NCBI GenBank assembly: GCA_014191195.1
Contig: BJGZ01000002.1
Span: forward strand, 1 to 64,000
From: Chlorobiota bacterium
GTDB lineage: Bacteria; Bacteroidota; Ignavibacteria; Kapaibacteriales; UBA961
Reading direction: 5' to 3'
DNA length: 64,000 nt
Numbering within the stretch: the first letter of the stretch is position 1; every line of letters starts with the position of its first letter. Positions 1 to 64,000 of this stretch are shown one piece after another. Position numbers and translations under genes: made by a program. Below the pieces are notes generated by a model. It did not search any database, was not told the DNA's origin, and worked only from the letters and a program-made list of their open reading frames with translations.

Positions 1-483
1 GTAGTCGATTATATTAACCTGTAAAATATTTTGTAAAGAGATTTCTTGCATGTCAAATCTATAGGGTAAAACTACCTGCAAATACACAGCAAGACCAATA
101 CTTACAGTTGTAAAACTAAGAAAATACAATAGAGTTTTATGCTTTAAAAAGATATTGATGAAGCTTCCGAAAGCAATGATATATAATACATCAAAAGTAT
201 AAAAAGGGGGACTTTGCCATATAAACAGATCGATACAAGAAGCAGTTAAAAGTAAATACAATGCGCTTTTTGTTTTAGTACGAGAAGTAACAAGATATTC
301 GCTAGAAACTGAAAATGAGATACCAGATAATAGCACAAATAAAGGTGCAGCCAAAGAGCATATGATTCTAAAAAAATAAGAATATTCTTTATTACCAATC
401 ACTGCTGCGCTATTTGCAATAATCATAATAATAATTGCAATAGAGCGAATAAAGTCAATCCATATATTTCTTTCTTGCTTCAT
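1..483 (-). CDS. Membrane acyltransferase-like protein (DUF1624/HGSNAT type), partial
   Basis: The reading frame starts at the ATG at 483 and stays open through 161 codons to the left edge, so only the N-terminal part is present. It begins MKQERNIWIDFIRSIAIIIM, which matches the family opening 'R-x-x-x-IDxxRGxAI-x-x-M' of the DUF1624/heparan-alpha-glucosaminide N-acetyltransferase group and related acyltransferase-3 proteins. Several hydrophobic helices follow (residues about 9-29, 35-54, 67-85, 90-125), including an 'APLFVLLSGISFS' segment typical of the family. The expected role is acyl transfer to a sugar or lipid at the inner membrane. The start overlaps the end of the upstream channel-like gene by 29 bases on the same strand, suggesting co-transcription. 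The catalytic part lies outside the window, so substrate and exact family remain inferred. Confidence 0.65.
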   Translation of the reverse strand, partial: MKQERNIWIDFIRSIAIIIMIIANSAAVIGNKEYSYFFRIICSLAAPLFVLLSGISFSVSSEYLVTSRTKTKSALYLLLTASCIDLFIWQSPPFYTFDVLYIIAFGSFINIFLKHKTLLYFLSFTTVSIGLAVYLQVVLPYRFDMQEISLQNILQVNIIDY

Positions 484-1009
484 AATGCACATAAAATGAC
501 GGCTGCAAATAACAGTAAAGGAAATAAAAATCTAAATATATAACCAGTTGTGAAGCTAGTTTAACCTTTTTTTCTTCGCCAGAGAAATCTAAATAATAGG
601 TAATTAGCGATTGCGCCATAGACAAAGCAATCAAGAAATAACAAGTATAAAAAACCTTATCAATATATGTGATATATCCTATCGCTGGAATATCTGTACT
701 CATAGCTGTTTGAAAAGCAATTTCACTTAATAAAGAAGTTACTGTTAATCCAGCAGCAATATCAAGTTTCTTGGCTGGTAGAAAGAACACAAAATACACT
801 ACAATCAAAATGATGATTAAAGGAATAATAAGATTGCTTATATATGGCAGAAAAGATCTATTTATTAATATTGAAGCTTTTATCCTAATGTAATATGAAG
901 TATTTGGAGCACTGGCATCTCCAAAATTTGAATTGCAGATACCTTTTTTATGCTTTGAGAATTTGCAGTGAAAAAGGAGATCATTCAGAAGGAGATCATT
1001 TTTTCGCAT
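455..1009 (-). CDS. Pentameric ligand-gated ion channel, transmembrane domain only (truncated)
   Basis: This 184-residue protein resembles the membrane half of prokaryotic Cys-loop-type channels such as GLIC. After about 45 residues that look like the last strands of the ligand-binding domain (to YYIRIKASILINR) comes TM1 (SNLIIPLIIILIVVYFVFF). A pore-lining TM2 follows (AAGLTVTSLLSEIAFQTAMS), then the TM2-TM3 loop (DIPAIGYITYID), TM3, and a final hydrophobic stretch that would be TM4. The order and the 'LP/IP...Y-x-TY' loop fit GLIC closely. The roughly 150 residues that form most of the extracellular domain are missing: an in-frame TAG lies just upstream of the ATG, and only 162 bases separate it from the divergent gene at 1172. 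It is probably a 5'-truncated remnant, although the remaining frame is intact. Confidence 0.72.
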   Translation of the reverse strand: MRKNDLLLNDLLFHCKFSKHKKGICNSNFGDASAPNTSYYIRIKASILINRSFLPYISNLIIPLIIILIVVYFVFFLPAKKLDIAAGLTVTSLLSEIAFQTAMSTDIPAIGYITYIDKVFYTCYFLIALSMAQSLITYYLDFSGEEKKVKLASQLVIYLDFYFLYCYLQPSFYVHYEARKKYMD

Positions 1010-1171
1010 TCTCTAATGTGAGATGGATTTAGAATGGTGGATTTAAATTTCTTTTTTATTATTATTCTGAAATTATTAAGTAACTTAATATGCTACTAAA
1101 ATGTTAACAAGGACGCTTTTTTATTCACTTTTTTATTCAATATGTATTGAACTCGATTTAGGAGTAAATAA

Positions 1172-2971
1172 ATGCGCTTTAACAGATATTATTGGGTCTG
1201 CTCCTTGATTATATTCTATGCAATCAACTTACAAGGTCAACTAAAATCACAGGCAGATTCCAATATACATGTTCCTTGGATTGTAGTTAAAGGCAGTGCT
1301 TCAATTTCATCAGATTTTTATGACTACACTGCAAATCCTTCCTTATCCCAAATTGGCCGGCGTCCTTCGGCATTATATCGATTGATTTTCGCACCTACAA
1401 TTACGATTGCTGGAGTTTTAGTATTGCCACTTAGGGTTAACATTACGTATCCTGAAACAAATACCACCACTCCATCTATTTCAGCCCCAACTATCATGGA
1501 ATATTTTACGAATCCTGCCAATGCGCTTGGGCTATCGGGATTCTCTCCTAAAATTGGCTGGGCACAGTTTCATTTAGGTTCTCATACTCCAAAATTATCG
1601 GATCTTTCAGGGGGTGATCTTCAATTGTTTGGACTTGGCATTGATATCAAACCTGGGAATTTACATATCAAGGCTTCTCATGGAATATCCCAAAGAGCAG
1701 TTGAACCCGATTTAATGCGTGGGGGAAAAGGTGCTTATCGGCGGGATATGTCAATGGGAAGAATTGCTTATGGAAATCCTGACTCAATATCTTTGGGATT
1801 AAACTTCGTGCACGCCAAAGACGATGTAAAATCTCTAAAAAACTCCACAATTTCTATCATTCCTGCGCACCCATTAAGTGATGATTCATCGATAGTCATT
1901 CCGGCAGATACTTTAAGACTTCGTGCAGAAGAAGGATTTATAGCTTCTATAGATACAAAGTTGCTTTTTACTGATGGTGTAATTCTCTCGGCAGAAGGGG
2001 CAATTTCAGCTTTTACAGCAGATCGGTCTTCGGCTTTGATAGAAGAAGGCAATAATCCACTTCGGGGATTTTATCCAACAACATCATCTACAAGATTTGA
2101 TGGAGCTGGCAGTGCAAACTTATCCTTCCATTTTACTTCTTGGACACTTGCATTTAGCGCGCTTTACATGGGTTCTGGATTTCAGCCGATTGGAAATCCA
2201 TTCGTTCAATCTGATCGTTTGGACCTTAAAGTATCTCCATCATTCAATTTGTTTGAAGGCGATTTTACAATTAATGGTACAATTGGAAAACGCATCAATA
2301 ATCTTTCCGAGACAAAAGGCGAACAGTTAAATCAAATGATAGCAAATGGACAATTAAGCATTCGTTTCTCCGATATTATATCACTTGCTTGTACTTATTC
2401 AAATTTTGGTATTCGTAATAATCGTCAAAATGTATTTGACTCAGCGCGCATACAAAATGTGAGTGAGTCTTTTAGCATTGATCCCATGTTTACATTTACC
2501 GCATTTGATATGATGCATACGATTACTACAAGTTTTGGAATGGATCGTTTTGATGATTTCAATATAGTAAGTGGTTTAGAAAGTTCGAATGACACTCGCA
2601 GTGCAATTGCATCCTATACAGGAATATTTAATAATATACCTTTGACCATCGGTGCAAATGGCAGCTATTTGGAAAACTCTCTTTTCGCAGGGACATTGCA
2701 GGTGATGACAATTGGCATCAATGCATCATATCGTCTATTTGAAGGCTCGTTAAATCCATCTGTGGCAATTACTAAAACTAGTTCCGGTTTTGTGATAAAC
2801 CCTGCTGATGAGGCATTGTTTATGAAAGTAGGTGTGCGCGGTAAAATCAACAAGAATTTTAGTATAACTAGTAATTATGCAATTAACGATTATCACTATG
2901 GCTCAGGCAGTTCTCGGGGAAATAGTTTCTCCGAGCAGATTATTCAGATAGCCATGGCATTGACATTTTGA
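1172..2971 (+). CDS. Outer-membrane beta-barrel protein, first gene of a surface-protein locus
   Basis: The 599-residue product starts with a signal peptide (about 1-22, ending near LQGQ). The rest alternates short hydrophobic and polar strands with many Gly, Ser, Asn and aromatic residues, and it ends in an aromatic residue (MALTF), all typical of an outer-membrane barrel. The stretch around residues 130-215 (GWAQFHLGSHTPKLSDLSGG, then a 'G-I-S-Q-R-A' segment and 'AKDD') recalls a large Bacteroidota barrel family of unknown function. A rare good Shine-Dalgarno (aggag, 1160-1164) sits 7 bases before the ATG. The TGA at 2969-2971 directly abuts the next ATG, so the gene is probably translationally linked to the giant protein that follows. 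Arginine is mostly CGN (21 of 27 by hand count), unlike most other genes here. Function is unknown; it could anchor or export the two downstream proteins. Confidence 0.7.
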   Translation: MRFNRYYWVCSLIIFYAINLQGQLKSQADSNIHVPWIVVKGSASISSDFYDYTANPSLSQIGRRPSALYRLIFAPTITIAGVLVLPLRVNITYPETNTTTPSISAPTIMEYFTNPANALGLSGFSPKIGWAQFHLGSHTPKLSDLSGGDLQLFGLGIDIKPGNLHIKASHGISQRAVEPDLMRGGKGAYRRDMSMGRIAYGNPDSISLGLNFVHAKDDVKSLKNSTISIIPAHPLSDDSSIVIPADTLRLRAEEGFIASIDTKLLFTDGVILSAEGAISAFTADRSSALIEEGNNPLRGFYPTTSSTRFDGAGSANLSFHFTSWTLAFSALYMGSGFQPIGNPFVQSDRLDLKVSPSFNLFEGDFTINGTIGKRINNLSETKGEQLNQMIANGQLSIRFSDIISLACTYSNFGIRNNRQNVFDSARIQNVSESFSIDPMFTFTAFDMMHTITTSFGMDRFDDFNIVSGLESSNDTRSAIASYTGIFNNIPLTIGANGSYLENSLFAGTLQVMTIGINASYRLFEGSLNPSVAITKTSSGFVINPADEALFMKVGVRGKINKNFSITSNYAINDYHYGSGSSRGNSFSEQIIQIAMALTF

Positions 2972-5900
2972 ATGAAATACAATAAATGGAATAAACATAT
3001 GAACACTTTACTTCGCTTTTGTTTGATCACTGCTATATTTTTCTTTATTGGAGATGTATCGGCAATTTCTCAGCTGAAGGTAACAGTTAACATGAATTCA
3101 AGGCCAGATCCCTATCTATCAAATTGGGCTCAAAAAAAAGATGTTGTGATCGTTACTGTTGTCAATGGAACAGGATCCTATGTCTCTGCCAAATTCAATT
3201 GCATTATCAATAAAGATGGTGCTTATTTGGCAAATACAAAACCGGATAAAATGGCGATACTCTCCATTCCTCCGGGAGTGAGTCAGTATTTTGGAGAAGA
3301 CCTCGTTCCTCTAGAAGCAATGGATGTAAAAAATGGTACTGATCAAACTGTAATGAAAACCGGCATGCTTCCAGCAGGTAATTATGAGTTTTGCGTCTCT
3401 CTCATCAATGCTTCTACAAATGCCATCATATCTCAACCGGTATGTAAAAATTTTACGATGAAAAGTTATCAAGCACCTATACTGTTATTACCTGTAGATA
3501 AAAATAACATTGCATTTGGAACGCGTCCTATGTTCCGTTGGACACCTGTAGTGCCCCGCCCAAGTTTTGCTATTAGCTATCGACTACAAGTGTTCGAGGT
3601 TCTTGAAGGTCAAACACCAATCAATGCTTTTCGAACAAATCGGCCAATCATGGACTTGCCGGATATCTCAAATACACAATTATTATGGCCTGCAGATTTT
3701 GAACTTCCGCGCATTGGACAGCAGTATATTTGGACAGTTCGAGCCACAGATGAACAAGGAGGCCCCATTGGTGAGCCAGATGGATATGCTACTCCATTCA
3801 CCTTAAACTGTATTCAAGAGGTGAAATCAACAGGTAATGTGAAGAAATCTTTGGTAATAAATGACTCTACGCAAAACAACAAATTAGATTCCAATTCTGA
3901 AGATACAGGAAATGAAGGAACAGAGAAATCTATGGTATCTGGCGGAAACGGTGTGGATTCCAATAATATAGATCCAAATCCATCAGGACAAAACTGCGGA
4001 TCATGTAGTGCAGTGGTATCAATTAATGACACAGTTGCAGGAACGCAGAATCTGGCTGTAAATGATTCATTGTCCATCGGACTATTCACCATGAAAGTGA
4101 CGACTATTACGAGTGCAGATCCTGCGAGTGCATCGGGAAAGGGTGTCATCAATATTCCTTGGTTGCTTGCTAATGTGCAGGTAGTATTTGAAAACATTGT
4201 TGTGAATGCTTCAAAGAGGGTTGTTTCAGGTAAGGTAAATGGTGAAATAGATCCAACGGCGCCTCCATATCCACAGCAATGGGCAATCAATCAAGTAAGT
4301 AGTTGGAATTGGGTAAATAATAGTGTAGCTGCTATTGATGGCTGGGTAAAGGCAAATGGGCAACTTGTAAAGGAAGTAAATAATTTGAATGTGCCTCTAA
4401 AATTACCACTCGGTTTTAATAATGTTAAGGGGTATACGATTTGCATTTCAGAAATGAAGTTTTTACCTAATGAAGCCTTAATGGCTTCTGTTGCAACCAT
4501 TCCAATTGCTAAGCTGGATGATACATTGAGTTTTGGTTTAAAGCAAGTTCCTATATGTCCGGCAGGAATAAGTAAATCAGGCCGATTAGAATTATTACAA
4601 GATATTGACATCCGTGGTATAACATCTGGGCAACCTACTTTTACTATTTTCGCCAGAGCTAAGTCTGGCACGCGTCCGGGATGTTATATCACATGGGGAT
4701 GTGACAATAATTCCGATACGCTTTCCCTTGATATCGATATTGCCTTTCCTCGTGATTGGATGACGCCTCGTCCTGATCTTGACTCTACCAAACAATCAAT
4801 TGTCACTCTGCTTGGCAAGACCATTAATTGGAAAGAATGGATGCTTACAGGCAATTTAGTGTCGAGCACTTTTACAGGCACGAATGGGCTTGGTTTAAAG
4901 ATTAACAATATGACATTTGATTTTAGTGATCTTGAGAATACTAGTGGTATGATATTCCCGCCGAATTTTACAGGAGCTACAGATATAACCTTCAATGGTT
5001 TTTATGCTCAACAGATTACATTCTTTATGCCTGATGGATGGCGAACTTTTGCCGATTCCAATGCGGTTCCTGAGTTCAGTGCATATAATATGATTATTAC
5101 CAAAAATGGTCTTACCGGAACATTCATTGCCTCTAATGTTGTGATGTTCCCATCTATGAATCTTAATAGACTGGGTGCAAGCGTTGATACCGTTAAAGTA
5201 ATAATGCTCAATAGTGCACTTAATCAAGCGTATATGAGGGGAAGATTGTTATTGCCCATTTCAGATTCATCTGCGCAGAATGCTGTGACATATAAAGCTC
5301 TTTTTAATAATGTTGGAAAGTCATTCGACTTTTCCTTACAGCCGCAGAGTGATATTCAGATGAAACTTTTTGGTAATGCTAAGCTGAAAATTGAATCTAC
5401 TTCTTCATTGACGATGAATCTTAAGAAGGGTCACAAAAAGTTTTTATTCAATCTTAATGGAGAGCTTGGTTGGAATGATGCCACTCTTCAAATTGGTCCG
5501 AAGTCAATCACGCTGGATTTATCGCCTGAATTTGAGAATATGAGAATATCATATGATGATTCTCTTTCGATTCCATTTAATTATAGTGCAGGAGATTGGA
5601 GTTTTGCTAGTCCGCAAAAGAAGATTTCAAAATTCCCAATTTCAATTGATAAGGTAAAATTTGGAACAGAAGCCATACAAGGGAATGAGTTATTTAGGGG
5701 TAAACTTGGATTTGATGTTGTTTTGGCACTTGATTCAAATCGAATAGGAGGTCGGGGCTCATTTGAAGTTATCGGAGCAATAGAAAAAACGAATTCAACT
5801 GCCAATTTTAAATTCAAGCCGAAATTTGTTGATTTCAATATGGGCCAGGTATCTTTATTTGCTACATTGCCTGCTGTGAAGATGAATGGCACATTGACAT

Positions 5901-7981
5901 ATTACAACAATGACATCAAATGGGGAAATGGTTTTGCTGCAACAATACAAGCAAAGTTTGCAGAGATTCAATTACAGCTTGATGCAGAGGCGCGATTTGG
6001 CTCCAAGGTTGACAATAATGTTCGATATCGTTATTGGCTTGTTGGCGCTAAGGCCATATTGCCACCACCGGGCATCGTCTTTCTTCCCGGTTATGCTTTC
6101 TATGGTTTTGGTGTAGCTGCTTGGCATAAAGTAAATGTAGATATGCTACAATCTCAGCCGAATATAAATTCTGTGGCCAATGCATCAACAAGCAATAGCT
6201 CACCAGTAAGTGGGGCAATAATGAACCCGGATAGAAATATAGCATTTGGTTTTAAAGCTCTTGGTATCTTAGGAACATCTCCCGACCCGAAGAAAATGAA
6301 TTGTGATATATCAATTTTCGGACAATTCAATAATACAGGGGGCATGAGTTATATCGGACTAGATGGCCAATTGTGGCTACAGGCAAAGTTACTCGAGCGC
6401 AATAATGCCCCGGTGAAAGGTACTTTGAATATCATTTATGATTTTACGTCAAAAATATTCGATATGAATGCAGGTGTGATGGTGAATAAAACACCTATTA
6501 CCGGAACTGCAAATCTTAATATGCATATTGAAGGTAAGACAGGAAATTGGCATGTAAAGCTTGGTGACCCTAATCATCGAAATAATTTAACTGTAGATGT
6601 GCTAGGAAAGAATATCGTGTCCAATTCATACTTTATGTTTGGAAAGAATATCGAGCCACCCACCGGTTTTACTGATTTTACAAGAAATGGGTTAATAAGT
6701 GCAGGATGCACCGATTTGCAACCATCCGGTTTGGGCACTTCCAATGCCGTAGCAGGTAATGGATTTGCCGGTGGCGTAGATATTGGATTTGATTCAGGAA
6801 ATAAAAGTAAACAAATCATTGGGCGCCTTAGGGGAAATTGGCACTTTGCCGGTGGATTGGAATTCAATGCTTCATTCTTGCGCTATCCTGATGGGACACT
6901 TTGTGGTTACAATGGTTATAATAATTGGTATTTCAGTGCAAATGCAGCGGCTTGGGCTTTGGCATCTGCAGGCATTGCTGTAGCTCCAAAGAGCGGTGCT
7001 TTATATTGCAGTGGTGGGTGCGATGTTCCTATTGTTGATATCAAACTTGGATTATGGGCGGAAGCCGGTTTTCCAAATCCCTCATGGATTATAGGTGAAG
7101 CTAGTGCTGACTACGATCTTTTCGGTGGGATTTTTAAGGGCAGTTTTCATGCTGATGTAAATGTTGGAACAGTTTGTAGGCCTAGCGCCCCAATCGAGAC
7201 AACTATTGCATCACAAGACATAGCCTCTGAACAAAAAAATCAACTTGTAAAATCAATTAGTCCTGCAATACCTGCCACCAATGTACCCTTGACAGAGTCT
7301 GTAAAGGTAATATACAATTTCGTTCCAGGCGAGAGTTTTGAATTGCAAGAAATGTCGGGAGGTGCTTCAGGTAATAGCATCAGTAGAACATTTCAAGTCA
7401 ATTATTCTGTTGAAATAGAAGAAAAAAATGCGGCAATTTGGAAGCCCCTTGCATTGCAATCAACAAAAGATGCTTTGGGTGCTTTTCTATTCAGGAAAAA
7501 GAAAGTTACTACTATAAATACAACAATTGCATCAGGTAATGCTGTAATTGCCAACAATATTCCACTCCCAAATCAAAGTGGAACTTCAACAAATACAATT
7601 CAAGTGGGAGGAATTCAATTCACGACTAACACATTTCCAAAAAATGTGACTACTCCACAGAATACGAATTCCTCATTGGCAAACATGAATCAAATTACGA
7701 CAGCGAAACCCCCCAATACTTCAAATCAGCCGACCGATAGTGATAATTTTAGTTTTAACAATACCGGTGCACAAAACTTTATTTCCAATACAAGTGATTG
7801 GGAAAAATCGAAGATTTATAGAGTAAAAGCAACTGGTGTTTTGAGAGAGTTTGTTGGAGGTCAATGGATTGTTGCTAAGGATCGAGCATCAAATCAAGAA
7901 ATTAAACAAATAGTGACGCAAACCTTTTCAACACCGCTCGATCCGGTAGTTGTAAAAGTGGAATACAATAAAGAACATTGA
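2972..7981 (+). CDS. Giant exported beta-rich surface protein (1669 aa)
   Basis: A signal peptide is evident (MNTLLRFCLITAIFFFIG...SA). The ATG at 2972 abuts the previous stop, but the Met ten codons in (2999) makes a more typical signal peptide. Residues about 35-165 form an Ig-like domain with cysteines in the pattern 'AGNYEFCVSL...QPVCKNF', common at the start of large Bacteroidota surface proteins. Residues about 166-280 are FN3-like ('PILLLPVDKNN...PMFRWTPV...YIWTVRATDEQGG'). A Ser/Asn/Gly linker follows (about 281-345), then more than 1000 residues of beta-strand-rich sequence with no domain I recognise. At about 1428 is a Big_5-like Ig segment (SISPAIPATNVPLTESVKV), then a low-complexity Asn/Thr/Ser region. 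There is no T9SS tail at the C-terminus. It sits between a barrel gene and an FN3 gene, so the three products probably act together at the cell surface. Reaction or ligand unknown. Confidence 0.7.
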   Translation: MKYNKWNKHMNTLLRFCLITAIFFFIGDVSAISQLKVTVNMNSRPDPYLSNWAQKKDVVIVTVVNGTGSYVSAKFNCIINKDGAYLANTKPDKMAILSIPPGVSQYFGEDLVPLEAMDVKNGTDQTVMKTGMLPAGNYEFCVSLINASTNAIISQPVCKNFTMKSYQAPILLLPVDKNNIAFGTRPMFRWTPVVPRPSFAISYRLQVFEVLEGQTPINAFRTNRPIMDLPDISNTQLLWPADFELPRIGQQYIWTVRATDEQGGPIGEPDGYATPFTLNCIQEVKSTGNVKKSLVINDSTQNNKLDSNSEDTGNEGTEKSMVSGGNGVDSNNIDPNPSGQNCGSCSAVVSINDTVAGTQNLAVNDSLSIGLFTMKVTTITSADPASASGKGVINIPWLLANVQVVFENIVVNASKRVVSGKVNGEIDPTAPPYPQQWAINQVSSWNWVNNSVAAIDGWVKANGQLVKEVNNLNVPLKLPLGFNNVKGYTICISEMKFLPNEALMASVATIPIAKLDDTLSFGLKQVPICPAGISKSGRLELLQDIDIRGITSGQPTFTIFARAKSGTRPGCYITWGCDNNSDTLSLDIDIAFPRDWMTPRPDLDSTKQSIVTLLGKTINWKEWMLTGNLVSSTFTGTNGLGLKINNMTFDFSDLENTSGMIFPPNFTGATDITFNGFYAQQITFFMPDGWRTFADSNAVPEFSAYNMIITKNGLTGTFIASNVVMFPSMNLNRLGASVDTVKVIMLNSALNQAYMRGRLLLPISDSSAQNAVTYKALFNNVGKSFDFSLQPQSDIQMKLFGNAKLKIESTSSLTMNLKKGHKKFLFNLNGELGWNDATLQIGPKSITLDLSPEFENMRISYDDSLSIPFNYSAGDWSFASPQKKISKFPISIDKVKFGTEAIQGNELFRGKLGFDVVLALDSNRIGGRGSFEVIGAIEKTNSTANFKFKPKFVDFNMGQVSLFATLPAVKMNGTLTYYNNDIKWGNGFAATIQAKFAEIQLQLDAEARFGSKVDNNVRYRYWLVGAKAILPPPGIVFLPGYAFYGFGVAAWHKVNVDMLQSQPNINSVANASTSNSSPVSGAIMNPDRNIAFGFKALGILGTSPDPKKMNCDISIFGQFNNTGGMSYIGLDGQLWLQAKLLERNNAPVKGTLNIIYDFTSKIFDMNAGVMVNKTPITGTANLNMHIEGKTGNWHVKLGDPNHRNNLTVDVLGKNIVSNSYFMFGKNIEPPTGFTDFTRNGLISAGCTDLQPSGLGTSNAVAGNGFAGGVDIGFDSGNKSKQIIGRLRGNWHFAGGLEFNASFLRYPDGTLCGYNGYNNWYFSANAAAWALASAGIAVAPKSGALYCSGGCDVPIVDIKLGLWAEAGFPNPSWIIGEASADYDLFGGIFKGSFHADVNVGTVCRPSAPIETTIASQDIASEQKNQLVKSISPAIPATNVPLTESVKVIYNFVPGESFELQEMSGGASGNSISRTFQVNYSVEIEEKNAAIWKPLALQSTKDALGAFLFRKKKVTTINTTIASGNAVIANNIPLPNQSGTSTNTIQVGGIQFTTNTFPKNVTTPQNTNSSLANMNQITTAKPPNTSNQPTDSDNFSFNNTGAQNFISNTSDWEKSKIYRVKATGVLREFVGGQWIVAKDRASNQEIKQIVTQTFSTPLDPVVVKVEYNKEH

Positions 7982-8010
7982 ATAAAACAATAATAAGTAA
8001 TCACTCTTTC

Positions 8011-10179
8011 ATGAGAGCCATAAAGATGAAGACAATAAAGTTTACTATTCTGATAGTGATTATGATCTTTGCATTGCTAGATCATAATATCACCGTAAGC
8101 CAAACATCTAATGAACTTGACAGAGCACTTGAACATAAAGTAGCTCTTATCTCAAAGCGTTATAGCGATTCCGTTGTTCTGCGATGGGCGCCAAGTACGG
8201 CTGCATTATGGACCAAAGCAAAAGCCAATGGATATACTATAGAAAGAGCGGAGATAAAAGCAGGTAAAACCGGTGCTTATTCTGTGTTGACAGATGCCCC
8301 TATAAAACCATGGACAGCATCTCAGTGGAAACAATATTCGGATGAACATGGTGGTGAAAATCAGGGAATGACGGGTCCGGTGGCGATTGCATCCATACTC
8401 ACAGAAGAAACAAATGATCCTACTGATTACCCGGAAAATGATCCTGGACAACTCGATGCTTTGCGAGAGTCGCGAAATCGTTTTGAAATGGCATTTAATT
8501 TTGCTCTGATCATAGCAGAAAGAAATAGTGATGCGGCAAATGGACTTGGAATGCGATACGTTGACAAGTCTGCCAACATTGGTATTTCCTATATGTATCG
8601 AATAACTTTGCTTGGCGATAATTCACCCTATAGGGTTGAATCCGGCATTGTTGAGGTTGCACCTCAGCCAACAAAGATTGAATTTGACAATATAAATCTT
8701 ATGGTCGATGAAATGGATAGATCTGTTATCATTTCATGGAATAAAACAAAAGAACACTCCACATTTGATGTATATCGATCTACTGATAGCATTTCATTTA
8801 CCAAACTCACTAAAGTTCCCATGCTTACTTTGCGGAATACTGATGGCCCAGCATCCAATAGTTATCATGATACAAATCTCATCAACTACAAAGTCTACTA
8901 TTATAAAATTGTCGGCAATAATGCCTTTGCAGAAAATGATATTCTTGGTATCGTGAAAGCAATGCCAAGAGATATCACGCCACCAACTTCTCCCATAGCA
9001 GTTAAGGCAATGCACATTGGTAAAAATGATGCTATGATTACTTGGGAAATGCAGGAACCGGTTAGTTCTGATCTTGCGGGATTCATAATAATGCGTGATA
9101 CAGCAGTTGATGCTCCCTTTAATACATCAATAATTGAAAAACCACTTGAAAAAAATGCACGTATGTATCGAGATACAAATCTTGTTTTAGGAGGAACATA
9201 CTATTATCAAGTTATTGCGGTTGATACTGCTCGCAATGCTGTTAGATCTTTTCCTGCCTATGTATCATTTGTCGATAGTACTCCACCAAGCATGGGTGTG
9301 CTTGTAAAAGGTATAATGGATACAAATGGCATAGTAAAAATCATTGTTAAACATCCGATTGATAAAGATTTGATGGGCTATAGGCTTCTTCATGCAAATG
9401 ACCCTTCTCATGAATTCACGGTGAAGCGTGATCTTTTTGATCCGGATTCTGTATTTAATCAAAGCGATACAATTATTATAGATACTCTCGAAGTTCGCAC
9501 GCTTACAAAGTTTGCATACTATCAGGTGATTGCTCTCGATTATCATTTTAATGAAGCCATCATCAGTAATACATTAGCAATCCCTCGTCCCGACATTATT
9601 CCTCCTGTTGCTCCAGTTATTAGTGAATATAGCAATACCGATTTAATGGTTTATCTTGATTTCATTCCAAGTTCCAGCCGTGATGTCCGCAATCACATTG
9701 TACTACGTCGAAAATATGACAAAGAAAAACCCGATAAAATATCATGGGATTCAATCAGCAATGTAGGGCGATTTGAAAATAAGTTTGGGGATACTACTCT
9801 TCTTCCTTCGCAAACATTTCAGTATGCAATTATTGCTTTAGATAGTGCGGGAAATACATCGCCACTTTCCAATATCATCAGTTTGAAACATATTGATAAT
9901 ATGATTCGTCCGACAGTTACAAATGTATCTGCAATCTATGATTCAACTAAAAACAATGTAATGCTGCGCTGGAGTTATACTCAACTTAAAGAGCCATTCA
10001 ACTTTGTGATTTATAAAAAATCACAATCAGGATTTCAGGTCTATGCAATGATAAAAAATGATCTACAAAGAGAATTTATTGATATGACTGAAGCTCGCCG
10101 AGGTGCAAGTTATGCCGTCAAGGTTATATGTAACTCTGGAGCAGAATCTATACTCAGTGAGTCAATTGAAGTACGTTGA
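8011..10179 (+). CDS. Exported protein with about five fibronectin type III-like domains
   Basis: The frame is open from a TTG at 7978 that overlaps the previous stop, but ATGs at 8011 and 8026 give a normal signal peptide (MKTIKFTILIVIMIFALL...VSQ), so 8011 is taken as start (722 aa). After an N-terminal region of about 210 residues come FN3-like repeats at roughly 215-315, 320-414, 422-519, 527-629 and 630-722. They show recurring 'PP-x-x-P', 'V-x-x-SW', 'Y-x-V-x-A-x-D' patterns. No T9SS tail or membrane anchor is visible. It is the third gene of the barrel/giant-protein locus, with no gap, and likely contributes an extended adhesive or scaffolding arm. Arginine codons favour CGN as in the two genes before it. 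Function beyond that is unknown. Confidence 0.7.
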   Translation: MRAIKMKTIKFTILIVIMIFALLDHNITVSQTSNELDRALEHKVALISKRYSDSVVLRWAPSTAALWTKAKANGYTIERAEIKAGKTGAYSVLTDAPIKPWTASQWKQYSDEHGGENQGMTGPVAIASILTEETNDPTDYPENDPGQLDALRESRNRFEMAFNFALIIAERNSDAANGLGMRYVDKSANIGISYMYRITLLGDNSPYRVESGIVEVAPQPTKIEFDNINLMVDEMDRSVIISWNKTKEHSTFDVYRSTDSISFTKLTKVPMLTLRNTDGPASNSYHDTNLINYKVYYYKIVGNNAFAENDILGIVKAMPRDITPPTSPIAVKAMHIGKNDAMITWEMQEPVSSDLAGFIIMRDTAVDAPFNTSIIEKPLEKNARMYRDTNLVLGGTYYYQVIAVDTARNAVRSFPAYVSFVDSTPPSMGVLVKGIMDTNGIVKIIVKHPIDKDLMGYRLLHANDPSHEFTVKRDLFDPDSVFNQSDTIIIDTLEVRTLTKFAYYQVIALDYHFNEAIISNTLAIPRPDIIPPVAPVISEYSNTDLMVYLDFIPSSSRDVRNHIVLRRKYDKEKPDKISWDSISNVGRFENKFGDTTLLPSQTFQYAIIALDSAGNTSPLSNIISLKHIDNMIRPTVTNVSAIYDSTKNNVMLRWSYTQLKEPFNFVIYKKSQSGFQVYAMIKNDLQREFIDMTEARRGASYAVKVICNSGAESILSESIEVR

Positions 10180-10266
10180 GTGGATTCCTTCTCTTCCAAA
10201 AACAGAAGCGTATAACAATAGAGTTTTATGTAGTTTGAAATGCGGGCATAATTGTACAGTAGCCGT

Positions 10267-10516
10267 ATGGAAACATTAAAGTTTACAGAATCGCAGATTA
10301 TTTTTGCGAAAAAACAATAGGAATCGGGAGTCAAAGTTGACGAGATATGCCGTAACATGTGTACTTCACACGCAACATATTTCAATTGAAAAAAAGAAGT
10401 ATTCGCGATTGGGTATAGCCGAGTTGAAGAAGTTAAAGCAATTGGAAAAAGAGAATTACCTGCTTAAGAAACTTGTTGCAGATCTGATTTTGGATAACAG
10501 ATGCTTAAAGATGTGA
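10267..10516 (+). pseudogene. Decayed IS3-family orfA (transposase helix-turn-helix subunit)
   Basis: Joining frames gives an IS3 OrfA: METLKFTESQIIFAKKQ, an in-frame TAG, ESGVKVDEICRNM...ATYFN, then a TGA where the conserved Trp codon should be and a frameshift, then KKKYSRLGIAELKKLKQLEK and ENYLLKKLVADLILD. This matches the family pattern 'FTEEQI...E-AG-KV-x-E-x-CR...ATFYNWK-x-KYGG...ELRRLKQLEEEN-x-LKKLVADL-x-LDK'. It stops at 'CLKM' before the normal end, and no orfB (DDE subunit) follows, so it cannot transpose. I did not identify terminal inverted repeats. It lies between the surface-protein locus and the tRNA-Met gene and marks past insertion at this boundary. Confidence 0.82.
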
Positions 10517-10549
10517 AAAAAACCTTTGAAATTATTCAAAGGTTTTTTT
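10516..10549 (-). terminator. Rho-independent terminator, perfect 15-bp stem
   Basis: aaaaaaacctttgaa (10516-10530) pairs exactly with ttcaaaggttttttt (10535-10549) around the four-base loop atta. Both strands end in a run of T after the stem, so it can act in either direction. It lies two bases past the 3' end of tRNA-Met on the minus strand and most likely ends that transcript. Confidence 0.88.
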
Positions 10550-10550
10550 G

Positions 10551-10624
10551 TAGCGGGAGAGGGACTTGAACCCCCGACCCACGGATTATGATTCCGTTGC
10601 TCTAACCGGCTGAGCTACCCCGCC
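10551..10624 (-). tRNA. tRNA-Met (anticodon CAT), elongator type
   Basis: Read on the minus strand, the 74 bases fold as a normal cloverleaf. The acceptor stem is GGCGGGG with CTCCCGCT (G-U pairs at both ends), followed by a D-arm (AGCTCAGCCGGTTAGAGCA). The anticodon stem ACGGA/TCCGT closes the loop ATCATAA with anticodon CAT, and a T-arm with GGTTCAAGTCC follows. CCA is not encoded. The GGC...TAGCTCAG opening fits elongator tRNA-Met rather than initiator (which has a mismatched first pair). A lysidine-modified tRNA-Ile2 also reads CAT in DNA and cannot be fully excluded. Its 3' end faces the IS remnant and the surface-protein locus. Confidence 0.92.
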
Positions 10625-10700
10625 ACGTTTATTTTCTTTTAAAACAAGAAGTCACAAAAATACGAATAAAATATAAAGACACAAGACGAAAGGTTGGGAA

Positions 10701-11339
10701 TTACTTTAACTTCTTTAATTCATCTCTAATTTTAGCAGCTTTTTCATAATCTTCTTCTTGAATTGCAGCTTGTAATTCATCGTGCAAAAGATCTTTTTTA
10801 TCAGTTTTAGCAGACGTAGTTTTCTCTTTTTTTGATTTCTTATTTGGTAAAAAGAATTCTTCATCTTCTTCATCATCATCAGAAATATCGAAAGCTTCAA
10901 TTTCTTCTATGTCCTCTTCATCATCTGTCTCTAATTCATCCAAAGAGAAGCCTGCTTCTTGAAGTAATGATTCGACGATAAAAATAGGAGCATCAAATCG
11001 TAAAGCTAAAGCTATAGCATCACTAGGCCTAGAATCCACTTCTATAGTAGTATTTTCGAGAGTAATAGCTGCAAAAAATGTACTGTCTTTTAATTCATGA
11101 ATACATATTTCTTTTACCTTTGACGCAAATGTTTCTATAAGTGTTTTCATTAAATCATGAGACATAGGTCTAGAAGTATGAACTCCCTCTAATTCATATG
11201 CAATTGCCCCTGCTTCTGGTGCGCCGATTACAATAGGCAAGCGTCTATCACCATCTATTTCTTTTAAAATAAGGGCATAAGAGCCATTACTTGTAGGGCT
11301 TTGCGATAATCCTAATACTTCAACTTGTACTTTTTTCAT
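10701..11339 (-). CDS. Bifunctional nuclease (DUF151/BFN) with C-terminal UvrB/UvrC motif
   Basis: Residues 1 to about 125 are a BFN/DUF151 domain: MKKVQVEVLGLSQSPTSNGS, then 'LPIVIGAPEAGAIA', 'RPMSHDLM', and 'EVDSRPSDAIALALRFDAPI'. That domain has been linked to RNase/DNase activity. A very acidic stretch follows (about 133-162, runs of D and E), then a Lys-rich stretch, then a UvrB/C interaction motif (about 178-212, 'LHDELQAAIQEEDYEKAAKI'). The combination is typical of Bacteroidota/Chlorobiota homologues. It is monocistronic, upstream of tRNA-Met and downstream of the etf terminator. Cytoplasmic; the nuclease substrate is not known from the sequence. Confidence 0.88.
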   Translation of the reverse strand: MKKVQVEVLGLSQSPTSNGSYALILKEIDGDRRLPIVIGAPEAGAIAYELEGVHTSRPMSHDLMKTLIETFASKVKEICIHELKDSTFFAAITLENTTIEVDSRPSDAIALALRFDAPIFIVESLLQEAGFSLDELETDDEEDIEEIEAFDISDDDEEDEEFFLPNKKSKKEKTTSAKTDKKDLLHDELQAAIQEEDYEKAAKIRDELKKLK

Positions 11340-11396
11340 GTTTATACAGACACTATAATTGCAATCTTTTTATAAGTTATGTTGGTTTAGACGAAA

Positions 11397-11423
11397 AAAG
11401 CCGTGGATAATTTCCTCGGCTTT
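11397..11423 (-). terminator. Terminator downstream of etfBA
   Basis: aaagccg (11397-11403) pairs with cggcttt (11417-11423), with a further gga/tcc pairing inside. Read on the minus strand the hairpin is followed by TTTTTT, 20 bases after the etfA stop, which fits an intrinsic terminator for the etf operon. Confidence 0.75.
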
Positions 11424-11444
11424 CTTATTAGGTATCTACAAATA

Positions 11445-12398
11445 CTATTTGCCTAACAATGCTTTAAGTTTTTGATTCAGTACTGGTAATACTTCAAAAA
11501 CATCACCAACTATTCCATAATCTGCAACCTTGAAGATAGGTGCTTCTTTGTCTTTATTAATTGCTAAGATAAATTTAGAAGAACTCATACCAGCTAAATG
11601 CTGAACAGCTCCTGAAATTCCACAGGCAATATAAAGAGATGGAGATACAGTTTTGCCGGTTTGTCCTACTTGTTCACTATGGGGGCGCCATCCTGCATCA
11701 ACTACAGCCCTTGAGGCACCAACTGCAGCACCAAGGGTAGCTGCTAAGTTTTCTATTAAAGTAAAATGTTCAGGACCTTTTAAACCTCTACCACCAGAAA
11801 CGATAATATCTGCTTCCGAAACATCAAGATGCCCTTCATTTTTAAGAATCGATACTACTTTAACTTTAGCATGAGATTCATCTAAATTAGGGCTAAATGA
11901 ACTTATCGATACACCTGCAGAAGGATTTGATTTTGCAGTAAAAACATTGGGTCTTAAGGAATACACAGTAATTGGTGTATTAGACTTAACATGTACTTTA
12001 GCTTTGCCAGCAAAAACAGGCCTCATTGCAGAATCATTAGATAATTCATTACAATCGGGAATAAAACCTGCATGCAACTTAATACTAATTCTAGGTGCAA
12101 TTTCTTTTCCTGTGGCATTTGCAGAAATAAAAATTGTATCCGCTTGAACAGATGATGCAAATTGGGATAAAGCTTCAGCAACAGCTGTCGAAGAATAATT
12201 ATCAAGAAGTGGATGCTGAGCCAAAACCACTTTTTGTAATCCATATTCTGCAGCAGATTGTAGTGCAGTTTCAGTGCCAGAGACAGCAAAACCAGTAATA
12301 TCAGCACCAGTTTGTTTAGCAGCAGTTATTGCTTCATAAGAAGTACGCTTTAAAGAATGTTCATCTTTAGGTTCTAAAAAAACAATGATATGTTTCAT
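11445..12398 (-). CDS. etfA: Electron transfer flavoprotein subunit alpha
   Basis: The 317-residue protein has the full ETF-alpha layout. The N-terminal nucleotide-fold part starts MKHIIVFLEPKDEHSLKRTS. The C-terminal FAD-binding part (about 200-315) carries 'VSGGRGLKGPEHF', 'LGAAVGASRAVVDAGW', 'QVGQTGKTVSP', 'YIACGISGAVQHLAGM' and 'DYGIVGD'. With EtfB it accepts electrons from acyl-CoA dehydrogenases and passes them to the quinone pool. etfB lies 37 bases upstream on the same strand, so the two are co-transcribed. No ETF dehydrogenase or acyl-CoA dehydrogenase gene is in the window. The length is normal for the family. Confidence 0.95.
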   Translation of the reverse strand: MKHIIVFLEPKDEHSLKRTSYEAITAAKQTGADITGFAVSGTETALQSAAEYGLQKVVLAQHPLLDNYSSTAVAEALSQFASSVQADTIFISANATGKEIAPRISIKLHAGFIPDCNELSNDSAMRPVFAGKAKVHVKSNTPITVYSLRPNVFTAKSNPSAGVSISSFSPNLDESHAKVKVVSILKNEGHLDVSEADIIVSGGRGLKGPEHFTLIENLAATLGAAVGASRAVVDAGWRPHSEQVGQTGKTVSPSLYIACGISGAVQHLAGMSSSKFILAINKDKEAPIFKVADYGIVGDVFEVLPVLNQKLKALLGK

Positions 12399-12435
12399 CT
12401 ATATGTCCGATTATTAAGTATATAAGTATATGATA

Positions 12436-13182
12436 TTAAATAACTTTGGCTTCTTCATGAAGTGCAAGAACGATATCTGATATTTCTGATTCCGAATCAC
12501 CAGATACTTTACCAATTCTTTTTGAAATAGGTAATTGCATAGCCATTGTAGAAATTCTAGCATCGGTACTTAATGATGGTATTTCCTCTATTGGCTTGCT
12601 TTTAGCTTTCATGATATCAGGTAATTTGGGATATCTAGGATTATTTAATCCTTTTTGTGCACTTATTACACATGGCAAAGAGGATTCAAGCACTTCTTTT
12701 CCACCTTCTATATCTCTTTCAGCTGTGATAAGATTTCCATCAATAGTTAATGAAGAAACCATAGAAATTGATGGTAATCCCAATAATTCAGCAAGCATTG
12801 GTGCCATTGCAAATGAATCATAATCAATACTTTGGCGTCCTAGCATCAGTACATCTGGATTCATAGTTTTAGCAATTTCAGATATCTGAAAAGCTACAGA
12901 ATAGCTGTCATTTTTGTGTTCATCTTTAATTAAAATGGCTTTATCAGCACCCATAGCAAGGGCAGTACGAAGAATCTCTTTAAAGGTTTCACCACCTACG
13001 GTCAGTGCGGTTACGGTTCCACCAAATTTTTCCCTTAATTGTAGGCCTTCTTCTAAAGCAAACTCATCATATGGATTTAATATGAATTTTACGCCTGTTC
13101 TATCAATTGAAATTCCGTCTGAAGCTACCTGAACCTTAGTTGTGGTATCTGGCACTTGAGAAATACAAACAAGAATATTCAT
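12436..13182 (-). CDS. etfB: Electron transfer flavoprotein subunit beta
   Basis: The 248-residue product matches the ETF-beta/FixA family: MNILVCISQVPDTTTKVQVA, 'NPYDEFALEEGLQLREKFGG', 'AMGADKAILI', 'LGRQSIDYD', and 'LPCVISAQKGLNNPRYPKLP'. It binds AMP structurally and forms the heterodimer with EtfA, the next gene (37 bases downstream). It is probably the first gene of the operon: 83 bases separate it from the upstream PorE-like gene, which is on the same strand. Cytoplasmic electron carrier. Nothing unusual is seen in length or motifs. Confidence 0.95.
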   Translation of the reverse strand: MNILVCISQVPDTTTKVQVASDGISIDRTGVKFILNPYDEFALEEGLQLREKFGGTVTALTVGGETFKEILRTALAMGADKAILIKDEHKNDSYSVAFQISEIAKTMNPDVLMLGRQSIDYDSFAMAPMLAELLGLPSISMVSSLTIDGNLITAERDIEGGKEVLESSLPCVISAQKGLNNPRYPKLPDIMKAKSKPIEEIPSLSTDARISTMAMQLPISKRIGKVSGDSESEISDIVLALHEEAKVI

Positions 13183-13265
13183 TAAGATACTCCGAAATCA
13201 ATAATGGTGAGAAAGTACGAAATTAAGAATTTGAATGGTTTTCTTTGAATTCTTTTTTGGGAAGA

Positions 13266-15023
13266 TTACTTTATTTCTTTAATAAGTTCTACTCTTCGGC
13301 AACGTTTTCTAAATAAATCCAATGATTCTCCATTTCTTTTTGATGGCAAAACATGCTCGCCTTCAGACTCAGCCTGTAACAAAGTAGATGGTACTCCAAG
13401 TTTCACAAGAGTTTGAATAATAAAGTTTGCCCTTTTCTTCCCTAAATCCATATTAAAGGCATCCGATCCAATATCATCAGTATGACCAGTTAATGAAACA
13501 CTCCCGATATTTTTTTCAAATTTTAATAGATTTGATGCCAATCGGATAATTGCATCTTTCCATTGAATAGTCGTTTCAAAACCATTAGAATCTAATACAT
13601 ATATATAGGGTTTCTGATATTCACCTAATGGAAAATTGATTCGCATTGATAATATAGCCGGGAGAGTTAAAGGTTCTGATATAAATGAGTTAGAATCTTT
13701 AGCTGAGAACGTGGCTGTAATAGTATTAAAAAATAATTTATCTGATTCTGCAGTTATTTGAACTGGTTTGTTTATTTGAACTTTAATCTTATACTGGCCT
13801 ATTGTATCAGTAAACTGTTGATCAATTATCTCATTATTTGGATAAGTCAATGAAGTAACTTCAGCTCCACGAACAGGTTTTCTATTTTTTTCATCAACTA
13901 TTTTACCTTCTACTGTTATTAGTTCTCTGGGGTCTAATTTGTCTGCTCTTTTAAATGCTGATTTAATGATATCAGATTTTGCAATAAATATTGATGAATC
14001 ATACGAATATGCAGGATGTATTACAAACATATCAAATGCATAGTTTTGATTTGGAGCATATTGATTTGAGCTATAATATAATAGAGTATCTGTTCGTGGA
14101 GAAGGTGACGAAGGAAAAAGTTCATCATAGATTGTATTTATAGGTGAACCTATATTTTGTGGACGGCCAAATGCATTTTCTATCATTAATGAATCATCTG
14201 CAAGAATACCTTTTTCTAATAATTCTGGATTGAATTCAGCGGAAAAAATATCATAACCACCTATTGTATTATGCCCAGATGAACTAAATAATAATGTATG
14301 ACCAGTTTTTGTTATAAAAGGGCTTAATTCATCACAATTTGAATTAATAAATCTACCACAATTATACGCTTTACTCCAATTCTCACCTTTTAGGGCTACA
14401 TATAGCTCGGTACCCCTTAAAGTATTATTTCTATCAGATGAAAAAAACAGAATCTTTCCATTAGGTGATAAACTTGGATGCGAATCCCAATGAAATAATT
14501 CACTTGGAGGAATTTCCTTTTTAATGGTAATTTCATCTAGTTTAGATTGAGTCAAATAAATACCAGCATCACCCGAAAAAGCAGTTCCAGGAAGATAGGC
14601 TGCCAAAGTATATTGAGAATTTCCAGTAAGAAACCCTATCGCACCAGATTCCTCGTATTGCTGAGGAATAATTTCTTTTATGTCAGTTTCTTGCTCAATG
14701 TCAATTTTTCTTAATACTTGCTGTCCACCTGCAGAGGCAGTAGTCCATATATTATCTTTATCTAAAAATGAAATATTCCATTCATCTATAATAGTATTAT
14801 CTAATCCATTAACCCTTTCAATTTTAAGAAATCTTTCTTTGTTTATTGATGATGTATCAATGGAATTGCCAATATATCGTTGAGGATAACAATTCTGGGT
14901 AGGAGGTGGGGGACAAATCAATTCTTTACTAACAGAGTGTTCCATTAATATGGTGCAACTATCCAAAGCACATGTGCACATTATTGCTAGCAGTATACCA
15001 TAAAATGAATGTTTTTTTGTCAT
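13266..15023 (-). CDS. PorE-like OmpA-family lipoprotein (PD40 propeller, carboxypeptidase-like domain, OmpA C-domain)
   Basis: The 585-residue protein begins with a lipoprotein signal ending 'CALDSC' (lipidated Cys 23; Asp before Ser-Cys is unusual). Three or more WD40-like PD40 repeats follow (about 180-345), for example 'HPSLSPNGKILFFSSDRN' and 'LSPFITKTGHTLLFSSSG'. Then come a carboxypeptidase-regulatory-like fold (about 367-450, 'VEGKIVDEKNRKPVRGAEVT') and an OmpA peptidoglycan-binding domain (about 470-580, 'SLTGHTDDIGSDAFNMDLGK' with the expected Asp and a following Arg). The order of the last three modules is that of PorE, which ties the T9SS to peptidoglycan; the N-terminal TPR of PorE is absent. 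A Bacteroidota-type promoter lies at 15046-15076. The T9SS link is inferred. Confidence 0.8.
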   Translation of the reverse strand: MTKKHSFYGILLAIMCTCALDSCTILMEHSVSKELICPPPPTQNCYPQRYIGNSIDTSSINKERFLKIERVNGLDNTIIDEWNISFLDKDNIWTTASAGGQQVLRKIDIEQETDIKEIIPQQYEESGAIGFLTGNSQYTLAAYLPGTAFSGDAGIYLTQSKLDEITIKKEIPPSELFHWDSHPSLSPNGKILFFSSDRNNTLRGTELYVALKGENWSKAYNCGRFINSNCDELSPFITKTGHTLLFSSSGHNTIGGYDIFSAEFNPELLEKGILADDSLMIENAFGRPQNIGSPINTIYDELFPSSPSPRTDTLLYYSSNQYAPNQNYAFDMFVIHPAYSYDSSIFIAKSDIIKSAFKRADKLDPRELITVEGKIVDEKNRKPVRGAEVTSLTYPNNEIIDQQFTDTIGQYKIKVQINKPVQITAESDKLFFNTITATFSAKDSNSFISEPLTLPAILSMRINFPLGEYQKPYIYVLDSNGFETTIQWKDAIIRLASNLLKFEKNIGSVSLTGHTDDIGSDAFNMDLGKKRANFIIQTLVKLGVPSTLLQAESEGEHVLPSKRNGESLDLFRKRCRRVELIKEIK

Positions 15024-15045
15024 CTTTGATTTCCTAATTAGGGTA

Positions 15046-15076
15046 CAAAACTACAAAGAACATAAGTGAGAGGCAA
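15046..15076 (-). promoter_or_regulatory. Bacteroidota-type promoter for the PorE-like gene
   Basis: On the minus strand TTG (15076-15074), 20 bases, then TAGTTTTG (15053-15046) fits TTG-N19..21-TAnnTTTG, the consensus of the Bacteroidota primary sigma factor. The predicted start of transcription is about 15-20 bases before the ATG at 15023. Confidence 0.65.
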
Positions 15077-15104
15077 TAATCAAAAAAGTAAAATTGTGCA
15101 ATTG

Positions 15105-15134
15105 TTGTCCCTAAATAAATATGAGGTATTTTTG
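15105..15134 (+). promoter_or_regulatory. Bacteroidota-type promoter for ligA
   Basis: TTG (15105-15107), 19 bases, then TATTTTTG (15127-15134) is a full match to TTG-N19..21-TAnnTTTG. Transcription would start near 15141. That makes the ATG at 15146 nearly leaderless and favours the ATG at 15167 as the ligA start. It lies back to back with the promoter for the PorE-like gene. Confidence 0.68.
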
Positions 15135-15145
15135 TACTCACATGA

Positions 15146-17245
<2,100 letters not shown>

Positions 17246-17253
17246 GAAATATT

Positions 17254-19176
17254 ATGATGATACGTGTATGCTATGTGGCTATGATCGTTTTATGCGCTGC
17301 TTCAGCTTTGAAGTCAGGTGAATTACAATTTAGTCCAATACAGCCAAAAGTTGCTTCGGATACTGTCCAAATAGAATATAATGTTCCTTTTGCATCATTA
17401 AAAAAAGCAAAAGATTTACACCTGATCTGTTATGTTTTTACAGCAAATGATCAAAAACCATATGCTGTTCAATATAAGCTGTTTCAAATGGAACCTTCCA
17501 AGCCAGATCATGCTGTGTTTAGAACTGCTTTTGTTCCAAAAGAAGATGCTGTTTTGATATTAATGAAAATAAGTGATGGCAATAAATTTATAGATAATAA
17601 TAATGAAGAATTTTGGGAAATGATATGTACTTCTAAGCAGGGCTCTTATATTCCAGGAAGTACTTTTAGAAGAATATTAACTTATACTGATGTATTGCCT
17701 AAGCCATGTGCTAGAAAAATACATCCCGAAAAAGCATTAGAATTATTAAAAGATATGCCAAAAGATGAATTAGGAATGTTCCATAAAAATTATCTGAAAG
17801 CATTATTGGGTTATATGACAAAAGAGATTCCCAGAGATTCTCTGCAATCTAAGATTGCAAATATATTATTACCATTTCAACCTAATTATGATAATGAACC
17901 CGAGTTTAAGGCTTTTTCTCAAGCTCTTAGGATTATAGGGAAAGGTTCAATTGCCGATTCGGTAGAAAAAATATATGAATCAATTCATCCGCTTGATGAA
18001 TTCTGTGAGGATGCAGCTGCAAATAGAGTGTTTAGTTCTGCCAGCAAAGAAATGTTTCTAGAAAATGCAGAATACTTTATGAAAAAGTATTCTTATGCTC
18101 CTTCAATGATAAAAATTACAGAAGGATATGTAAGAGTACAAATTCAAAGTGGAAATTTACTTGTTGTGGCAGCCAGATTATTAAGAGATCCTGCAGTACC
18201 TGTACAGCCATGTTTGGATATAGCAGAGGGTTATATAGCAAGAGATTCTCTTAAAGAAGCTTTGAGATGGGCTGAAAGAGGAGCTAATGTTGCAAAAGAT
18301 ATTGCATCGGTAATTCAACCTAAGTATATGGCAAATGTAGAGTTTGCTCCAGAACAATCAAGAGATATTGCTAAGTCCTTAATGCTTACTGCCTTTATTC
18401 ATAAACTTCAAAAGAATTTTGCCCAATCTTTAGCATTATATAAAGAAATTCTTACTAAGTATCCACATGATCTACCGGCAAGCCAAATGACTTTGGTGTA
18501 TCAATTCACAACTGAATTATTAGATGCACTTTCTAATCAAAAAGATGCTTATCTCTATGCATCAAAAGCAATTTCAGAAGGTGTAGAAAACCAAAAAATT
18601 ATAGAAGATTTTAAAAAATTGCATGAATTTTTATTTGATGAAAAATCAGATTCAAAAGCTTTTGAATTAGCATTTAAAGAATTAAAAAATCAAGGTGAAG
18701 TTGCACTTAAAAATAGATTATATGATGAAATGTTAGAAATTTCTGCTATTGCTGCTACATTAAAAGATATGAAAGGTAATACAATACAAATATCTGATTG
18801 GAAAGGTAAAGTTGTATTTCTAGATTTTTGGGCTACTTGGTGTGGCCCATGCAAAAAGTCTTTCCCTGGCTTGCAAAAATTGTATGATAAATATAAAGAC
18901 AATCCCAAAGTTCAATTTGCTATTGTCAATTGTTGGGAGAGAGCCGAAGATAGAAAAGTACCCGTGAAAGAATTTCTAGAAAAAAATCCATATACATTCC
19001 CAGTGTTTTTTGATGAAAAAGATAAGCTTGTTTCTGCATATGGAGTAACAGGCATACCTACAAAATTTATCTTAGACAAGCAAGGTATTGGACGATTTAT
19101 GGAAATTGGTATGGAAGAAGAAATCAAGTTTATAGAAGATTTTACCCAAAAAATTGATGTTTTACTCGCAGATTAA
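17254..19176 (+). CDS. Exported TlpA-like thioredoxin-fold protein with long helical N-terminal region
   Basis: A signal peptide (about 1-20, ending ASALKSG) precedes a beta-rich domain (about 22-130), then some 350 residues of helical, TPR-like sequence. The C-terminal thioredoxin domain (about 498-640) has 'VVFLDFWATWCGPCKKSFPG', with the redox pair Cys530 and Cys533, and the cis-Pro segment 'GVTGIPTKFIL'. This is the TlpA/ResA type, which reduces disulphides in the periplasm, for example during cytochrome maturation or stress. It lies between ligA and prfC with gaps of 8 and 9 bases, so it shares their transcript. The N-terminal part could bind a partner or substrate, but I do not recognise a named domain in it. 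Confidence 0.85.
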   Translation: MMIRVCYVAMIVLCAASALKSGELQFSPIQPKVASDTVQIEYNVPFASLKKAKDLHLICYVFTANDQKPYAVQYKLFQMEPSKPDHAVFRTAFVPKEDAVLILMKISDGNKFIDNNNEEFWEMICTSKQGSYIPGSTFRRILTYTDVLPKPCARKIHPEKALELLKDMPKDELGMFHKNYLKALLGYMTKEIPRDSLQSKIANILLPFQPNYDNEPEFKAFSQALRIIGKGSIADSVEKIYESIHPLDEFCEDAAANRVFSSASKEMFLENAEYFMKKYSYAPSMIKITEGYVRVQIQSGNLLVVAARLLRDPAVPVQPCLDIAEGYIARDSLKEALRWAERGANVAKDIASVIQPKYMANVEFAPEQSRDIAKSLMLTAFIHKLQKNFAQSLALYKEILTKYPHDLPASQMTLVYQFTTELLDALSNQKDAYLYASKAISEGVENQKIIEDFKKLHEFLFDEKSDSKAFELAFKELKNQGEVALKNRLYDEMLEISAIAATLKDMKGNTIQISDWKGKVVFLDFWATWCGPCKKSFPGLQKLYDKYKDNPKVQFAIVNCWERAEDRKVPVKEFLEKNPYTFPVFFDEKDKLVSAYGVTGIPTKFILDKQGIGRFMEIGMEEEIKFIEDFTQKIDVLLAD

Positions 19177-19185
19177 TCCGGATAG

Positions 19186-20760
19186 ATGAACATGTCTGAT
19201 TTAAGACAAGAAATAAAAAGAAGAAGAACAATAGCAATAATTTCACATCCTGATGCAGGTAAAACTACATTAACCGAAAAGTTATTGCTCTATTCCGGAG
19301 CTATAAGAAGTGCTGGTGCCGTAACCGGAGGAAAACATAGGTCTACTACTTCTGATTGGATGAGCATAGAACAAGAACGCGGTATATCTGTATCTTCTAG
19401 TGCGATGAGAGTAGAATATGATGGTTATTTACTTAATATATTAGATACTCCTGGACATCAAGATTTTAGTGAAGATACCTACCGTACATTAATGGCTGTA
19501 GATTGTGCTATCATGCTTTTAGACGCTGCAAAAGGAGTAGAAGAGCAAACAGTAAAACTATTTAAAGTGTGCAGAGATAGAGGAATTCCAATCATCACTT
19601 TTATTAATAAAATGGATCGCCCTGCTTTGTCGCCTTTCGAATTAATGGATAATGTAGAAAAAGTGCTTGGAATTACAACAGTTCCAATGACGTATCCAAT
19701 CGGTGATGGGACGGGCTTTAAAGGTGTATATGAAAGAAATACTGGCACTTTACATCTATTCGAAAAAACAGAAGGTAATAAATATCGTGCTCCAGTTGTC
19801 ACAAAAGGTATTGATGATCCAAGTTTTATTGCTTTGCTTGGTATCAATGCATATTCAAAATTAAAGGAAGACTTAGAATTAGTAGAAACAGCTCTTCCTG
19901 TTTTTGAACAAGAAGATTTTCTTGAAGAAATTATAACTCCAGTTTTTTTTGGTAGTGCTATAACAAATTTTGGTATTGAAAATTTCCTCCAATATCTCAT
20001 TGATCTTGCACCAGAACCTCAAGGAATGCAATCAAATACAGGTATAATTAATCCAGATGCGCCCTTTTTCTCTGGATTTGTATATAAAATGCAAGCAAAT
20101 ATGAATAAACAACATCGAGATCGAATTTCTTTTTTTAGAATAGTCTCTGGTGTTTTTGAAAGAGGAATGACTGCCAACCACTCTAGAAGTGGCAAAGATG
20201 TGAAGATCAATTATCCTTTTCAGATATTCGGACAAGATAGAGAGATTATTGACATAGCTTATCCTGGGGATGTTATTGGCTTGTCTAATCCAGGAACATT
20301 CTTAGTGGGTGATGTTTTGTCTACCGGACCCGATTTTTCCATACCACAATTTCCAAGATTTGCCCCCGAAATTTACGCAAAACTGTATCCTGTAAGTGGC
20401 TCTTTTAGCAAAAGTTTTAGAAAAGGAATCGAGCAATTAGGCGAAGAAGGCGTTGTCCAAATTTTTAGTGATGCTCAGCAAAGTCCTACGCCGTTAATTG
20501 CAGCAGTTGGAGAATTACAATTACAAGTATTTCAAGCCAGAATGGAATCTGAATATGGTGAGACTGTAAAGTTAGACAGATTACCTTTTACAAGAACTCG
20601 TTGGCTAGGTAATGATATAAAACCAGCTAGTTCTACTCTTACTTATGCTTATGATGATCAAGGCAGAACTGTAGTCCTCTTTAAAAATGATTGGGAAATT
20701 CATTATCATCAGGACCGAACAGAAGGGCTGATTTTACTTGAAAAACCAAAAACTCAATAA
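19186..20760 (+). CDS. prfC: Peptide chain release factor 3
   Basis: The 524-residue protein is a translational GTPase with G1 'SHPDAGKTTL', switch II 'ILDTPGHQDFSEDT' and G4 'INKMDRP'. The insertion 'GGKHRSTTSDWMSIEQERGI' is characteristic of RF3 rather than EF-G. The C-terminal part ('GELQLQVFQARMESEYG') also fits RF3. It releases RF1/RF2 from the ribosome after peptide release. It starts 9 bases after the thioredoxin gene; a second Met three residues in is an equally good start. Length is normal. No terminator hairpin was found downstream. Confidence 0.95.
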   Translation: MNMSDLRQEIKRRRTIAIISHPDAGKTTLTEKLLLYSGAIRSAGAVTGGKHRSTTSDWMSIEQERGISVSSSAMRVEYDGYLLNILDTPGHQDFSEDTYRTLMAVDCAIMLLDAAKGVEEQTVKLFKVCRDRGIPIITFINKMDRPALSPFELMDNVEKVLGITTVPMTYPIGDGTGFKGVYERNTGTLHLFEKTEGNKYRAPVVTKGIDDPSFIALLGINAYSKLKEDLELVETALPVFEQEDFLEEIITPVFFGSAITNFGIENFLQYLIDLAPEPQGMQSNTGIINPDAPFFSGFVYKMQANMNKQHRDRISFFRIVSGVFERGMTANHSRSGKDVKINYPFQIFGQDREIIDIAYPGDVIGLSNPGTFLVGDVLSTGPDFSIPQFPRFAPEIYAKLYPVSGSFSKSFRKGIEQLGEEGVVQIFSDAQQSPTPLIAAVGELQLQVFQARMESEYGETVKLDRLPFTRTRWLGNDIKPASSTLTYAYDDQGRTVVLFKNDWEIHYHQDRTEGLILLEKPKTQ

Positions 20761-20967
20761 TGAAATCTCTGTTTTTGTGAGTGTCCTATACCCTTGAATG
20801 ATGCATTAACATTACTTAAAAGATTGATAATATATGTAAGCAATGATGTATGCTTATGTATAGGTTTAACAATGTATTGTATTGTGACATAGTAAAAAAT
20901 ATATCTATTCATACTAATCTTAATGTTTCTAAAGCAGACTCTACTATCTATCGGATGACAAAAAAGG

Positions 20968-21571
20968 TATGATTGGTGTTTTAGTAATTGTAGAAGCAAG
21001 GAATCCATTCCAAAAGGAATTATATACAGAAAACATAGATAAATATTCTAATGTATGTATGAATTGTAGTGGAATATTAGATATTTGGGAGGGTACACTT
21101 TCATGAATTTAAATTGCTAGAATCAGAAATATCCGATTTGCGCTTAGTTCTGTATTTGGCTTAGAAACTAAATTAAACAATCAAAAAGCTTCTTTTATCT
21201 CGAAAATTATCATGCTCTTTATCCATTACATAGAAATTCTATGTACTATCTTGATTTATGACAATATGCTTACTGCAAATCCATTAGAATACCGATATAC
21301 AGTGTGGGTTCATTCAAGTGCAGAACCTTTGTAGAATACAACTTTTGATCAAAATCGTTGGAATCGTATAAGGCCATCGATTGGTAGTCATGATGTTGAT
21401 GATAGAGGTATTCTTCTATATGTAATAATGATAAAACATTATTCCTGAACCAGATTTAATACAAAGGGTACAATCTCTCGATGGTATTTCTACAAACTAT
21501 TTTGGCTTGAAAAGGGGAGCAGATTCAACATTAGCAGGTGCATTTTCTTCTTTATATATATATCAATAATC
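20968..21571 (+). pseudogene. Decayed unidentified coding region
   Basis: The stretch 20761-21773 has no intact gene. On the plus strand one frame runs from ATG 20968 to about 21450 with only three early stops (TGA and TAA near 21105, TAG near 21331). It gives coding-like text such as 'IRFALSSVFGLETKLNN', 'TANPLEYRYTVWVHSSAEPL' and 'RWNRIRPSIGSHDVDDRGIL'. From about 21440 a different frame continues: 'PEPDLIQRVQSLDGISTNYF', then 'GLKRGADSTLAGAFSSLYIY'. This pattern of broken but protein-like fragments suggests a frameshifted, decaying gene. I do not recognise the family; the first part might be an outer-membrane protein. The remainder of the gap is AT-rich with nothing I can name. Confidence 0.42.
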
Positions 21572-21773
21572 TATCAAGAACACATACTTAATATTAAAGG
21601 TTTATATGAAATTTTGCTACGTATAAATGTATAGTAGATCCACAGCCAAAAGATAGAAGATTTTAATTATTACATTAGAAGGAAAAGCATTTTCTGAAAA
21701 AGTATACAGCATGTAGGCAGAGATATATTTACTAAGTATTGGGCCGTATTTTATGATAGCACAACAATGATTG

Positions 21774-22463
21774 TTAATGAGAATGAATGCCAAAAAGTCT
21801 TTTTATGATTCTTTGAATTCCATGAATATATTTGATACATCGTATGTACAATATTCTAAGAACATTAGTGTGAAGTGCATTAATAAAAAGTACATCAAAA
21901 TGTGTATGACGAGAAAAAACGATACAATGAAAATGAAGTGAAGTTAATCTGTTAATAATACGCAAAACATCATCTTCGATGGCTAATTCAGGAATAAAAT
22001 CATGGAATTCGACAGTGATTTGTTTGAATCTACTTAGCATTGTGTCACTTAAGGAATCAAAGACAGCGATTTCTGCCCCTTCAATATCCATTTTTAATAA
22101 GTCAACAGATTCAATACCTTGTTGATTCATAAATGCTTCTAATGTTATAGATGGAACGAGAATTGTTCCCGCATTCGTAGTGGATTGAGAAAATATTGAG
22201 TTAGACTCAGGATTCTCTGAAACATGGAATTGAATGCTACCAATCGAATCGCTTATAGCATAATGAAATGTATGCAATTTGTGCTTTTGAATAATTGAAG
22301 CATACAAATCAGGCATTGCTTCGATAATATAAGCGGTGCAATCAAACTTTTCATGTACTTCTGAACTAAACTCGCCTTTATGTCCACCTAAATCAATAAT
22401 TAGAGAATCAGAGTGTAATAATGAAGAGTCAAAATGATGTCCACGGATGCAAGGAATAGACAT
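21774..22463 (-). CDS. FkbM-family SAM-dependent methyltransferase
   Basis: The 229-residue protein has the FkbM layout. The SAM-binding loop is 'LIIDLGGHKGEFSSEV' (about 20-35), the acidic end of strand 2 is 'YIIEAMPDLY', and the hallmark is 'VDLLKMDIEGAEIAVFDSL' with 'ITVEFHDF'. The family O-methylates sugars or small molecules, often in polysaccharide or glycolipid synthesis. The neighbours on one side are PBP1A and polysaccharide export genes, transcribed divergently from a 207-base gap. The C-terminal 40 residues are basic and hydrophobic (IRCIKYIHGIQRIIKRLF), perhaps a membrane contact. The substrate cannot be told. Confidence 0.82.
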   Translation of the reverse strand: MSIPCIRGHHFDSSLLHSDSLIIDLGGHKGEFSSEVHEKFDCTAYIIEAMPDLYASIIQKHKLHTFHYAISDSIGSIQFHVSENPESNSIFSQSTTNAGTILVPSITLEAFMNQQGIESVDLLKMDIEGAEIAVFDSLSDTMLSRFKQITVEFHDFIPELAIEDDVLRIINRLTSLHFHCIVFSRHTHFDVLFINALHTNVLRILYIRCIKYIHGIQRIIKRLFGIHSH

Positions 22464-22670
22464 AATCCATCATAGAAAATAATAACTGATTTAAAATTAC
22501 GCTTGTAATATTACAATGCCAAATCATCAAACAAAACACATGATTTAAAAGTGAATAGGTGGGCAGCACAAATAACAAAAAAATCAAAGAACTAGATAAT
22601 CGAAAAAACACTTGATTATTTTGTATTTTGCTACAATTATCATGTTATTTCAAAGATTGGAATACCTACA

Positions 22671-24821
22671 ATGACGGTAAAAAAATTCTTATTATATGGA
22701 ATCCTTTTCATTATTCTCTCAATATTAGGCATATACGCTTATGTACATATTGCGGTTATAGATGAATTACCTTCATTTGAACAGTTAGAAAATCCTCCCC
22801 AAGAACTTGCTACAAGGGTACTAAGCAATGATGGTGAAGTGCTTGATATGTTTTATATAAAACGTCGAACTTATATTCCTTATGATAGTATTCCTAAAAA
22901 TATAATAAATGCTTTAATATCAACAGAAGATCGAGAATATTTTGGCCATTGGGGAATACACTCAATGCGTATTGTGAAAGCATTTATAAAAAATATTTTG
23001 GCATTAAGGGCAAGGGAAGGTGCTTCAACAATTACTCAGCAATTAGCTAGAAATCTCTTTTTAAATAGAGAATTTTCTCTTGTAAGAAAAATAAAAGAAG
23101 CGATTACCGCCGTAAAATTAGAACAAACATATACTAAAAAAGAGATTATTGAACTCTATTGTAATACCGTTTACTTTGGAAGAGGAGCATATGGTATACA
23201 AGTGGCTGCAAATGCATATTTCAATAAATTACCCTATGAATTAAATATTTCTGAATGTGCATTTTTGATAGCATTATTAAAAGCACCAGAAAATTATAGT
23301 TCTATCTCTAATTATGAAGCTGCAATTAATCGAAGAAATTTAGTGCTGTCAATGATGGCAGATAATGGATTTGTTGAAGAAAATGAATATTATCAAGCAC
23401 TGATGCAACCTGTATATTTAAATCAAACAAGTTTTGGTAATAAAGATGCAGGTATTGCACCACATTTTGTTGAATTAGTACGTCAAACTTTAGAAAAGGA
23501 TGATACATATAATTTAAAAGGATATAATCTATACAGGGATGGCTTGATTATTCATACAACTCTGAATGCAACTATGCAAAGACATGCTAATATTGCTGTA
23601 GCAGAACATATGAAGAATTTTCAAGCAGTTTTCAGACAAAATTGGAGCTGGCGCGATAAATCGAATCTACTCTCACTTCTCATTACACAAGCAGTAAAAG
23701 AAAAACCAGAGTATATTCAAAACAAAGATCCTCAAAAAAGAGCACAAATGATTCAATTGGCAATGAATAATCCAAAGTTCATAGATTCAGTAAAGAGAAA
23801 AGCTACCACAATTCAAACAGGGATAAATATTATTGATCCATTGACAGGATTCATACTAGCAATGATTGGTGGGACTACAGAAACTGGAACATATACAGAA
23901 GAAGCTCGATATGCACTAAATCACGCAGTTCAAATTAAAAGACAACCAGGTTCATCCTTTAAACCATTTGTGTATGCAAGTGCAATGATCAATGGTGTAA
24001 CTCCAAGTACAATGATAGAAAGTGGTCCTTTTAGTTATACTTTACCAAGCGGAAGAATTTGGAGTCCGAGTGGCTCTGGAAGTGGCCCCGTTCCTTTATC
24101 TACAGGATTAAAATATTCAATTAATACCGTAGCAGCACGCTTAATAACAGAATATACTAGCCCTTCTGAAGTAATTGCGCTAGCGCATAGAATGGGTATA
24201 AAATCTAAATTAGATCCTTATCCTACACTAGCACTAGGAGCAGAAGAAATAACTCCTTTAGAAATAACTTCTGCATTTGGTACTTTTTTAAATCAAGGAA
24301 TTAGTATCGATCCTATCATTATTACCAAAATTGAAGACAGAAGAGGCAATATATTATATGAAAGAAAAAAACAATTACAGTTAACAGATGCCCTTCAACC
24401 ATCGATTGCAAAAGCAATGGTAAAAATGATGAGAGGAGTTGTTCAAGGAGGAACCGCTGCTTCTGTAAAAGAGTTCTATCCATTTGAAGCAGCCGGTAAA
24501 ACTGGAACCACAAATGATTATGCTGATGCTTGGTTTATTGGTTTAACCCCACAATTAGCAGCAGGAGTGTGGGTTGGATTTGATGATCGAAGAATTAAAT
24601 TTACTGGTTGGTATGCCCAAGGCGGTAAAGCAGCTGCACCAATTTGGGGCAGAATGATGGGCAAAATTTATAGAGATCCAACCATAGGTTATAGGCAAAC
24701 ATCTTTTGGCTTTGAACCCTCTGAACAAGATTCATTAGATCTATTATCTCCTGGACATGTACCAATAGAAAATCGAATTCCAGAACTTCCCAAAAATAAT
24801 GAAGAGCCAATTCATGAATAA
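22671..24821 (+). CDS. Penicillin-binding protein 1A (bifunctional transglycosylase/transpeptidase)
   Basis: One N-terminal membrane helix (about 5-27) is followed by a GT51 domain with the catalytic Glu in 'STEDREYFGHWGI', 'REGASTITQQLARNLF' and 'LYCNTVYFGRGAYGIQ'. The transpeptidase domain has SxxK in 'PGSSFKPFVYA' (about residue 428), SxN in 'KYSINTVAA' and KTG in 'AAGKTGTTNDYADAWF'. It polymerises and cross-links peptidoglycan in the periplasm. The 716-residue length is normal. Its end overlaps the start region of the FAH-family gene, so it leads a plus-strand run that continues into polysaccharide export genes. Confidence 0.95.
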   Translation: MTVKKFLLYGILFIILSILGIYAYVHIAVIDELPSFEQLENPPQELATRVLSNDGEVLDMFYIKRRTYIPYDSIPKNIINALISTEDREYFGHWGIHSMRIVKAFIKNILALRAREGASTITQQLARNLFLNREFSLVRKIKEAITAVKLEQTYTKKEIIELYCNTVYFGRGAYGIQVAANAYFNKLPYELNISECAFLIALLKAPENYSSISNYEAAINRRNLVLSMMADNGFVEENEYYQALMQPVYLNQTSFGNKDAGIAPHFVELVRQTLEKDDTYNLKGYNLYRDGLIIHTTLNATMQRHANIAVAEHMKNFQAVFRQNWSWRDKSNLLSLLITQAVKEKPEYIQNKDPQKRAQMIQLAMNNPKFIDSVKRKATTIQTGINIIDPLTGFILAMIGGTTETGTYTEEARYALNHAVQIKRQPGSSFKPFVYASAMINGVTPSTMIESGPFSYTLPSGRIWSPSGSGSGPVPLSTGLKYSINTVAARLITEYTSPSEVIALAHRMGIKSKLDPYPTLALGAEEITPLEITSAFGTFLNQGISIDPIIITKIEDRRGNILYERKKQLQLTDALQPSIAKAMVKMMRGVVQGGTAASVKEFYPFEAAGKTGTTNDYADAWFIGLTPQLAAGVWVGFDDRRIKFTGWYAQGGKAAAPIWGRMMGKIYRDPTIGYRQTSFGFEPSEQDSLDLLSPGHVPIENRIPELPKNNEEPIHE

Positions 24822-25485
24822 TGCTGAAAGAAACTTTATCTTTACAAATGCAACCCAATTACAGGTAGGAACTATTTATTGCATTGGTAGAAATTACTCT
24901 GCCCATGCCCTAGAAATGGGCGCAGAAGTACCAGAAAAACCTTTAGTATTTATAAAACCACCCGCAGCATATATTTACGGAGAGAATGCAATCATTGATA
25001 GGCCAGAATATTCTCAAGAAATGCATCATGAAGCAGAAATAGTTGTAGTTATTGGAGAGGATATACCACATGATGCCGGCGACGAAATTGGTAATTATAT
25101 ATGTGGTTATGGAATTGGACTTGATCTTACATTAAGGGATATTCAATCTGTAGCAAAGCAAAAAGGAGAGCCCTGGAGTACTAGCAAAAGTTTTAAGGGC
25201 TCGGCCCCAATTTCTACAATTGTCCCAATTTCAGATTTTTCTACTATGTATCCGCAACTAACATTTTCTCTATCTATTAATGGAATAGTGAAACAAGTAG
25301 GAAATACACACTTAATGGAAAGATCTATTCCTTCATTATTGCAGTATATTTCTTCAATTTTTAGTTTGCGTAAAGGAGATTGTATCTTTACTGGTACACC
25401 ACAGGGAGTTGGTCCTTTATTGTCTGGTGATAATATTCAAGCCAGTTTAGATAGTTATATCACTATGAATTGTTCTGTATTGTAA
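24814..25485 (+). CDS. Fumarylacetoacetate hydrolase family protein (acylpyruvase-like)
   Basis: This small FAH-fold enzyme shows 'IYCIGRNYSAHALEMG', 'KPLVFIKPPAAY', the metal-binding Glu pair in 'HHEAEIVVVIGEDI' and a later Asp in 'GIGLDLTLRDIQ'. It also has 'SKSFKGSAPIS' and 'DCIFTGTPQGVGPL'. FAH proteins of about 220 residues act on acylpyruvates, oxaloacetate or related 2-oxo acids; which one applies here is not visible. The frame is open from an ATG at 24799, but the ATG at 24814 gives a shorter overlap with the PBP1A gene (8 bases). The next gene starts 10 bases after its stop. Confidence 0.88.
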   Translation: MNNAERNFIFTNATQLQVGTIYCIGRNYSAHALEMGAEVPEKPLVFIKPPAAYIYGENAIIDRPEYSQEMHHEAEIVVVIGEDIPHDAGDEIGNYICGYGIGLDLTLRDIQSVAKQKGEPWSTSKSFKGSAPISTIVPISDFSTMYPQLTFSLSINGIVKQVGNTHLMERSIPSLLQYISSIFSLRKGDCIFTGTPQGVGPLLSGDNIQASLDSYITMNCSVL

Positions 25486-25495
25486 GAAGAATTTT

Positions 25496-26884
25496 ATGAA
25501 ACATATGTATAAAGCATTATATAAATCTGCATCTTTTTGGACGTGTTTATCTATTACCTTCCTGTTTGGTCTTGGAGGTTGTTCAAGTTTAACCAATATG
25601 GGTAGCTTAGAGCAAATGATAACAAGAACAGAAAAAGATATTTATACCATAACCAAAAGGGATACTGCGATTATAGATGCAGTGAGGAATGCTCCTGGAC
25701 AAAGAGACAATGGAATAGTATATCCTACTTCTAGAATTGTAGAAATGAGAAGAGATATCAGCCAGATTGATAGTACGACAGTGAGAGAATATCCAAATTT
25801 TATTCGGCTTGCATTATTCGAAAGTGTTGGCCTTTTATTTAGTGGTAAACAAGAAAATGGAATTAGCGGTGGATTTTTAGGAATCTTTGGATATTTTGAT
25901 GAAGACTATAAAAAACAAAAAAATATGCCGAAAAAAGGTCTGTTTCCAGGGGCTTTTTATAGAATCGGTATTATGGAAAAAAGACTCCGATGGTTTGATG
26001 ATGCAGCAGATTGGACATTAGGCACATCAATCTATGAATCCTTTTCAGGAGATATGGATGCTAGTAATACATTTACAGGTATATCGCCAATCTATTTAAG
26101 AAAAAGATATTTTATCAGAGAAAAAATCCCTTACATAACCATTACACCAAGCCTCGGCATTTCTTTAATTCCAGATCAATATATTAATGCTGGTGTATCT
26201 GCCGATATTGGTTCACTTGGAGGATTGAATTTCCGATCTTATCTAGGAATTATAGCAGGTTTGGGTTCTAAAAATGCATGTCCATACTTTGGTATAGGAA
26301 CATCTGTTTTGGATTTCTTAAATCGTGTTCCGGAAACTGAAAAAGAATGGAAATATCAAGAGCATTCCTCCTGGAGTATTGGAATAGCCAGTATCATTGG
26401 AGTTGCTACTAATGCTGAATATCCATTTTTTGATCCTAAAACAAATTCTCCATTCAAAGGAATTATTGGAAGAATTGCCCCTGCAAGTATAGCAATTCCT
26501 TTAGGAAATAATCGATTTTATGCAGGAACTTCTTTAATTAATTTTATGCTACTTGGTCAAACAGAAGGTGGAATTGGCATTTTGCCTTTACGATTAGGAT
26601 ATGTGCATACATTAATGGGACAAGAACTTTCATTAGAACCTTTTGCTGAATATAATTATTATCCAAGCTCAATGGTTCACATAGGTACAAGATTAGCTCT
26701 AAGAATCAGCAATCAGATAAATCTACAGTTACAAGCAGGATATTCCACAGGATCTCCAATTGCTACATTGAATCGAGATTTTAAAAATCTCACCAATTTT
26801 GATGTCTTTTATATAGGTATAGGTATTGGTTTATATGATAGACTTTTCCAAAGCAGTGAATTGCGTTATAGAAAGAGTAAATAA
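25496..26884 (+). CDS. Lipoprotein with barrel-like C-terminal part, unknown function
   Basis: The 462-residue product has a lipoprotein signal with lipobox 'GLGGCSS' (Cys near residue 29). After a charged helical segment (about 35-90) the rest is rich in alternating strands with many Gly and aromatic residues ('YITITPSLGISLIPDQYI', 'GIGILPLRLGYVHTLMG', 'FDVFYIGIGIGLYDRLF'). This suggests a membrane barrel or beta sandwich in the outer membrane. It is followed after 3 bases by a second lipoprotein gene and then the Wza-like gene, so it probably belongs to the polysaccharide export module. No named family recognised. Confidence 0.6.
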   Translation: MKHMYKALYKSASFWTCLSITFLFGLGGCSSLTNMGSLEQMITRTEKDIYTITKRDTAIIDAVRNAPGQRDNGIVYPTSRIVEMRRDISQIDSTTVREYPNFIRLALFESVGLLFSGKQENGISGGFLGIFGYFDEDYKKQKNMPKKGLFPGAFYRIGIMEKRLRWFDDAADWTLGTSIYESFSGDMDASNTFTGISPIYLRKRYFIREKIPYITITPSLGISLIPDQYINAGVSADIGSLGGLNFRSYLGIIAGLGSKNACPYFGIGTSVLDFLNRVPETEKEWKYQEHSSWSIGIASIIGVATNAEYPFFDPKTNSPFKGIIGRIAPASIAIPLGNNRFYAGTSLINFMLLGQTEGGIGILPLRLGYVHTLMGQELSLEPFAEYNYYPSSMVHIGTRLALRISNQINLQLQAGYSTGSPIATLNRDFKNLTNFDVFYIGIGIGLYDRLFQSSELRYRKSK

Positions 26885-26887
26885 TTT

Positions 26888-27517
26888 ATGATACGATATC
26901 TATGTGCTATTATTCGCACTTTTAGCATAATAATGATGATTTTATTATCTGGTTGCTCCTCGCTTATAGATTTATTCCTGCCTCCGAATCCAGATGAATT
27001 CCAATGGAGAAGCTCATTTTGGTTACGATGTAATGGGGTAAAATTATCCTCATTGCAATCAGTTAATCTAACATCAGAAAACGGGTATATATTAGAACAT
27101 ACCTCGTCAGCAGGATTTATGGCCCAACGTATTACTGATTACAGAGTAATGATGAATATTAAGCTTTTGTCTGGTACAGGAATAAGAATTAGAACAAGAA
27201 CGACTATAGAAGAAGCAGCACAAAAACAAGGAATACTTCTTGACTATACAGATAAAGGTATAGAAATTAAAGACGGAGAACGATTGATTGCTAAAACAGA
27301 TACAATTATGGCAATTCCTGGAATGGAAGAATTAATTACTATTGATTCTGATGGAAAAATAATGAGAATTGGAATAGGATGCGCAAAACCATTTATATTT
27401 GTTACATCTCAATCTGGAACTGAACATATACTTACTGAATCAATCAATGATTCTAGAGTGAGCGTCTCTGGAATTGAGATAATTCCATTACGTTTAGCAA
27501 GGCCAAGCATCTATTAA
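26888..27517 (+). CDS. Small lipoprotein in polysaccharide export operon, unknown function
   Basis: The product is 209 residues with lipobox 'ILLSGCSS' (Cys near 23). The mature part looks all-beta ('GFMAQRITDYRVMMNIKLLS', 'GTGIRIRTRTTIEEA'), recalling a lectin/LamG-like sandwich, but this is weak. Its TAA shares one base with the ATG of the Wza-like gene (27517), which indicates translational coupling. It likely sits at the outer membrane as an accessory of polysaccharide export. No catalytic motif is visible. Confidence 0.6.
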   Translation: MIRYLCAIIRTFSIIMMILLSGCSSLIDLFLPPNPDEFQWRSSFWLRCNGVKLSSLQSVNLTSENGYILEHTSSAGFMAQRITDYRVMMNIKLLSGTGIRIRTRTTIEEAAQKQGILLDYTDKGIEIKDGERLIAKTDTIMAIPGMEELITIDSDGKIMRIGIGCAKPFIFVTSQSGTEHILTESINDSRVSVSGIEIIPLRLARPSIY

Positions 27518-29244
27518 TGAAAATTCACTATGCTAATATTATGAATTGTAAACGAATAATTGTTTTTTATACTATTGTGATGTGCTTTCACATACTGTTA
27601 GGTGCAGATCTATATTCGCAAATAACCGGAGCAATTAAACTCCCAAAACCTGGTGCAATGAAACCAGGAGAATATGATACCGTTGGAGTATTAAAAGCTG
27701 AAACTTTAGCAAAAGAAACATTGGGCATCGTAGAAACAGCAATAAATCCCGATACATATATTGTTGGGCCTAATGATATTATGACTGTATTTATTGCACC
27801 AATTGGCATTAAAGATGAATCCAATCATATTGAAGCTATAGTATCTCCAGATGGTCGGATTGTAATTCCAGCCATTGGTGCTGTACAAATCGGTGGATTA
27901 ACACTATCAAAAGCAGAAGAAATAGTGCGGGAAAAAGTATCCTCTCTACTTAAAACTCCTTCAGTTTCATTAGTTCTTCGTAAAATGAGAACATTTAAGG
28001 TTATCATTCGTGGTTCGGTAAAAAAACCAGGAATAATCTCTGCAACTCCCTCAGATAGAGTGTCTGAAATCATTGATAGATCCGGTGGATTATTATACTC
28101 TGCTTCAACAAGATCTATTAATATTATGAGATATGGAAAAGATGAAAAACCACAATCACTTCTTGATGTAGATTTGCAAAAATTTTATGCAATGGGTGAT
28201 AAAAGTTCAAATCCATTTTTAGAAGGTGGAGATATTATTTATGTACCCACTTTATCTCGCACTGAAGTATTTCAAGTGAATGGTGAGATTGGATCCGAGG
28301 GTGAATATGAGTATAAAAAAGGAGATAAACTTTCTACTGCAATTAGTACTGCACAAGGATTTTTACGTACAGCTAGAATTGATTCAATAGAAATAGCACG
28401 ATTTGATCAAAATGGCTTTTCTACTTCAACATTCTTCGTGGATTGCAGTGCTTGGCCATCTTTTACATCGTTACTACATCAAACAGAATATCCAAATGAC
28501 ATCCTATTAGAACCAGGCGATAGAATATATGTACGAGAAAAAATAAAATGGCGGAAAATGTATACTGTTTCTATAACAGGTGAAGTTCAAAAACCAGGTA
28601 AATATGCAATTAATCCAGACTCAAATACTATTCAAGATTTAATTGCCAGGGCTGGAGGATTAACAGAAGATGCATATAATGAAAATTCTTTATTGATGCG
28701 ACAAAAAGATGATAATCTAATATATGATATTGAATATTGGCGCTTATTATCGTTACCCGCAGCATCATTAACCGATAGAGAAAAAGCATTTTTAAGAGAA
28801 AAAAAACGTGAAAAAAGAGGTTTAATAGCAGTGGACTTCAATACATTAATGCGTGATGATCGAAAAATCTTTCTGTCATTAGAAGATCAAGACTCTGTGT
28901 ATATAGCCCCTAAAAAAGAATTTGTGAATGTATTCGGTAAAGTACAAAAACCAGGAAGAATAAAATTTAATTCTTCATATACTTATGAAGATTATATTCG
29001 TTCGGCAGGTGGCTTTTCTGCAAGAGCAGATGAAGATGAAACCCTTATATTAACGCAAAGAGGGGAACAACTATTAGCAGAAGCAGACGATTATAAACTC
29101 TTACCTGGGGATCAAATTATGGTGCCAGAAATTCCCGAAAACAAAGTAAACTTTAAAGATATTTTGTCTGTCGTATTAACTATTACAGCTCAAATAGTAA
29201 CTGTAGCTGCATTTATCTTTACTCTTTCAAGAAATACTCCATAA
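27517..29244 (+). CDS. Polysaccharide export outer-membrane protein (Wza-like, SLBB domains)
   Basis: After an N-terminal hydrophobic signal (about 12-34) comes a Poly_export domain ('YIVGPNDIMTVFIAPI' through 'KAEEIVREKVSSLLKTPSVS'). Several SLBB repeats follow: 'FKVIIRGSVKKPGIISATPS', 'FQVNGEIGSEGEYEYKKGD', 'YTVSITGEVQKPGKYAINPD', 'NVFGKVQKPGRIKFNSSYTY'. The last 25 residues form a hydrophobic helix (ILSVVLTITAQIVTVAAFIF), comparable to the C-terminal helix by which Wza spans the outer membrane. It would form the exit channel for capsule or exopolysaccharide. Unlike E. coli Wza it has no clear lipobox. The Wzz-like gene follows after 10 bases. Confidence 0.9.
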   Translation: MKIHYANIMNCKRIIVFYTIVMCFHILLGADLYSQITGAIKLPKPGAMKPGEYDTVGVLKAETLAKETLGIVETAINPDTYIVGPNDIMTVFIAPIGIKDESNHIEAIVSPDGRIVIPAIGAVQIGGLTLSKAEEIVREKVSSLLKTPSVSLVLRKMRTFKVIIRGSVKKPGIISATPSDRVSEIIDRSGGLLYSASTRSINIMRYGKDEKPQSLLDVDLQKFYAMGDKSSNPFLEGGDIIYVPTLSRTEVFQVNGEIGSEGEYEYKKGDKLSTAISTAQGFLRTARIDSIEIARFDQNGFSTSTFFVDCSAWPSFTSLLHQTEYPNDILLEPGDRIYVREKIKWRKMYTVSITGEVQKPGKYAINPDSNTIQDLIARAGGLTEDAYNENSLLMRQKDDNLIYDIEYWRLLSLPAASLTDREKAFLREKKREKRGLIAVDFNTLMRDDRKIFLSLEDQDSVYIAPKKEFVNVFGKVQKPGRIKFNSSYTYEDYIRSAGGFSARADEDETLILTQRGEQLLAEADDYKLLPGDQIMVPEIPENKVNFKDILSVVLTITAQIVTVAAFIFTLSRNTP

Positions 29245-29254
29245 CTTATACTTT

Positions 29255-30445
29255 ATGCAAGAACCCCAAGAAATATCATCATATAGAGAATCTTCAGTGT
29301 TTCTGATATACATAAAACACAATATCAAAAAAATATTGATAGTTTCTTTATGCTGTTCTATTATTGGGATTTTGATCTCATATATCCTACCACATACATA
29401 TTCCTCTACAGTAATGGTACTACCTGTTGAGCAAAAAAATGGTGGGTCTGGCATTGCATCGTTGCTATCGGGGAATTTACCATCTGGATTAGGTGGAATT
29501 ATGGGCGCAAACGAATCAAAAAATAGCTTTTTATCTCCCGAATTACTGTTGTCAAGAACATTATCTGAAATGATTGAAAAGCAAGGTAACCTTAAAAAAT
29601 ACGATCAATATCTTTCTATCCCTGATAAAGATAAAATTTCTGAGTTGAGAAAAAGTTTATCAATTGATACAAGAAGAAGCGGAATTGTATTATTAGAAGC
29701 AAATTGGAGTACAGGATTTTTCCCCAGCTATCAAGATAAAGAACAGTCTTCCTTATTAGCATCGATCATTGCTAATCAAGCAGCTTATGGAATTGATATT
29801 ATATCAAAAAATAAAAGTACCTCAACAGCAAAAAGAGCCAGAGTGTTTATTGATAAAATAATGGCAGAAAATAAAGCATCATTGGATTCACATTATCTTG
29901 CTCTTCAACAATTTCAAAAACAAAATAAAATTGTTGAATTAGAGGAACAAGGAAAGTTGATTATCGGAAATGCTGTGTTAATGGGAACAGAATTAGCAAA
30001 AGCACAAATTGAATTAGATATTGCAAAACAACAATTTCAGAGTGATGCGCCTGCAGTAACTCTTCTACAAAAAAAAGTATCTTCTTTACAAAAACAGTTT
30101 TCTTTAGTTCAATCCGGCGGAAATTCATCAGATCAATTCTCTATCAACTTGAAAAAAATACCTGAATTAGGAAAAAAATATGTGATTATGCTTCGAGATA
30201 TCAAGATTATGGAACAAATCAATGCATATCTTCAAACGCAAAGAACGCAAGAATATATTCAGGAAGTGAGAGATTTCCCAGAAATTCAAATTGTAGAAAA
30301 AGCTATTCCAGAAATCAAACATATTTTTCCTAAACGATCTATTATCGCAATTATATTTTTCTTTCTAGGAATTATTTTATCTGTCTTTTATGGTATTATA
30401 AAAGCTTCCAGACAATCTTCCTTTCCTTCCCTCCAAAAAAAGTAA
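29255..30445 (+). CDS. Chain-length determinant (Wzz/PCP family) inner-membrane protein
   Basis: The 396-residue protein has the PCP layout: a first membrane helix (about 24-45, 'KILIVSLCCSIIGILISYIL'), a long periplasmic part with coiled-coil helices (about 175-300), and a second helix near the C-terminus (about 366-388, 'SIIAIIFFFLGIILSVFYGI'). The Pro-rich signature just before the second helix is present in reduced form ('AIPEIKHIFPKR'). It sets chain length and links polymerisation to the Wza-like pore encoded just upstream. There is no cytoplasmic tyrosine-kinase domain. No polymerase or flippase gene is in the window. Confidence 0.87.
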   Translation: MQEPQEISSYRESSVFLIYIKHNIKKILIVSLCCSIIGILISYILPHTYSSTVMVLPVEQKNGGSGIASLLSGNLPSGLGGIMGANESKNSFLSPELLLSRTLSEMIEKQGNLKKYDQYLSIPDKDKISELRKSLSIDTRRSGIVLLEANWSTGFFPSYQDKEQSSLLASIIANQAAYGIDIISKNKSTSTAKRARVFIDKIMAENKASLDSHYLALQQFQKQNKIVELEEQGKLIIGNAVLMGTELAKAQIELDIAKQQFQSDAPAVTLLQKKVSSLQKQFSLVQSGGNSSDQFSINLKKIPELGKKYVIMLRDIKIMEQINAYLQTQRTQEYIQEVRDFPEIQIVEKAIPEIKHIFPKRSIIAIIFFFLGIILSVFYGIIKASRQSSFPSLQKK

Positions 30446-30480
30446 TTCATTTTCTAAAAAATACTGTATCTTTATTCCAC

Positions 30481-30596
30481 GTTAGAGGTGCTGATATCTT
30501 TTTGATATCAGAGAATAGGGAAAACCGTTAAAATCGGTTACGGTAGCGCCGCTGTGATATGGTTCATCCATTAAGTCAGAAGACCTGCCTCTTAAC
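30481..30596 (+). promoter_or_regulatory. Cobalamin (B12) riboswitch
   Basis: The conserved B12-element blocks are present in order: 'gaggtgctgatatc', 'gagaatagggaaaaccg', 'aaaatcggttacggtagcg', 'ccgctgtgat' and 'aagtcagaagacctgcc'. The closing stem pairs gttagagg (30481-30488) with cctcttaac (30588-30596, one bulge). A perfect inner hairpin ctgatatc/gatatcag lies near 30491-30511. A -7-like TATCTTTA is at 30467-30474. Binding of cobalamin normally turns off the downstream gene, here the beta-propeller protein and possibly the CobC-like phosphatase. Confidence 0.93.
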
Positions 30597-30599
30597 AAA

Positions 30600-30646
30600 T
30601 TCATCAATGTCATGTGGCAACATCTGCGCTTTACCGATGTGATGAA
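30600..30646 (+). promoter_or_regulatory. Candidate expression-platform hairpin of the B12 riboswitch
   Basis: ttcatca (30600-30606) pairs perfectly with tgatgaa (30640-30646). Inside it catc (30621-30624) pairs with gatg (30636-30639), leaving the loop tgcgctttacc. The position right after the aptamer fits a regulatory hairpin like P13 of other B12 riboswitches. Two ATGs (30607 and 30612) sit in its bulge. Confidence 0.45.
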
Positions 30647-30779
30647 GCATCAGTTTACTCTATTATGTAAGAATACATTTGATTATTCTTGCATAGTTGT
30701 TGTATATCCTTCTATGCTTCTCCTATCTAAATCAGCATATTCCAATGACAATATTTACATATTTTATTGGACAAATCCT

Positions 30780-32135
30780 GTGAAAATTCTTAGTACATTC
30801 TTCTTTTGTTTCTGCACATCATTATCAATACTTCATTCTCAAAGTCAATCTAGTATCGGTGTTGGGCATCAGCCATTATCTTTATTTCAGAACGCCGATA
30901 CCGTTCATGTATTTTGTAATGGAATTGATAAAAATTTTGATGGAATATGCCAGCTAGATTCTGGTGATATACCTGCAACGTGGTGGCAAATTGATGCTTA
31001 TACAAAAGCATTAAAAGGTATTTCAGTTATGGAAAGGGGATATTTTGAATTTCCATTTAGAAATGCAATAACCAAACAATATATGTATTGTTCAAGGGCC
31101 AATAAAATCGAACAATATGATCTATCAACCAGACAATTAATTGATTCGTCAATTGTGCAATTAGATAATCCATCTCAAAAAATTACAGCTATAACAGCTA
31201 TTCAAAGTAGTGGTAAAGAAATAGCATTAATGTATTCATCCAAAAAGGATTATGTATCTTCAGGTGAATTTACATTATTTAGCTTGGCCAATAAGACAGT
31301 TCTTTTTTCTACATATATTGGAATAAACCCACAACACATATTAGCCTTTCCAGAATCACAAACATTAATGTGTGCAATTTTATGTGAAGGTACTTTTGGC
31401 TCTAATGATTCAAAAATATTTTTTGTCTTAAAGCCCAATAGTAATAATCCTAATATTTCAATTGATTCTATTGATATAGGTGATACTGGAAATTATCTGG
31501 CCGAATTCAATGGGATTTTATTAGCAGTGATGAATGGATCTCATGAAATTACTGCAGTTAATCTAGAAGATAGGTCGTTGATTGGCAAATTTCCAGTAGG
31601 TACAAGTGGATATAATGGTCCTAGAGAAGCGGTTATAGACCCATCTGGAATTGTATTTGTAAGTACATATAATTCAGATATAAGAAAAGGTTTACTTTCT
31701 AATGGAACTTTAGAGAACATTTTAGACCCTAAGGGTAAACCAGAAGGCATTGCATTAATTAATGGTGCTTTGTGGGTTGCAAATGCATATAAATCAGGTT
31801 CTTATGATTATGATTCAACAATTACAATTATGGAGCAAACTGTTGGAATATTCAATAATGACAATGATATATCACATATTTCTATAGATGAAAATCAAAA
31901 TAGTGTACAGTTTTCAGTTGAAACAAATCAATCAGAATCGTTATTGAGATGCAGAATTATAGATCTACAAGGTGCAACTATTGTGGAGAATTCTTTTGAA
32001 GGAGAATATGTATCTTCAGACAAAACACTTTTCACAGTTAGAATATTTTTAAAAAATATCATGAGTGGTATATATATTGCTGAATATACTATAGGAAATG
32101 CAAGGAAAACAATGCTCTTTATTCATCGTAAATAA
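30780..32135 (+). CDS. B12-riboswitch-controlled YncE-like beta-propeller protein with T9SS C-terminal tail
   Basis: The frame is open from an ATG at 30612, but that ATG lies in the riboswitch platform and would put about 56 residues before the signal peptide. The GTG at 30780 gives a clean one (VKILSTFFFCFCTSLSIL). Then comes an EF-hand-like segment (GIDKNFDGICQLDSGDIPAT), a YncE-type propeller with repeats such as 'NYLAEFNGILLAVMNGSHEI' and 'PREAVIDPSGIVFVS', and 'KPEGIALINGALWVANA'. The last 85 residues are a T9SS sorting domain ('RCRIIDLQGATIVENSF', ending 'GIYIAEYTIGNARKTMLF'). Control by B12 suggests a role in cobalamin capture, like the propeller BtuG of Bacteroides, which is instead a lipoprotein paired with BtuB. 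That comparison is inference. No TonB receptor gene is nearby. Confidence 0.82.
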   Translation: MKILSTFFFCFCTSLSILHSQSQSSIGVGHQPLSLFQNADTVHVFCNGIDKNFDGICQLDSGDIPATWWQIDAYTKALKGISVMERGYFEFPFRNAITKQYMYCSRANKIEQYDLSTRQLIDSSIVQLDNPSQKITAITAIQSSGKEIALMYSSKKDYVSSGEFTLFSLANKTVLFSTYIGINPQHILAFPESQTLMCAILCEGTFGSNDSKIFFVLKPNSNNPNISIDSIDIGDTGNYLAEFNGILLAVMNGSHEITAVNLEDRSLIGKFPVGTSGYNGPREAVIDPSGIVFVSTYNSDIRKGLLSNGTLENILDPKGKPEGIALINGALWVANAYKSGSYDYDSTITIMEQTVGIFNNDNDISHISIDENQNSVQFSVETNQSESLLRCRIIDLQGATIVENSFEGEYVSSDKTLFTVRIFLKNIMSGIYIAEYTIGNARKTMLFIHRK

Positions 32136-32200
32136 AAATTGTTTCACATGTAATATGCTAATTTAATAGTTATAAAAAAGTGCCTTGCCAGTAAATATGG

Positions 32201-32208
32201 TATTTTTG
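32201..32208 (+). promoter_or_regulatory. Candidate -7 element of a promoter for the CobC-like gene
   Basis: TATTTTTG, followed by tact as at the ligA promoter, matches TAnnTTTG and lies 25 bases before the ATG. The -33 TTG is not at the right distance (nearest one 13 bases away), so the site is weaker than the ligA promoter. If used, the phosphatase would also be expressed independently of the riboswitch. Confidence 0.45.
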
Positions 32209-32233
32209 TACTGAAACTTACAAATGAAGGCTT

Positions 32234-32800
32234 ATGGACTTATATTTTTTACGTCATACAACATTATCTGTAGATAATGGGATGTGTTTTGGACAATCTG
32301 AAATCACTGTATCTTCTAGTTTTTTACAAGAAGCAGCCGATACTATGAAATTAGTTCCAGATAAGCATAATGCTGTCTATTTTGCTAGCCCAACTAGACG
32401 TTGTATTCAATTAGCAGAATTTATCAGTAAAAGACCAGCTATGCAAGATCTTCGATTAGCAGATTTACATTTTGGGGATTGGGAAAAGCAATACTGGGCT
32501 GATATACAACCAGATCAACTAGATGATTGGATGCAAGATATTGTTATAAATAAAGTACCTGGTGGAGAATCGTATGGAGATGTACTATTAAGGGTACAAT
32601 CATTTATAGAAGATATTAGTAAAAAAAATCATAAAACTGTTGTGATATCAACTCATGCAAGTGTGATTAGGGCAGTGTTATCATATGTATTGGAAATCCC
32701 ATTTCACAGAACATTTGACATACATATTGCATTTGGAAGCATCACAAAAATTAGTGTAGACAAAGATTCATTTATTGTAGAATATATAAATAGGGTATAA
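32234..32800 (+). CDS. cobC: Histidine phosphatase, CobC-like (alpha-ribazole-5'-phosphate phosphatase)
   Basis: The 188-residue protein is a phosphoglycerate-mutase-fold phosphatase. The phospho-acceptor His is in 'YFLRHTTL' (His8), with the supporting Arg in 'ASPTRRCIQLAEFI', the acidic 'LADLHFGDWEKQYWADI', and the second His in 'VVISTHASVIRAV' (about 141). 'GMCFGQSE', 'FGDWE' and 'VPGGESYGDVLLRV' are typical of CobC, which removes phosphate from alpha-ribazole 5'-phosphate or adenosylcobalamin 5'-phosphate late in B12 assembly. Location 98 bases after a B12-controlled gene supports that reading. A general sugar-phosphate phosphatase remains possible, since no cobS/cobT/cobU is in the window. 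Confidence 0.78.
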   Translation: MDLYFLRHTTLSVDNGMCFGQSEITVSSSFLQEAADTMKLVPDKHNAVYFASPTRRCIQLAEFISKRPAMQDLRLADLHFGDWEKQYWADIQPDQLDDWMQDIVINKVPGGESYGDVLLRVQSFIEDISKKNHKTVVISTHASVIRAVLSYVLEIPFHRTFDIHIAFGSITKISVDKDSFIVEYINRV

Positions 32801-32832
32801 ATACCTTGCAATATGTAGAAGTGAGATAGATA

Positions 32833-34113
32833 ATGAATTCATATTATGAAGAAAGTTCATCAGAAGAGTTTGCGCCCGCACAACCCTTTAATGCTAATGC
32901 AGTTATGGATTGGGCAGTAATTCTTGTTACAGCATTACTTCTGTCTCTTGGATTAATATCAATTTATAGTGCTACTTATGATGCAGGAATGAGTGAATAT
33001 TTTACCAAACAAGCAATCTTCGGGTTTATTGGTATTATTGTTTTAGTTGGAGTAATGTTATTACCTGAAAAATGGCTGTATCGATTATCGTATCTATTCT
33101 ATTTATCAGCAATACTTTTGTTAATAGCTGTAATTGTAATAGGTAAAACTGTGTATGGTTCAAAAAGTTGGCTTTCTTTGGGTCCAATTACATTTCAGCC
33201 TTCTGAATTAGGAAAATTCGCAACATTACTTGCAGTAGCCAAATATATGTCTTCCAAAGGAGCTGATGTTCGAAATATTCGAGATTTATCAATCATTTTT
33301 TTACTTTTTGCAATTCCGATAGCATTAATTATGATGGAGCCAGACTTTGGAAGCGCATCTGTATATGCTACAATGATGTTAGGTATATTTTTTTGGGCTG
33401 GAGCAGACTTATTTTTTCTTTTTTTGATAACTGGAGCTCCTTTTGTTGCTATTGCTGGATTTATCGGTAAAGATTGGTTTTTTGGTGTAGCAGGATTATT
33501 AACAGCAATAAGTTTACTTTTTAAAAGAGGCATATTGATGATTATATTGTCTGCATCAGTATTTGTTTTTGTGGGCTTTTCATCTAATTATGTGTATAGT
33601 GTTTTAAAACCTCATCAAAAAAGTCGTATACAAACATTTCTTAATCCAGATAATGATCCACGAGGAAAAGGCTACCATGTCATTCAATCGATAATGGCAG
33701 TAGGTAGTGGGGGAGTTACAGGTAAGGGTTTTTTACAAGGAACACAAACGCAATTACGATATATTCCTAAACAATGGACAGATTTCATTTTCTGTGTTCC
33801 TACAGAGGAATTCGGTTTTGTAGGTGGTTTGTCTGTCATTGGTTTATTAGGATTATTGATATTTCAATGTATCACTATTGCTAGGCAAGCAGGTAATGTA
33901 TTTGGTTCAGTTTTAAGTGCAGGTGTGGGACTTCTTTTATTTTACCATTCTATGGTTAACATAGGGATGGCAATTGGATTGTTCCCAGTAATGGGAATAC
34001 CATTGCCTTTTTTAAGTGCAGGTGGCTCTGCATTGGTTATGAATATGGCTTTAGTTGGGTTAGTTCTTAATGTATATCGAAACAGAAGAAGAATAAAGAA
34101 AACAGGATATTAA
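32833..34113 (+). CDS. rodA: Rod-shape-determining SEDS glycosyltransferase RodA
   Basis: The 426-residue polytopic membrane protein (about ten helices) belongs to the SEDS family: 'LGLISIYSATYDAG', 'GSKSWLSLGPITFQPSELGK', 'LIMMEPDFGSASVYATMMLG', 'NPDNDPRGKGYHVIQSIMAV', 'GTQTQLRYIPKQWTDFIFCV', 'GIPLPFLSAGGSALVM'. It polymerises lipid II with a partner class B PBP during elongation. FtsW is related, but the sequence and lack of division genes nearby favour RodA. No mreBCD or PBP2 gene adjoins it. Its 3' end overlaps the convergent ptsI gene by 4 bases. Confidence 0.93.
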   Translation: MNSYYEESSSEEFAPAQPFNANAVMDWAVILVTALLLSLGLISIYSATYDAGMSEYFTKQAIFGFIGIIVLVGVMLLPEKWLYRLSYLFYLSAILLLIAVIVIGKTVYGSKSWLSLGPITFQPSELGKFATLLAVAKYMSSKGADVRNIRDLSIIFLLFAIPIALIMMEPDFGSASVYATMMLGIFFWAGADLFFLFLITGAPFVAIAGFIGKDWFFGVAGLLTAISLLFKRGILMIILSASVFVFVGFSSNYVYSVLKPHQKSRIQTFLNPDNDPRGKGYHVIQSIMAVGSGGVTGKGFLQGTQTQLRYIPKQWTDFIFCVPTEEFGFVGGLSVIGLLGLLIFQCITIARQAGNVFGSVLSAGVGLLLFYHSMVNIGMAIGLFPVMGIPLPFLSAGGSALVMNMALVGLVLNVYRNRRRIKKTGY

Positions 34114-35789
34114 TGAAGTTGAGAAACTTCACTGTAATTAATATGTAATATTCTCTTTTTTAACTCTAGAAGTAGAGGGGGAGAAACACTTATTTCTTGA
34201 ATACCTAAACCAATTAGTAATTCAGTTGCAGCAGAATGTCCAGCTAATTCACCACATATACCAATATTGATTCCATATTTTTTTGCTGATTCTATTGCCA
34301 TTTTCATCAAACGAATAACTGCAGGATTGAAAGGATCATAAATATCTGACACATATTCATTAAGTCTATCAGCAGCCATAGTATATTGAGTTAAATCATT
34401 GGTTCCAATACTAAAAAACGAGACTAAAGGTGCTAAAGAATCTGAAATCAATGCACTTGCCGGGGTTTCAATCATGATGCCGATTGGAAGTGCCATATCA
34501 TGAGGAATTCCTTCATGTTCAAGTTCTAATCTACTTTCTTCAATAAAAGCTAAGGATATCTTTAATTCATTGATTGTAGAAATCATTGGTAGCATAAAAC
34601 GAATATTTTTTTCTTTTGAGGCTATATATACTGCCCTAATTTGATTTTTAAAGATATCTTTTCTTTGCAATAAAAATCTAATGCCTCTTAATCCCAGGGC
34701 AGGATTATCTTCTTCAGCTAATCCCTCTGCATATTTATCAGAACCAACATCAAAAGCCCTAATTGTTAATGGATGAGGAAATGAAATATGAGATAATTCT
34801 TTATACCATTCTATTTGTTCTTGTTCTGTTGGAAAATGTTGTCTTGCAATAATTAAATATTCTGTTCTTAATAATCCAATGCCCTTGGCCCCATACTTCA
34901 TAGCTACATGTAAATCTTCTATAGAATCAATATTCGCCATTAAATGTATTGGATAACCATCTAAAGTAGTACATTCTGTATTAGCTAATAATCCTAAAGA
35001 TAATTTATTGTCATCAGCTTCTTTTTTCTTTTGAATATAAAACGATCTAGTATCTTCTGTTGGATGAACAATAAGTATTCCCGAAAATCCATCTATGATG
35101 ATAGCATCTTCATCTTGCACTTTTTCGGAAATATCTCTTAATCCTATTATAGCAGGCATACTTAAAGAACGTGCTAAAATAGATGCATGAGATGCAATAC
35201 CACCAATTTCTGTGATAAACCCCAAACAACCTGCTTTATGAAATAGCATAAGATCTGTTGGAGTAATTGACGAACCAATCACTATGCTACCTTCTGCAAC
35301 TGCATGAGAAATTGTTCGATTTCTTAATCCATTCAAAAGACGTTCTGTAACATGATCAAAATCAATAGACCTTTCTCGTATTATTGGGTCTTTTGCCAGT
35401 GTAAAAAATTGTTTTTGAACATCAAATTCATGAATAACTGCATTTTCTGCTGTATATCCTTCTTTTATTCTTGTGCGGATGGATTCATGCATAATTGAAT
35501 CCATCAGTATAAGTAAATACGTTTCAAGGATATGTGAAATCTTAGCAGACTCTTTTTGGGCTATGTCTATTATATGCTGCAATTCTTCGGATGCATTTAC
35601 TAAAGCGGCAGAAAACCTCTCTAATTCTTCAGGGATTGATTCTTCAGAAATATGAATAGGATATGATGATGGACCTTCTTTAAATAATACTATTGCCTTA
35701 CCAAATTCAATACCTTGGGATGTAGGAATACCTTTAAATCGTAATTCTTCACGATTTGTATCTTGGATATGTTCTGATTGGTTTTGCAT
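34110..35789 (-). CDS. ptsI: Phosphoenolpyruvate-protein phosphotransferase (PTS enzyme I)
   Basis: The 559-residue protein has the N-terminal HPr-binding helical part. The phosphohistidine domain has the active His201 in 'EIGGIASHASILARSLSMPA'. The C-terminal PEP-binding barrel shows 'GIGLLRTEYLI', 'TIRAFDVGSDKY', 'NPALGLRGIRF', 'FSIGTNDLTQYTMAADR' and the catalytic Cys in 'NIGICGELAGHSAA'. It transfers phosphate from PEP to HPr. No HPr or EII gene is in the window. It is the last gene of the nine-gene minus-strand run starting at kynA, 18 bases after the M1 peptidase gene. In FCB bacteria without sugar PTS it may serve regulation; that is inference. Confidence 0.94.
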   Translation of the reverse strand: MQNQSEHIQDTNREELRFKGIPTSQGIEFGKAIVLFKEGPSSYPIHISEESIPEELERFSAALVNASEELQHIIDIAQKESAKISHILETYLLILMDSIMHESIRTRIKEGYTAENAVIHEFDVQKQFFTLAKDPIIRERSIDFDHVTERLLNGLRNRTISHAVAEGSIVIGSSITPTDLMLFHKAGCLGFITEIGGIASHASILARSLSMPAIIGLRDISEKVQDEDAIIIDGFSGILIVHPTEDTRSFYIQKKKEADDNKLSLGLLANTECTTLDGYPIHLMANIDSIEDLHVAMKYGAKGIGLLRTEYLIIARQHFPTEQEQIEWYKELSHISFPHPLTIRAFDVGSDKYAEGLAEEDNPALGLRGIRFLLQRKDIFKNQIRAVYIASKEKNIRFMLPMISTINELKISLAFIEESRLELEHEGIPHDMALPIGIMIETPASALISDSLAPLVSFFSIGTNDLTQYTMAADRLNEYVSDIYDPFNPAVIRLMKMAIESAKKYGINIGICGELAGHSAATELLIGLGIQEISVSPPLLLELKKRILHINYSEVSQLH

Positions 35790-35807
35790 GAAATATAGCT
35801 ATATATA

Positions 35808-37976
35808 TTATTGTTTATAATGTTGCCAGTTTAGTAATATGGGCTTTGCCATACCTTGAATACTAATAAAATAAGATCCTTCTTGTAAATCAGGTAATAG
35901 TAAATCCTTTTGTTCATTACTTAATATTGATTCTGATATAGATGCAATATTTCTACCTTGAATAGTATAAATATGAATGTTTACATCGCGTGATTCTGTA
36001 CTGAACACTTTAATTCTAGACTCAATTGCATTGCTGTAGACAATTGCATGACAATTAGTTGGAATATAATCTGATTCTGCAGACAGGAAAACGCCAGAGA
36101 CTGTGTCTTTTTCAGCTAAAATATCATGTTGTTCATCTATTACTGCTTTAGTAACTCTAAAAGGTAGTTTAACATAACCTTCATATACTCTGTCTGTCAT
36201 GATGATATCTTGAGTTGATTTTTTACCATTTTCACCATAAAAAGTAATCGTAAAAGGAAGATGAAACACATTCGGAATATTTATAGCACTTTGTTTCTGT
36301 TGAATGATATATTGAGTAATTGTATCACCATTATTTTCTTTAAATTCTCTTAAGGAAGCAAATTGTAAAATGGGATGTCCGGGTTTCATTACCCATTGAT
36401 CAAAGAAAATATCATAGGGGATTTTTGGATTAGGAGCATATTTCTTAAATGTAGATTTGAAATCATCTGTAATAGCATTTCCATAAGCATAATCATTCAT
36501 ATACTTATGTAAAGTTGAATAATATAAACTATCACCAAGCATTGTTCTCAGCATATGATATATCCAACTGGATTTAGCATATGTTGTAGCATAATTAAAT
36601 ATAATATCAATAGAAATACCATAAATAGGAGGTTGTTGATTCTTATTATTGATATTTAAATAATCTCTTCTTTTTGCAAGCATTCTATTCATATACTCTG
36701 TTTTACCACCCCAAGACTCACCCCATAGGGCTTCTCCCCACGTTGCACCACCTTCATTTAGCCAAATATCTCCCCATGTACCACAAGTAACTAAATCACC
36801 AGTCCATTGATGCATCAATTCATGAGCAATTCCATAGCCAGATTTTCCTGCAAGCCATGTTCTATTTATTGTTGTTTGCGTTTGATGTTCCATTCCACCA
36901 AAAGAAAATGGTTGAACGGAGGTATGTCCGTAACGTTTAAAAGGATAAGGTACAAGTTTATCTGTGAATGCCTTCATCATGCCAACTGTCATGCCTAATG
37001 AATATGTTGCATTATACTCAGATCCATCTGTTTTCGTACCATCATAATCTTTTTGCCAAACATAATTTATTATTTCTATGCTGTCTTTTTTATTGTCAGA
37101 AACATACCAATCAGAGTACACTTTAAAGATAGAAGCATTTGCAACCATAAGATATGTAGGTATTAATGTTGTATCGCGAAAGTAAAAGTCTCTATACTGT
37201 ATATCTGAAGATAGTGGTCCTTCTTTTATTGATATAAGATTACCATTTGCAGCTACGGAAATATTATTTTCTCCATCATTGGGTTTAAATGGAACTCTAA
37301 CTGTTATAGATGATCTGGCTTTATCATTTGGAATATCATTACAAGGCATCCAAATCCTAGCATCTTCGGGTTCACTCATTGTATAAACTAGTTTTTCTTC
37401 AACGTAATTTGGCCCAGTCCCTGGATATTGATCTACATACATTCCTTTTGGAAACACAAATAGTCCATCTCTTCCATTGCCTTTATAGGTGTACCAGATT
37501 GTCATAATATTGGTGTCTTTTGTTTTAAGTGTATTACCAGGAATACATTTCCACTCACCGTTATATGGTTGTGTAAATGAATTATATGAAAGTAGAACTC
37601 CATTATGCGAAATCGAGTCAATAGTCATTAAAGCCCCATTTAATACAATCTCTTTTGCTAAGCTGTCGATAAGCGTATAAGCAATGGTATTATGTCCACT
37701 AAATGTATATTCACTTAAAACAGAATCTGGGGTAAGAAATGGTTTTTGCCAATCCATAAATACATCATAAGAGAGAATATCATAAGGCCTTAATATTTGG
37801 GCTTGAACTCCTAACTTGTGTTCTTTTTTGTATACGGAATTACTATGGGCACAAAGTGCATAACCCAATTGCTTAGATTCTTCGAAAGCGGGGGATACTA
37901 TGAATGGAATTTGATATTCTTGAGCATGAACAGTAACAGAATAACATGAAAGAATAAGTAAAAGATAATACATCAT
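35808..37976 (-). CDS. M1-family aminopeptidase with T9SS C-terminal tail
   Basis: A signal peptide (about 1-18) precedes an M1 N-terminal beta domain and the catalytic domain. The exopeptidase motif is 'SFGGMEHQT' (usual form GxMEN). The zinc site is His385, His389 and Glu408 in HELMHQW...WLNEGG with catalytic Glu386. The C-terminal 75 residues are a T9SS sorting domain ('RDVNIHIYTIQGRNIASIS', ending 'LQEGSYFISIQG'). The enzyme would trim N-terminal amino acids from peptides at the cell surface or outside. At 722 residues it is shorter than the large M1 enzymes because the C-terminal helical domain is short or missing. It lies 13 bases after rlpA. Confidence 0.92.
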   Translation of the reverse strand: MMYYLLLILSCYSVTVHAQEYQIPFIVSPAFEESKQLGYALCAHSNSVYKKEHKLGVQAQILRPYDILSYDVFMDWQKPFLTPDSVLSEYTFSGHNTIAYTLIDSLAKEIVLNGALMTIDSISHNGVLLSYNSFTQPYNGEWKCIPGNTLKTKDTNIMTIWYTYKGNGRDGLFVFPKGMYVDQYPGTGPNYVEEKLVYTMSEPEDARIWMPCNDIPNDKARSSITVRVPFKPNDGENNISVAANGNLISIKEGPLSSDIQYRDFYFRDTTLIPTYLMVANASIFKVYSDWYVSDNKKDSIEIINYVWQKDYDGTKTDGSEYNATYSLGMTVGMMKAFTDKLVPYPFKRYGHTSVQPFSFGGMEHQTQTTINRTWLAGKSGYGIAHELMHQWTGDLVTCGTWGDIWLNEGGATWGEALWGESWGGKTEYMNRMLAKRRDYLNINNKNQQPPIYGISIDIIFNYATTYAKSSWIYHMLRTMLGDSLYYSTLHKYMNDYAYGNAITDDFKSTFKKYAPNPKIPYDIFFDQWVMKPGHPILQFASLREFKENNGDTITQYIIQQKQSAINIPNVFHLPFTITFYGENGKKSTQDIIMTDRVYEGYVKLPFRVTKAVIDEQHDILAEKDTVSGVFLSAESDYIPTNCHAIVYSNAIESRIKVFSTESRDVNIHIYTIQGRNIASISESILSNEQKDLLLPDLQEGSYFISIQGMAKPILLNWQHYKQ

Positions 37977-37989
37977 AGATTTTCTATAT

Positions 37990-38484
37990 TTAATTGTCTA
38001 AAATTTCTGCTTCAATTTCTGCAACGCCATATTTGATCATATCAAGTTCTTCTGCTGCAAGTTTAGATACATCAAGAATCCGATGAGGATGAAAAGGACC
38101 TCTATCATTAATTCTTACAATCACAGATCTATTGTTCCTCGTATTTGTTACCGATAAAAATGTTCCAAATGGCAGTGTTCTATGTGCTGCAGTAAGAACA
38201 TTCTCATCATAAATTTCTCCATTGGCAGTTTTTCTTCCATTAAATTCTGATCCATAAAAAGAAGCTTTGCCATATATCAGGAATTGTTTACTTGAATCGT
38301 GTGAAAGACCACTTTGTTCATCATCGAATACGTGATGAAATGATGAGTGCCTACTATCTGTTGTCAAAAAAAAGTGATTCCTATTCTGTTCTAATTGAAC
38401 AGAGTGTACATTATAGCATGATTGTAAAGAACTTAATACTATAATAATTATAATAACAGTATATGTTTTTGTACATATTGCCAT
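37990..38484 (-). CDS. rlpA: RlpA-like septal ring lipoprotein (double-psi beta-barrel)
   Basis: A lipoprotein signal ends in 'LSSLQSCYN'. The domain 'GKASFYGSEFNGRKTANGE' continues with 'LTAAHRTLPFGTFLSVTN' and 'VIVRINDRGPFHPHRILDVS', the full double-psi barrel signature with the conserved Asp and His of RlpA-type lytic transglycosylases. It cuts peptide-free glycan strands at the septum. It has no SPOR domain, which is common in short homologues (164 residues). Its ATG shares a base with the murE stop (38484), so the two are coupled. Confidence 0.9.
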   Translation of the reverse strand: MAICTKTYTVIIIIIVLSSLQSCYNVHSVQLEQNRNHFFLTTDSRHSSFHHVFDDEQSGLSHDSSKQFLIYGKASFYGSEFNGRKTANGEIYDENVLTAAHRTLPFGTFLSVTNTRNNRSVIVRINDRGPFHPHRILDVSKLAAEELDMIKYGVAEIEAEILDN

Positions 38485-40019
38485 TAATCTTCTCCTAAAT
38501 CCTGTGGCAGAAAGTGTGTGGAAATTAAAGAGGTAATTATTCCGATATCACTAAAAGGAAGATAATCATTATGAATAATTTGATATTCTTCATGTCCTTT
38601 TCCTGCTATCAAAATTATTTCTCTATCCAATGATGAGCTTACAGCTTCTGTAATAGCTTGAGCTCTATCTGGAATCTGTTGAACTTTCGAGAGCAGTTCA
38701 GGAGATATTCCATTGCTTATCTCAAGCAAAATTCGTTCCGAACTTTCATTTCTAGGATTATCATCTGTAAGAATTATTCTATCTGCAAGAGATGCAGCTA
38801 TAAAACCCATTTTTGGTCTTTTTGTTTCATCTCTTTCTCCGCCACATCCAAAAACGACGGTAAGTCTGCCTCTACCTGCTTGATTGAGTACCATCCTACA
38901 GGTACTAAGTGCTTTTTCTAAAGCATCTGGAGAATGGGCATAGTCTACAAGTGCTAAAGCTCCGTTAGGTAAACGTAATCTTTGCATTCTTCCAGGAGCA
39001 CCATCAGAAGATCGCAATGCATATTTAATTGTTGAATCATCTATTCCTAGAACTCTAGCAAAAGCTGCACATAAAGCAGTATTCTCTACATTAAATTTTC
39101 CGAATAATGGACTTACAATCTCTACATCACCTTGATGATACTCTGGTAAAGTACCTTTAAATTGTAAATTATATGAAGCACCTGAAAGATTGTGATTTTC
39201 ATTTTGAATCATAATATCGAAGGCTCTAGACCTACCAACCATATATTTACTCTTAGATTTTGTTTCACTGAGCATCATATAAGAATATGGAGAATCACCC
39301 ATTACCATTGCAATTGATTCTTTTGGTAACATATCGAACAGTTTTTTCTTTGCCTTAGCATAATTATCCATACTTCCATGAAAATCTAAATGATCATGAG
39401 TAAGATTTGTAAATAATGCACCAGCAAAGGTAATTCCATTTACTCTTTTTAATTCCAAAGCATGAGAGCTAACTTCCATTACTACGCTTTTTATTCCTCT
39501 TCGAATCATTGCAGCTAATAATTGACATAATTGAGGAGATTCTGGTGTAGTATGGGTAGATGCGATGCGTTCTGAACCTATAAAATTACCAGTCGTTCCA
39601 ATAAGTCCAGTTGGTTCTCCATAAGCTTCTAGAATAGATTTTAAGAGAAAAGTTGACGTTGTTTTACCATTTGTACCTGTTATACCATATATGCTTAATT
39701 GCTTCGAAGGATTATCATAAAATGCATTTGAAACCCTTGATAATGCATCTCTGGTATCTGGAACGCAAATAAGAGTAATATCTTTTGGTAATTGAAGATC
39801 TGATCTATTTGTAATAATTGCTTTTGCACCACGCGAAATAGCATGGTCTATAAATGTATTTCCATCAATTGGAGGAACTGTACTGCCAGGTATAGCTACA
39901 AATAATGAGTATTCATTACAACTTCTGCTATCATAATCTATTGCAGATATAGGTATTTCTATATTTCCTTGTACAGAAAAACCATTAAGTGATGCCAATA
40001 ATGTGGAAAGTAGTTTCAT
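38484..40019 (-). CDS. murE: UDP-MurNAc-tripeptide synthetase (meso-DAP adding)
   Basis: This 511-residue Mur ligase has the N-terminal UDP-binding part, the ATP loop 'YGITGTNGKTTSTFLL', 'HTTPESPQLCQLLAAM', 'VMEVSSHALEL', 'TNLTHDHLDFHGSMDNYA' and a C-terminal 'VDYAHSPDALEKAL'. The motif 'LTDDNPRNESS' contains DNPR, which marks enzymes that add meso-diaminopimelate rather than lysine. It acts in the cytoplasm in peptidoglycan precursor synthesis. It overlaps rlpA by one base and follows the elaA-like gene after 15 bases. murF, mraY and the rest of the mur cluster are not in the window. Confidence 0.96.
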   Translation of the reverse strand: MKLLSTLLASLNGFSVQGNIEIPISAIDYDSRSCNEYSLFVAIPGSTVPPIDGNTFIDHAISRGAKAIITNRSDLQLPKDITLICVPDTRDALSRVSNAFYDNPSKQLSIYGITGTNGKTTSTFLLKSILEAYGEPTGLIGTTGNFIGSERIASTHTTPESPQLCQLLAAMIRRGIKSVVMEVSSHALELKRVNGITFAGALFTNLTHDHLDFHGSMDNYAKAKKKLFDMLPKESIAMVMGDSPYSYMMLSETKSKSKYMVGRSRAFDIMIQNENHNLSGASYNLQFKGTLPEYHQGDVEIVSPLFGKFNVENTALCAAFARVLGIDDSTIKYALRSSDGAPGRMQRLRLPNGALALVDYAHSPDALEKALSTCRMVLNQAGRGRLTVVFGCGGERDETKRPKMGFIAASLADRIILTDDNPRNESSERILLEISNGISPELLSKVQQIPDRAQAITEAVSSSLDREIILIAGKGHEEYQIIHNDYLPFSDIGIITSLISTHFLPQDLGED

Positions 40020-40034
40020 TGTGAATAAGAGATA

Positions 40035-40484
40035 TTATAACAACATATATTGATGGTTAATACCATCTAATAAAAAAGGAGCTTCTATAGCTCTGAAGCC
40101 TAATGAAGAATAAAATGAATCCAAGTATAATTGTGCGGCAATACGAATAGTATGTCCAGGAAAATGCTTTTTTGTATAATGTATCCCTTGTAACATTAAC
40201 TCTTTACCGAGATATTGGCCTCTTGATTCTTTTGCTACCACAACTCGTCCAATTGAAGGCTCACAATATGGATTGCCTGGTGGTAAAACTCTTAAGTAAG
40301 CAGATATATCCCCATTATCAGTTTTTGTATATATGTGCACAGCTTGCAAGTCTAAACCATCTGCATCCAAAAACACACACTCTTGTTCTACAACAAATAC
40401 TTTTTCCCTTAATTGCACTATTTTATATAGATCATCTACCGATATATCTTTAAACGTTTTTATATACCATATAAACGGTTTCAT
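40035..40484 (-). CDS. ElaA-like GNAT N-acetyltransferase
   Basis: The 149-residue protein has the ElaA pattern: 'LYKIVQLREKVFVVEQECVF', 'DADGLDLQAVHIY', 'AYLRVLPPG', then the acetyl-CoA loop 'SIGRVVVAKESRGQYLGKEL' and 'AAQLYLDSFYSSLGFRAIEA'. Members are small cytoplasmic acetyltransferases with unknown physiological substrates. It sits between tsaB and murE with 15-base gaps on both sides, in the same transcript. The full length is present. Confidence 0.88.
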   Translation of the reverse strand: MKPFIWYIKTFKDISVDDLYKIVQLREKVFVVEQECVFLDADGLDLQAVHIYTKTDNGDISAYLRVLPPGNPYCEPSIGRVVVAKESRGQYLGKELMLQGIHYTKKHFPGHTIRIAAQLYLDSFYSSLGFRAIEAPFLLDGINHQYMLL

Positions 40485-40499
40485 GTGAATATTCTCATT

Positions 40500-41168
40500 C
40501 TATTTTGGTAGAAACTCTGAATAATATGTTGACTCAGCAGACATATCATCTGAGATAAGCCCTGCTTTAATCATATCTAATGCATACTCTGCAACCATAA
40601 CTTGATTGGGTTGATGTAAAAAATCAAATGCTTTATGTCCATTATGCAATAAATGAGTTGCACTACCACTAACTATAGTATCTTCATGTATCAAATTATT
40701 TGCATCCATTATTGGAAGTAATGTAGGTAAAGCGATTGGATTCAAAGTCCTAAAATCAAATAATTGTATATAGCACAAATCACTATGAGAGTATTGAGTT
40801 GCTGCAATATGCGTCCATCCACCTTGATAATATGCTTGACTTTTTTTTGCAATAGCAGATAAAGTTGGAACAGAAATCAACGTAGTAGAACTTTCAAAAC
40901 ACCAACCTTTTGCAAAAGACATTCCAATTCTGATACCTGTAAAGGAACCTGGCCCTTCTGAGACTGATAAATACTGGATATCTTTACTTTGTAATGAAAA
41001 ATCTAATAATATCCTGCGTACTAATTCAGCAAGCATATAATCATGCATATGCTTTTTGTATATAGTGTATTGGCACATCAATGTTTTTGTAGATACTTCA
41101 TGTAAACATATACCGCATAATTCGCCGGTTGTTTCAATAGAAAGTAAATATATGGGTAATGAACTCAT
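40500..41168 (-). CDS. tsaB: tRNA t6A synthesis protein TsaB
   Basis: The protein has the ASKHA fold start 'YLLSIETTGELCGICL' and the TsaB hallmark 'SVSEGPGSFTGIRIGMSFAK' with 'PTLSAIAKKS'. With TsaD and TsaE it makes threonylcarbamoyl-adenosine at position 37 of ANN-decoding tRNAs. The frame also allows an ATG at 41180, but that would overlap the upstream gene; the ATG at 41168 leaves no overlap and gives 222 residues. The C-terminal half is divergent, as is normal for TsaB. tsaD is not in the window. Confidence 0.9.
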   Translation of the reverse strand: MSSLPIYLLSIETTGELCGICLHEVSTKTLMCQYTIYKKHMHDYMLAELVRRILLDFSLQSKDIQYLSVSEGPGSFTGIRIGMSFAKGWCFESSTTLISVPTLSAIAKKSQAYYQGGWTHIAATQYSHSDLCYIQLFDFRTLNPIALPTLLPIMDANNLIHEDTIVSGSATHLLHNGHKAFDFLHQPNQVMVAEYALDMIKAGLISDDMSAESTYYSEFLPK

Positions 41169-41169
41169 A

Positions 41170-42693
41170 TTACAGTGCAAATTCTTTGGTTAAAGCTATT
41201 TCTAAAAATTGCAATGCACCACCATTTTTATTGACAAGATGTAATGGCATATGCATGAAGATCATTTGTCTATTTTCTCCAAGAATTCCTAATATAGGTG
41301 TGCCAGACCACTTAGGGTTTTCGGATAATATATATAATGGACTAGCCGTGACTTTTGGAAACAAGTTATAAACTAAAACAGACCCCTTTTCTTTGATTAA
41401 AACAGGGTATTGCCAAGCACCAACTTTGATTGGTTTAATTTCTGTACTATTCCTTATTGCTAAAGGATCATCAGATACTTCTTTTTGGCTTATGGAATCT
41501 ATCGGAGCAAAATCCATTAGTGCGATTCTAGACTCTGCAGATAAAGGCACAGGAAATTCAGTTATAAAAATAACTTTTCCATTTGTCCTCATATATTCAG
41601 GTAATGATTGTTGAGCCAATTCTACACTAGGACTTTTGTCTGAATACCATATGATAGTTTTAAATAGTTTTAATGTTTCGATAAACATTGGCGATATAAA
41701 TGGAGGCAGAGTTTTTGCCTGACTAATCACAGTTTTGCTAGAGTATATATCTAATACGTCATATCCCGATGAAAACTTACCACCAGAGATATTTTGCAAA
41801 GCATTTGTGTAAAAAGCATCAGCATCTGGGCTACCGCTGTCTTTGATTAGTAAAATCGGCCCCATGGGTTTTTTAACATACCAAACTTTACCTTCAAACG
41901 GATACTGCAAAATTTTGCTTCTTAATTTACCGATATCAGTTGCCCTTAGGTAAATTCTATTATCTGCATTTATTGTTAAACCATCAGATTCTTTGATATT
42001 AAACATCTTACTATTTAAAGGAATTTTATGCCAAGTAGCAGAAGACGAGCTGTCATTTAAACACCATTCTACCGAGGCAATTGTTTCTATTCCATCTAAG
42101 TCAGAAACAAAATATTGAAAGGTTGCAAAAGTAAATGTTGTATCAGGTAAAGCAACTGCAATGGCAGATTTTGAGTTTGTATCTATTCCCCATGCTATTA
42201 AAGGCGCTGTATTCTTTATGGGAACCTTTAATGCTGCTGGGCTAATATCTACAGAGGATGACAAAGATGGGAATGGTTCGTTATCATCATGTATTCCATT
42301 ATTATTCATATCTGAAAATGCAATAATATCACCTTCTTTGGGATATATACTAAGCGAATTGTCTATGGCAGATACCCTAAATGTATAGTTTGTATCTGAA
42401 GTTTCCACTTTTAATGAAAAAATCGAATCATTCTTTTGAGTATAAAACCATTCCTTACCATTCCATGAAATTATATAGCCAATAATTAATCCATCAGAAT
42501 CATCTCCCTGCCAGCTTAAATAAACCTGACTATTCTGCTGAACATGAATTGAGTCTAAAAAAATATGCGTTTCTGGCAATAAATTAGACTGTGGGATGCC
42601 TGTTAAGCCATTGCATGATATCAGTAAATATATTACTAAAGAAAAGAGAATTTTATTGCAAAAGTTGATGCTAATAATGTGATTGTTCTTCAT
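41170..42693 (-). CDS. Lipoprotein with FN3-like domain, unknown function
   Basis: The frame is open from 42783, but the ATG at 42693 avoids overlap with comF and gives a good lipoprotein signal (KILFSLVIYLLISCNGLTGI, Cys about 27), so 507 residues. An FN3-like domain follows ('FLDSIHVQQNSQVYLSWQGD', 'TNYTFRVSAIDNSLSIYP'). The C-terminal half has 'MGPILLIKDSGSPDADAF', 'LFKTIIWYSDKSPSVELA' and 'YMRTNGKVIFITEFPV', resembling the flavodoxin/glutamine-amidotransferase-like folds found in some Bacteroidota surface proteins. No catalytic residues are obvious. It lies between comF and tsaB in the long minus-strand run. Probably on the periplasmic or outer face of the envelope. Confidence 0.65.
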   Translation of the reverse strand: MKNNHIISINFCNKILFSLVIYLLISCNGLTGIPQSNLLPETHIFLDSIHVQQNSQVYLSWQGDDSDGLIIGYIISWNGKEWFYTQKNDSIFSLKVETSDTNYTFRVSAIDNSLSIYPKEGDIIAFSDMNNNGIHDDNEPFPSLSSSVDISPAALKVPIKNTAPLIAWGIDTNSKSAIAVALPDTTFTFATFQYFVSDLDGIETIASVEWCLNDSSSSATWHKIPLNSKMFNIKESDGLTINADNRIYLRATDIGKLRSKILQYPFEGKVWYVKKPMGPILLIKDSGSPDADAFYTNALQNISGGKFSSGYDVLDIYSSKTVISQAKTLPPFISPMFIETLKLFKTIIWYSDKSPSVELAQQSLPEYMRTNGKVIFITEFPVPLSAESRIALMDFAPIDSISQKEVSDDPLAIRNSTEIKPIKVGAWQYPVLIKEKGSVLVYNLFPKVTASPLYILSENPKWSGTPILGILGENRQMIFMHMPLHLVNKNGGALQFLEIALTKEFAL

Positions 42694-42707
42694 AATATAC
42701 TTGTTAA

Positions 42708-43448
42708 TTATCGTAATGGTGCAGATGCAATTGTTATACCATGAACACATGATGCACCCTCTAACAGCAAGGTATTTGCGCATGCTTCTAAAGTTGCACC
42801 TGTTGTAAAGATATCATCTACCAATAAAATAGATGCATTATGAATTCTATCTTTATTGTTGACTTTAAATATAGTATCTGACATATTAGATGATCTTTCG
42901 GAAACATTTAGTAATGTTTGAGAACCAGAATACATAATCCTTTGTAAACAAGTATTCTCTATTCTTTTATGTATAATTTCTTGAATTCCTTTTGCTATAT
43001 ACAAAGACTGATTATATGTTCTTTCTCTAATTCGAGCAGCATGTAAAGGCACTGGAACTATCAAATCAATAGTTGAATACGTACTATCATTTGCAATCTT
43101 CATACCTAGTATTTTTCCAAAATCAAAACCAATTCGAGAACAATAATCATATTTTAGCGCATATATCAATAGTTCCACATTCGAGTCTGATGTTAATTCC
43201 GCATACGAAGAAATCGAACTTAATGCTGAATCATCACCTTTCTTTTTAGAATATATACTATTTAATAAGTGCTCTTTATCTGGTGAATAGTCTAATGAAT
43301 AAAAACATTGATTACATAATCGAAATATTATCTGGTTGTCACCACACTGAGAATTACATATCTGGCAATGTATTGGTGAAATAAAATCTAGATATATCTT
43401 TTTGCCAGCTTCTAAAACATTCAAACAAGACTCAACATAGTTCAACAT
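42708..43448 (-). CDS. comF: ComF-family phosphoribosyltransferase-like protein
   Basis: The product is 246 residues. Near the N-terminus are cysteines of a zinc ribbon ('PIHCQICNSQCG', 'RLCNQC'). The rest is the ComF PRTase fold ('LIVPVPLHAARIRERTYNQS', 'ILLVDDIFTTGATLEACA'), with the PRPP-binding DD-x-x-TTG motif intact. ComF is needed for DNA uptake in naturally competent bacteria; its biochemical role is not settled. It follows kynA after 26 bases. No other competence genes are in the window. Confidence 0.9.
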   Translation of the reverse strand: MLNYVESCLNVLEAGKKIYLDFISPIHCQICNSQCGDNQIIFRLCNQCFYSLDYSPDKEHLLNSIYSKKKGDDSALSSISSYAELTSDSNVELLIYALKYDYCSRIGFDFGKILGMKIANDSTYSTIDLIVPVPLHAARIRERTYNQSLYIAKGIQEIIHKRIENTCLQRIMYSGSQTLLNVSERSSNMSDTIFKVNNKDRIHNASILLVDDIFTTGATLEACANTLLLEGASCVHGITIASAPLR

Positions 43449-43474
43449 TATATCCCCTGAATTAATATCTGAAT

Positions 43475-44557
43475 CTATTGTTCAAATGTAAACTGTAATT
43501 GTTTAATAATATCAGCCGGTAAATCAGGTAATGTTCTTCTTGATAATAGCATACCTGATAATGAAGTAATATCATTAAAAATACGCTGTTTCATGGCTGT
43601 CATAGCAAGATAATGAGATCCACTAGATCCTCCAGTTCCAATTCTAGAGCCAATCATTTTAGCTGTCATAACTGAATGTCTATATCGCCATAAAGACATA
43701 TTCTCATCAAATGTAGAAATCTCATGAATAAGTTCAAAAGGCTTTTGTAATAATGGGAAAGAACGATATAAGTTTATAAATAATGCTGCCATCGTTGCTT
43801 TGTGCGAAAGAAACCGTTCACCTTTTTGAATCAACTCTTGATAGGATGAATTATCAAAAAGAGAATTAAAACTAGATTCAGCTTGATAAATTGATTGAAT
43901 CCTTTGCTCTTTTTCTTCTGCAGATAAAATATCATGCTGTACAATATCATGACGATCTTTTTCAAATGTTTGCATGACAGCAAGTTTATATTCATGCCAA
44001 AACTTGTATTTGTCTGTTTCGATAAAGGGTGTATTCTCTAACCATTGCTGTACAGAATCAAATAAAGTAGGTTTCTGTAAAGCAGATAAAACCTGCGCTT
44101 TGTCTGATTCATTCAAAGCTATCATAAAATGTTTATTTAAACGCTTGGATTCAGGTAAACCCAAACGTATTTCTAAAATTCTGAATTGTAATGATTGAAA
44201 TCCGCTTGCTGGATGTAATAAATCCCGAAAATCCATAAAATCTAATGCAGTCATGGTTTCAAGTACTTCAAATTGTGATGAAGTCATGTGCAAAATCTTG
44301 TTCATACGATGAATCCCTTTTACACACATTGAAATCTCATGTTCTGCAATTGACTTTTTTTGAAGCAAAGATATTACAGAGTCTAATTCGAACATTATTT
44401 GTTTAAACCATAATTCAAAAGCCTGATGTGTGATTATAAAAAGCATCTCATCATGAGCTTCTATACCTTTCTTTGAGCTTTCTGTATGCTGTGCATCTAA
44501 GATTTTGTCCAATTGAAGATATGAACTATAGTATACTGATTGATCAGAATGTGACAT
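43475..44557 (-). CDS. kynA: Tryptophan 2,3-dioxygenase
   Basis: The 360-residue haem enzyme shows 'DEMLFIITHQAFELWFKQIM', 'FEVLETMTALDFMDFRDLL', 'ASGFQSLQFRILEIRLGL', and near the C-terminus the haem ligand His in 'WRYRHSVMTAKMIGSRIG' followed by 'TGGSSGSHYLAMTAMKQR'. It opens the indole ring of tryptophan to N-formylkynurenine, the first step of the kynurenine route to NAD+ or of tryptophan breakdown. No kynurenine formamidase, kynureninase or other pathway gene is nearby. It is the first gene of the minus-strand run; a TATATTTG element on the minus strand (44636-44629) lies upstream. Confidence 0.93.
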   Translation of the reverse strand: MSHSDQSVYYSSYLQLDKILDAQHTESSKKGIEAHDEMLFIITHQAFELWFKQIMFELDSVISLLQKKSIAEHEISMCVKGIHRMNKILHMTSSQFEVLETMTALDFMDFRDLLHPASGFQSLQFRILEIRLGLPESKRLNKHFMIALNESDKAQVLSALQKPTLFDSVQQWLENTPFIETDKYKFWHEYKLAVMQTFEKDRHDIVQHDILSAEEKEQRIQSIYQAESSFNSLFDNSSYQELIQKGERFLSHKATMAALFINLYRSFPLLQKPFELIHEISTFDENMSLWRYRHSVMTAKMIGSRIGTGGSSGSHYLAMTAMKQRIFNDITSLSGMLLSRRTLPDLPADIIKQLQFTFEQ

Positions 44558-44628
44558 GTATTCGCCTACATTAGTATAATGTGAGAGTTTAACAGATATC
44601 TTTACAAATGATGTCTAAATGTATACTG

Positions 44629-44767
44629 CAAATATACGATTAAGAATGGATTGATTTTCTACTTAAAAGTCTAATAAATGAATACCTAGAATAGATATGC
44701 TAAATTCATAAAAGATCTAATTATTAGATATATATTCAGATTTCTTACAATTTATTTTGTAAATTTG
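44629..44767. promoter_or_regulatory. Divergent promoter region between kynA and yceD
   Basis: The 253-base gap 44558-44810 separates two divergent operons. The minus strand carries TATATTTG (44636-44629), pointing to kynA. The plus strand carries TAAATTTG (44760-44767), 43 bases before the yceD ATG. Both fit TAnnTTTG, but I find no TTG at the expected distance for either, so they are candidates only. Confidence 0.38.
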
Positions 44768-44810
44768 TGATTGTTCTTTTTTCTATTCATCTTGTTAATA
44801 GGCTTTTACC

Positions 44811-45341
44811 ATGATACAGATCATGATTCTTGGCTTACAAGAGGGCGTTTATCCATTTTCTGTAACAAGTTCTTCCCAATCAATTGAAGGTATTTTACCT
44901 GAATTTATTGGAGATACACAGATAATTGGTACTATCAAAAGACAAGGAAAGAGAATACTCATTAGTGCAGAAGCATTGTGTAAAGCATTACTTCTTTGTG
45001 ATATTTCTGGTGAAGAATTTACAGACATAGTGAAAGCGCAGATTATCTTACATTATGTTATTGATACGCAACTTTTTTATCTTCAGCCAAAAACAGAGAA
45101 TGATGACGAAGGTGAGATACTCATCAGAGAAGAAGATACATATATCGATATTTCCGATGAAGTGAGACAGCAATTGGCATTAAATTTACCAATGAAAAGG
45201 ATATCACCTTTACATTCACAGACATCGTTTGAGGATTTATATCCAGAAAGGTCTACTGAAAAGCAAAAAACTGAACCTAATCTGCCTGATGAGACATCTC
45301 CATGGGCAGCACTAAAAGATATTAAAATAGTAGAAAATTAA
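44811..45341 (+). CDS. yceD: YceD family protein (DUF177)
   Basis: The 176-residue protein has the DUF177 outline: an N-terminal beta part ('TQIIGTIKRQGKRILISAEA' with a cysteine pair region 'LCKALLLCDISGEEF') and 'DEVRQQLALNLPMKRISPLH' in the C-terminal half. The C-terminal 'DETSPWAALKDIK' matches the family ending ('DPRWAALKKL'). The plant homologue helps 23S rRNA maturation. The position just before rpmF and plsX, as in most bacteria, is the strongest support. The usual C-terminal Cys pair is not seen. It leads the fatty-acid operon. Confidence 0.83.
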   Translation: MIQIMILGLQEGVYPFSVTSSSQSIEGILPEFIGDTQIIGTIKRQGKRILISAEALCKALLLCDISGEEFTDIVKAQIILHYVIDTQLFYLQPKTENDDEGEILIREEDTYIDISDEVRQQLALNLPMKRISPLHSQTSFEDLYPERSTEKQKTEPNLPDETSPWAALKDIKIVEN

Positions 45342-45385
45342 TTATTGACATTACCATATCAAATTGATGTAATCGGAGTTATACG

Positions 45386-45583
45386 ATGCCAAATCCAAAA
45401 AGACGTCACTCAAAATCACGTAGAGACAAACGCAGAACTCATTATAAGGCTACTGCTCCTACAGTAGGTCCATGCGCTAATTGTGGCAACACTAAACTTA
45501 CCCATACTGCTTGCCCTTCTTGTGGATATTATAATGGACGCAAGATGTTTGAATTAAATAGTACTGGCTCTGTAGCAGAATAA
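45386..45583 (+). CDS. rpmF: 50S ribosomal protein L32
   Basis: The 65-residue basic protein starts MPNPKRRHSKSRRDKRRTHY, the standard L32 N-terminus, followed by the zinc-binding cysteine pattern 'PCANCGN...TACPSCGYYNG'. All four cysteines are present, so this is the zinc-containing form. It sits between yceD and plsX, 44 bases after yceD and preceded by a ggag sequence. Confidence 0.97.
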   Translation: MPNPKRRHSKSRRDKRRTHYKATAPTVGPCANCGNTKLTHTACPSCGYYNGRKMFELNSTGSVAE

Positions 45584-45634
45584 TCCTTATTCTTGATTGC
45601 AAATCACTTGATGAGCAAACATCACGGATTAAAG

Positions 45635-46678
45635 ATGAATCCAATTCGAATTGCCATAGACGTAATGGGCGGTGATTTTGCTCCCTTGAATGAAATTAAG
45701 GGAGCAATTCTTGCATCTAAAATATTTAGAGATCAATCTTTAACAATAGAATTTGTGTTTGTTGGCAAAGAACAAATCATTAAAGAAGCACTAAAAAACT
45801 TAGATATAAAAGATATGAAATTTTCTGTGGTTCATGCAGATGATATTGTATCTATGGATGATGATCCAACTTCGGTATTGAAAAGAAAAAAACAATCTTC
45901 TTTGTTTAAGGGTATCGAACTTCATGCAAATAGAAGTGTCGATGCTTTTGTATCTGCTGGTAATACAGGTGCTGTTTTAAGTACTGCTACTATTCTACTT
46001 GGAAGAATTAAAGGGGTTAGTAGGCCAACTATCGGTACATTTTTACCTACTCAATCGGGTAAACCTGTCTTATTGCTAGATGTAGGTGCCAATATTGAAG
46101 GCAGACCAAGATTTTTATATGAGTTTGCAATTATGGGAAGTATCTATTCTAAACAGGTTTTAGGAATTGATTCTCCAAAAATTGGCCTATTAAATATTGG
46201 AGAAGAAGAAGGAAAAGGTACTGAAAACATCATTCAAACATTTCAATTGTTGAAAAACAGTACTCTGAATTTTCAAGGCAATGTAGAAGGACGTGATGTA
46301 TTATTAGGTACTTCTGATGTTGTTGTATGTGATGGATTTGTAGGAAATATTGTCTTGAAATTTGCAGAAAGCATGTTAGGACTTCTTAAAGCTAAAATTG
46401 CATCTCATGCACAAAAAGGCTTTTTCCAAAAATTAGCTGTGATGATAATGCTACCAACATTGAAACATATTCTAAAGGATTTCGACTATCAGGAATATGG
46501 TGGAGTTCCTTTACTTGGCGTTAATGGCGTGGTAATTATTGGTCATGGAAAATCGAGCCCTTTAGCAATTCAAAATATGCTTATTCGTGCAGTAGAAGTA
46601 TATAATAAAAAGATAAATGTCTCTATAGAATCTGCATTGCAAATAAGTGCTGAACATAATTCTAACGATATCAATTGA
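45635..46678 (+). CDS. plsX: Phosphate acyltransferase PlsX
   Basis: PlsX proteins begin close to 'IAIDVMGGDFAP', so the ATG at 45635 (MNPIRIAIDVMGG) is preferred to the ATG at 45611 or a TTG at 45593; this gives 347 residues. Family motifs include 'VDAFVSAGNTGAVLSTATIL', 'LLDVGANIEGRPRFLYEFA', 'IGLLNIGEEEGKGTE', 'VEGRDVLLGTSDVVVCDGFV' and 'GVNGVVIIGHGKSSPLAI'. It makes acyl phosphate from acyl-ACP for phospholipid synthesis. It links lipid synthesis to the fab genes that follow. Confidence 0.95.
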   Translation: MNPIRIAIDVMGGDFAPLNEIKGAILASKIFRDQSLTIEFVFVGKEQIIKEALKNLDIKDMKFSVVHADDIVSMDDDPTSVLKRKKQSSLFKGIELHANRSVDAFVSAGNTGAVLSTATILLGRIKGVSRPTIGTFLPTQSGKPVLLLDVGANIEGRPRFLYEFAIMGSIYSKQVLGIDSPKIGLLNIGEEEGKGTENIIQTFQLLKNSTLNFQGNVEGRDVLLGTSDVVVCDGFVGNIVLKFAESMLGLLKAKIASHAQKGFFQKLAVMIMLPTLKHILKDFDYQEYGGVPLLGVNGVVIIGHGKSSPLAIQNMLIRAVEVYNKKINVSIESALQISAEHNSNDIN

Positions 46679-46688
46679 TCATATATAT

Positions 46689-47675
46689 ATGCCAGCAATC
46701 ATAACTTCACTAGCTCATTTTGTACCTCCTGATATTTTCAAGAATTCATATTTTGAAGATAAAATTGATACAAACGATGAATGGATAAGAACCCGAACTG
46801 GCATCATCGAAAGAAGATTTCAAGTTGAAGGTGCCTTAACCGACATGTTAGTTCCAGCAGTTGAGCAATGTTTATCTGAAAGAGGTATATCAGCAACTGA
46901 AATAGATTGCGTGATTGTTGCCACAATAACACCAGATAATGTATTTCCATCAGCTGCAGCAACATTACAAAAAAAGACAGGAATGGTGAATGCTTGGGGT
47001 TTTGATCTGTCTGCTGCTTGCTCTGGTTTTTTATACGGATTGATAACCGGTGCGGGCTTAATCGAAAGTGGTGCTGCCAAAAAAGTATTAGTATGTGGTG
47101 GAGACAAAATGAGCTCTATTCTTAATTTTGAAGATAGAACTACATGTATTCTTTTTGGTGATGGATGTGGTGTTGTTTTACTTGAAAAATCCGAAGATCC
47201 AGCTTTTGGTATAGTTGATAGTATTTTAAAGATGGATGGAAATGGCGGAGAATATCTGTATATGACAGCAGGTGGTAGTGCAAAGCCAGCATCATTCGAA
47301 ACCGTTGAAAATAAAGAACATTATGTTGTTCAAGAAGGACAATCTGTCTTTAAATCTGCTGTTGTAGGAATGGCTGATGTAGCCGCTGAAATAATGGAAA
47401 GAAATCATCTTATTGCCGACGATATATCTTGGCTCATTCCGCATCAGGCAAATCTTAGAATTATCGATGCCACTGCCAGAAGAATGGGTTTAGACAGTAA
47501 AAAGGTTATAGTTAATATTGAAAAATACGGTAATACAACCGCTGGCACTATTCCAATTTGTTTATCTGAACTTTACCATGATGGTAAACTTCATTATGGA
47601 GATTATATAGTATTGGCAAGCTTTGGAGCAGGATATACATGGGGAAGTATATTAATCAAATGGGGGATGAAGTAA
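46689..47675 (+). CDS. fabH: Beta-ketoacyl-ACP synthase III
   Basis: The frame is open further upstream, but it would overlap plsX; the ATG at 46689 (MPAIITSLAHFVPPDIF) matches family starts and gives 328 residues. The catalytic triad is visible: Cys in 'GFDLSAACSGFLYGL', His in 'ISWLIPHQANLRII' and Asn in 'VNIEKYGNTTAGTIPICLSE'. 'DTNDEWIRTRTGI' is the N-terminal signature. It condenses acetyl-CoA (or a branched primer) with malonyl-ACP to start fatty acid synthesis. It starts 10 bases after plsX. Confidence 0.96.
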   Translation: MPAIITSLAHFVPPDIFKNSYFEDKIDTNDEWIRTRTGIIERRFQVEGALTDMLVPAVEQCLSERGISATEIDCVIVATITPDNVFPSAAATLQKKTGMVNAWGFDLSAACSGFLYGLITGAGLIESGAAKKVLVCGGDKMSSILNFEDRTTCILFGDGCGVVLLEKSEDPAFGIVDSILKMDGNGGEYLYMTAGGSAKPASFETVENKEHYVVQEGQSVFKSAVVGMADVAAEIMERNHLIADDISWLIPHQANLRIIDATARRMGLDSKKVIVNIEKYGNTTAGTIPICLSELYHDGKLHYGDYIVLASFGAGYTWGSILIKWGMK

Positions 47676-47676
47676 T

Positions 47677-48606
47677 ATGGAAACTGCCTTTCTTTTTTCT
47701 GGACAAGGATCTCAATATGTAGGCATGACGAAAGATCTTCTTTCAGGATTTCCTCAAGCATCATTAATGATGCAAGAAGCTTGTGATATTGCAGGTTTTC
47801 CCCTTGATAGAATATGTGTTGATGGTCCTGCAGATCTCCTGAAAGAAACACGATATACTCAACCTGCACTGTTTGTTCATGAAGCTATTTTGTGGAATTT
47901 AGCTAAAGAATTTGTTAATCCTATTGCATTTGCAGGGCATTCCCTAGGTGAATATTCAGCACTATATGCATCTGGAGTGCTTTCATTTCGTGATGCTTGT
48001 TCTTTGGTTATATTACGTGGCTCAATAATGTTTAAAGCTGGTGAAAAACAACCAGGAACGATGTTTGCTGTTATAGGCCTCGAAGATCAAAAAGTAGAAC
48101 AATTATGTCAAGAATTATCAGGTAAAGATGGTACTATTGTAGCAGCTAACTATAATTCACCAGGACAAATAGTATTATCTGGAGATGCGGAATATTTACG
48201 AGCACAGGCTCCATTATTTAAATCCGCTGGTGCAAGAATGGTGACTGAACTACAAGTTAGTGGTGCTTTTCATTCATCTTTGATGGCATCAGCATCTGAG
48301 GAATTAGGTAAAGCCATAGAATCTACTCTATTTAATAAGCCAGATAAACCAGTTTATCCAAATGTACATGCTCTGCCAATACTAGATCAAAATCAGCTTA
48401 AGCATTATTTGTTACAACAATTAACTTCTCCAGTAAGGTGGTCTCAATCAATACAAAATATGTATAATGCTGGCATAAAACATTTTTGTGAGATTGGTCC
48501 TGGAAAAGTATTACAAGGTTTAGTAAAACGCTCTATTACAGCTTCAGATATTTCGATACAGGGAATAGACACTTCACTTGATATCAAATTAGTTCAAGGA
48601 ATATAA
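47677..48606 (+). CDS. fabD: Malonyl-CoA:ACP transacylase
   Basis: The 309-residue protein has 'FLFSGQGSQYVGMTKDLL', the nucleophile Ser in 'AFAGHSLGEYSALYASGVL', the Arg in 'ACSLVILRGSIMF' and the active His in 'LQVSGAFHSSLM'. It loads malonyl groups onto acyl carrier protein. It starts one base after the fabH stop and is followed after 5 bases by fabG. The length is normal. Confidence 0.96.
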   Translation: METAFLFSGQGSQYVGMTKDLLSGFPQASLMMQEACDIAGFPLDRICVDGPADLLKETRYTQPALFVHEAILWNLAKEFVNPIAFAGHSLGEYSALYASGVLSFRDACSLVILRGSIMFKAGEKQPGTMFAVIGLEDQKVEQLCQELSGKDGTIVAANYNSPGQIVLSGDAEYLRAQAPLFKSAGARMVTELQVSGAFHSSLMASASEELGKAIESTLFNKPDKPVYPNVHALPILDQNQLKHYLLQQLTSPVRWSQSIQNMYNAGIKHFCEIGPGKVLQGLVKRSITASDISIQGIDTSLDIKLVQGI

Positions 48607-48611
48607 GTAGT

Positions 48612-49361
48612 ATGTTAATTGAACCTAATGATAAAGTAATTGTAGTAACCGGTGGTTCACGCGGTATTGGTGCTGCTATAGTAACTCATCTTGCTTATTT
48701 AGGATATACTGTTTATGGTACATATAATAGTAATCCAGAACAAGCTCAATTGATTGCAACTCATTTATCTAATGAAGGTGCGCAAGTACATTTTATTCAA
48801 ATGAATGTTGCTTCTGAAGAATCAGTTAGACTTGGTTTTGAGCACATTGTAAAAGAAAAAGGTAGAATCGACGGATTAGTAAATAATGCAGGTATTACCA
48901 AAGATACATTGCTTATAAGAATGTCTGAACAAGATTGGGATGATGTATTAGATACAAATCTAAAAGGTGCTTTTCTTTGTAGTAAAGCAGTTTCCAGACC
49001 CATGATGAGTCAAAGATCTGGAAGAATCATAAATATTAGTTCCATAGTTGGTTTACGAGGTAATGCAGGTCAAGTTAATTACTCATCTTCCAAGGCAGGA
49101 ATGATAGGATTAACTAAATCACTAGCACAAGAACTTGCATCTCGTAATATTTTAGTAAATTGCATTGCGCCAGGTTATATCGAAACAGATATGACAGAAA
49201 AATTAAATGAAGAACAAAGAAAAGCTTTCTCAGATAAAATACCATTAAAAAGATCTGCAAAGCCAAAAGAAATAGCATCGGTTGTTTCTTTTTTCCTAAG
49301 TGAAGAATCATCCTATATCACCGGACAAGTTCTGTGCGTTGATGGCGGATTAGCTATGTAA
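48612..49361 (+). CDS. fabG: 3-oxoacyl-ACP reductase
   Basis: This 249-residue short-chain dehydrogenase has the NADPH loop 'VTGGSRGIGAAIVTHL', 'LVNNAGITKDTLLIRMSEQD', the catalytic Ser in 'GRIINISSIVGLRGNAGQVN', and 'YSSSKAGMIGLTKSLA' with Tyr and Lys. 'VNCIAPGYIETDMTEKL' and 'SYITGQVLCVDGGLAM' complete the FabG pattern. It reduces beta-ketoacyl-ACP in elongation. acpP follows after 39 bases. Confidence 0.96.
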   Translation: MLIEPNDKVIVVTGGSRGIGAAIVTHLAYLGYTVYGTYNSNPEQAQLIATHLSNEGAQVHFIQMNVASEESVRLGFEHIVKEKGRIDGLVNNAGITKDTLLIRMSEQDWDDVLDTNLKGAFLCSKAVSRPMMSQRSGRIINISSIVGLRGNAGQVNYSSSKAGMIGLTKSLAQELASRNILVNCIAPGYIETDMTEKLNEEQRKAFSDKIPLKRSAKPKEIASVVSFFLSEESSYITGQVLCVDGGLAM

Positions 49362-49400
49362 GTAATTCAATCCATTCTTAAACTATCTGAGGTAATTCTC

Positions 49401-49637
49401 ATGGCTGCCGTTGCAGACAAAGTAAAAGAAATTATCGTTACTAAATTGGGTGTAGAAGAATCCCAAATTAATCCAGCTGCGTCTTTCACAAATGATCTTG
49501 GTGCTGATTCTTTAGATACCGTAGAACTCATTATGGAATTCGAAAGAGCATTCAATATCACTATAGAAGACTCTGATGCAGAAAAGATTCAAACAGTTGG
49601 TGATGCGATCTCTTATTTAGAGTCACATTCTGCCTAA
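49401..49637 (+). CDS. acpP: Acyl carrier protein
   Basis: The 78-residue acidic protein carries the phosphopantetheine attachment Ser in '[20 protein letters not shown]', the universal ACP motif, and ends '[16 protein letters not shown]'. An aggt sequence lies 8-11 bases before the ATG. It carries growing acyl chains for FabH, FabD, FabG and FabF encoded around it. A terminator-like hairpin follows, as is usual where ACP is needed in excess. Confidence 0.97.
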
Positions 49638-49704
49638 TTGGTTGCTTCATTGCGATTAATAATCGATAATTTTTGGAATTTATTCCAATTAATTCTCTTG
49701 AATC

Positions 49705-49742
49705 AGCCACTTATCCTCTATAAAGGTGAAGTGGCTTTTTTA
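49705..49742 (+). terminator. Terminator between acpP and fabF
   Basis: agccactt (49705-49712) pairs with aagtggct (49729-49736), followed directly by a run of T. It lies about 70 bases after the acpP stop and would separate the upstream operon from fabF, perhaps only partly. Confidence 0.72.
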
Positions 49743-49822
49743 GATTTTATGTTATTGAAGCTTGATACATATATATACATCAAGAAATTATGCTTTATTC
49801 ATTGAATATTCGTTGAGGCTAT

Positions 49823-51085
49823 ATGCCACTATATAATTATCCTACTATTGTTGTAACAGGAATAGGTGCAGTTACTCCAATTGGAAATACGGCAAAGGAT
49901 TTTTGGACAGGAATGATGAATTCTAAAAGCGGTTCAGGGCCAATTACACGTTTTGATGCCGAGCATTTTGATACAAAATTTGCCTGCGAAGTCAAAGACT
50001 ACGACCCTTTGCTTCATATAAACCGTAAAGAAACACAAAGAATGGATTTGTTCTCTCAATTTGCTATTAGTGCTTCTGTAATGGCAATTGAAGATTCAGG
50101 ACTCAATTTGGACTTGATCGATAAAAATCGAGCAGGTGTCATAATTGGTTCTGGAATTGGTGGTATGTGGACATATCATCATCAACAAAAAAACTTATTT
50201 GATAGAGATGGCGTTCCAGATAGAATATCTCCTTTTTTTGTTCCTATGATGATTTCTGATATAGCGGCCGGACATGTTGCTATTCGTTATGGATTCAAAG
50301 GACCAAATTATGCTACTGTTTCTGCATGTGCTACTTCTAGTCATGCAATTGCAGATGCTTTGATGATTATGCAACGTGGAGATGCCGATGTAATGCTAGT
50401 TGGTGGAAGCGAAGCTGTAGTATGCCCAATGGGTATTGGTGGATTTAATGCCATGAAAGCACTTTCTACAAGAAATGATAGTCCAATAACTGCTAGCCGT
50501 CCGTTTGACGCTGGTAGAGATGGATTTGTTATGGGAGAAGGAAGTGGTGTTATGGTTTTCGAAACTTTAGAGCATGCTTTGAGTCGTGGTGCCGAACATA
50601 TTTATGGTATCGTTGCTGGATTTGGATTAACAGACGATGCATTTCATATCACTCAGCCTGCTCCCGGAGGCGAAGGTGCCGTTAGGTCTATGCAATTATC
50701 TATCAAAGATGCTGGTTTAATGCCTCAAGATATTGATTATATCAATGCACATGGTACATCAACTTATCATAATGATAAAAATGAGTCTGCTGCAATTATT
50801 CAGGTTTTTGGAGAACATGCTTTTAATATAGCAGTAAGCTCTACAAAATCTATGACAGGCCATTTACTAGGAGCTGCTGGTGCAATAGAAGCTATTGCTA
50901 CCTTAATGGCCATTAAACATTCTATGGTGCCTCCTACAATTAATTACGAAGTTCCAGACCCCGAATGTACACTGAATTATACACCAAATACACCGGTTAA
51001 AAAAGTAATTAAAGCTGCTATCAGTAATACTTTTGGTTTTGGTGGACACAATGCTTCAATTTGCTTTAAAGCATATGAAGAATAA
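49823..51085 (+). CDS. fabF: Beta-ketoacyl-ACP synthase II
   Basis: The 420-residue condensing enzyme starts 'IVVTGIGAVTPIGNTAKDFW'. It has the nucleophile Cys in 'YATVSACATSSHAIADALM', the first active His in 'DYINAHGTSTYHNDKNES', Lys and second His in 'SSTKSMTGHLLGAAGAIEAI', and 'ISNTFGFGGHNASICF'. It elongates acyl-ACP and controls the share of longer or unsaturated chains. It is flanked by two hairpin terminators, so it is probably its own transcription unit. Confidence 0.96.
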   Translation: MPLYNYPTIVVTGIGAVTPIGNTAKDFWTGMMNSKSGSGPITRFDAEHFDTKFACEVKDYDPLLHINRKETQRMDLFSQFAISASVMAIEDSGLNLDLIDKNRAGVIIGSGIGGMWTYHHQQKNLFDRDGVPDRISPFFVPMMISDIAAGHVAIRYGFKGPNYATVSACATSSHAIADALMIMQRGDADVMLVGGSEAVVCPMGIGGFNAMKALSTRNDSPITASRPFDAGRDGFVMGEGSGVMVFETLEHALSRGAEHIYGIVAGFGLTDDAFHITQPAPGGEGAVRSMQLSIKDAGLMPQDIDYINAHGTSTYHNDKNESAAIIQVFGEHAFNIAVSSTKSMTGHLLGAAGAIEAIATLMAIKHSMVPPTINYEVPDPECTLNYTPNTPVKKVIKAAISNTFGFGGHNASICFKAYEE

Positions 51086-51111
51086 TGATATATACTTTTA
51101 AGATTATTTTT

Positions 51112-51139
51112 AGGTCAAGTATTTTTTAGTACTTGACCT
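51112..51139 (+). terminator. Terminator after fabF
   Basis: aggtcaagta (51112-51121) pairs perfectly with tacttgacct (51130-51139) around tttttttag-like loop bases, followed by tctttatt. It lies 26 bases past the fabF stop. The trailing T run is short. Confidence 0.7.
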
Positions 51140-51170
51140 TCTTTATTAAGTAACATAGTATAGCCAAAGG

Positions 51171-52028
51171 ATGAAAAAGCCAGTAATAGAAATTATTCAA
51201 CAGATTTACGATAACTTTTTTCGTTTAACAACTTTTAAGAAAAGCAAAAAAAAGCCAGATTTTCCTAAAATTGGTTTTCTTGTTAAACAAAAAAGAACTG
51301 AATTCGAACGCTCTATGGGTTTTAAAATGGGGAATATTGGATATTATGAGCAAGCATTAACTCATAGATCTTATTTGCAAGTGTATACTGAAAAACCAGT
51401 TATATCTAATGAACGATTAGAGTTTCTAGGAGATTCTATTTTAGGAATGATTGTAGCTGAATATCTTTTTGATAATTATGAACAAAATCAAGAAGGTGAG
51501 CTCACCAAAATGAGATCTTGGCTTGTTAACAGAAAATCCTTGGCTTTTTGCGCAAAAGAACTTCATCTTGAACAGTTTTTAATGCTTAGTTTTAGTGCTG
51601 ATCAATCGTTACAAAAGGGTAATGAAACAATTCTAGCCGATGCAATGGAATCATTATTGGCAGCCATATACTTAGATAAAGGTATGGACATAACTAGGAA
51701 TTTCATTTTAGAGCGTCTTATACCACTACTTACAAATGAAATGGTTATGAAAGACACCAATTTCAAAAGTATTCTCCTTGAATTAGTTCAGTCTGAAGGA
51801 AAAGAATCACCTAAATATTCTTTGATTGATTCAACAGGACCAGACCATGAGAAACAGTTTCAAGTTGCTGTAACAGTAAATGGAAAACAATTAGGAACAG
51901 GCATAGGTAAAAGTAAAAAACAGGCAGAACAAGAAGCAGCGCATTCTGCATTAGAACTATTACTCGAACATCATCGAATAATAATTACTAATACAATATC
52001 TCCAACAGAACAAGCCAATCAATCATAA
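51171..52028 (+). CDS. rnc: Ribonuclease III
   Basis: The catalytic domain shows the signature 'SNERLEFLGDSILGMIVAEY' with the metal-binding acidic residues, and 'ILADAMESLLAAIYLDKGMD'. The C-terminal double-stranded-RNA-binding domain runs from about residue 200 ('SILLELVQSEGKESPKYSLI' to 'KSKKQAEQEAAHSALELLL'). It processes rRNA precursors and cuts structured RNA. The 285 residues include a basic N-terminal extension of about 40 (FKKSKKKPDFPK). It lies after the fab genes as in many bacteria; nrnA follows after 14 bases. Confidence 0.95.
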   Translation: MKKPVIEIIQQIYDNFFRLTTFKKSKKKPDFPKIGFLVKQKRTEFERSMGFKMGNIGYYEQALTHRSYLQVYTEKPVISNERLEFLGDSILGMIVAEYLFDNYEQNQEGELTKMRSWLVNRKSLAFCAKELHLEQFLMLSFSADQSLQKGNETILADAMESLLAAIYLDKGMDITRNFILERLIPLLTNEMVMKDTNFKSILLELVQSEGKESPKYSLIDSTGPDHEKQFQVAVTVNGKQLGTGIGKSKKQAEQEAAHSALELLLEHHRIIITNTISPTEQANQS

Positions 52029-52042
52029 TACATTATAATTGT

Positions 52043-53047
52043 ATGTACATAACATCAGAAATCAGAGAAGAATTATATAAAACATGGCAACTTTTATTAT
52101 CTGCCAAAAGTATAGTGCTTACTTCTCATATAGATCCTGATGGTGATGCAATAGGCAGCAGTGTGGGCTTATATCATCTTTTAAAAGCCTCCGGTAAAGA
52201 TGTTTGCATCATCTTGCATAGTGCTGTTCCAGCAAATCTTCGATTTCTTATTAGTACTACTGAATTTTATCAGGCATCCGATATACAATCAAAAGACAAA
52301 GTGGCATCTGCAGATTGGTTTTGTATACTCGATTTAAATCATGCAAGTAGATTAGGGCAAAGTGTACAAGAGTTATTCACTCATTTTACAGGACATACCG
52401 TTTTAATAGATCATCATCTTGAACCTTCTATTATACCAGACAGATTGCATTCAATTGTTAAAGCATGCTCTACCTGTGAAATAGTATCAGAAATGGCAAA
52501 ATCATCTGGAATTATTCCATCTGTAGAATCAGCCACTGCTTTGTATACAGGTATTATGACAGATACTGGTGGATTTAGGCATCCAAGAACGACGTCTGAT
52601 ATCATGAGGCTTGCTGCTTGGCTTATTGATTGTGGTGCTAATCCTGTTATGATATATGATAAAGTTATGAATGCAGAAACTCCTCATTCTTTACGATTAT
52701 TAGGTATGGCATTAAGTTCATTGCAGATACATCTTGATGGTAATCTTGTATTAATTGTGCTTACTAAACAGCAATTAGAACACTATTTACCAGAAGAAAC
52801 AGAAGGTTTCGTAAATTATACTTTAAGCTTAGCTGGAGTAAAAATTGGGGCTTTAATAACTGAATGGCCTGATAAAGTAAAAATCTCACTGAGATCAAAG
52901 CCAGAATATGATGTGAGGTCGATTGCTCAAAAATATGGAGGTGGGGGACATCAACAAGCTGCAGGAGCAAGAATTTCTCATGGTGATCTACATCACATTG
53001 TACAAACAATTATCACTGATTGTGAAACGTATCTTCATTCTATATAA
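52043..53047 (+). CDS. nrnA: DHH-family oligoribonuclease / pAp phosphatase NrnA-like
   Basis: The 334-residue protein has 'IVLTSHIDPDGDAIGSSVGL', the DHH motif in 'HTVLIDHHLEPS' and 'YTGIMTDTGGFRHPRTTSDI'. The C-terminal DHHA1 domain carries 'KYGGGGHQQAAGARI'. Such enzymes degrade nanoRNAs and in many species dephosphorylate 3'-phosphoadenosine 5'-phosphate. It follows rnc on the same transcript. Its 3' end faces the convergent PASTA gene only 5 bases away. Activity split between nanoRNA, pAp and c-di-AMP breakdown cannot be told from sequence. Confidence 0.9.
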   Translation: MYITSEIREELYKTWQLLLSAKSIVLTSHIDPDGDAIGSSVGLYHLLKASGKDVCIILHSAVPANLRFLISTTEFYQASDIQSKDKVASADWFCILDLNHASRLGQSVQELFTHFTGHTVLIDHHLEPSIIPDRLHSIVKACSTCEIVSEMAKSSGIIPSVESATALYTGIMTDTGGFRHPRTTSDIMRLAAWLIDCGANPVMIYDKVMNAETPHSLRLLGMALSSLQIHLDGNLVLIVLTKQQLEHYLPEETEGFVNYTLSLAGVKIGALITEWPDKVKISLRSKPEYDVRSIAQKYGGGGHQQAAGARISHGDLHHIVQTIITDCETYLHSI

Positions 53048-53052
53048 TATCA

Positions 53053-53820
53053 TTAATTCACAATTTTAATATTTAAAGAATCTCCTTGCCTTGCTGTTTC
53101 ACCAGCCTGAATACTTTGTTCTATAATTGTTCCACTAGAATAAGTACCATCTCCTAGTACATATTCGATTGAATGTAAATACAAGCCTATGTTAAACAAT
53201 ATTCCTCTTGCTTCATCAAGAGTATAGCCCGTCAATAGTGGTACTATGATATCTGAATTACCAAGGCTAACCTGAAATCCTATTGAATAACCATATGGAA
53301 GTTTACTACCTGGTGGTATAAATTGATTGATTACCAATCCTCTGGGAATTTCATCATTTTCAACAAAAATAATGTCTCCAACTTGAAAACCCATGCTCAT
53401 TAATTGCAAACGAGCATCTCTTTCAGTCTTTCCTTGCAAATAAGGAACTACTATTTTTTCTATACCTTTACTAACAGTTAAATATAATCTTCTGCCTTCC
53501 CTTACATGAGTTCCAGAAAAAGGTAATTGACTAATAATATTCCCCTTAGCTATTTTATCACTATATACTTCTCTAACTTCGGCAATAGATAGTCCGGAAT
53601 GTTGCAATAACAATTTTGCAGTAGAAATTGATTTTCCTACAAAGTTAGGAACTGTTACTTCTTTAACAGAATGTACATAATTTGGCATTACAAAAGTATC
53701 TACAATTGTAAGAATTGCAATAAGCATAAACACAATCAAAGCAATTGAAATTATCACTTGCTTCCAATCAAGGCGAGATTGTAAAAATTTGTTTATGTTG
53801 TCAAACAATAGACTAATCAC
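53053..53820 (-). CDS. Membrane-anchored PASTA-domain protein
   Basis: The 255-residue protein has a short cytoplasmic N-terminus, one membrane helix (about 20-45, 'IISIALIVFMLIAILTIVDT') and three PASTA domains. The domains run about 57-120 ('VTVPNFVGKSISTAKLLLQH'), 125-188 ('IVVPYLQGKTERDARLQLM') and 190-255 ('IIVPLLTGYTLDEARGILFN'). PASTA domains bind peptidoglycan fragments; here no kinase or PBP domain is attached. Such free-standing proteins are common in Bacteroidota/Chlorobiota and probably sense or organise cell wall. Its start is only 17 bases from the divergent gene at 53838, so the two promoters must overlap. Confidence 0.88.
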   Translation of the reverse strand: MISLLFDNINKFLQSRLDWKQVIISIALIVFMLIAILTIVDTFVMPNYVHSVKEVTVPNFVGKSISTAKLLLQHSGLSIAEVREVYSDKIAKGNIISQLPFSGTHVREGRRLYLTVSKGIEKIVVPYLQGKTERDARLQLMSMGFQVGDIIFVENDEIPRGLVINQFIPPGSKLPYGYSIGFQVSLGNSDIIVPLLTGYTLDEARGILFNIGLYLHSIEYVLGDGTYSSGTIIEQSIQAGETARQGDSLNIKIVN

Positions 53821-53837
53821 CTATAATATATATACAT

Positions 53838-54737
53838 ATGCAAGATAAGAAAATGAAACTATTCTCACTAATATTCCTCATCCTTATAATGTATTTTAAT
53901 CCAGCCTATGTTTTATTGTCTCAAATGACAACATATAAACAAGGATATACCATGATTAAATGTAGTATTGGTTCTGCTTCTGGGGCAAGTTATTTTGAAA
54001 GAAATGGCAATAGAAATAGTTCTCTATATGATTCAATCCAAAGATCTCATTATACTTTTGATAATAGTATGATTAATGGATCTGTTCAAGCGGAATATGG
54101 GCTTACAGATAATCTATTAGTTAGATGTTCGCTTCCATTTACGTCTTATTCTCTTATTGAAAAATTTACTGTGGATTCAATAGGAAATCGGGTTATTAGA
54201 AAACAAATGAACACAACGTTGATAAATTATTGCTCACTTGGTGGCATGTATTCTTTTTTAAAAGGTAAAACTATAGTATCTCTATTGGCAGAGTATAGAG
54301 TCCCTACATATCAAGGTAATCCTTTAGATTCAACCAGTGATTTCTTGGGTGGTCTATCCAAAGAAGCACTAATAGGATTGCACTTTCATATACCTTTTGA
54401 AAAAAGTTGGATTGCATTTTCAGGATCTTTATCTCTTAGAGATTCAGCGTGGCAAAATCTAGCATATATACATTCTGAAATTGGATTTTCTACTGTTGAA
54501 AAAACCGCGCTCATTTTCTTTATTGATATACAGCAAGCAATGGGAGCTTCTAGAGATATTCCAATATTTGAGATTAGGCGTTTTCAGCCAGCAGAACAGT
54601 TTACCTCTGTAGGCGCATCTTTCAAGATTTTCCCAGATGATCACCTGATCTTAGATGCTATGTATTCTTTAAGAGTAATGGGAACACATGCTTGGTCTAT
54701 AGGTAATGTTGCATTGGGAGCAGGATATCGCTGGTAA
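53838..54737 (+). CDS. Exported barrel-like protein abutting pnuC, unknown function
   Basis: A signal peptide (MKLFSLIFLILIMYFNPAYV, from the Met at 53853 or 53838) precedes about 270 residues. Alternating strands with many aromatic and Gly residues ('MINGSVQAEYGLTDNLLVRC', 'IYIPFEKSWIAFSGSLSL'-type segments) end in 'IGNVALGAGYRW'. The terminal aromatic residue and strand pattern suggest an outer-membrane barrel. The TAA at 54735-54737 touches the ATG of pnuC, so the two are translationally coupled. A role in passing the PnuC substrate across the outer membrane is possible but only inferred. Confidence 0.62.
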   Translation: MQDKKMKLFSLIFLILIMYFNPAYVLLSQMTTYKQGYTMIKCSIGSASGASYFERNGNRNSSLYDSIQRSHYTFDNSMINGSVQAEYGLTDNLLVRCSLPFTSYSLIEKFTVDSIGNRVIRKQMNTTLINYCSLGGMYSFLKGKTIVSLLAEYRVPTYQGNPLDSTSDFLGGLSKEALIGLHFHIPFEKSWIAFSGSLSLRDSAWQNLAYIHSEIGFSTVEKTALIFFIDIQQAMGASRDIPIFEIRRFQPAEQFTSVGASFKIFPDDHLILDAMYSLRVMGTHAWSIGNVALGAGYRW

Positions 54738-55292
54738 ATGAATTCATTCTTAGAAATATCTGGTATCATAACAGGAATAATTGGTGTCTATTTAGCCATT
54801 AGACTATCCCCACTTTGTTGGATTATTTCTATTATTAATGTTCTGATTTATTGCTTTTTATTTTGGATAGAGAAACTATATGCTGATTCTTTACTCCAGG
54901 TTCTTTTTTGTATTATCTCACTCTATGGATGGTATCAGTGGACTTATAATAAGGAACTGATCATAGAAAAAAAAGTGATGTATAAGACATCATATAAAGA
55001 AATGATATTACTATGTATGTTGTTTTTGTTGAGTTCATTTGTACTAGGTTATTTCTTGAGAATATATACTGATGCATCATTCCCAGAGTTAGACAGCACC
55101 TTAACGTGTGGCAGTCTTATTGCTCAGTATCTGCAGACAAAAAAAAAGATCCAAAATTGGATAATCTGGATCTTGGTAGACATCGTTTATGTGTTTTTAT
55201 TTATCAATAAAGGTCTATATTCAACAGCTGCTTTATATGCTTTATACTGCATTATGGCTATTCGAGGATATAAACAATGGAAAGCACATTAA
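54738..55292 (+). CDS. pnuC: PnuC-family vitamin transporter
   Basis: The 184-residue polytopic protein (six or seven helices) shows the PnuC pattern: 'FLEISGIITGIIGVYLAIRL', 'CWIISIINVLIYCFLFWIEK', 'YADSLLQVLFCIISLYGWYQ' with the W-Y-x-W substrate motif, and 'ALYCIMAIRGYKQWK' at the end. PnuC proteins take up nicotinamide riboside by facilitated diffusion; relatives named PnuT carry thiamine. No TPP riboswitch or nadR/thiamine gene is close, so the substrate is open. The last 4 bases overlap the convergent DUF4197 gene. Confidence 0.9.
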   Translation: MNSFLEISGIITGIIGVYLAIRLSPLCWIISIINVLIYCFLFWIEKLYADSLLQVLFCIISLYGWYQWTYNKELIIEKKVMYKTSYKEMILLCMLFLLSSFVLGYFLRIYTDASFPELDSTLTCGSLIAQYLQTKKKIQNWIIWILVDIVYVFLFINKGLYSTAALYALYCIMAIRGYKQWKAH

Positions 55293-56047
55293 TTTCTTTT
55301 TCCAAAAACCTTTTTCAATAATTCTGTTGTTTGAGCAATTGGATCTTTTCGTATTTGTTCTTCTTCCTTTGCTATCATGATAAACAATCCATTTAAAGCT
55401 TTTTCAGTAACATATGCAGTTAAATCTGGATTAACTTTTTGAATAAATGGTATTTTATTATATGTATTCATGATACTTGACCAGTACTTGGTTGCATCTA
55501 CTTTGTCTAGAGAATTCTTAATTGATGGAGTGAATGTTGAAAAAAGTTGATTATATGTGGTTTTTCTTAAAAATTGAGTGGCAGCTGTTTTATCCCCTTT
55601 TACAATAGAGATAGCATCGGAAATTGTCATTGATGTAATAGCATTAATAAAAATTTGTAATGCAGATATACTTGCATCTTCTGCTGCTCTGTTTAATGAA
55701 AGGATAACTTTATCTATTTCCGAACCTAATCCCATTGTACGAAGAGTACTTTCAACTTTTTTTGCATCTTGTGGAAATGGAATAATAATTTCTGGGTTTT
55801 TATAAAAACCATCTTGTTTAGAAACGATATTTGTTCCTTTTTGTATGCCATTTGTTAAAGCTTGTTTTAATGCTTTAATGGCCTCTTCTTGAGAGAATGG
55901 ATTTGAAGCTCCAGCATCATTACGAAATAATTTTTTTGATTCTTGTTTAAGCATATCAAATAATTGTGCTTGTACTTGATATGTACACACAAAACTTCCC
56001 GAAATGAACACAAAGAAAAATAGTAGTTTAAGCATATACTTTTTCAT
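55289..56047 (-). CDS. DUF4197 family exported protein
   Basis: After a signal peptide (about 1-27, ending VQAQ) the 252-residue helical protein matches DUF4197: 'EEAIKALKQALTNGIQKGTN', 'GFYKNPEIIIPFPQDAKKVE', 'MGLGSEIDKVILSLNRAAED', 'TISDAISIVKGDKTAATQFL' and 'EKALNGLFIMIAKEEEQIRK'. The family is found in periplasms of many Gram-negative bacteria and has no assigned function. It overlaps the convergent pnuC end by 4 bases and is divergent from ruvX across 70 bases. Confidence 0.88.
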   Translation of the reverse strand: MKKYMLKLLFFFVFISGSFVCTYQVQAQLFDMLKQESKKLFRNDAGASNPFSQEEAIKALKQALTNGIQKGTNIVSKQDGFYKNPEIIIPFPQDAKKVESTLRTMGLGSEIDKVILSLNRAAEDASISALQIFINAITSMTISDAISIVKGDKTAATQFLRKTTYNQLFSTFTPSIKNSLDKVDATKYWSSIMNTYNKIPFIQKVNPDLTAYVTEKALNGLFIMIAKEEEQIRKDPIAQTTELLKKVFGKRN

Positions 56048-56117
56048 AAATCCCTAATTTGATAATTGAATGCTTTATTGGACGCATTCTTTTATATAAT
56101 AGTGTTATAAAATATTA

Positions 56118-56558
56118 ATGGTAGAAATGGACAGATTTAAACATAAAAGGCTTATGTGTTTGGACATAGGAAAAAAGAGAATAGGAATAGCTGTTTGTGA
56201 TATTCTACATATTACAACTACTCCTTTAACTACTATAGAAGTATCTTCTGATTTTATCAAAAAAATAATTCAGATTATTGAAAAAGAGAATCCTGCAGCT
56301 ATCATTATTGGTATGCCAGAAGCTTCAAAAGGACAAGTAAACTCAATCGTAGAATTTATTACAGAATGCATTGTTGAACTTCAAAAATATACCATTCTTG
56401 AAATTATTTTTCACGATGAATCGTTTAGCTCCAAAGATGCTGTGTCACACATGGTTCATTCTGGGATATCTAAAAAGAAAAGAGCCATAAAAGGTAGAAT
56501 AGATCAAACAGCTGCAGCAATTATATTAAGATCTTTTTTAGATGAATATGGTTTATAA
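56118..56558 (+). CDS. ruvX: RuvX/YqgF Holliday junction resolvase-like nuclease
   Basis: The 146-residue RNase H-fold protein has the N-terminal Asp in 'RLMCLDIGKKRIGIAVCD', 'IIIGMPEASKGQVN' (usually GLP), the Glu in 'IIFHDESFSSKDAVSHM' and the C-terminal Asp in 'RIDQTAAAIILRSFLDEYG'. All catalytic acids are present. It acts in 16S rRNA 5'-end maturation and perhaps Holliday junction processing. The first Met (56118) or the Met three codons on may be used. The end overlaps the GWxTD gene by 17 bases. Confidence 0.92.
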   Translation: MVEMDRFKHKRLMCLDIGKKRIGIAVCDILHITTTPLTTIEVSSDFIKKIIQIIEKENPAAIIIGMPEASKGQVNSIVEFITECIVELQKYTILEIIFHDESFSSKDAVSHMVHSGISKKKRAIKGRIDQTAAAIILRSFLDEYGL

Positions 56559-57921
56559 ATATGTACATAGATTCTTTGCTTGTGCGCTATTGATCTGTTC
56601 TTTGAATATGTATAGCGTGTATTCGCAAATAAGCAAACCCTTTAGTAATCTGTATCCTGTTTTACCCGACATTTCCGAACCATTCTTTGTAGATTGTAAG
56701 CCAGTTATTCATGCTTATGATAAAGATTCTCTTACAATTATATGTGCATTCAGAATTCAATTTGATGCATTAACATTTACAAATTCTACAAGCCCATTTG
56801 GAGAATTTGAAAGTAATCCAACCATAGAGATTGAATGCAGGGATACTAATGGAATAATTAAATATCGGACATTCTGGAAAGATACTGTTTATGCTAATTC
56901 TTATGAACAATCAAATGCTAAAAATGATTATGCTTATGGGATTTTGGATTTTAATGTAGTAAAAGGACACTATACAATTAATATATCTTTATTTGATAGG
57001 GGAAGTCAAAGCATCAAGAGGATACGAGTTCCATCAATTACAATTCCTTCTTATGGCTTTGGAACACCATACTTTACTGAATCTAATCCATCGGGAGACT
57101 TTTTTCAACCTATCATCATGAATGGTAATACATCTTTTACTAAATCTCAACAATTTGTTTGTATACCTGTATATGGTGACATAAAAAAACCAGTATATGC
57201 AGAGTTAAAAAGACTTCAAGCGTATCAAGAGTTTTCTTTCGGTACAAAACAAGTATCTGCAGCTTTAATTGAATTAATCCCTGATAAAAGTGTAGAAGTA
57301 CCAATTGCAGATAAATATCATATTCTTCAAGATTGCAAACTAATGAAAGTGAATAAAAAAGGGAATACATTAGCTTTTATACAATTTCCAGAAAATGCGC
57401 TTGCTCCAGGTAAATACTCAATGAATATTATATATCCTGGAATAAAGAAAAAACAAGATACTGCTCATTTTGAATTCACCTGCATCTGGGAAGATATGCC
57501 CAAATCTCTTATTAATGCTTCATATGCAGCCGATATTATGAAGTATATTCTTAAAGATGATGAATATGATACAATTATAGGTGGTTCTGATATTGAAATT
57601 AGAACAAGATTGATTCAATGGTGGAAAAAACTGGATCCAACGCCAACTACCATTTATAATGAGGCTATGACAGAATATTTTCGAAGAGCTGATAATGCAT
57701 TTACTGCATTTCAAACTATTCAAGAATCTGATGGAATAATGACTTCTAGAGGTAAAATTGCCTTATTATATGGTTTCCCTCAGTATATAGAAAAAAATAT
57801 CTTGAATGGCAATATTCAACAAGAAATATGGAGCTATTCTGCAATCCTGAATAAGAAATTTATCTTTGAACAAAAAAACGGGGAAAAATACACATTAAAA
57901 AAAATCGTATCAATTCAGTAA
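56542..57921 (+). CDS. GWxTD-domain exported protein (motif degenerate)
   Basis: A signal peptide (about 1-30, ending SVYSQ) precedes a beta-rich N-terminal region. The C-terminal domain matches the GWxTD family of FCB bacteria and Acidobacteria: 'IQWWKKLDPTPTTIYNEAMT', 'EYFRRADNAFTAF', then 'ESDGIMTSRGKIALLYGFPQ' where the family has 'GWKTDRGRIYILYGPPD', and 'QEIWSYSAILNKKFIFEQKN'. The defining GWxTD is here GIMTS, while the surroundings are well kept. Function of the family is unknown; it is exported and often near envelope genes. It overlaps ruvX by 17 bases and ends one base from the convergent glycosyltransferase gene. Confidence 0.85.
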   Translation: MNMVYKYVHRFFACALLICSLNMYSVYSQISKPFSNLYPVLPDISEPFFVDCKPVIHAYDKDSLTIICAFRIQFDALTFTNSTSPFGEFESNPTIEIECRDTNGIIKYRTFWKDTVYANSYEQSNAKNDYAYGILDFNVVKGHYTINISLFDRGSQSIKRIRVPSITIPSYGFGTPYFTESNPSGDFFQPIIMNGNTSFTKSQQFVCIPVYGDIKKPVYAELKRLQAYQEFSFGTKQVSAALIELIPDKSVEVPIADKYHILQDCKLMKVNKKGNTLAFIQFPENALAPGKYSMNIIYPGIKKKQDTAHFEFTCIWEDMPKSLINASYAADIMKYILKDDEYDTIIGGSDIEIRTRLIQWWKKLDPTPTTIYNEAMTEYFRRADNAFTAFQTIQESDGIMTSRGKIALLYGFPQYIEKNILNGNIQQEIWSYSAILNKKFIFEQKNGEKYTLKKIVSIQ

Positions 57922-59331
57922 TTATATACCAATAATCTCTGAAACCTTCTTTTTTTTCAATTCCCAAAAGAAAATTCCAGTAGCTGGAATCCAAAGAACT
58001 GTCTCTACTAAGAAATTTTCATGTGGTGGAAATACACTGTACATTCCATATGATAATGTCATAATCCATGTGATAATCATCATGGAAGTATAATCTGCTA
58101 ATATTCCTAATAATACTAATGGAATCATATACCATGTATGGACTTTGGGTGATAAAAAAGTAGCCCCAACCATGAGTAGATATAAAGTCTTTGCTATATC
58201 ATTGCTTGTAAAGATTCTATGTAACATTGATAACATGATAATCACAATACTTCTTATAAGTGTGAGTAATTTAGGAGCAATTAACCACCATTCAGGAACC
58301 GAAAACAGAGATAATATCCATCGAATCAAATATAATGGAACACCATTAAATAAAGTAGAATTATAATATGCTAAAACGCCCAAGAAGCCATACAAAGCTT
58401 GATGATCTCCTACAATACTGCCATGAAAAAAAAAGATGGAAGGAAATATCATTGTTGTCAACATTCCTATCATTATATAGAAAGAATTTTTGTGTAAACC
58501 TTCCAATAAGATAAAGGGGAGAATCAAAATGACAGGTACAAGTTTTATCCCAAATAATATACCTGCAATAATACCTAAGCCCAAAGATGTATATATATTT
58601 CTTTTTTGAAAATGAATCATCCCACAGTATAGTAAAAGGATGAGAATAGGTAATAAAAGTACATCATTATGGGCCTGACCGATCATTTCTATCCCTGTAA
58701 AAGGGACCAAACAATAAAATAAAACAGCAGATTTAGGGTTGAAATGTGAGAAAGGTTTTATTCTTAATAATAAAAACCCAGCCAATATCTCAGAGAGTAA
58801 ACAACATGTCTTCCAAGAATATAATGCAGTTGTAGATCCAAATCCTATAACTTGGGCCAATAAAGAACTTAAGGTTACAATAAGTGTATTTACAGGTGGA
58901 TACACTATACTAAACTCTTTAAATGCCATTAATTGGTATAAAGAATCATGAAGATGTTTTAGAATGTCGGAATTGGCAGGATAAGCATATAGATTAAAAC
59001 CATGAGCAGTTGCATTCCCATAAAATAGATATGCAAAAACATCATCAGAAAGCCAGGGATACATCGTAAACAAAATCACTCTACTGAAAAAGTAGATGAA
59101 CAATGTTTGCCATAGTTGGATTTTGTCTCTAAAATGATACCATAATAAAAACCCAATAAAAGCATGGATGGAGGATACAATCAAAAAGAGATTTATCGAA
59201 TAAGGATTTCTAATCGGTGGAATAATAATATAGCAGATAAAAAATAAAGCATAAAATACCATGAGTATATTATGCTTTGAATGTTTTAACCAGATTAAAG
59301 CATGAGCGGAATTCATATTATTGAATGCCAA
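57922..59331 (-). CDS. Polytopic GT-C mannosyltransferase-like glycosyltransferase
   Basis: The 469-residue protein has about eleven membrane helices. In the first periplasmic loop lies 'MYPWLSDDVFAYLFYGNATA' with the acidic pair expected of GT-C enzymes, followed by 'FNLYAYP', which fits alpha-mannosyltransferase-like families (GT87/MptA type: 'SxDixRYxxxGxxxxxGxNPY'). 'VNTLIVTLSSLLAQVIGFG', 'GQAHNDVLLLPILILLLYCG' and 'LGIIAGILFGIKLVPVILIL' also fit. It would transfer a sugar from a polyprenyl phosphate on the outer face of the inner membrane. It is the last gene of the minus-strand glycosylation run and overlaps the FKBP gene by 14 bases. Confidence 0.8.
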   Translation of the reverse strand: MAFNNMNSAHALIWLKHSKHNILMVFYALFFICYIIIPPIRNPYSINLFLIVSSIHAFIGFLLWYHFRDKIQLWQTLFIYFFSRVILFTMYPWLSDDVFAYLFYGNATAHGFNLYAYPANSDILKHLHDSLYQLMAFKEFSIVYPPVNTLIVTLSSLLAQVIGFGSTTALYSWKTCCLLSEILAGFLLLRIKPFSHFNPKSAVLFYCLVPFTGIEMIGQAHNDVLLLPILILLLYCGMIHFQKRNIYTSLGLGIIAGILFGIKLVPVILILPFILLEGLHKNSFYIMIGMLTTMIFPSIFFFHGSIVGDHQALYGFLGVLAYYNSTLFNGVPLYLIRWILSLFSVPEWWLIAPKLLTLIRSIVIIMLSMLHRIFTSNDIAKTLYLLMVGATFLSPKVHTWYMIPLVLLGILADYTSMMIITWIMTLSYGMYSVFPPHENFLVETVLWIPATGIFFWELKKKKVSEIIGI

Positions 59332-59737
59332 GCAATTCTACCTCGAACACTAATGTTGAATTTGCAGGAATTGTCCCCTGTGATTTATTACCATATCCTA
59401 ATTCAGGAGGTATGATAAGCTTTCTTTTTCCACCAATGCGCATTGTTGAAACGCCCAAATCCCAGCCTTTAATAACTTCACCAACACCAATCTGGAAAGA
59501 AAAGGGAACTCCACGATCTTTTGAACTATCAAACTTAACACCATTAGTAAATGTACCTGTATAATGCACGATAACGGTATTACCAAATGCAGGCAAAGCT
59601 CCAGTACCAACAGTGATGTCAGTAATCTTTAGATTAGGATATGTAGATGGATCTTCCAATGATATAGATGTTGAGTCACAAGAAATAAATAAAAAGGAAA
59701 GTACAAGTATTTTTGTTAGCACAAGTAAATGTTTCAT
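59318..59737 (-). CDS. FKBP-type peptidyl-prolyl isomerase lipoprotein
   Basis: The Met at 59737 gives a lipoprotein signal (KILVLSFLFISC); an upstream Met at 59749 is possible. The FKBP domain is complete: 'TVIVHYTGTFTNGVKFDSSK', 'VPFSFQIGVGEVIKGWDLGV', 'MRIGGKRKLIIPPELGYGNK' and 'TIPANSTLVFEVELLGI'. The conserved Tyr, Asp, Phe, Trp and the last Phe of the active pocket are present. It helps folding of exported proteins, tethered to a membrane. It lies 49 bases after nuoB and overlaps the glycosyltransferase gene by 14 bases. Confidence 0.93.
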   Translation of the reverse strand: MKHLLVLTKILVLSFLFISCDSTSISLEDPSTYPNLKITDITVGTGALPAFGNTVIVHYTGTFTNGVKFDSSKDRGVPFSFQIGVGEVIKGWDLGVSTMRIGGKRKLIIPPELGYGNKSQGTIPANSTLVFEVELLGIQ

Positions 59738-59786
59738 AAAGTATAGCAAACCTTCAAAAGTAAAAAACTCAGGAATAACAATTACA

Positions 59787-60305
59787 TTAAGCAGCTAGAA
59801 CAGTTTCATCGGTAATTGCTTCACGAGTATCTATAAGAATAGGCTTAGTTCTTTCTACTTTTTCTTGAACAACCATAAGTGCTTTTAAAAGTGCTTCAGG
59901 ACGTGGAGGGCAACCAGAAACGTAAGCATCAACGGGAATAAATTGATCTATTCCTTGAACTACAGAATAACTTCTAAACATACCACCAGTAGAAGCACAA
60001 ACGCCCATTGAAATACACCATTTAGGTTCGGGCATTTGATCCCATATTTTTCTTACAACCCAGCTCATTTTATATGTAACTGTGCCAGCTACAATTAATA
60101 AGTCTGATTGACGTGGAGTAAAACCAAATTTTTCAGAACCAAAGCGTGCACAATCAAAGCGTGGTCCTGCAAAAGCCATCATTTCTATTGCACAACATGA
60201 AATACCCATTGGCATAGGCCACATAGAATTTCTTTGGGCCCATGATACAGCTGCATCTATTGTAGTGGTTAAAAATCCATCTTTAGATAATTGATCTATT
60301 GCCAT
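59787..60305 (-). CDS. nuoB: NADH-quinone oxidoreductase subunit B
   Basis: The frame extends to 60416, but the ATG at 60305 ([20 protein letters not shown]) matches NuoB starts and gives 172 residues with a 10-base overlap with nuoA. The four N2 iron-sulphur cysteines are present: the pair in '[20 protein letters not shown]', one in '[20 protein letters not shown]' and one in '[20 protein letters not shown]'. '[20 protein letters not shown]' is also typical. It is the quinone-side electron exit of complex I. Usually nuoC follows directly; here an FKBP lipoprotein gene follows instead. Confidence 0.96.
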
Positions 60306-60655
60306 TCTAATGCTCCTTTTTTTAAAACATAAATATATCCTGCAAAAAGCAAAACCATAAATAATGCCATTGCAAGCAATCCAACCATACCAAGTGTCTT
60401 GAATTGTATTGCCCAAGGATACATGAATACAATTTCTATATCAAAGAGAATGAATAACATTGCAACCATATAGAACTTCACAGAAAAACGTTCTCTAGCA
60501 GTAGTAATGGGTTCCATCCCACATTCATAGACACTTAATTTCTCTTTGGTTTTGTTCTTTCGTGGGCCTATAAATTCTGCAATAGCAATATTTGATAGTC
60601 CAAACAAAAATCCCACTATTACCATTATTATTAAAGGAAGATATAATTCTAGCAT
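60296..60655 (-). CDS. nuoA: NADH-quinone oxidoreductase subunit A
   Basis: An open frame reaches 60718, but the ATG at 60655 ([20 protein letters not shown]) gives the usual 119-residue NuoA. It has three membrane helices and the conserved loop '[20 protein letters not shown]', '[20 protein letters not shown]', 'YPWAIQFK'. NuoA is a membrane subunit near the quinone pocket of complex I. It is paired with nuoB, but nuoC to nuoN are not in the window. The gene upstream, 73 bases away, is a glycosyltransferase on the same strand. Confidence 0.95.
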
Positions 60656-60728
60656 ATATTTAGGAAAAAGAATAGTAAAAACACTAGGCAAACATAGTGG
60701 TTTTATATAATGTGACAAAACAAATCGA

Positions 60729-61976
60729 TCAATTTAAACGAGTATTTTTTTTCTTTAAAATATCTACTGATACATATTCAAACAGAGGATATAATAGCAG
60801 TAATTCTATCCATTCGATATCTAATTTGAATCTGATATTAGAACTTTGAGTAAGACTATATACAATCGATACATAGAGCACAGAAACAAGTAAAAATACA
60901 TGAAAATAGATGATTGAATAATTGTTTTTTTGGAATTGTTTACTTAAGAGTATTGTGCTAATTACAACCCCAATAGATAGTAAGAATTGGGGAATAAGTC
61001 TGCTTATGATAATTGGTAAAGAAAATATACGGTCATCATATCTATGAGGAATTATCCAAAACTGCTTAAAACGATCAATACTTAACAATACATATTCTTT
61101 AGGATAATCTGAAATAGCATTCAATACTATAGGTTTATAGTATTTTTCCATTTCAAAATCATTATTTATTTGTCTTAATGAATCAATAGATTTCTGATTT
61201 TCTATAGAAATATACTTACTCGATATTCCTGGAGATGGATAAAATCCTTCATATATATTCATCCAAAATGGTGTTTTAAAAACTACAATTGAATCAAAGA
61301 CTAATGTATTCCTATATATCCATGGTGAAAAGACAATCAAGAATGTGATGATAATTGGCATTATCAATATTGTATATGTATCTGTTTTTCTTTTAATCAT
61401 CATAGACATACATATCAATGGGAAAAAAATAGGTTGGCATAATGCTATTATCCATCCTATTATATATCTGAGCCAATTATTTACTTTATAATGTTCTTGT
61501 TGATATTGTATAATTAATAGTGCATATACTATTGATAAAGGAACAGTAAGTGCTGTTGATTCCAGAATAAAAGGATAATAAAAATATGCAGGATGAAGTA
61601 AAAAAAGTAAACCGACTATATTACCAAATGCTCTTCCAAATCGTAAAGTAATAGCCCACATTAATAGTAAATCAGCAATATAAAAGAGAATATGCTGTGT
61701 AGCACTTGCTAATAATTTCCCTGTTATATCTGGAAGCAGTGCAAAAAAAGTAAGAAATATGGGATAAATAGGAGTTTTTAGAGCAGTATCTTGTTGATGT
61801 AAAATATATCCTTTTCCATCAGATAGATTTTGAGCAATGTACCAATCTTCAATAGCATGAATACGTAAATCAGAGAATAGTAAAAACAATAATTTTCCTA
61901 TTAAGAGGAAAGCTCCTAAAAGGCATATTCTCTGCGTCCATATATCGAGTTTTATAAATCTTATAAATGCATGCAT
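60729..61976 (-). CDS. Polytopic GT-C glycosyltransferase-like protein (GT39/ArnT-like fold)
   Basis: The 415-residue protein has about nine or ten membrane helices. The first periplasmic loop contains 'AIEDWYIAQNLSDGKGYILH' and 'TALKTPIYPIFLTFFALL', the arrangement of dolichyl-phosphate-mannose-type GT-C proteins (acidic residue, then a Gly-rich 'G-x-GY', then 'PxxPxxxA'). 'SPWIYRNTLVFDSIVVF' is the second typical block (usually 'PWxxRN'). It probably moves a lipid-linked sugar onto an envelope acceptor. It lies 10 bases after a GT4-like gene. Acceptor and donor are unknown. Confidence 0.75.
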   Translation of the reverse strand: MHAFIRFIKLDIWTQRICLLGAFLLIGKLLFLLFSDLRIHAIEDWYIAQNLSDGKGYILHQQDTALKTPIYPIFLTFFALLPDITGKLLASATQHILFYIADLLLMWAITLRFGRAFGNIVGLLFLLHPAYFYYPFILESTALTVPLSIVYALLIIQYQQEHYKVNNWLRYIIGWIIALCQPIFFPLICMSMMIKRKTDTYTILIMPIIITFLIVFSPWIYRNTLVFDSIVVFKTPFWMNIYEGFYPSPGISSKYISIENQKSIDSLRQINNDFEMEKYYKPIVLNAISDYPKEYVLLSIDRFKQFWIIPHRYDDRIFSLPIIISRLIPQFLLSIGVVISTILLSKQFQKNNYSIIYFHVFLLVSVLYVSIVYSLTQSSNIRFKLDIEWIELLLLYPLFEYVSVDILKKKNTRLN

Positions 61977-61986
61977 GAAATGGTAA

Positions 61987-63060
61987 TTATATAATATGAT
62001 ATTGTTTGTAAAGAGAATTTAATTGATTATGTACAGATTCATATCCATGATATCTGCTTACCCACGATTTACCTAATTCTCCCGATTGCTTGCACAAATC
62101 AGGGTTTTCTAGTAGCATCACCAATTGCTGTTCTAATTGCGAAGCATCATTGGCAATATGGAAAGGATTTTCTGGAAGCCAGTCTTTATATTCATTTGTC
62201 ATATTTGTGATTACAGGAATACCCATAGATAAAGATTCGATTCCAGCTTTTCCATATCCGGTACCACCATGTTTTCCACCTACTTGATCTATAGAAATTG
62301 TACATGTAGACTTAATCTTCAGTACTTCATCTCTTGACATATTTTCTAGCAAATAAAATTCAAATGCATAAGAGCGCTGTAATTTTCCGATAACTTTACA
62401 AATTAAGTCTGTTCCTTTATAGATTCTATTGGTAGGGGAATGTACGATGCGTATTGTTGAAAAATCTTTTTCTGGAGAAATGCTTGGTAATTCAACAGGA
62501 TTATATGGATAAAAAATATAATGAATATTATTTTTCATCGACAAATGATCATATTCTGTTGTTAAAGACAAATCAGCTAAGTCATCCATTTCTTTGATAA
62601 TCCCACGAGAGCGTAAATCACTTCCATAATAACAATTAACGATCTTTTTGCCCATTTGCTTCCAGCGCTTAGCAAAAAAGGAATCTCTTGTAAAGTCTAA
62701 ACCTGCATCATAATGAATAATAGAAGATTCATCTAAATGATAATCATGAATAAGCTGATGAATTGTTGATTTTCTGGAATATGATTGATAGGAAAAATAG
62801 AGGGATTCTAGAAAAGAAGAAGGTTTCCAATAAAAAGAGTGAGTAGTATTTTTTTTTATAAGAGATTTTTTATAACGCCACCATTTTGCGGAATTAGATC
62901 TAGAAATAGGAAAGTCCAAGCATATATCTTCTTTAAAACCTAATGGATTTGAGTGAAGAGTTATAAGTCTAGACTTATCACCCATTTGTTTATGCATCTG
63001 CATGAAATCAAAGGGTACACCTGCAAAATTTTCAGCAGCAATATGAAGAATAGTATTCAA
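61987..63060 (-). CDS. Glycosyltransferase, GT4-like (GT-B fold)
   Basis: The 357-residue cytoplasmic protein ends in a GT4-type nucleotide-sugar domain: 'IRIVHSPTNRIYKGTDLICK', 'AFEFYLLENMSRDEVLKI', 'ISIDQVGGKHGGTGYGKAGI', 'ESLSMGIPVITNMTNEYKDW' and 'LEQQLVMLLENPDLCKQSGE'. 'HYDAGLDFTRDSFFAKRWKQ' and 'KIVNCYYGSDLRSRGI' belong to the N-terminal half. The E-x7-E region is reduced but recognisable. It starts 2 bases after the FemAB-like gene. It is likely an enzyme for a cell-surface polysaccharide or glycolipid; sugar specificity is not visible. Confidence 0.83.
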   Translation of the reverse strand: MNTILHIAAENFAGVPFDFMQMHKQMGDKSRLITLHSNPLGFKEDICLDFPISRSNSAKWWRYKKSLIKKNTTHSFYWKPSSFLESLYFSYQSYSRKSTIHQLIHDYHLDESSIIHYDAGLDFTRDSFFAKRWKQMGKKIVNCYYGSDLRSRGIIKEMDDLADLSLTTEYDHLSMKNNIHYIFYPYNPVELPSISPEKDFSTIRIVHSPTNRIYKGTDLICKVIGKLQRSYAFEFYLLENMSRDEVLKIKSTCTISIDQVGGKHGGTGYGKAGIESLSMGIPVITNMTNEYKDWLPENPFHIANDASQLEQQLVMLLENPDLCKQSGELGKSWVSRYHGYESVHNQLNSLYKQYHII

Positions 63061-63062
63061 GG

Positions 63063-64000
63063 CTATGTTAATTCTTTATAAAATGTATCACGGAAAATGC
63101 CTCTGCTACCAAAGTTTTCTTTGAAACGTCCTAGGCCCCAATTGGGCTCCATATTGACGGTAAATATCCCAAAATCTAAAAAGCTGAATCCTTCATATTT
63201 GTATTGTTTCATTATTTCATAAAACAATTGATTTACTGCTCTATATTCTTGATAATGTTCATCATGGCTAATATAAAAAGCTAATACAACTTTTTGATTA
63301 GCACTAAAATTACATACTCCAGCAATTAAAGTATTATCTAAAAAAGCACCCCATAGTCGTATTTCCTTTGGATATTTCTTTTTTAATAGTAAAAGCTCTT
63401 CTAAAGTATGTGTTGGTTGAACGCCATGCCTCATGAGAAGATTCTTTTTTAATATTTCATAGTATTCTGAAAAATTATCGCATTCTTTTATAATGATACC
63501 ACTTTTTATCGATTTGTTGATAGCAGTTCTTGCTTCAGGTCTAAATTGCTTTAATAATGTTTGTTCATTCTCAAATGAAAAATCTACTACACTTGAAATC
63601 TCTCTTTTTAGATATACAAATTCATGTTTGATCAGAGCAAAATCTATATAATTAGATATATGTTGAGAATAAATAAGTGGAGGTAATGTAAGCTGAATAG
63701 CGTCAAAATTATTCTTTTTTGCATACTCAATTAACTGCTCTACAAGCAAAAATGCATCTCTTATATTTAACTGCTTTGGATATACAAATCCACCATATGA
63801 TGCCCCGCCATGTGAATGAAGAATTTTCTTGCCATTTTTTATGATTTCTATGGCTGGAAATACTGCAAACAAATTATTGTTTCTTGTGAAATATAGAGAA
63901 TTATCTTTAAATCTACCTTCTTCGTGATAGCTTAGAAATACTTGCTCGTGAAACATTGTTCCATTGTCTGAATTTTTAACAAAACTATCCCAATTTTTAC
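63063..64000 (-). CDS. FemAB/GNAT-like acyltransferase, partial at right edge
   Basis: A Met lies at 63956, but the frame stays open to the window edge and the extra codons (WDSFVKNSDNGTMFHEQVFL) form the typical start of FemAB-like proteins ('W-x-x-FV-x-x-S-x-x-GT-x-FH'). The gene therefore begins beyond 64000. Other family signs are 'SHGGASYGGFVYPKQLNIRD', 'LLKQFRPEARTAINKSIKSG', 'RLWGAFLDNTLIAGVCNFSA' and 'YEIMKQYKYEGFSFLDFGIF'. Such proteins add amino acids or acyl groups to peptidoglycan or polysaccharides ('peptidoglycan bridge formation' type). It starts the visible glycosylation run, with GT4 following after 2 bases. Exact substrate unknown. Confidence 0.8.
   Translation of the reverse strand, partial: KNWDSFVKNSDNGTMFHEQVFLSYHEEGRFKDNSLYFTRNNNLFAVFPAIEIIKNGKKILHSHGGASYGGFVYPKQLNIRDAFLLVEQLIEYAKKNNFDAIQLTLPPLIYSQHISNYIDFALIKHEFVYLKREISSVVDFSFENEQTLLKQFRPEARTAINKSIKSGIIIKECDNFSEYYEILKKNLLMRHGVQPTHTLEELLLLKKKYPKEIRLWGAFLDNTLIAGVCNFSANQKVVLAFYISHDEHYQEYRAVNQLFYEIMKQYKYEGFSFLDFGIFTVNMEPNWGLGRFKENFGSRGIFRDTFYKELT

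Follow-up and report, generated by a model that had tools for sequence, protein, structure and literature searches.

The closest described counterparts of the locus studied here are the BtuG proteins, which were reported by Wexler et al. as lipidated and exclusive to Bacteroidetes (PMC6143338). The N-terminal lipid anchor and linker of BtuG form the hinge of the lid over BtuB (PMC6143338, PMC10404256), and in BtuG2 every hydrogen bond to cobalamin comes from blades 1-4 of the propeller, with the loop Asn54-Thr64 shutting on the ligand like pliers (PMC10404256). The pairing of a propeller lipoprotein with a TonB receptor may also serve other ligands, which in the case of XusB are siderophores (PMC13142918). 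No description of a BtuG protein that uses the type IX secretion system (T9SS), or of a permuted B12 propeller, was found in a search of open-access literature.

Here we analyzed a stretch of 64,000 nucleotides from a Chlorobiota bacterium (contig BJGZ01000002.1 of assembly GCA_014191195.1), hereafter the window, whose genome comprises 2.41 Mb in 29 contigs with a completeness rating of 100%. The initial annotation of the window had proposed a secreted cobalamin-capture system, in which a cobalamin riboswitch controls a T9SS-tailed beta-propeller that is followed by a CobC-like phosphatase. A riboswitch-linked, T9SS-routed, BtuG-like propeller is retained from this proposal, but the link with cobC is weak. 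We consider it likely that the locus encodes a B12-repressed, T9SS-routed surface cobalamin-capture protein, a permuted relative of BtuG, that passes corrinoids to BtuB.

The riboswitch and its leader

Infernal placed a cobalamin riboswitch aptamer (RF00174) at 30469-30606 (+) with a score of 68.6 bits (E 8.2e-15) against a gathering threshold of 31.5 bits, and model positions 1-189 were fully covered. The aptamer, which contains the B12 box AGTCAGAAGACCTGCC, is a compact form without the P8-P12 arm and stands directly 5' of the propeller gene, so the well-formed riboswitch of the initial annotation is confirmed; the only other Rfam match in the whole window was one tRNA. The 173 nt from the aptamer to the GTG start of the propeller gene (30607-30779, +) are probably leader and presumably act as the expression platform, and a simple scan of this leader found no intrinsic terminator-like site. 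Immediately 5' of the riboswitch lie Poly_export/SLBB polysaccharide export and Wzz-type genes (27517-30445, +), in an order that is kept within the genus.

Two cobalamin riboswitches were found in the window's genome, the second of which scores 37.3 bits (C13:2978-3100). Aptamers of all genus relatives measure 123-138 nt, versus mostly ~185-270 nt in the other genera of the order. Both riboswitch kinds of the genus are devoid of the P8-P12 arm (30469-30606 of the window; L033:2978-3100; L092-L095; L122-L124), an absence that may have moved ligand preference toward methyl- or aquocobalamin, and the second kind has a diverged B12 box, AGCCAGATACTTC.

The propeller protein and its C-terminal tail

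The listed open reading frame of the propeller gene opens at 30612, but homologue alignment and the presence of a signal peptide favour GTG 30780. From this start the gene (30780-32135, +) encodes 451 residues, beginning with a predicted Sec signal peptide (30780-30842, +), MKILSTFFFCFCTSLSILHSQ followed by S, whose cleavage would fall before or after Q21 judging from the sequence and the alignment of homologues. The N-terminus, MKILSTFFFCFCTSLSILHSQSQ, is of the signal peptidase I type, with no lipobox cysteine at the cleavage site. Pfam and NCBIfam models gave the propeller no name. In an AF2 model of the protein (pLDDT 83.3, pTM 0.79), residues 22-353 superpose on seven-bladed propellers, including E. 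coli YncE (Z 30.0, rmsd 2.7, 291 aligned), which agrees with the earlier description of a signal-peptide protein with a YncE-like propeller, and a separate all-beta domain lies C-terminal to the propeller.

Residues 363-451 (31866-32132, +) are assigned to this C-terminal region as a predicted Ig-like T9SS sorting domain. Taken alone, the tail of the window protein scores below the cut-offs of both relevant models (Pfam, 15.8 of 27 bits; TIGR04183, 15.6 of 23 bits), but members of its family exceed them (L039, TIGR04183 6.9e-12; L068, Pfam 8.8e-9), and the family profile matches solved T9SS C-terminal domains (CTDs; 8glk, 1.6e-5; 8glj, 5e-4). Modelled alone, the tail adopts an Ig-like sandwich resembling the mirolase CTD (8qb1; Z 9.5, rmsd 2.4, 77 aligned) and the RemA CTD (8gl6; Z 8.7, rmsd 2.3, 74 aligned), although unrelated Ig folds reach similar Z values against this model. 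The tail is also homologous to that of c3, a surface protein found with the propeller in relatives (HH E 7.7e-8; see below), and the window's genome encodes SprA/Sov (SprA_N 2.1e-43). Relatives, CTD structures, the tail model and SprA all argue for the type IX sorting tail that had been annotated, even though its own score stays under the curated cut-offs. Elsewhere in the window, an M1-family aminopeptidase (35808-37976, -; 5.6e-34) has a T9SS tail near threshold (23.8 of 27 bits).

Relationship to BtuG

Searching the PDB with a 33-member profile of the propeller family gave BtuG1 as the top match (8blw_B, 6.5e-23), followed by BtuG2 (8bmy, 1.1e-13) and BtuG3 (3.9e-12), the identities of the BtuG entries being taken from PMC10404256; an archaeal YVTN propeller (1l0q, 1.8e-13) scored about equal to BtuG2. 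A single-sequence PDB search with the window protein returned nothing meaningful and no BtuG, and Foldseek and VIA-align comparisons of the AF2 model returned generic propellers, BtuG being absent among the matches listed. As a permuted symmetric fold is expected to behave in this way in such comparisons, the latter result says nothing about kinship with BtuG.

The two profile matches to BtuG1 occurred in reversed order, with a strong match between profile positions 189-346 and BtuG1 47-214 and a weak match between 25-190 and 218-379. When the alignment of BtuG-type lipoproteins was duplicated in tandem and compared with the propeller using hhalign, this yielded a single continuous alignment of 311 columns with a score of 248, versus 178 for the best unpermuted alignment. 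At the junction, the window sequence 'YIGINPQ...' falls on the BtuG C-terminal 'GLNP' and is followed directly by 'ILCEGTFG', corresponding to the BtuG N-terminal motif. On the strength of these sequence comparisons, the window propeller is a circularly permuted BtuG relative, in which residues 21-196 (30840-31367, +; tandem alignment and the weak colinear BtuG1 match) correspond to the second half of BtuG and residues 197-355 (31368-31844, +; hmmsearch of family profile A1 against the PDB) to its first half, with the proviso that propeller repeats can imitate a permutation signal. The comparison with BtuG made in the initial annotation thus holds as homology, but the permuted halves mean that the protein is no simple counterpart.

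Residues 21-196 are poorly conserved relative to BtuG. Residues 197-355 are the best conserved part of the protein, with the motifs EG.FG, GDTGN, NGSH (NNSH in BtuG2), GPRE and KPEG, and this most conserved part of the permuted family is the counterpart of the half of BtuG2 formed by blades 1-4, plier loop included. The loop itself, NEGNFQYSNAT in BtuG2 (with residue numbers deduced from an offset of 31 residues between chains), aligns with CEGTFGSNDSK at residues 202-212 of the window protein (31383-31415, +), in which E203 and G204 show little or no variation and F206 and G207 reach at least 90% conservation.

Distribution and genomic context

The comparative set comprised 61 genomes of the order (Kapabacteria), namely the window's own and those of 60 relatives. 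A propeller homologue was present in 49 and a cobalamin riboswitch in 54, and in 45 genomes (45/49 with the propeller, 45/54 with the riboswitch) the two occur together on one strand, the riboswitch directly 5' of the homologue and 56-730 bp away. A search with a 9-row alignment revealed the riboswitch likewise 5' of the homologue in 'Candidatus Kapaibacterium' and 'Ignavibacteria' MAGs of another collection. The riboswitch-propeller order therefore recurs across the order, a positive outcome for the comparative check proposed in the initial annotation, and the permuted propeller is the gene most often retained immediately 3' of the riboswitch, even where btuB has moved away. Among 296 genomes of the phylum, the full-length permuted form was found in this order and in one class relative only, the latter as a 904-aa double form; elsewhere there were half-profile matches only, to proteins that mostly measure 340-480 aa and include many BtuG-type lipoproteins, and those that were checked have a lipobox. 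The full-length permuted, T9SS-tailed form thus appears from these searches to be almost confined to the Kapabacteria order. In L047, L048, L058, L060 and L068, proteins of 750-800 aa combine two propellers in tandem with a single T9SS tail, and possibly provide two B12 sites or represent a remnant of the duplication behind the permutation.

Outside the genus, a frequent gene order is riboswitch, permuted propeller and a TonB receptor (c1), to which several families add c3 and a lipoprotein propeller. The best NCBIfam model for the c1 receptor is TonB-B12 (TIGR01779, 5.7e-41, below the equivalog cut-off). The lipoprotein propeller is related to BtuG in colinear order (profile against BtuG1, 3e-50), and a profile of c3 finds the BtuH domain within BtuG1 (8blw_B 431-497, 3.4e-5), BtuH2 weakly (7biz, 0.066) and T9SS tails. 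Two KSB1-type MAGs (L105:625-7368 and L106:299-7275) share one gene arrangement, running from the BtuH-like c3 through BtuB and a BtuG-type lipoprotein to a permuted double propeller of ~800 aa; a 101-bit riboswitch lies ahead of the operon in L105, and none was reported for L106, where the available stretch begins just before c3. With riboswitches, BtuB, BtuG-type and BtuH-like genes adjoining them in relatives, the homologues are indeed tied to B12 elements.

In the window's genome, the BtuB orthologue (C3:189229-191139; 478 bits to the c1 profile) sits between adk and rimP with no riboswitch, and the BtuG-type lipoprotein (C2:137466-138590) is encoded downstream of respiratory-complex genes. 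The second riboswitch operon (L033; C13:1368-2891, -) encodes a 190-aa DUF6580 membrane protein (DUF6580 3.7e-49) and a 315-aa BtuH-like c3 surface protein with a T9SS tail. The ancestral B12 operon is scattered in this genus, and it is a derived state that the propeller here has no receptor beside it. While it is true that no TonB receptor adjoins the locus, this is therefore no evidence for a receptor-free system. A truncated TonB receptor gene at the end of contig C2 (G000:C2:238493-240316, -) was rejected as BtuB, as PqqU and siderophore models match it better.

The downstream phosphatase and the host requirement for B12

The gene 3' of the propeller encodes a histidine phosphatase of 188 aa (32234-32800, +; His_Phos_1 1.1e-28), for which the best NCBIfam model is CobC (TIGR03162) at 145 bits, below the cut-off of 162.9. 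It is separated from the propeller gene by 98 bp and lies close to rodA. Only within the genus does the phosphatase come after the propeller, in all five relatives with the region covered, and outside the genus the propeller keeps its riboswitch without it. A family search of the window's genome found no match to CobS (controls were positive in 10/14 genomes), in which case the presumed CobC substrate would not be made. The phosphatase is probably unrelated to B12 function, and with its score below the cut-off, CobS absent and its linkage limited to the genus, we set aside both its role as B12 partner and cobC as the defining gene of the operon.

Gene absences in the window's genome were judged from family searches. 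A MetH activation domain is encoded (4e-126), and only two TP_methylases were found, which is too few, so that corrin synthesis is apparently missing; on this gene content the host is probably a B12 scavenger or auxotroph with MetH. Family searches found no BtuC-type importer in this genome, FecCD giving a weak match only, and no match to CbiQ/EcfT, leaving a role of DUF6580 as an ECF S-component paired with EcfT unsupported. As neither a BtuC-type nor an EcfT protein was found, we propose the riboswitch-controlled DUF6580 protein as a candidate inner-membrane B12 importer; no paper naming DUF6580 was found in the open-access literature searched.

Discussion

Taken together, these analyses suggest the following mechanism. 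In keeping with riboswitch biology, low cellular cobalamin would allow the riboswitch to permit mRNA expression, and the protein would be exported across the inner membrane via Sec; T9SS, with the Ig-like C-terminal domain as its signal, would then carry it over the outer membrane to the cell surface, as the tail and SprA imply. There the permuted propeller may bind corrinoids through the half that, by computed homology, grips cobalamin in BtuG, and the BtuB orthologue, whose gene lies elsewhere, would receive them from it either directly or via a BtuG-type lipoprotein. An ancestral operon of riboswitch, permuted propeller, btuB, BtuH-like gene and BtuG lipoprotein would have dispersed in the genus, leaving the propeller alone behind its own riboswitch.

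Instead of binding B12 itself, the propeller could belong to the B12 system as a surface part, such as a partner or structural cap for BtuB and its complex, and binding would be left to the BtuG lipoprotein and the BtuH-like protein. The same genomes encode a colinear lipoprotein of the BtuG type and frequently a BtuH-like protein too, which could make binding by the propeller redundant, and its first half is poorly conserved relative to BtuG. We nevertheless judge a non-binding role improbable, as conservation is strongest in the half that supplies all of the BtuG hydrogen bonds to cobalamin, plier loop included, and the propeller is the gene that most often stays immediately behind the riboswitch, even with btuB moved. 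A different ligand, for example heme, a siderophore or another metal chelate, or some other surface role, would make the riboswitch a coincidence or part of a B12-dependent metabolic response; related propeller-TonB systems do bind siderophores and the fold alone does not tell the function of a propeller, but the riboswitch linkage in 45 genomes and in KSB1-type operons, along with neighbours that best match the B12 receptor model and the BtuG and BtuH structures, renders this very improbable.

Least credible of all is that the riboswitch chiefly serves the CobC-like phosphatase and nucleotide-loop assembly, with the propeller merely carried along in a biosynthesis or remodelling operon. The position of the phosphatase in the five covered genus relatives and CobC as its best model speak for this, yet the score is under the cut-off, CobS is missing from a genome rated complete, the riboswitch-propeller pair exists without the phosphatase outside the genus, and a 98 bp gap separates the two genes, with rodA close by.

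Returning to the preferred reading, surface cobalamin capture by the propeller, the permutation shifts both termini to another blade, so that the BtuG lid hinge cannot be reproduced unchanged and a separate capture role becomes plausible. We can offer only tentatively, and with some doubt, the more specific proposal that the permuted propeller arose from BtuG by circular permutation and acts not as a BtuB lid but as a separate T9SS-secreted cobalamin binder, possibly released or surface-spread (a 'cobalophore'), that hands B12 to the complex of BtuG lipoprotein and BtuB, the BtuH-like protein having been re-routed via T9SS in parallel.

Riboswitch-controlled surface B12 capture would now reach free-living Kapabacteria and KSB1-type lineages. 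The permuted relative offers a natural means of telling the parts of BtuG required for binding from those required for handover, and the T9SS tails suggest that one anchoring route can replace another in two different B12 binders, one BtuG-like and one BtuH-like.

Among known systems, the CobC alpha-ribazole phosphatase (TIGR03162) belongs to the same superfamily as the protein at 32234-32800, but this protein scores below the cut-off, has no accompanying CobS and is linked to the propeller in the genus only. YncE/YVTN-type propellers have the seven-bladed fold in common with the window protein but no tie to cobalamin riboswitches, and XusB, likewise a propeller with a TonB receptor partner, binds siderophores (PMC13142918) and has no such tie either. 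BtuH (BtuH2 and the H domain of BtuG1), an accessory surface B12 binder of riboswitch loci whose core is matched by c3, differs from the permuted propeller in fold and is a different protein, its counterpart here being the BtuH-like core of the second riboswitch operon, which bears a T9SS tail. Like BtuG1, BtuG2 and BtuG3 of Bacteroides thetaiotaomicron, the window protein is a seven-bladed propeller with cobalamin riboswitch control or linkage and, in relatives, linkage to btuB (PMC6143338, PMC10404256), and its sequence is homologous to their B12-gripping half. Unlike BtuG, it has neither lipobox nor lipid anchor but a C-terminal T9SS domain, its gene does not adjoin btuB in the window's genus, and its halves are permuted, with some members of its family forming double propellers of about 750-900 aa.
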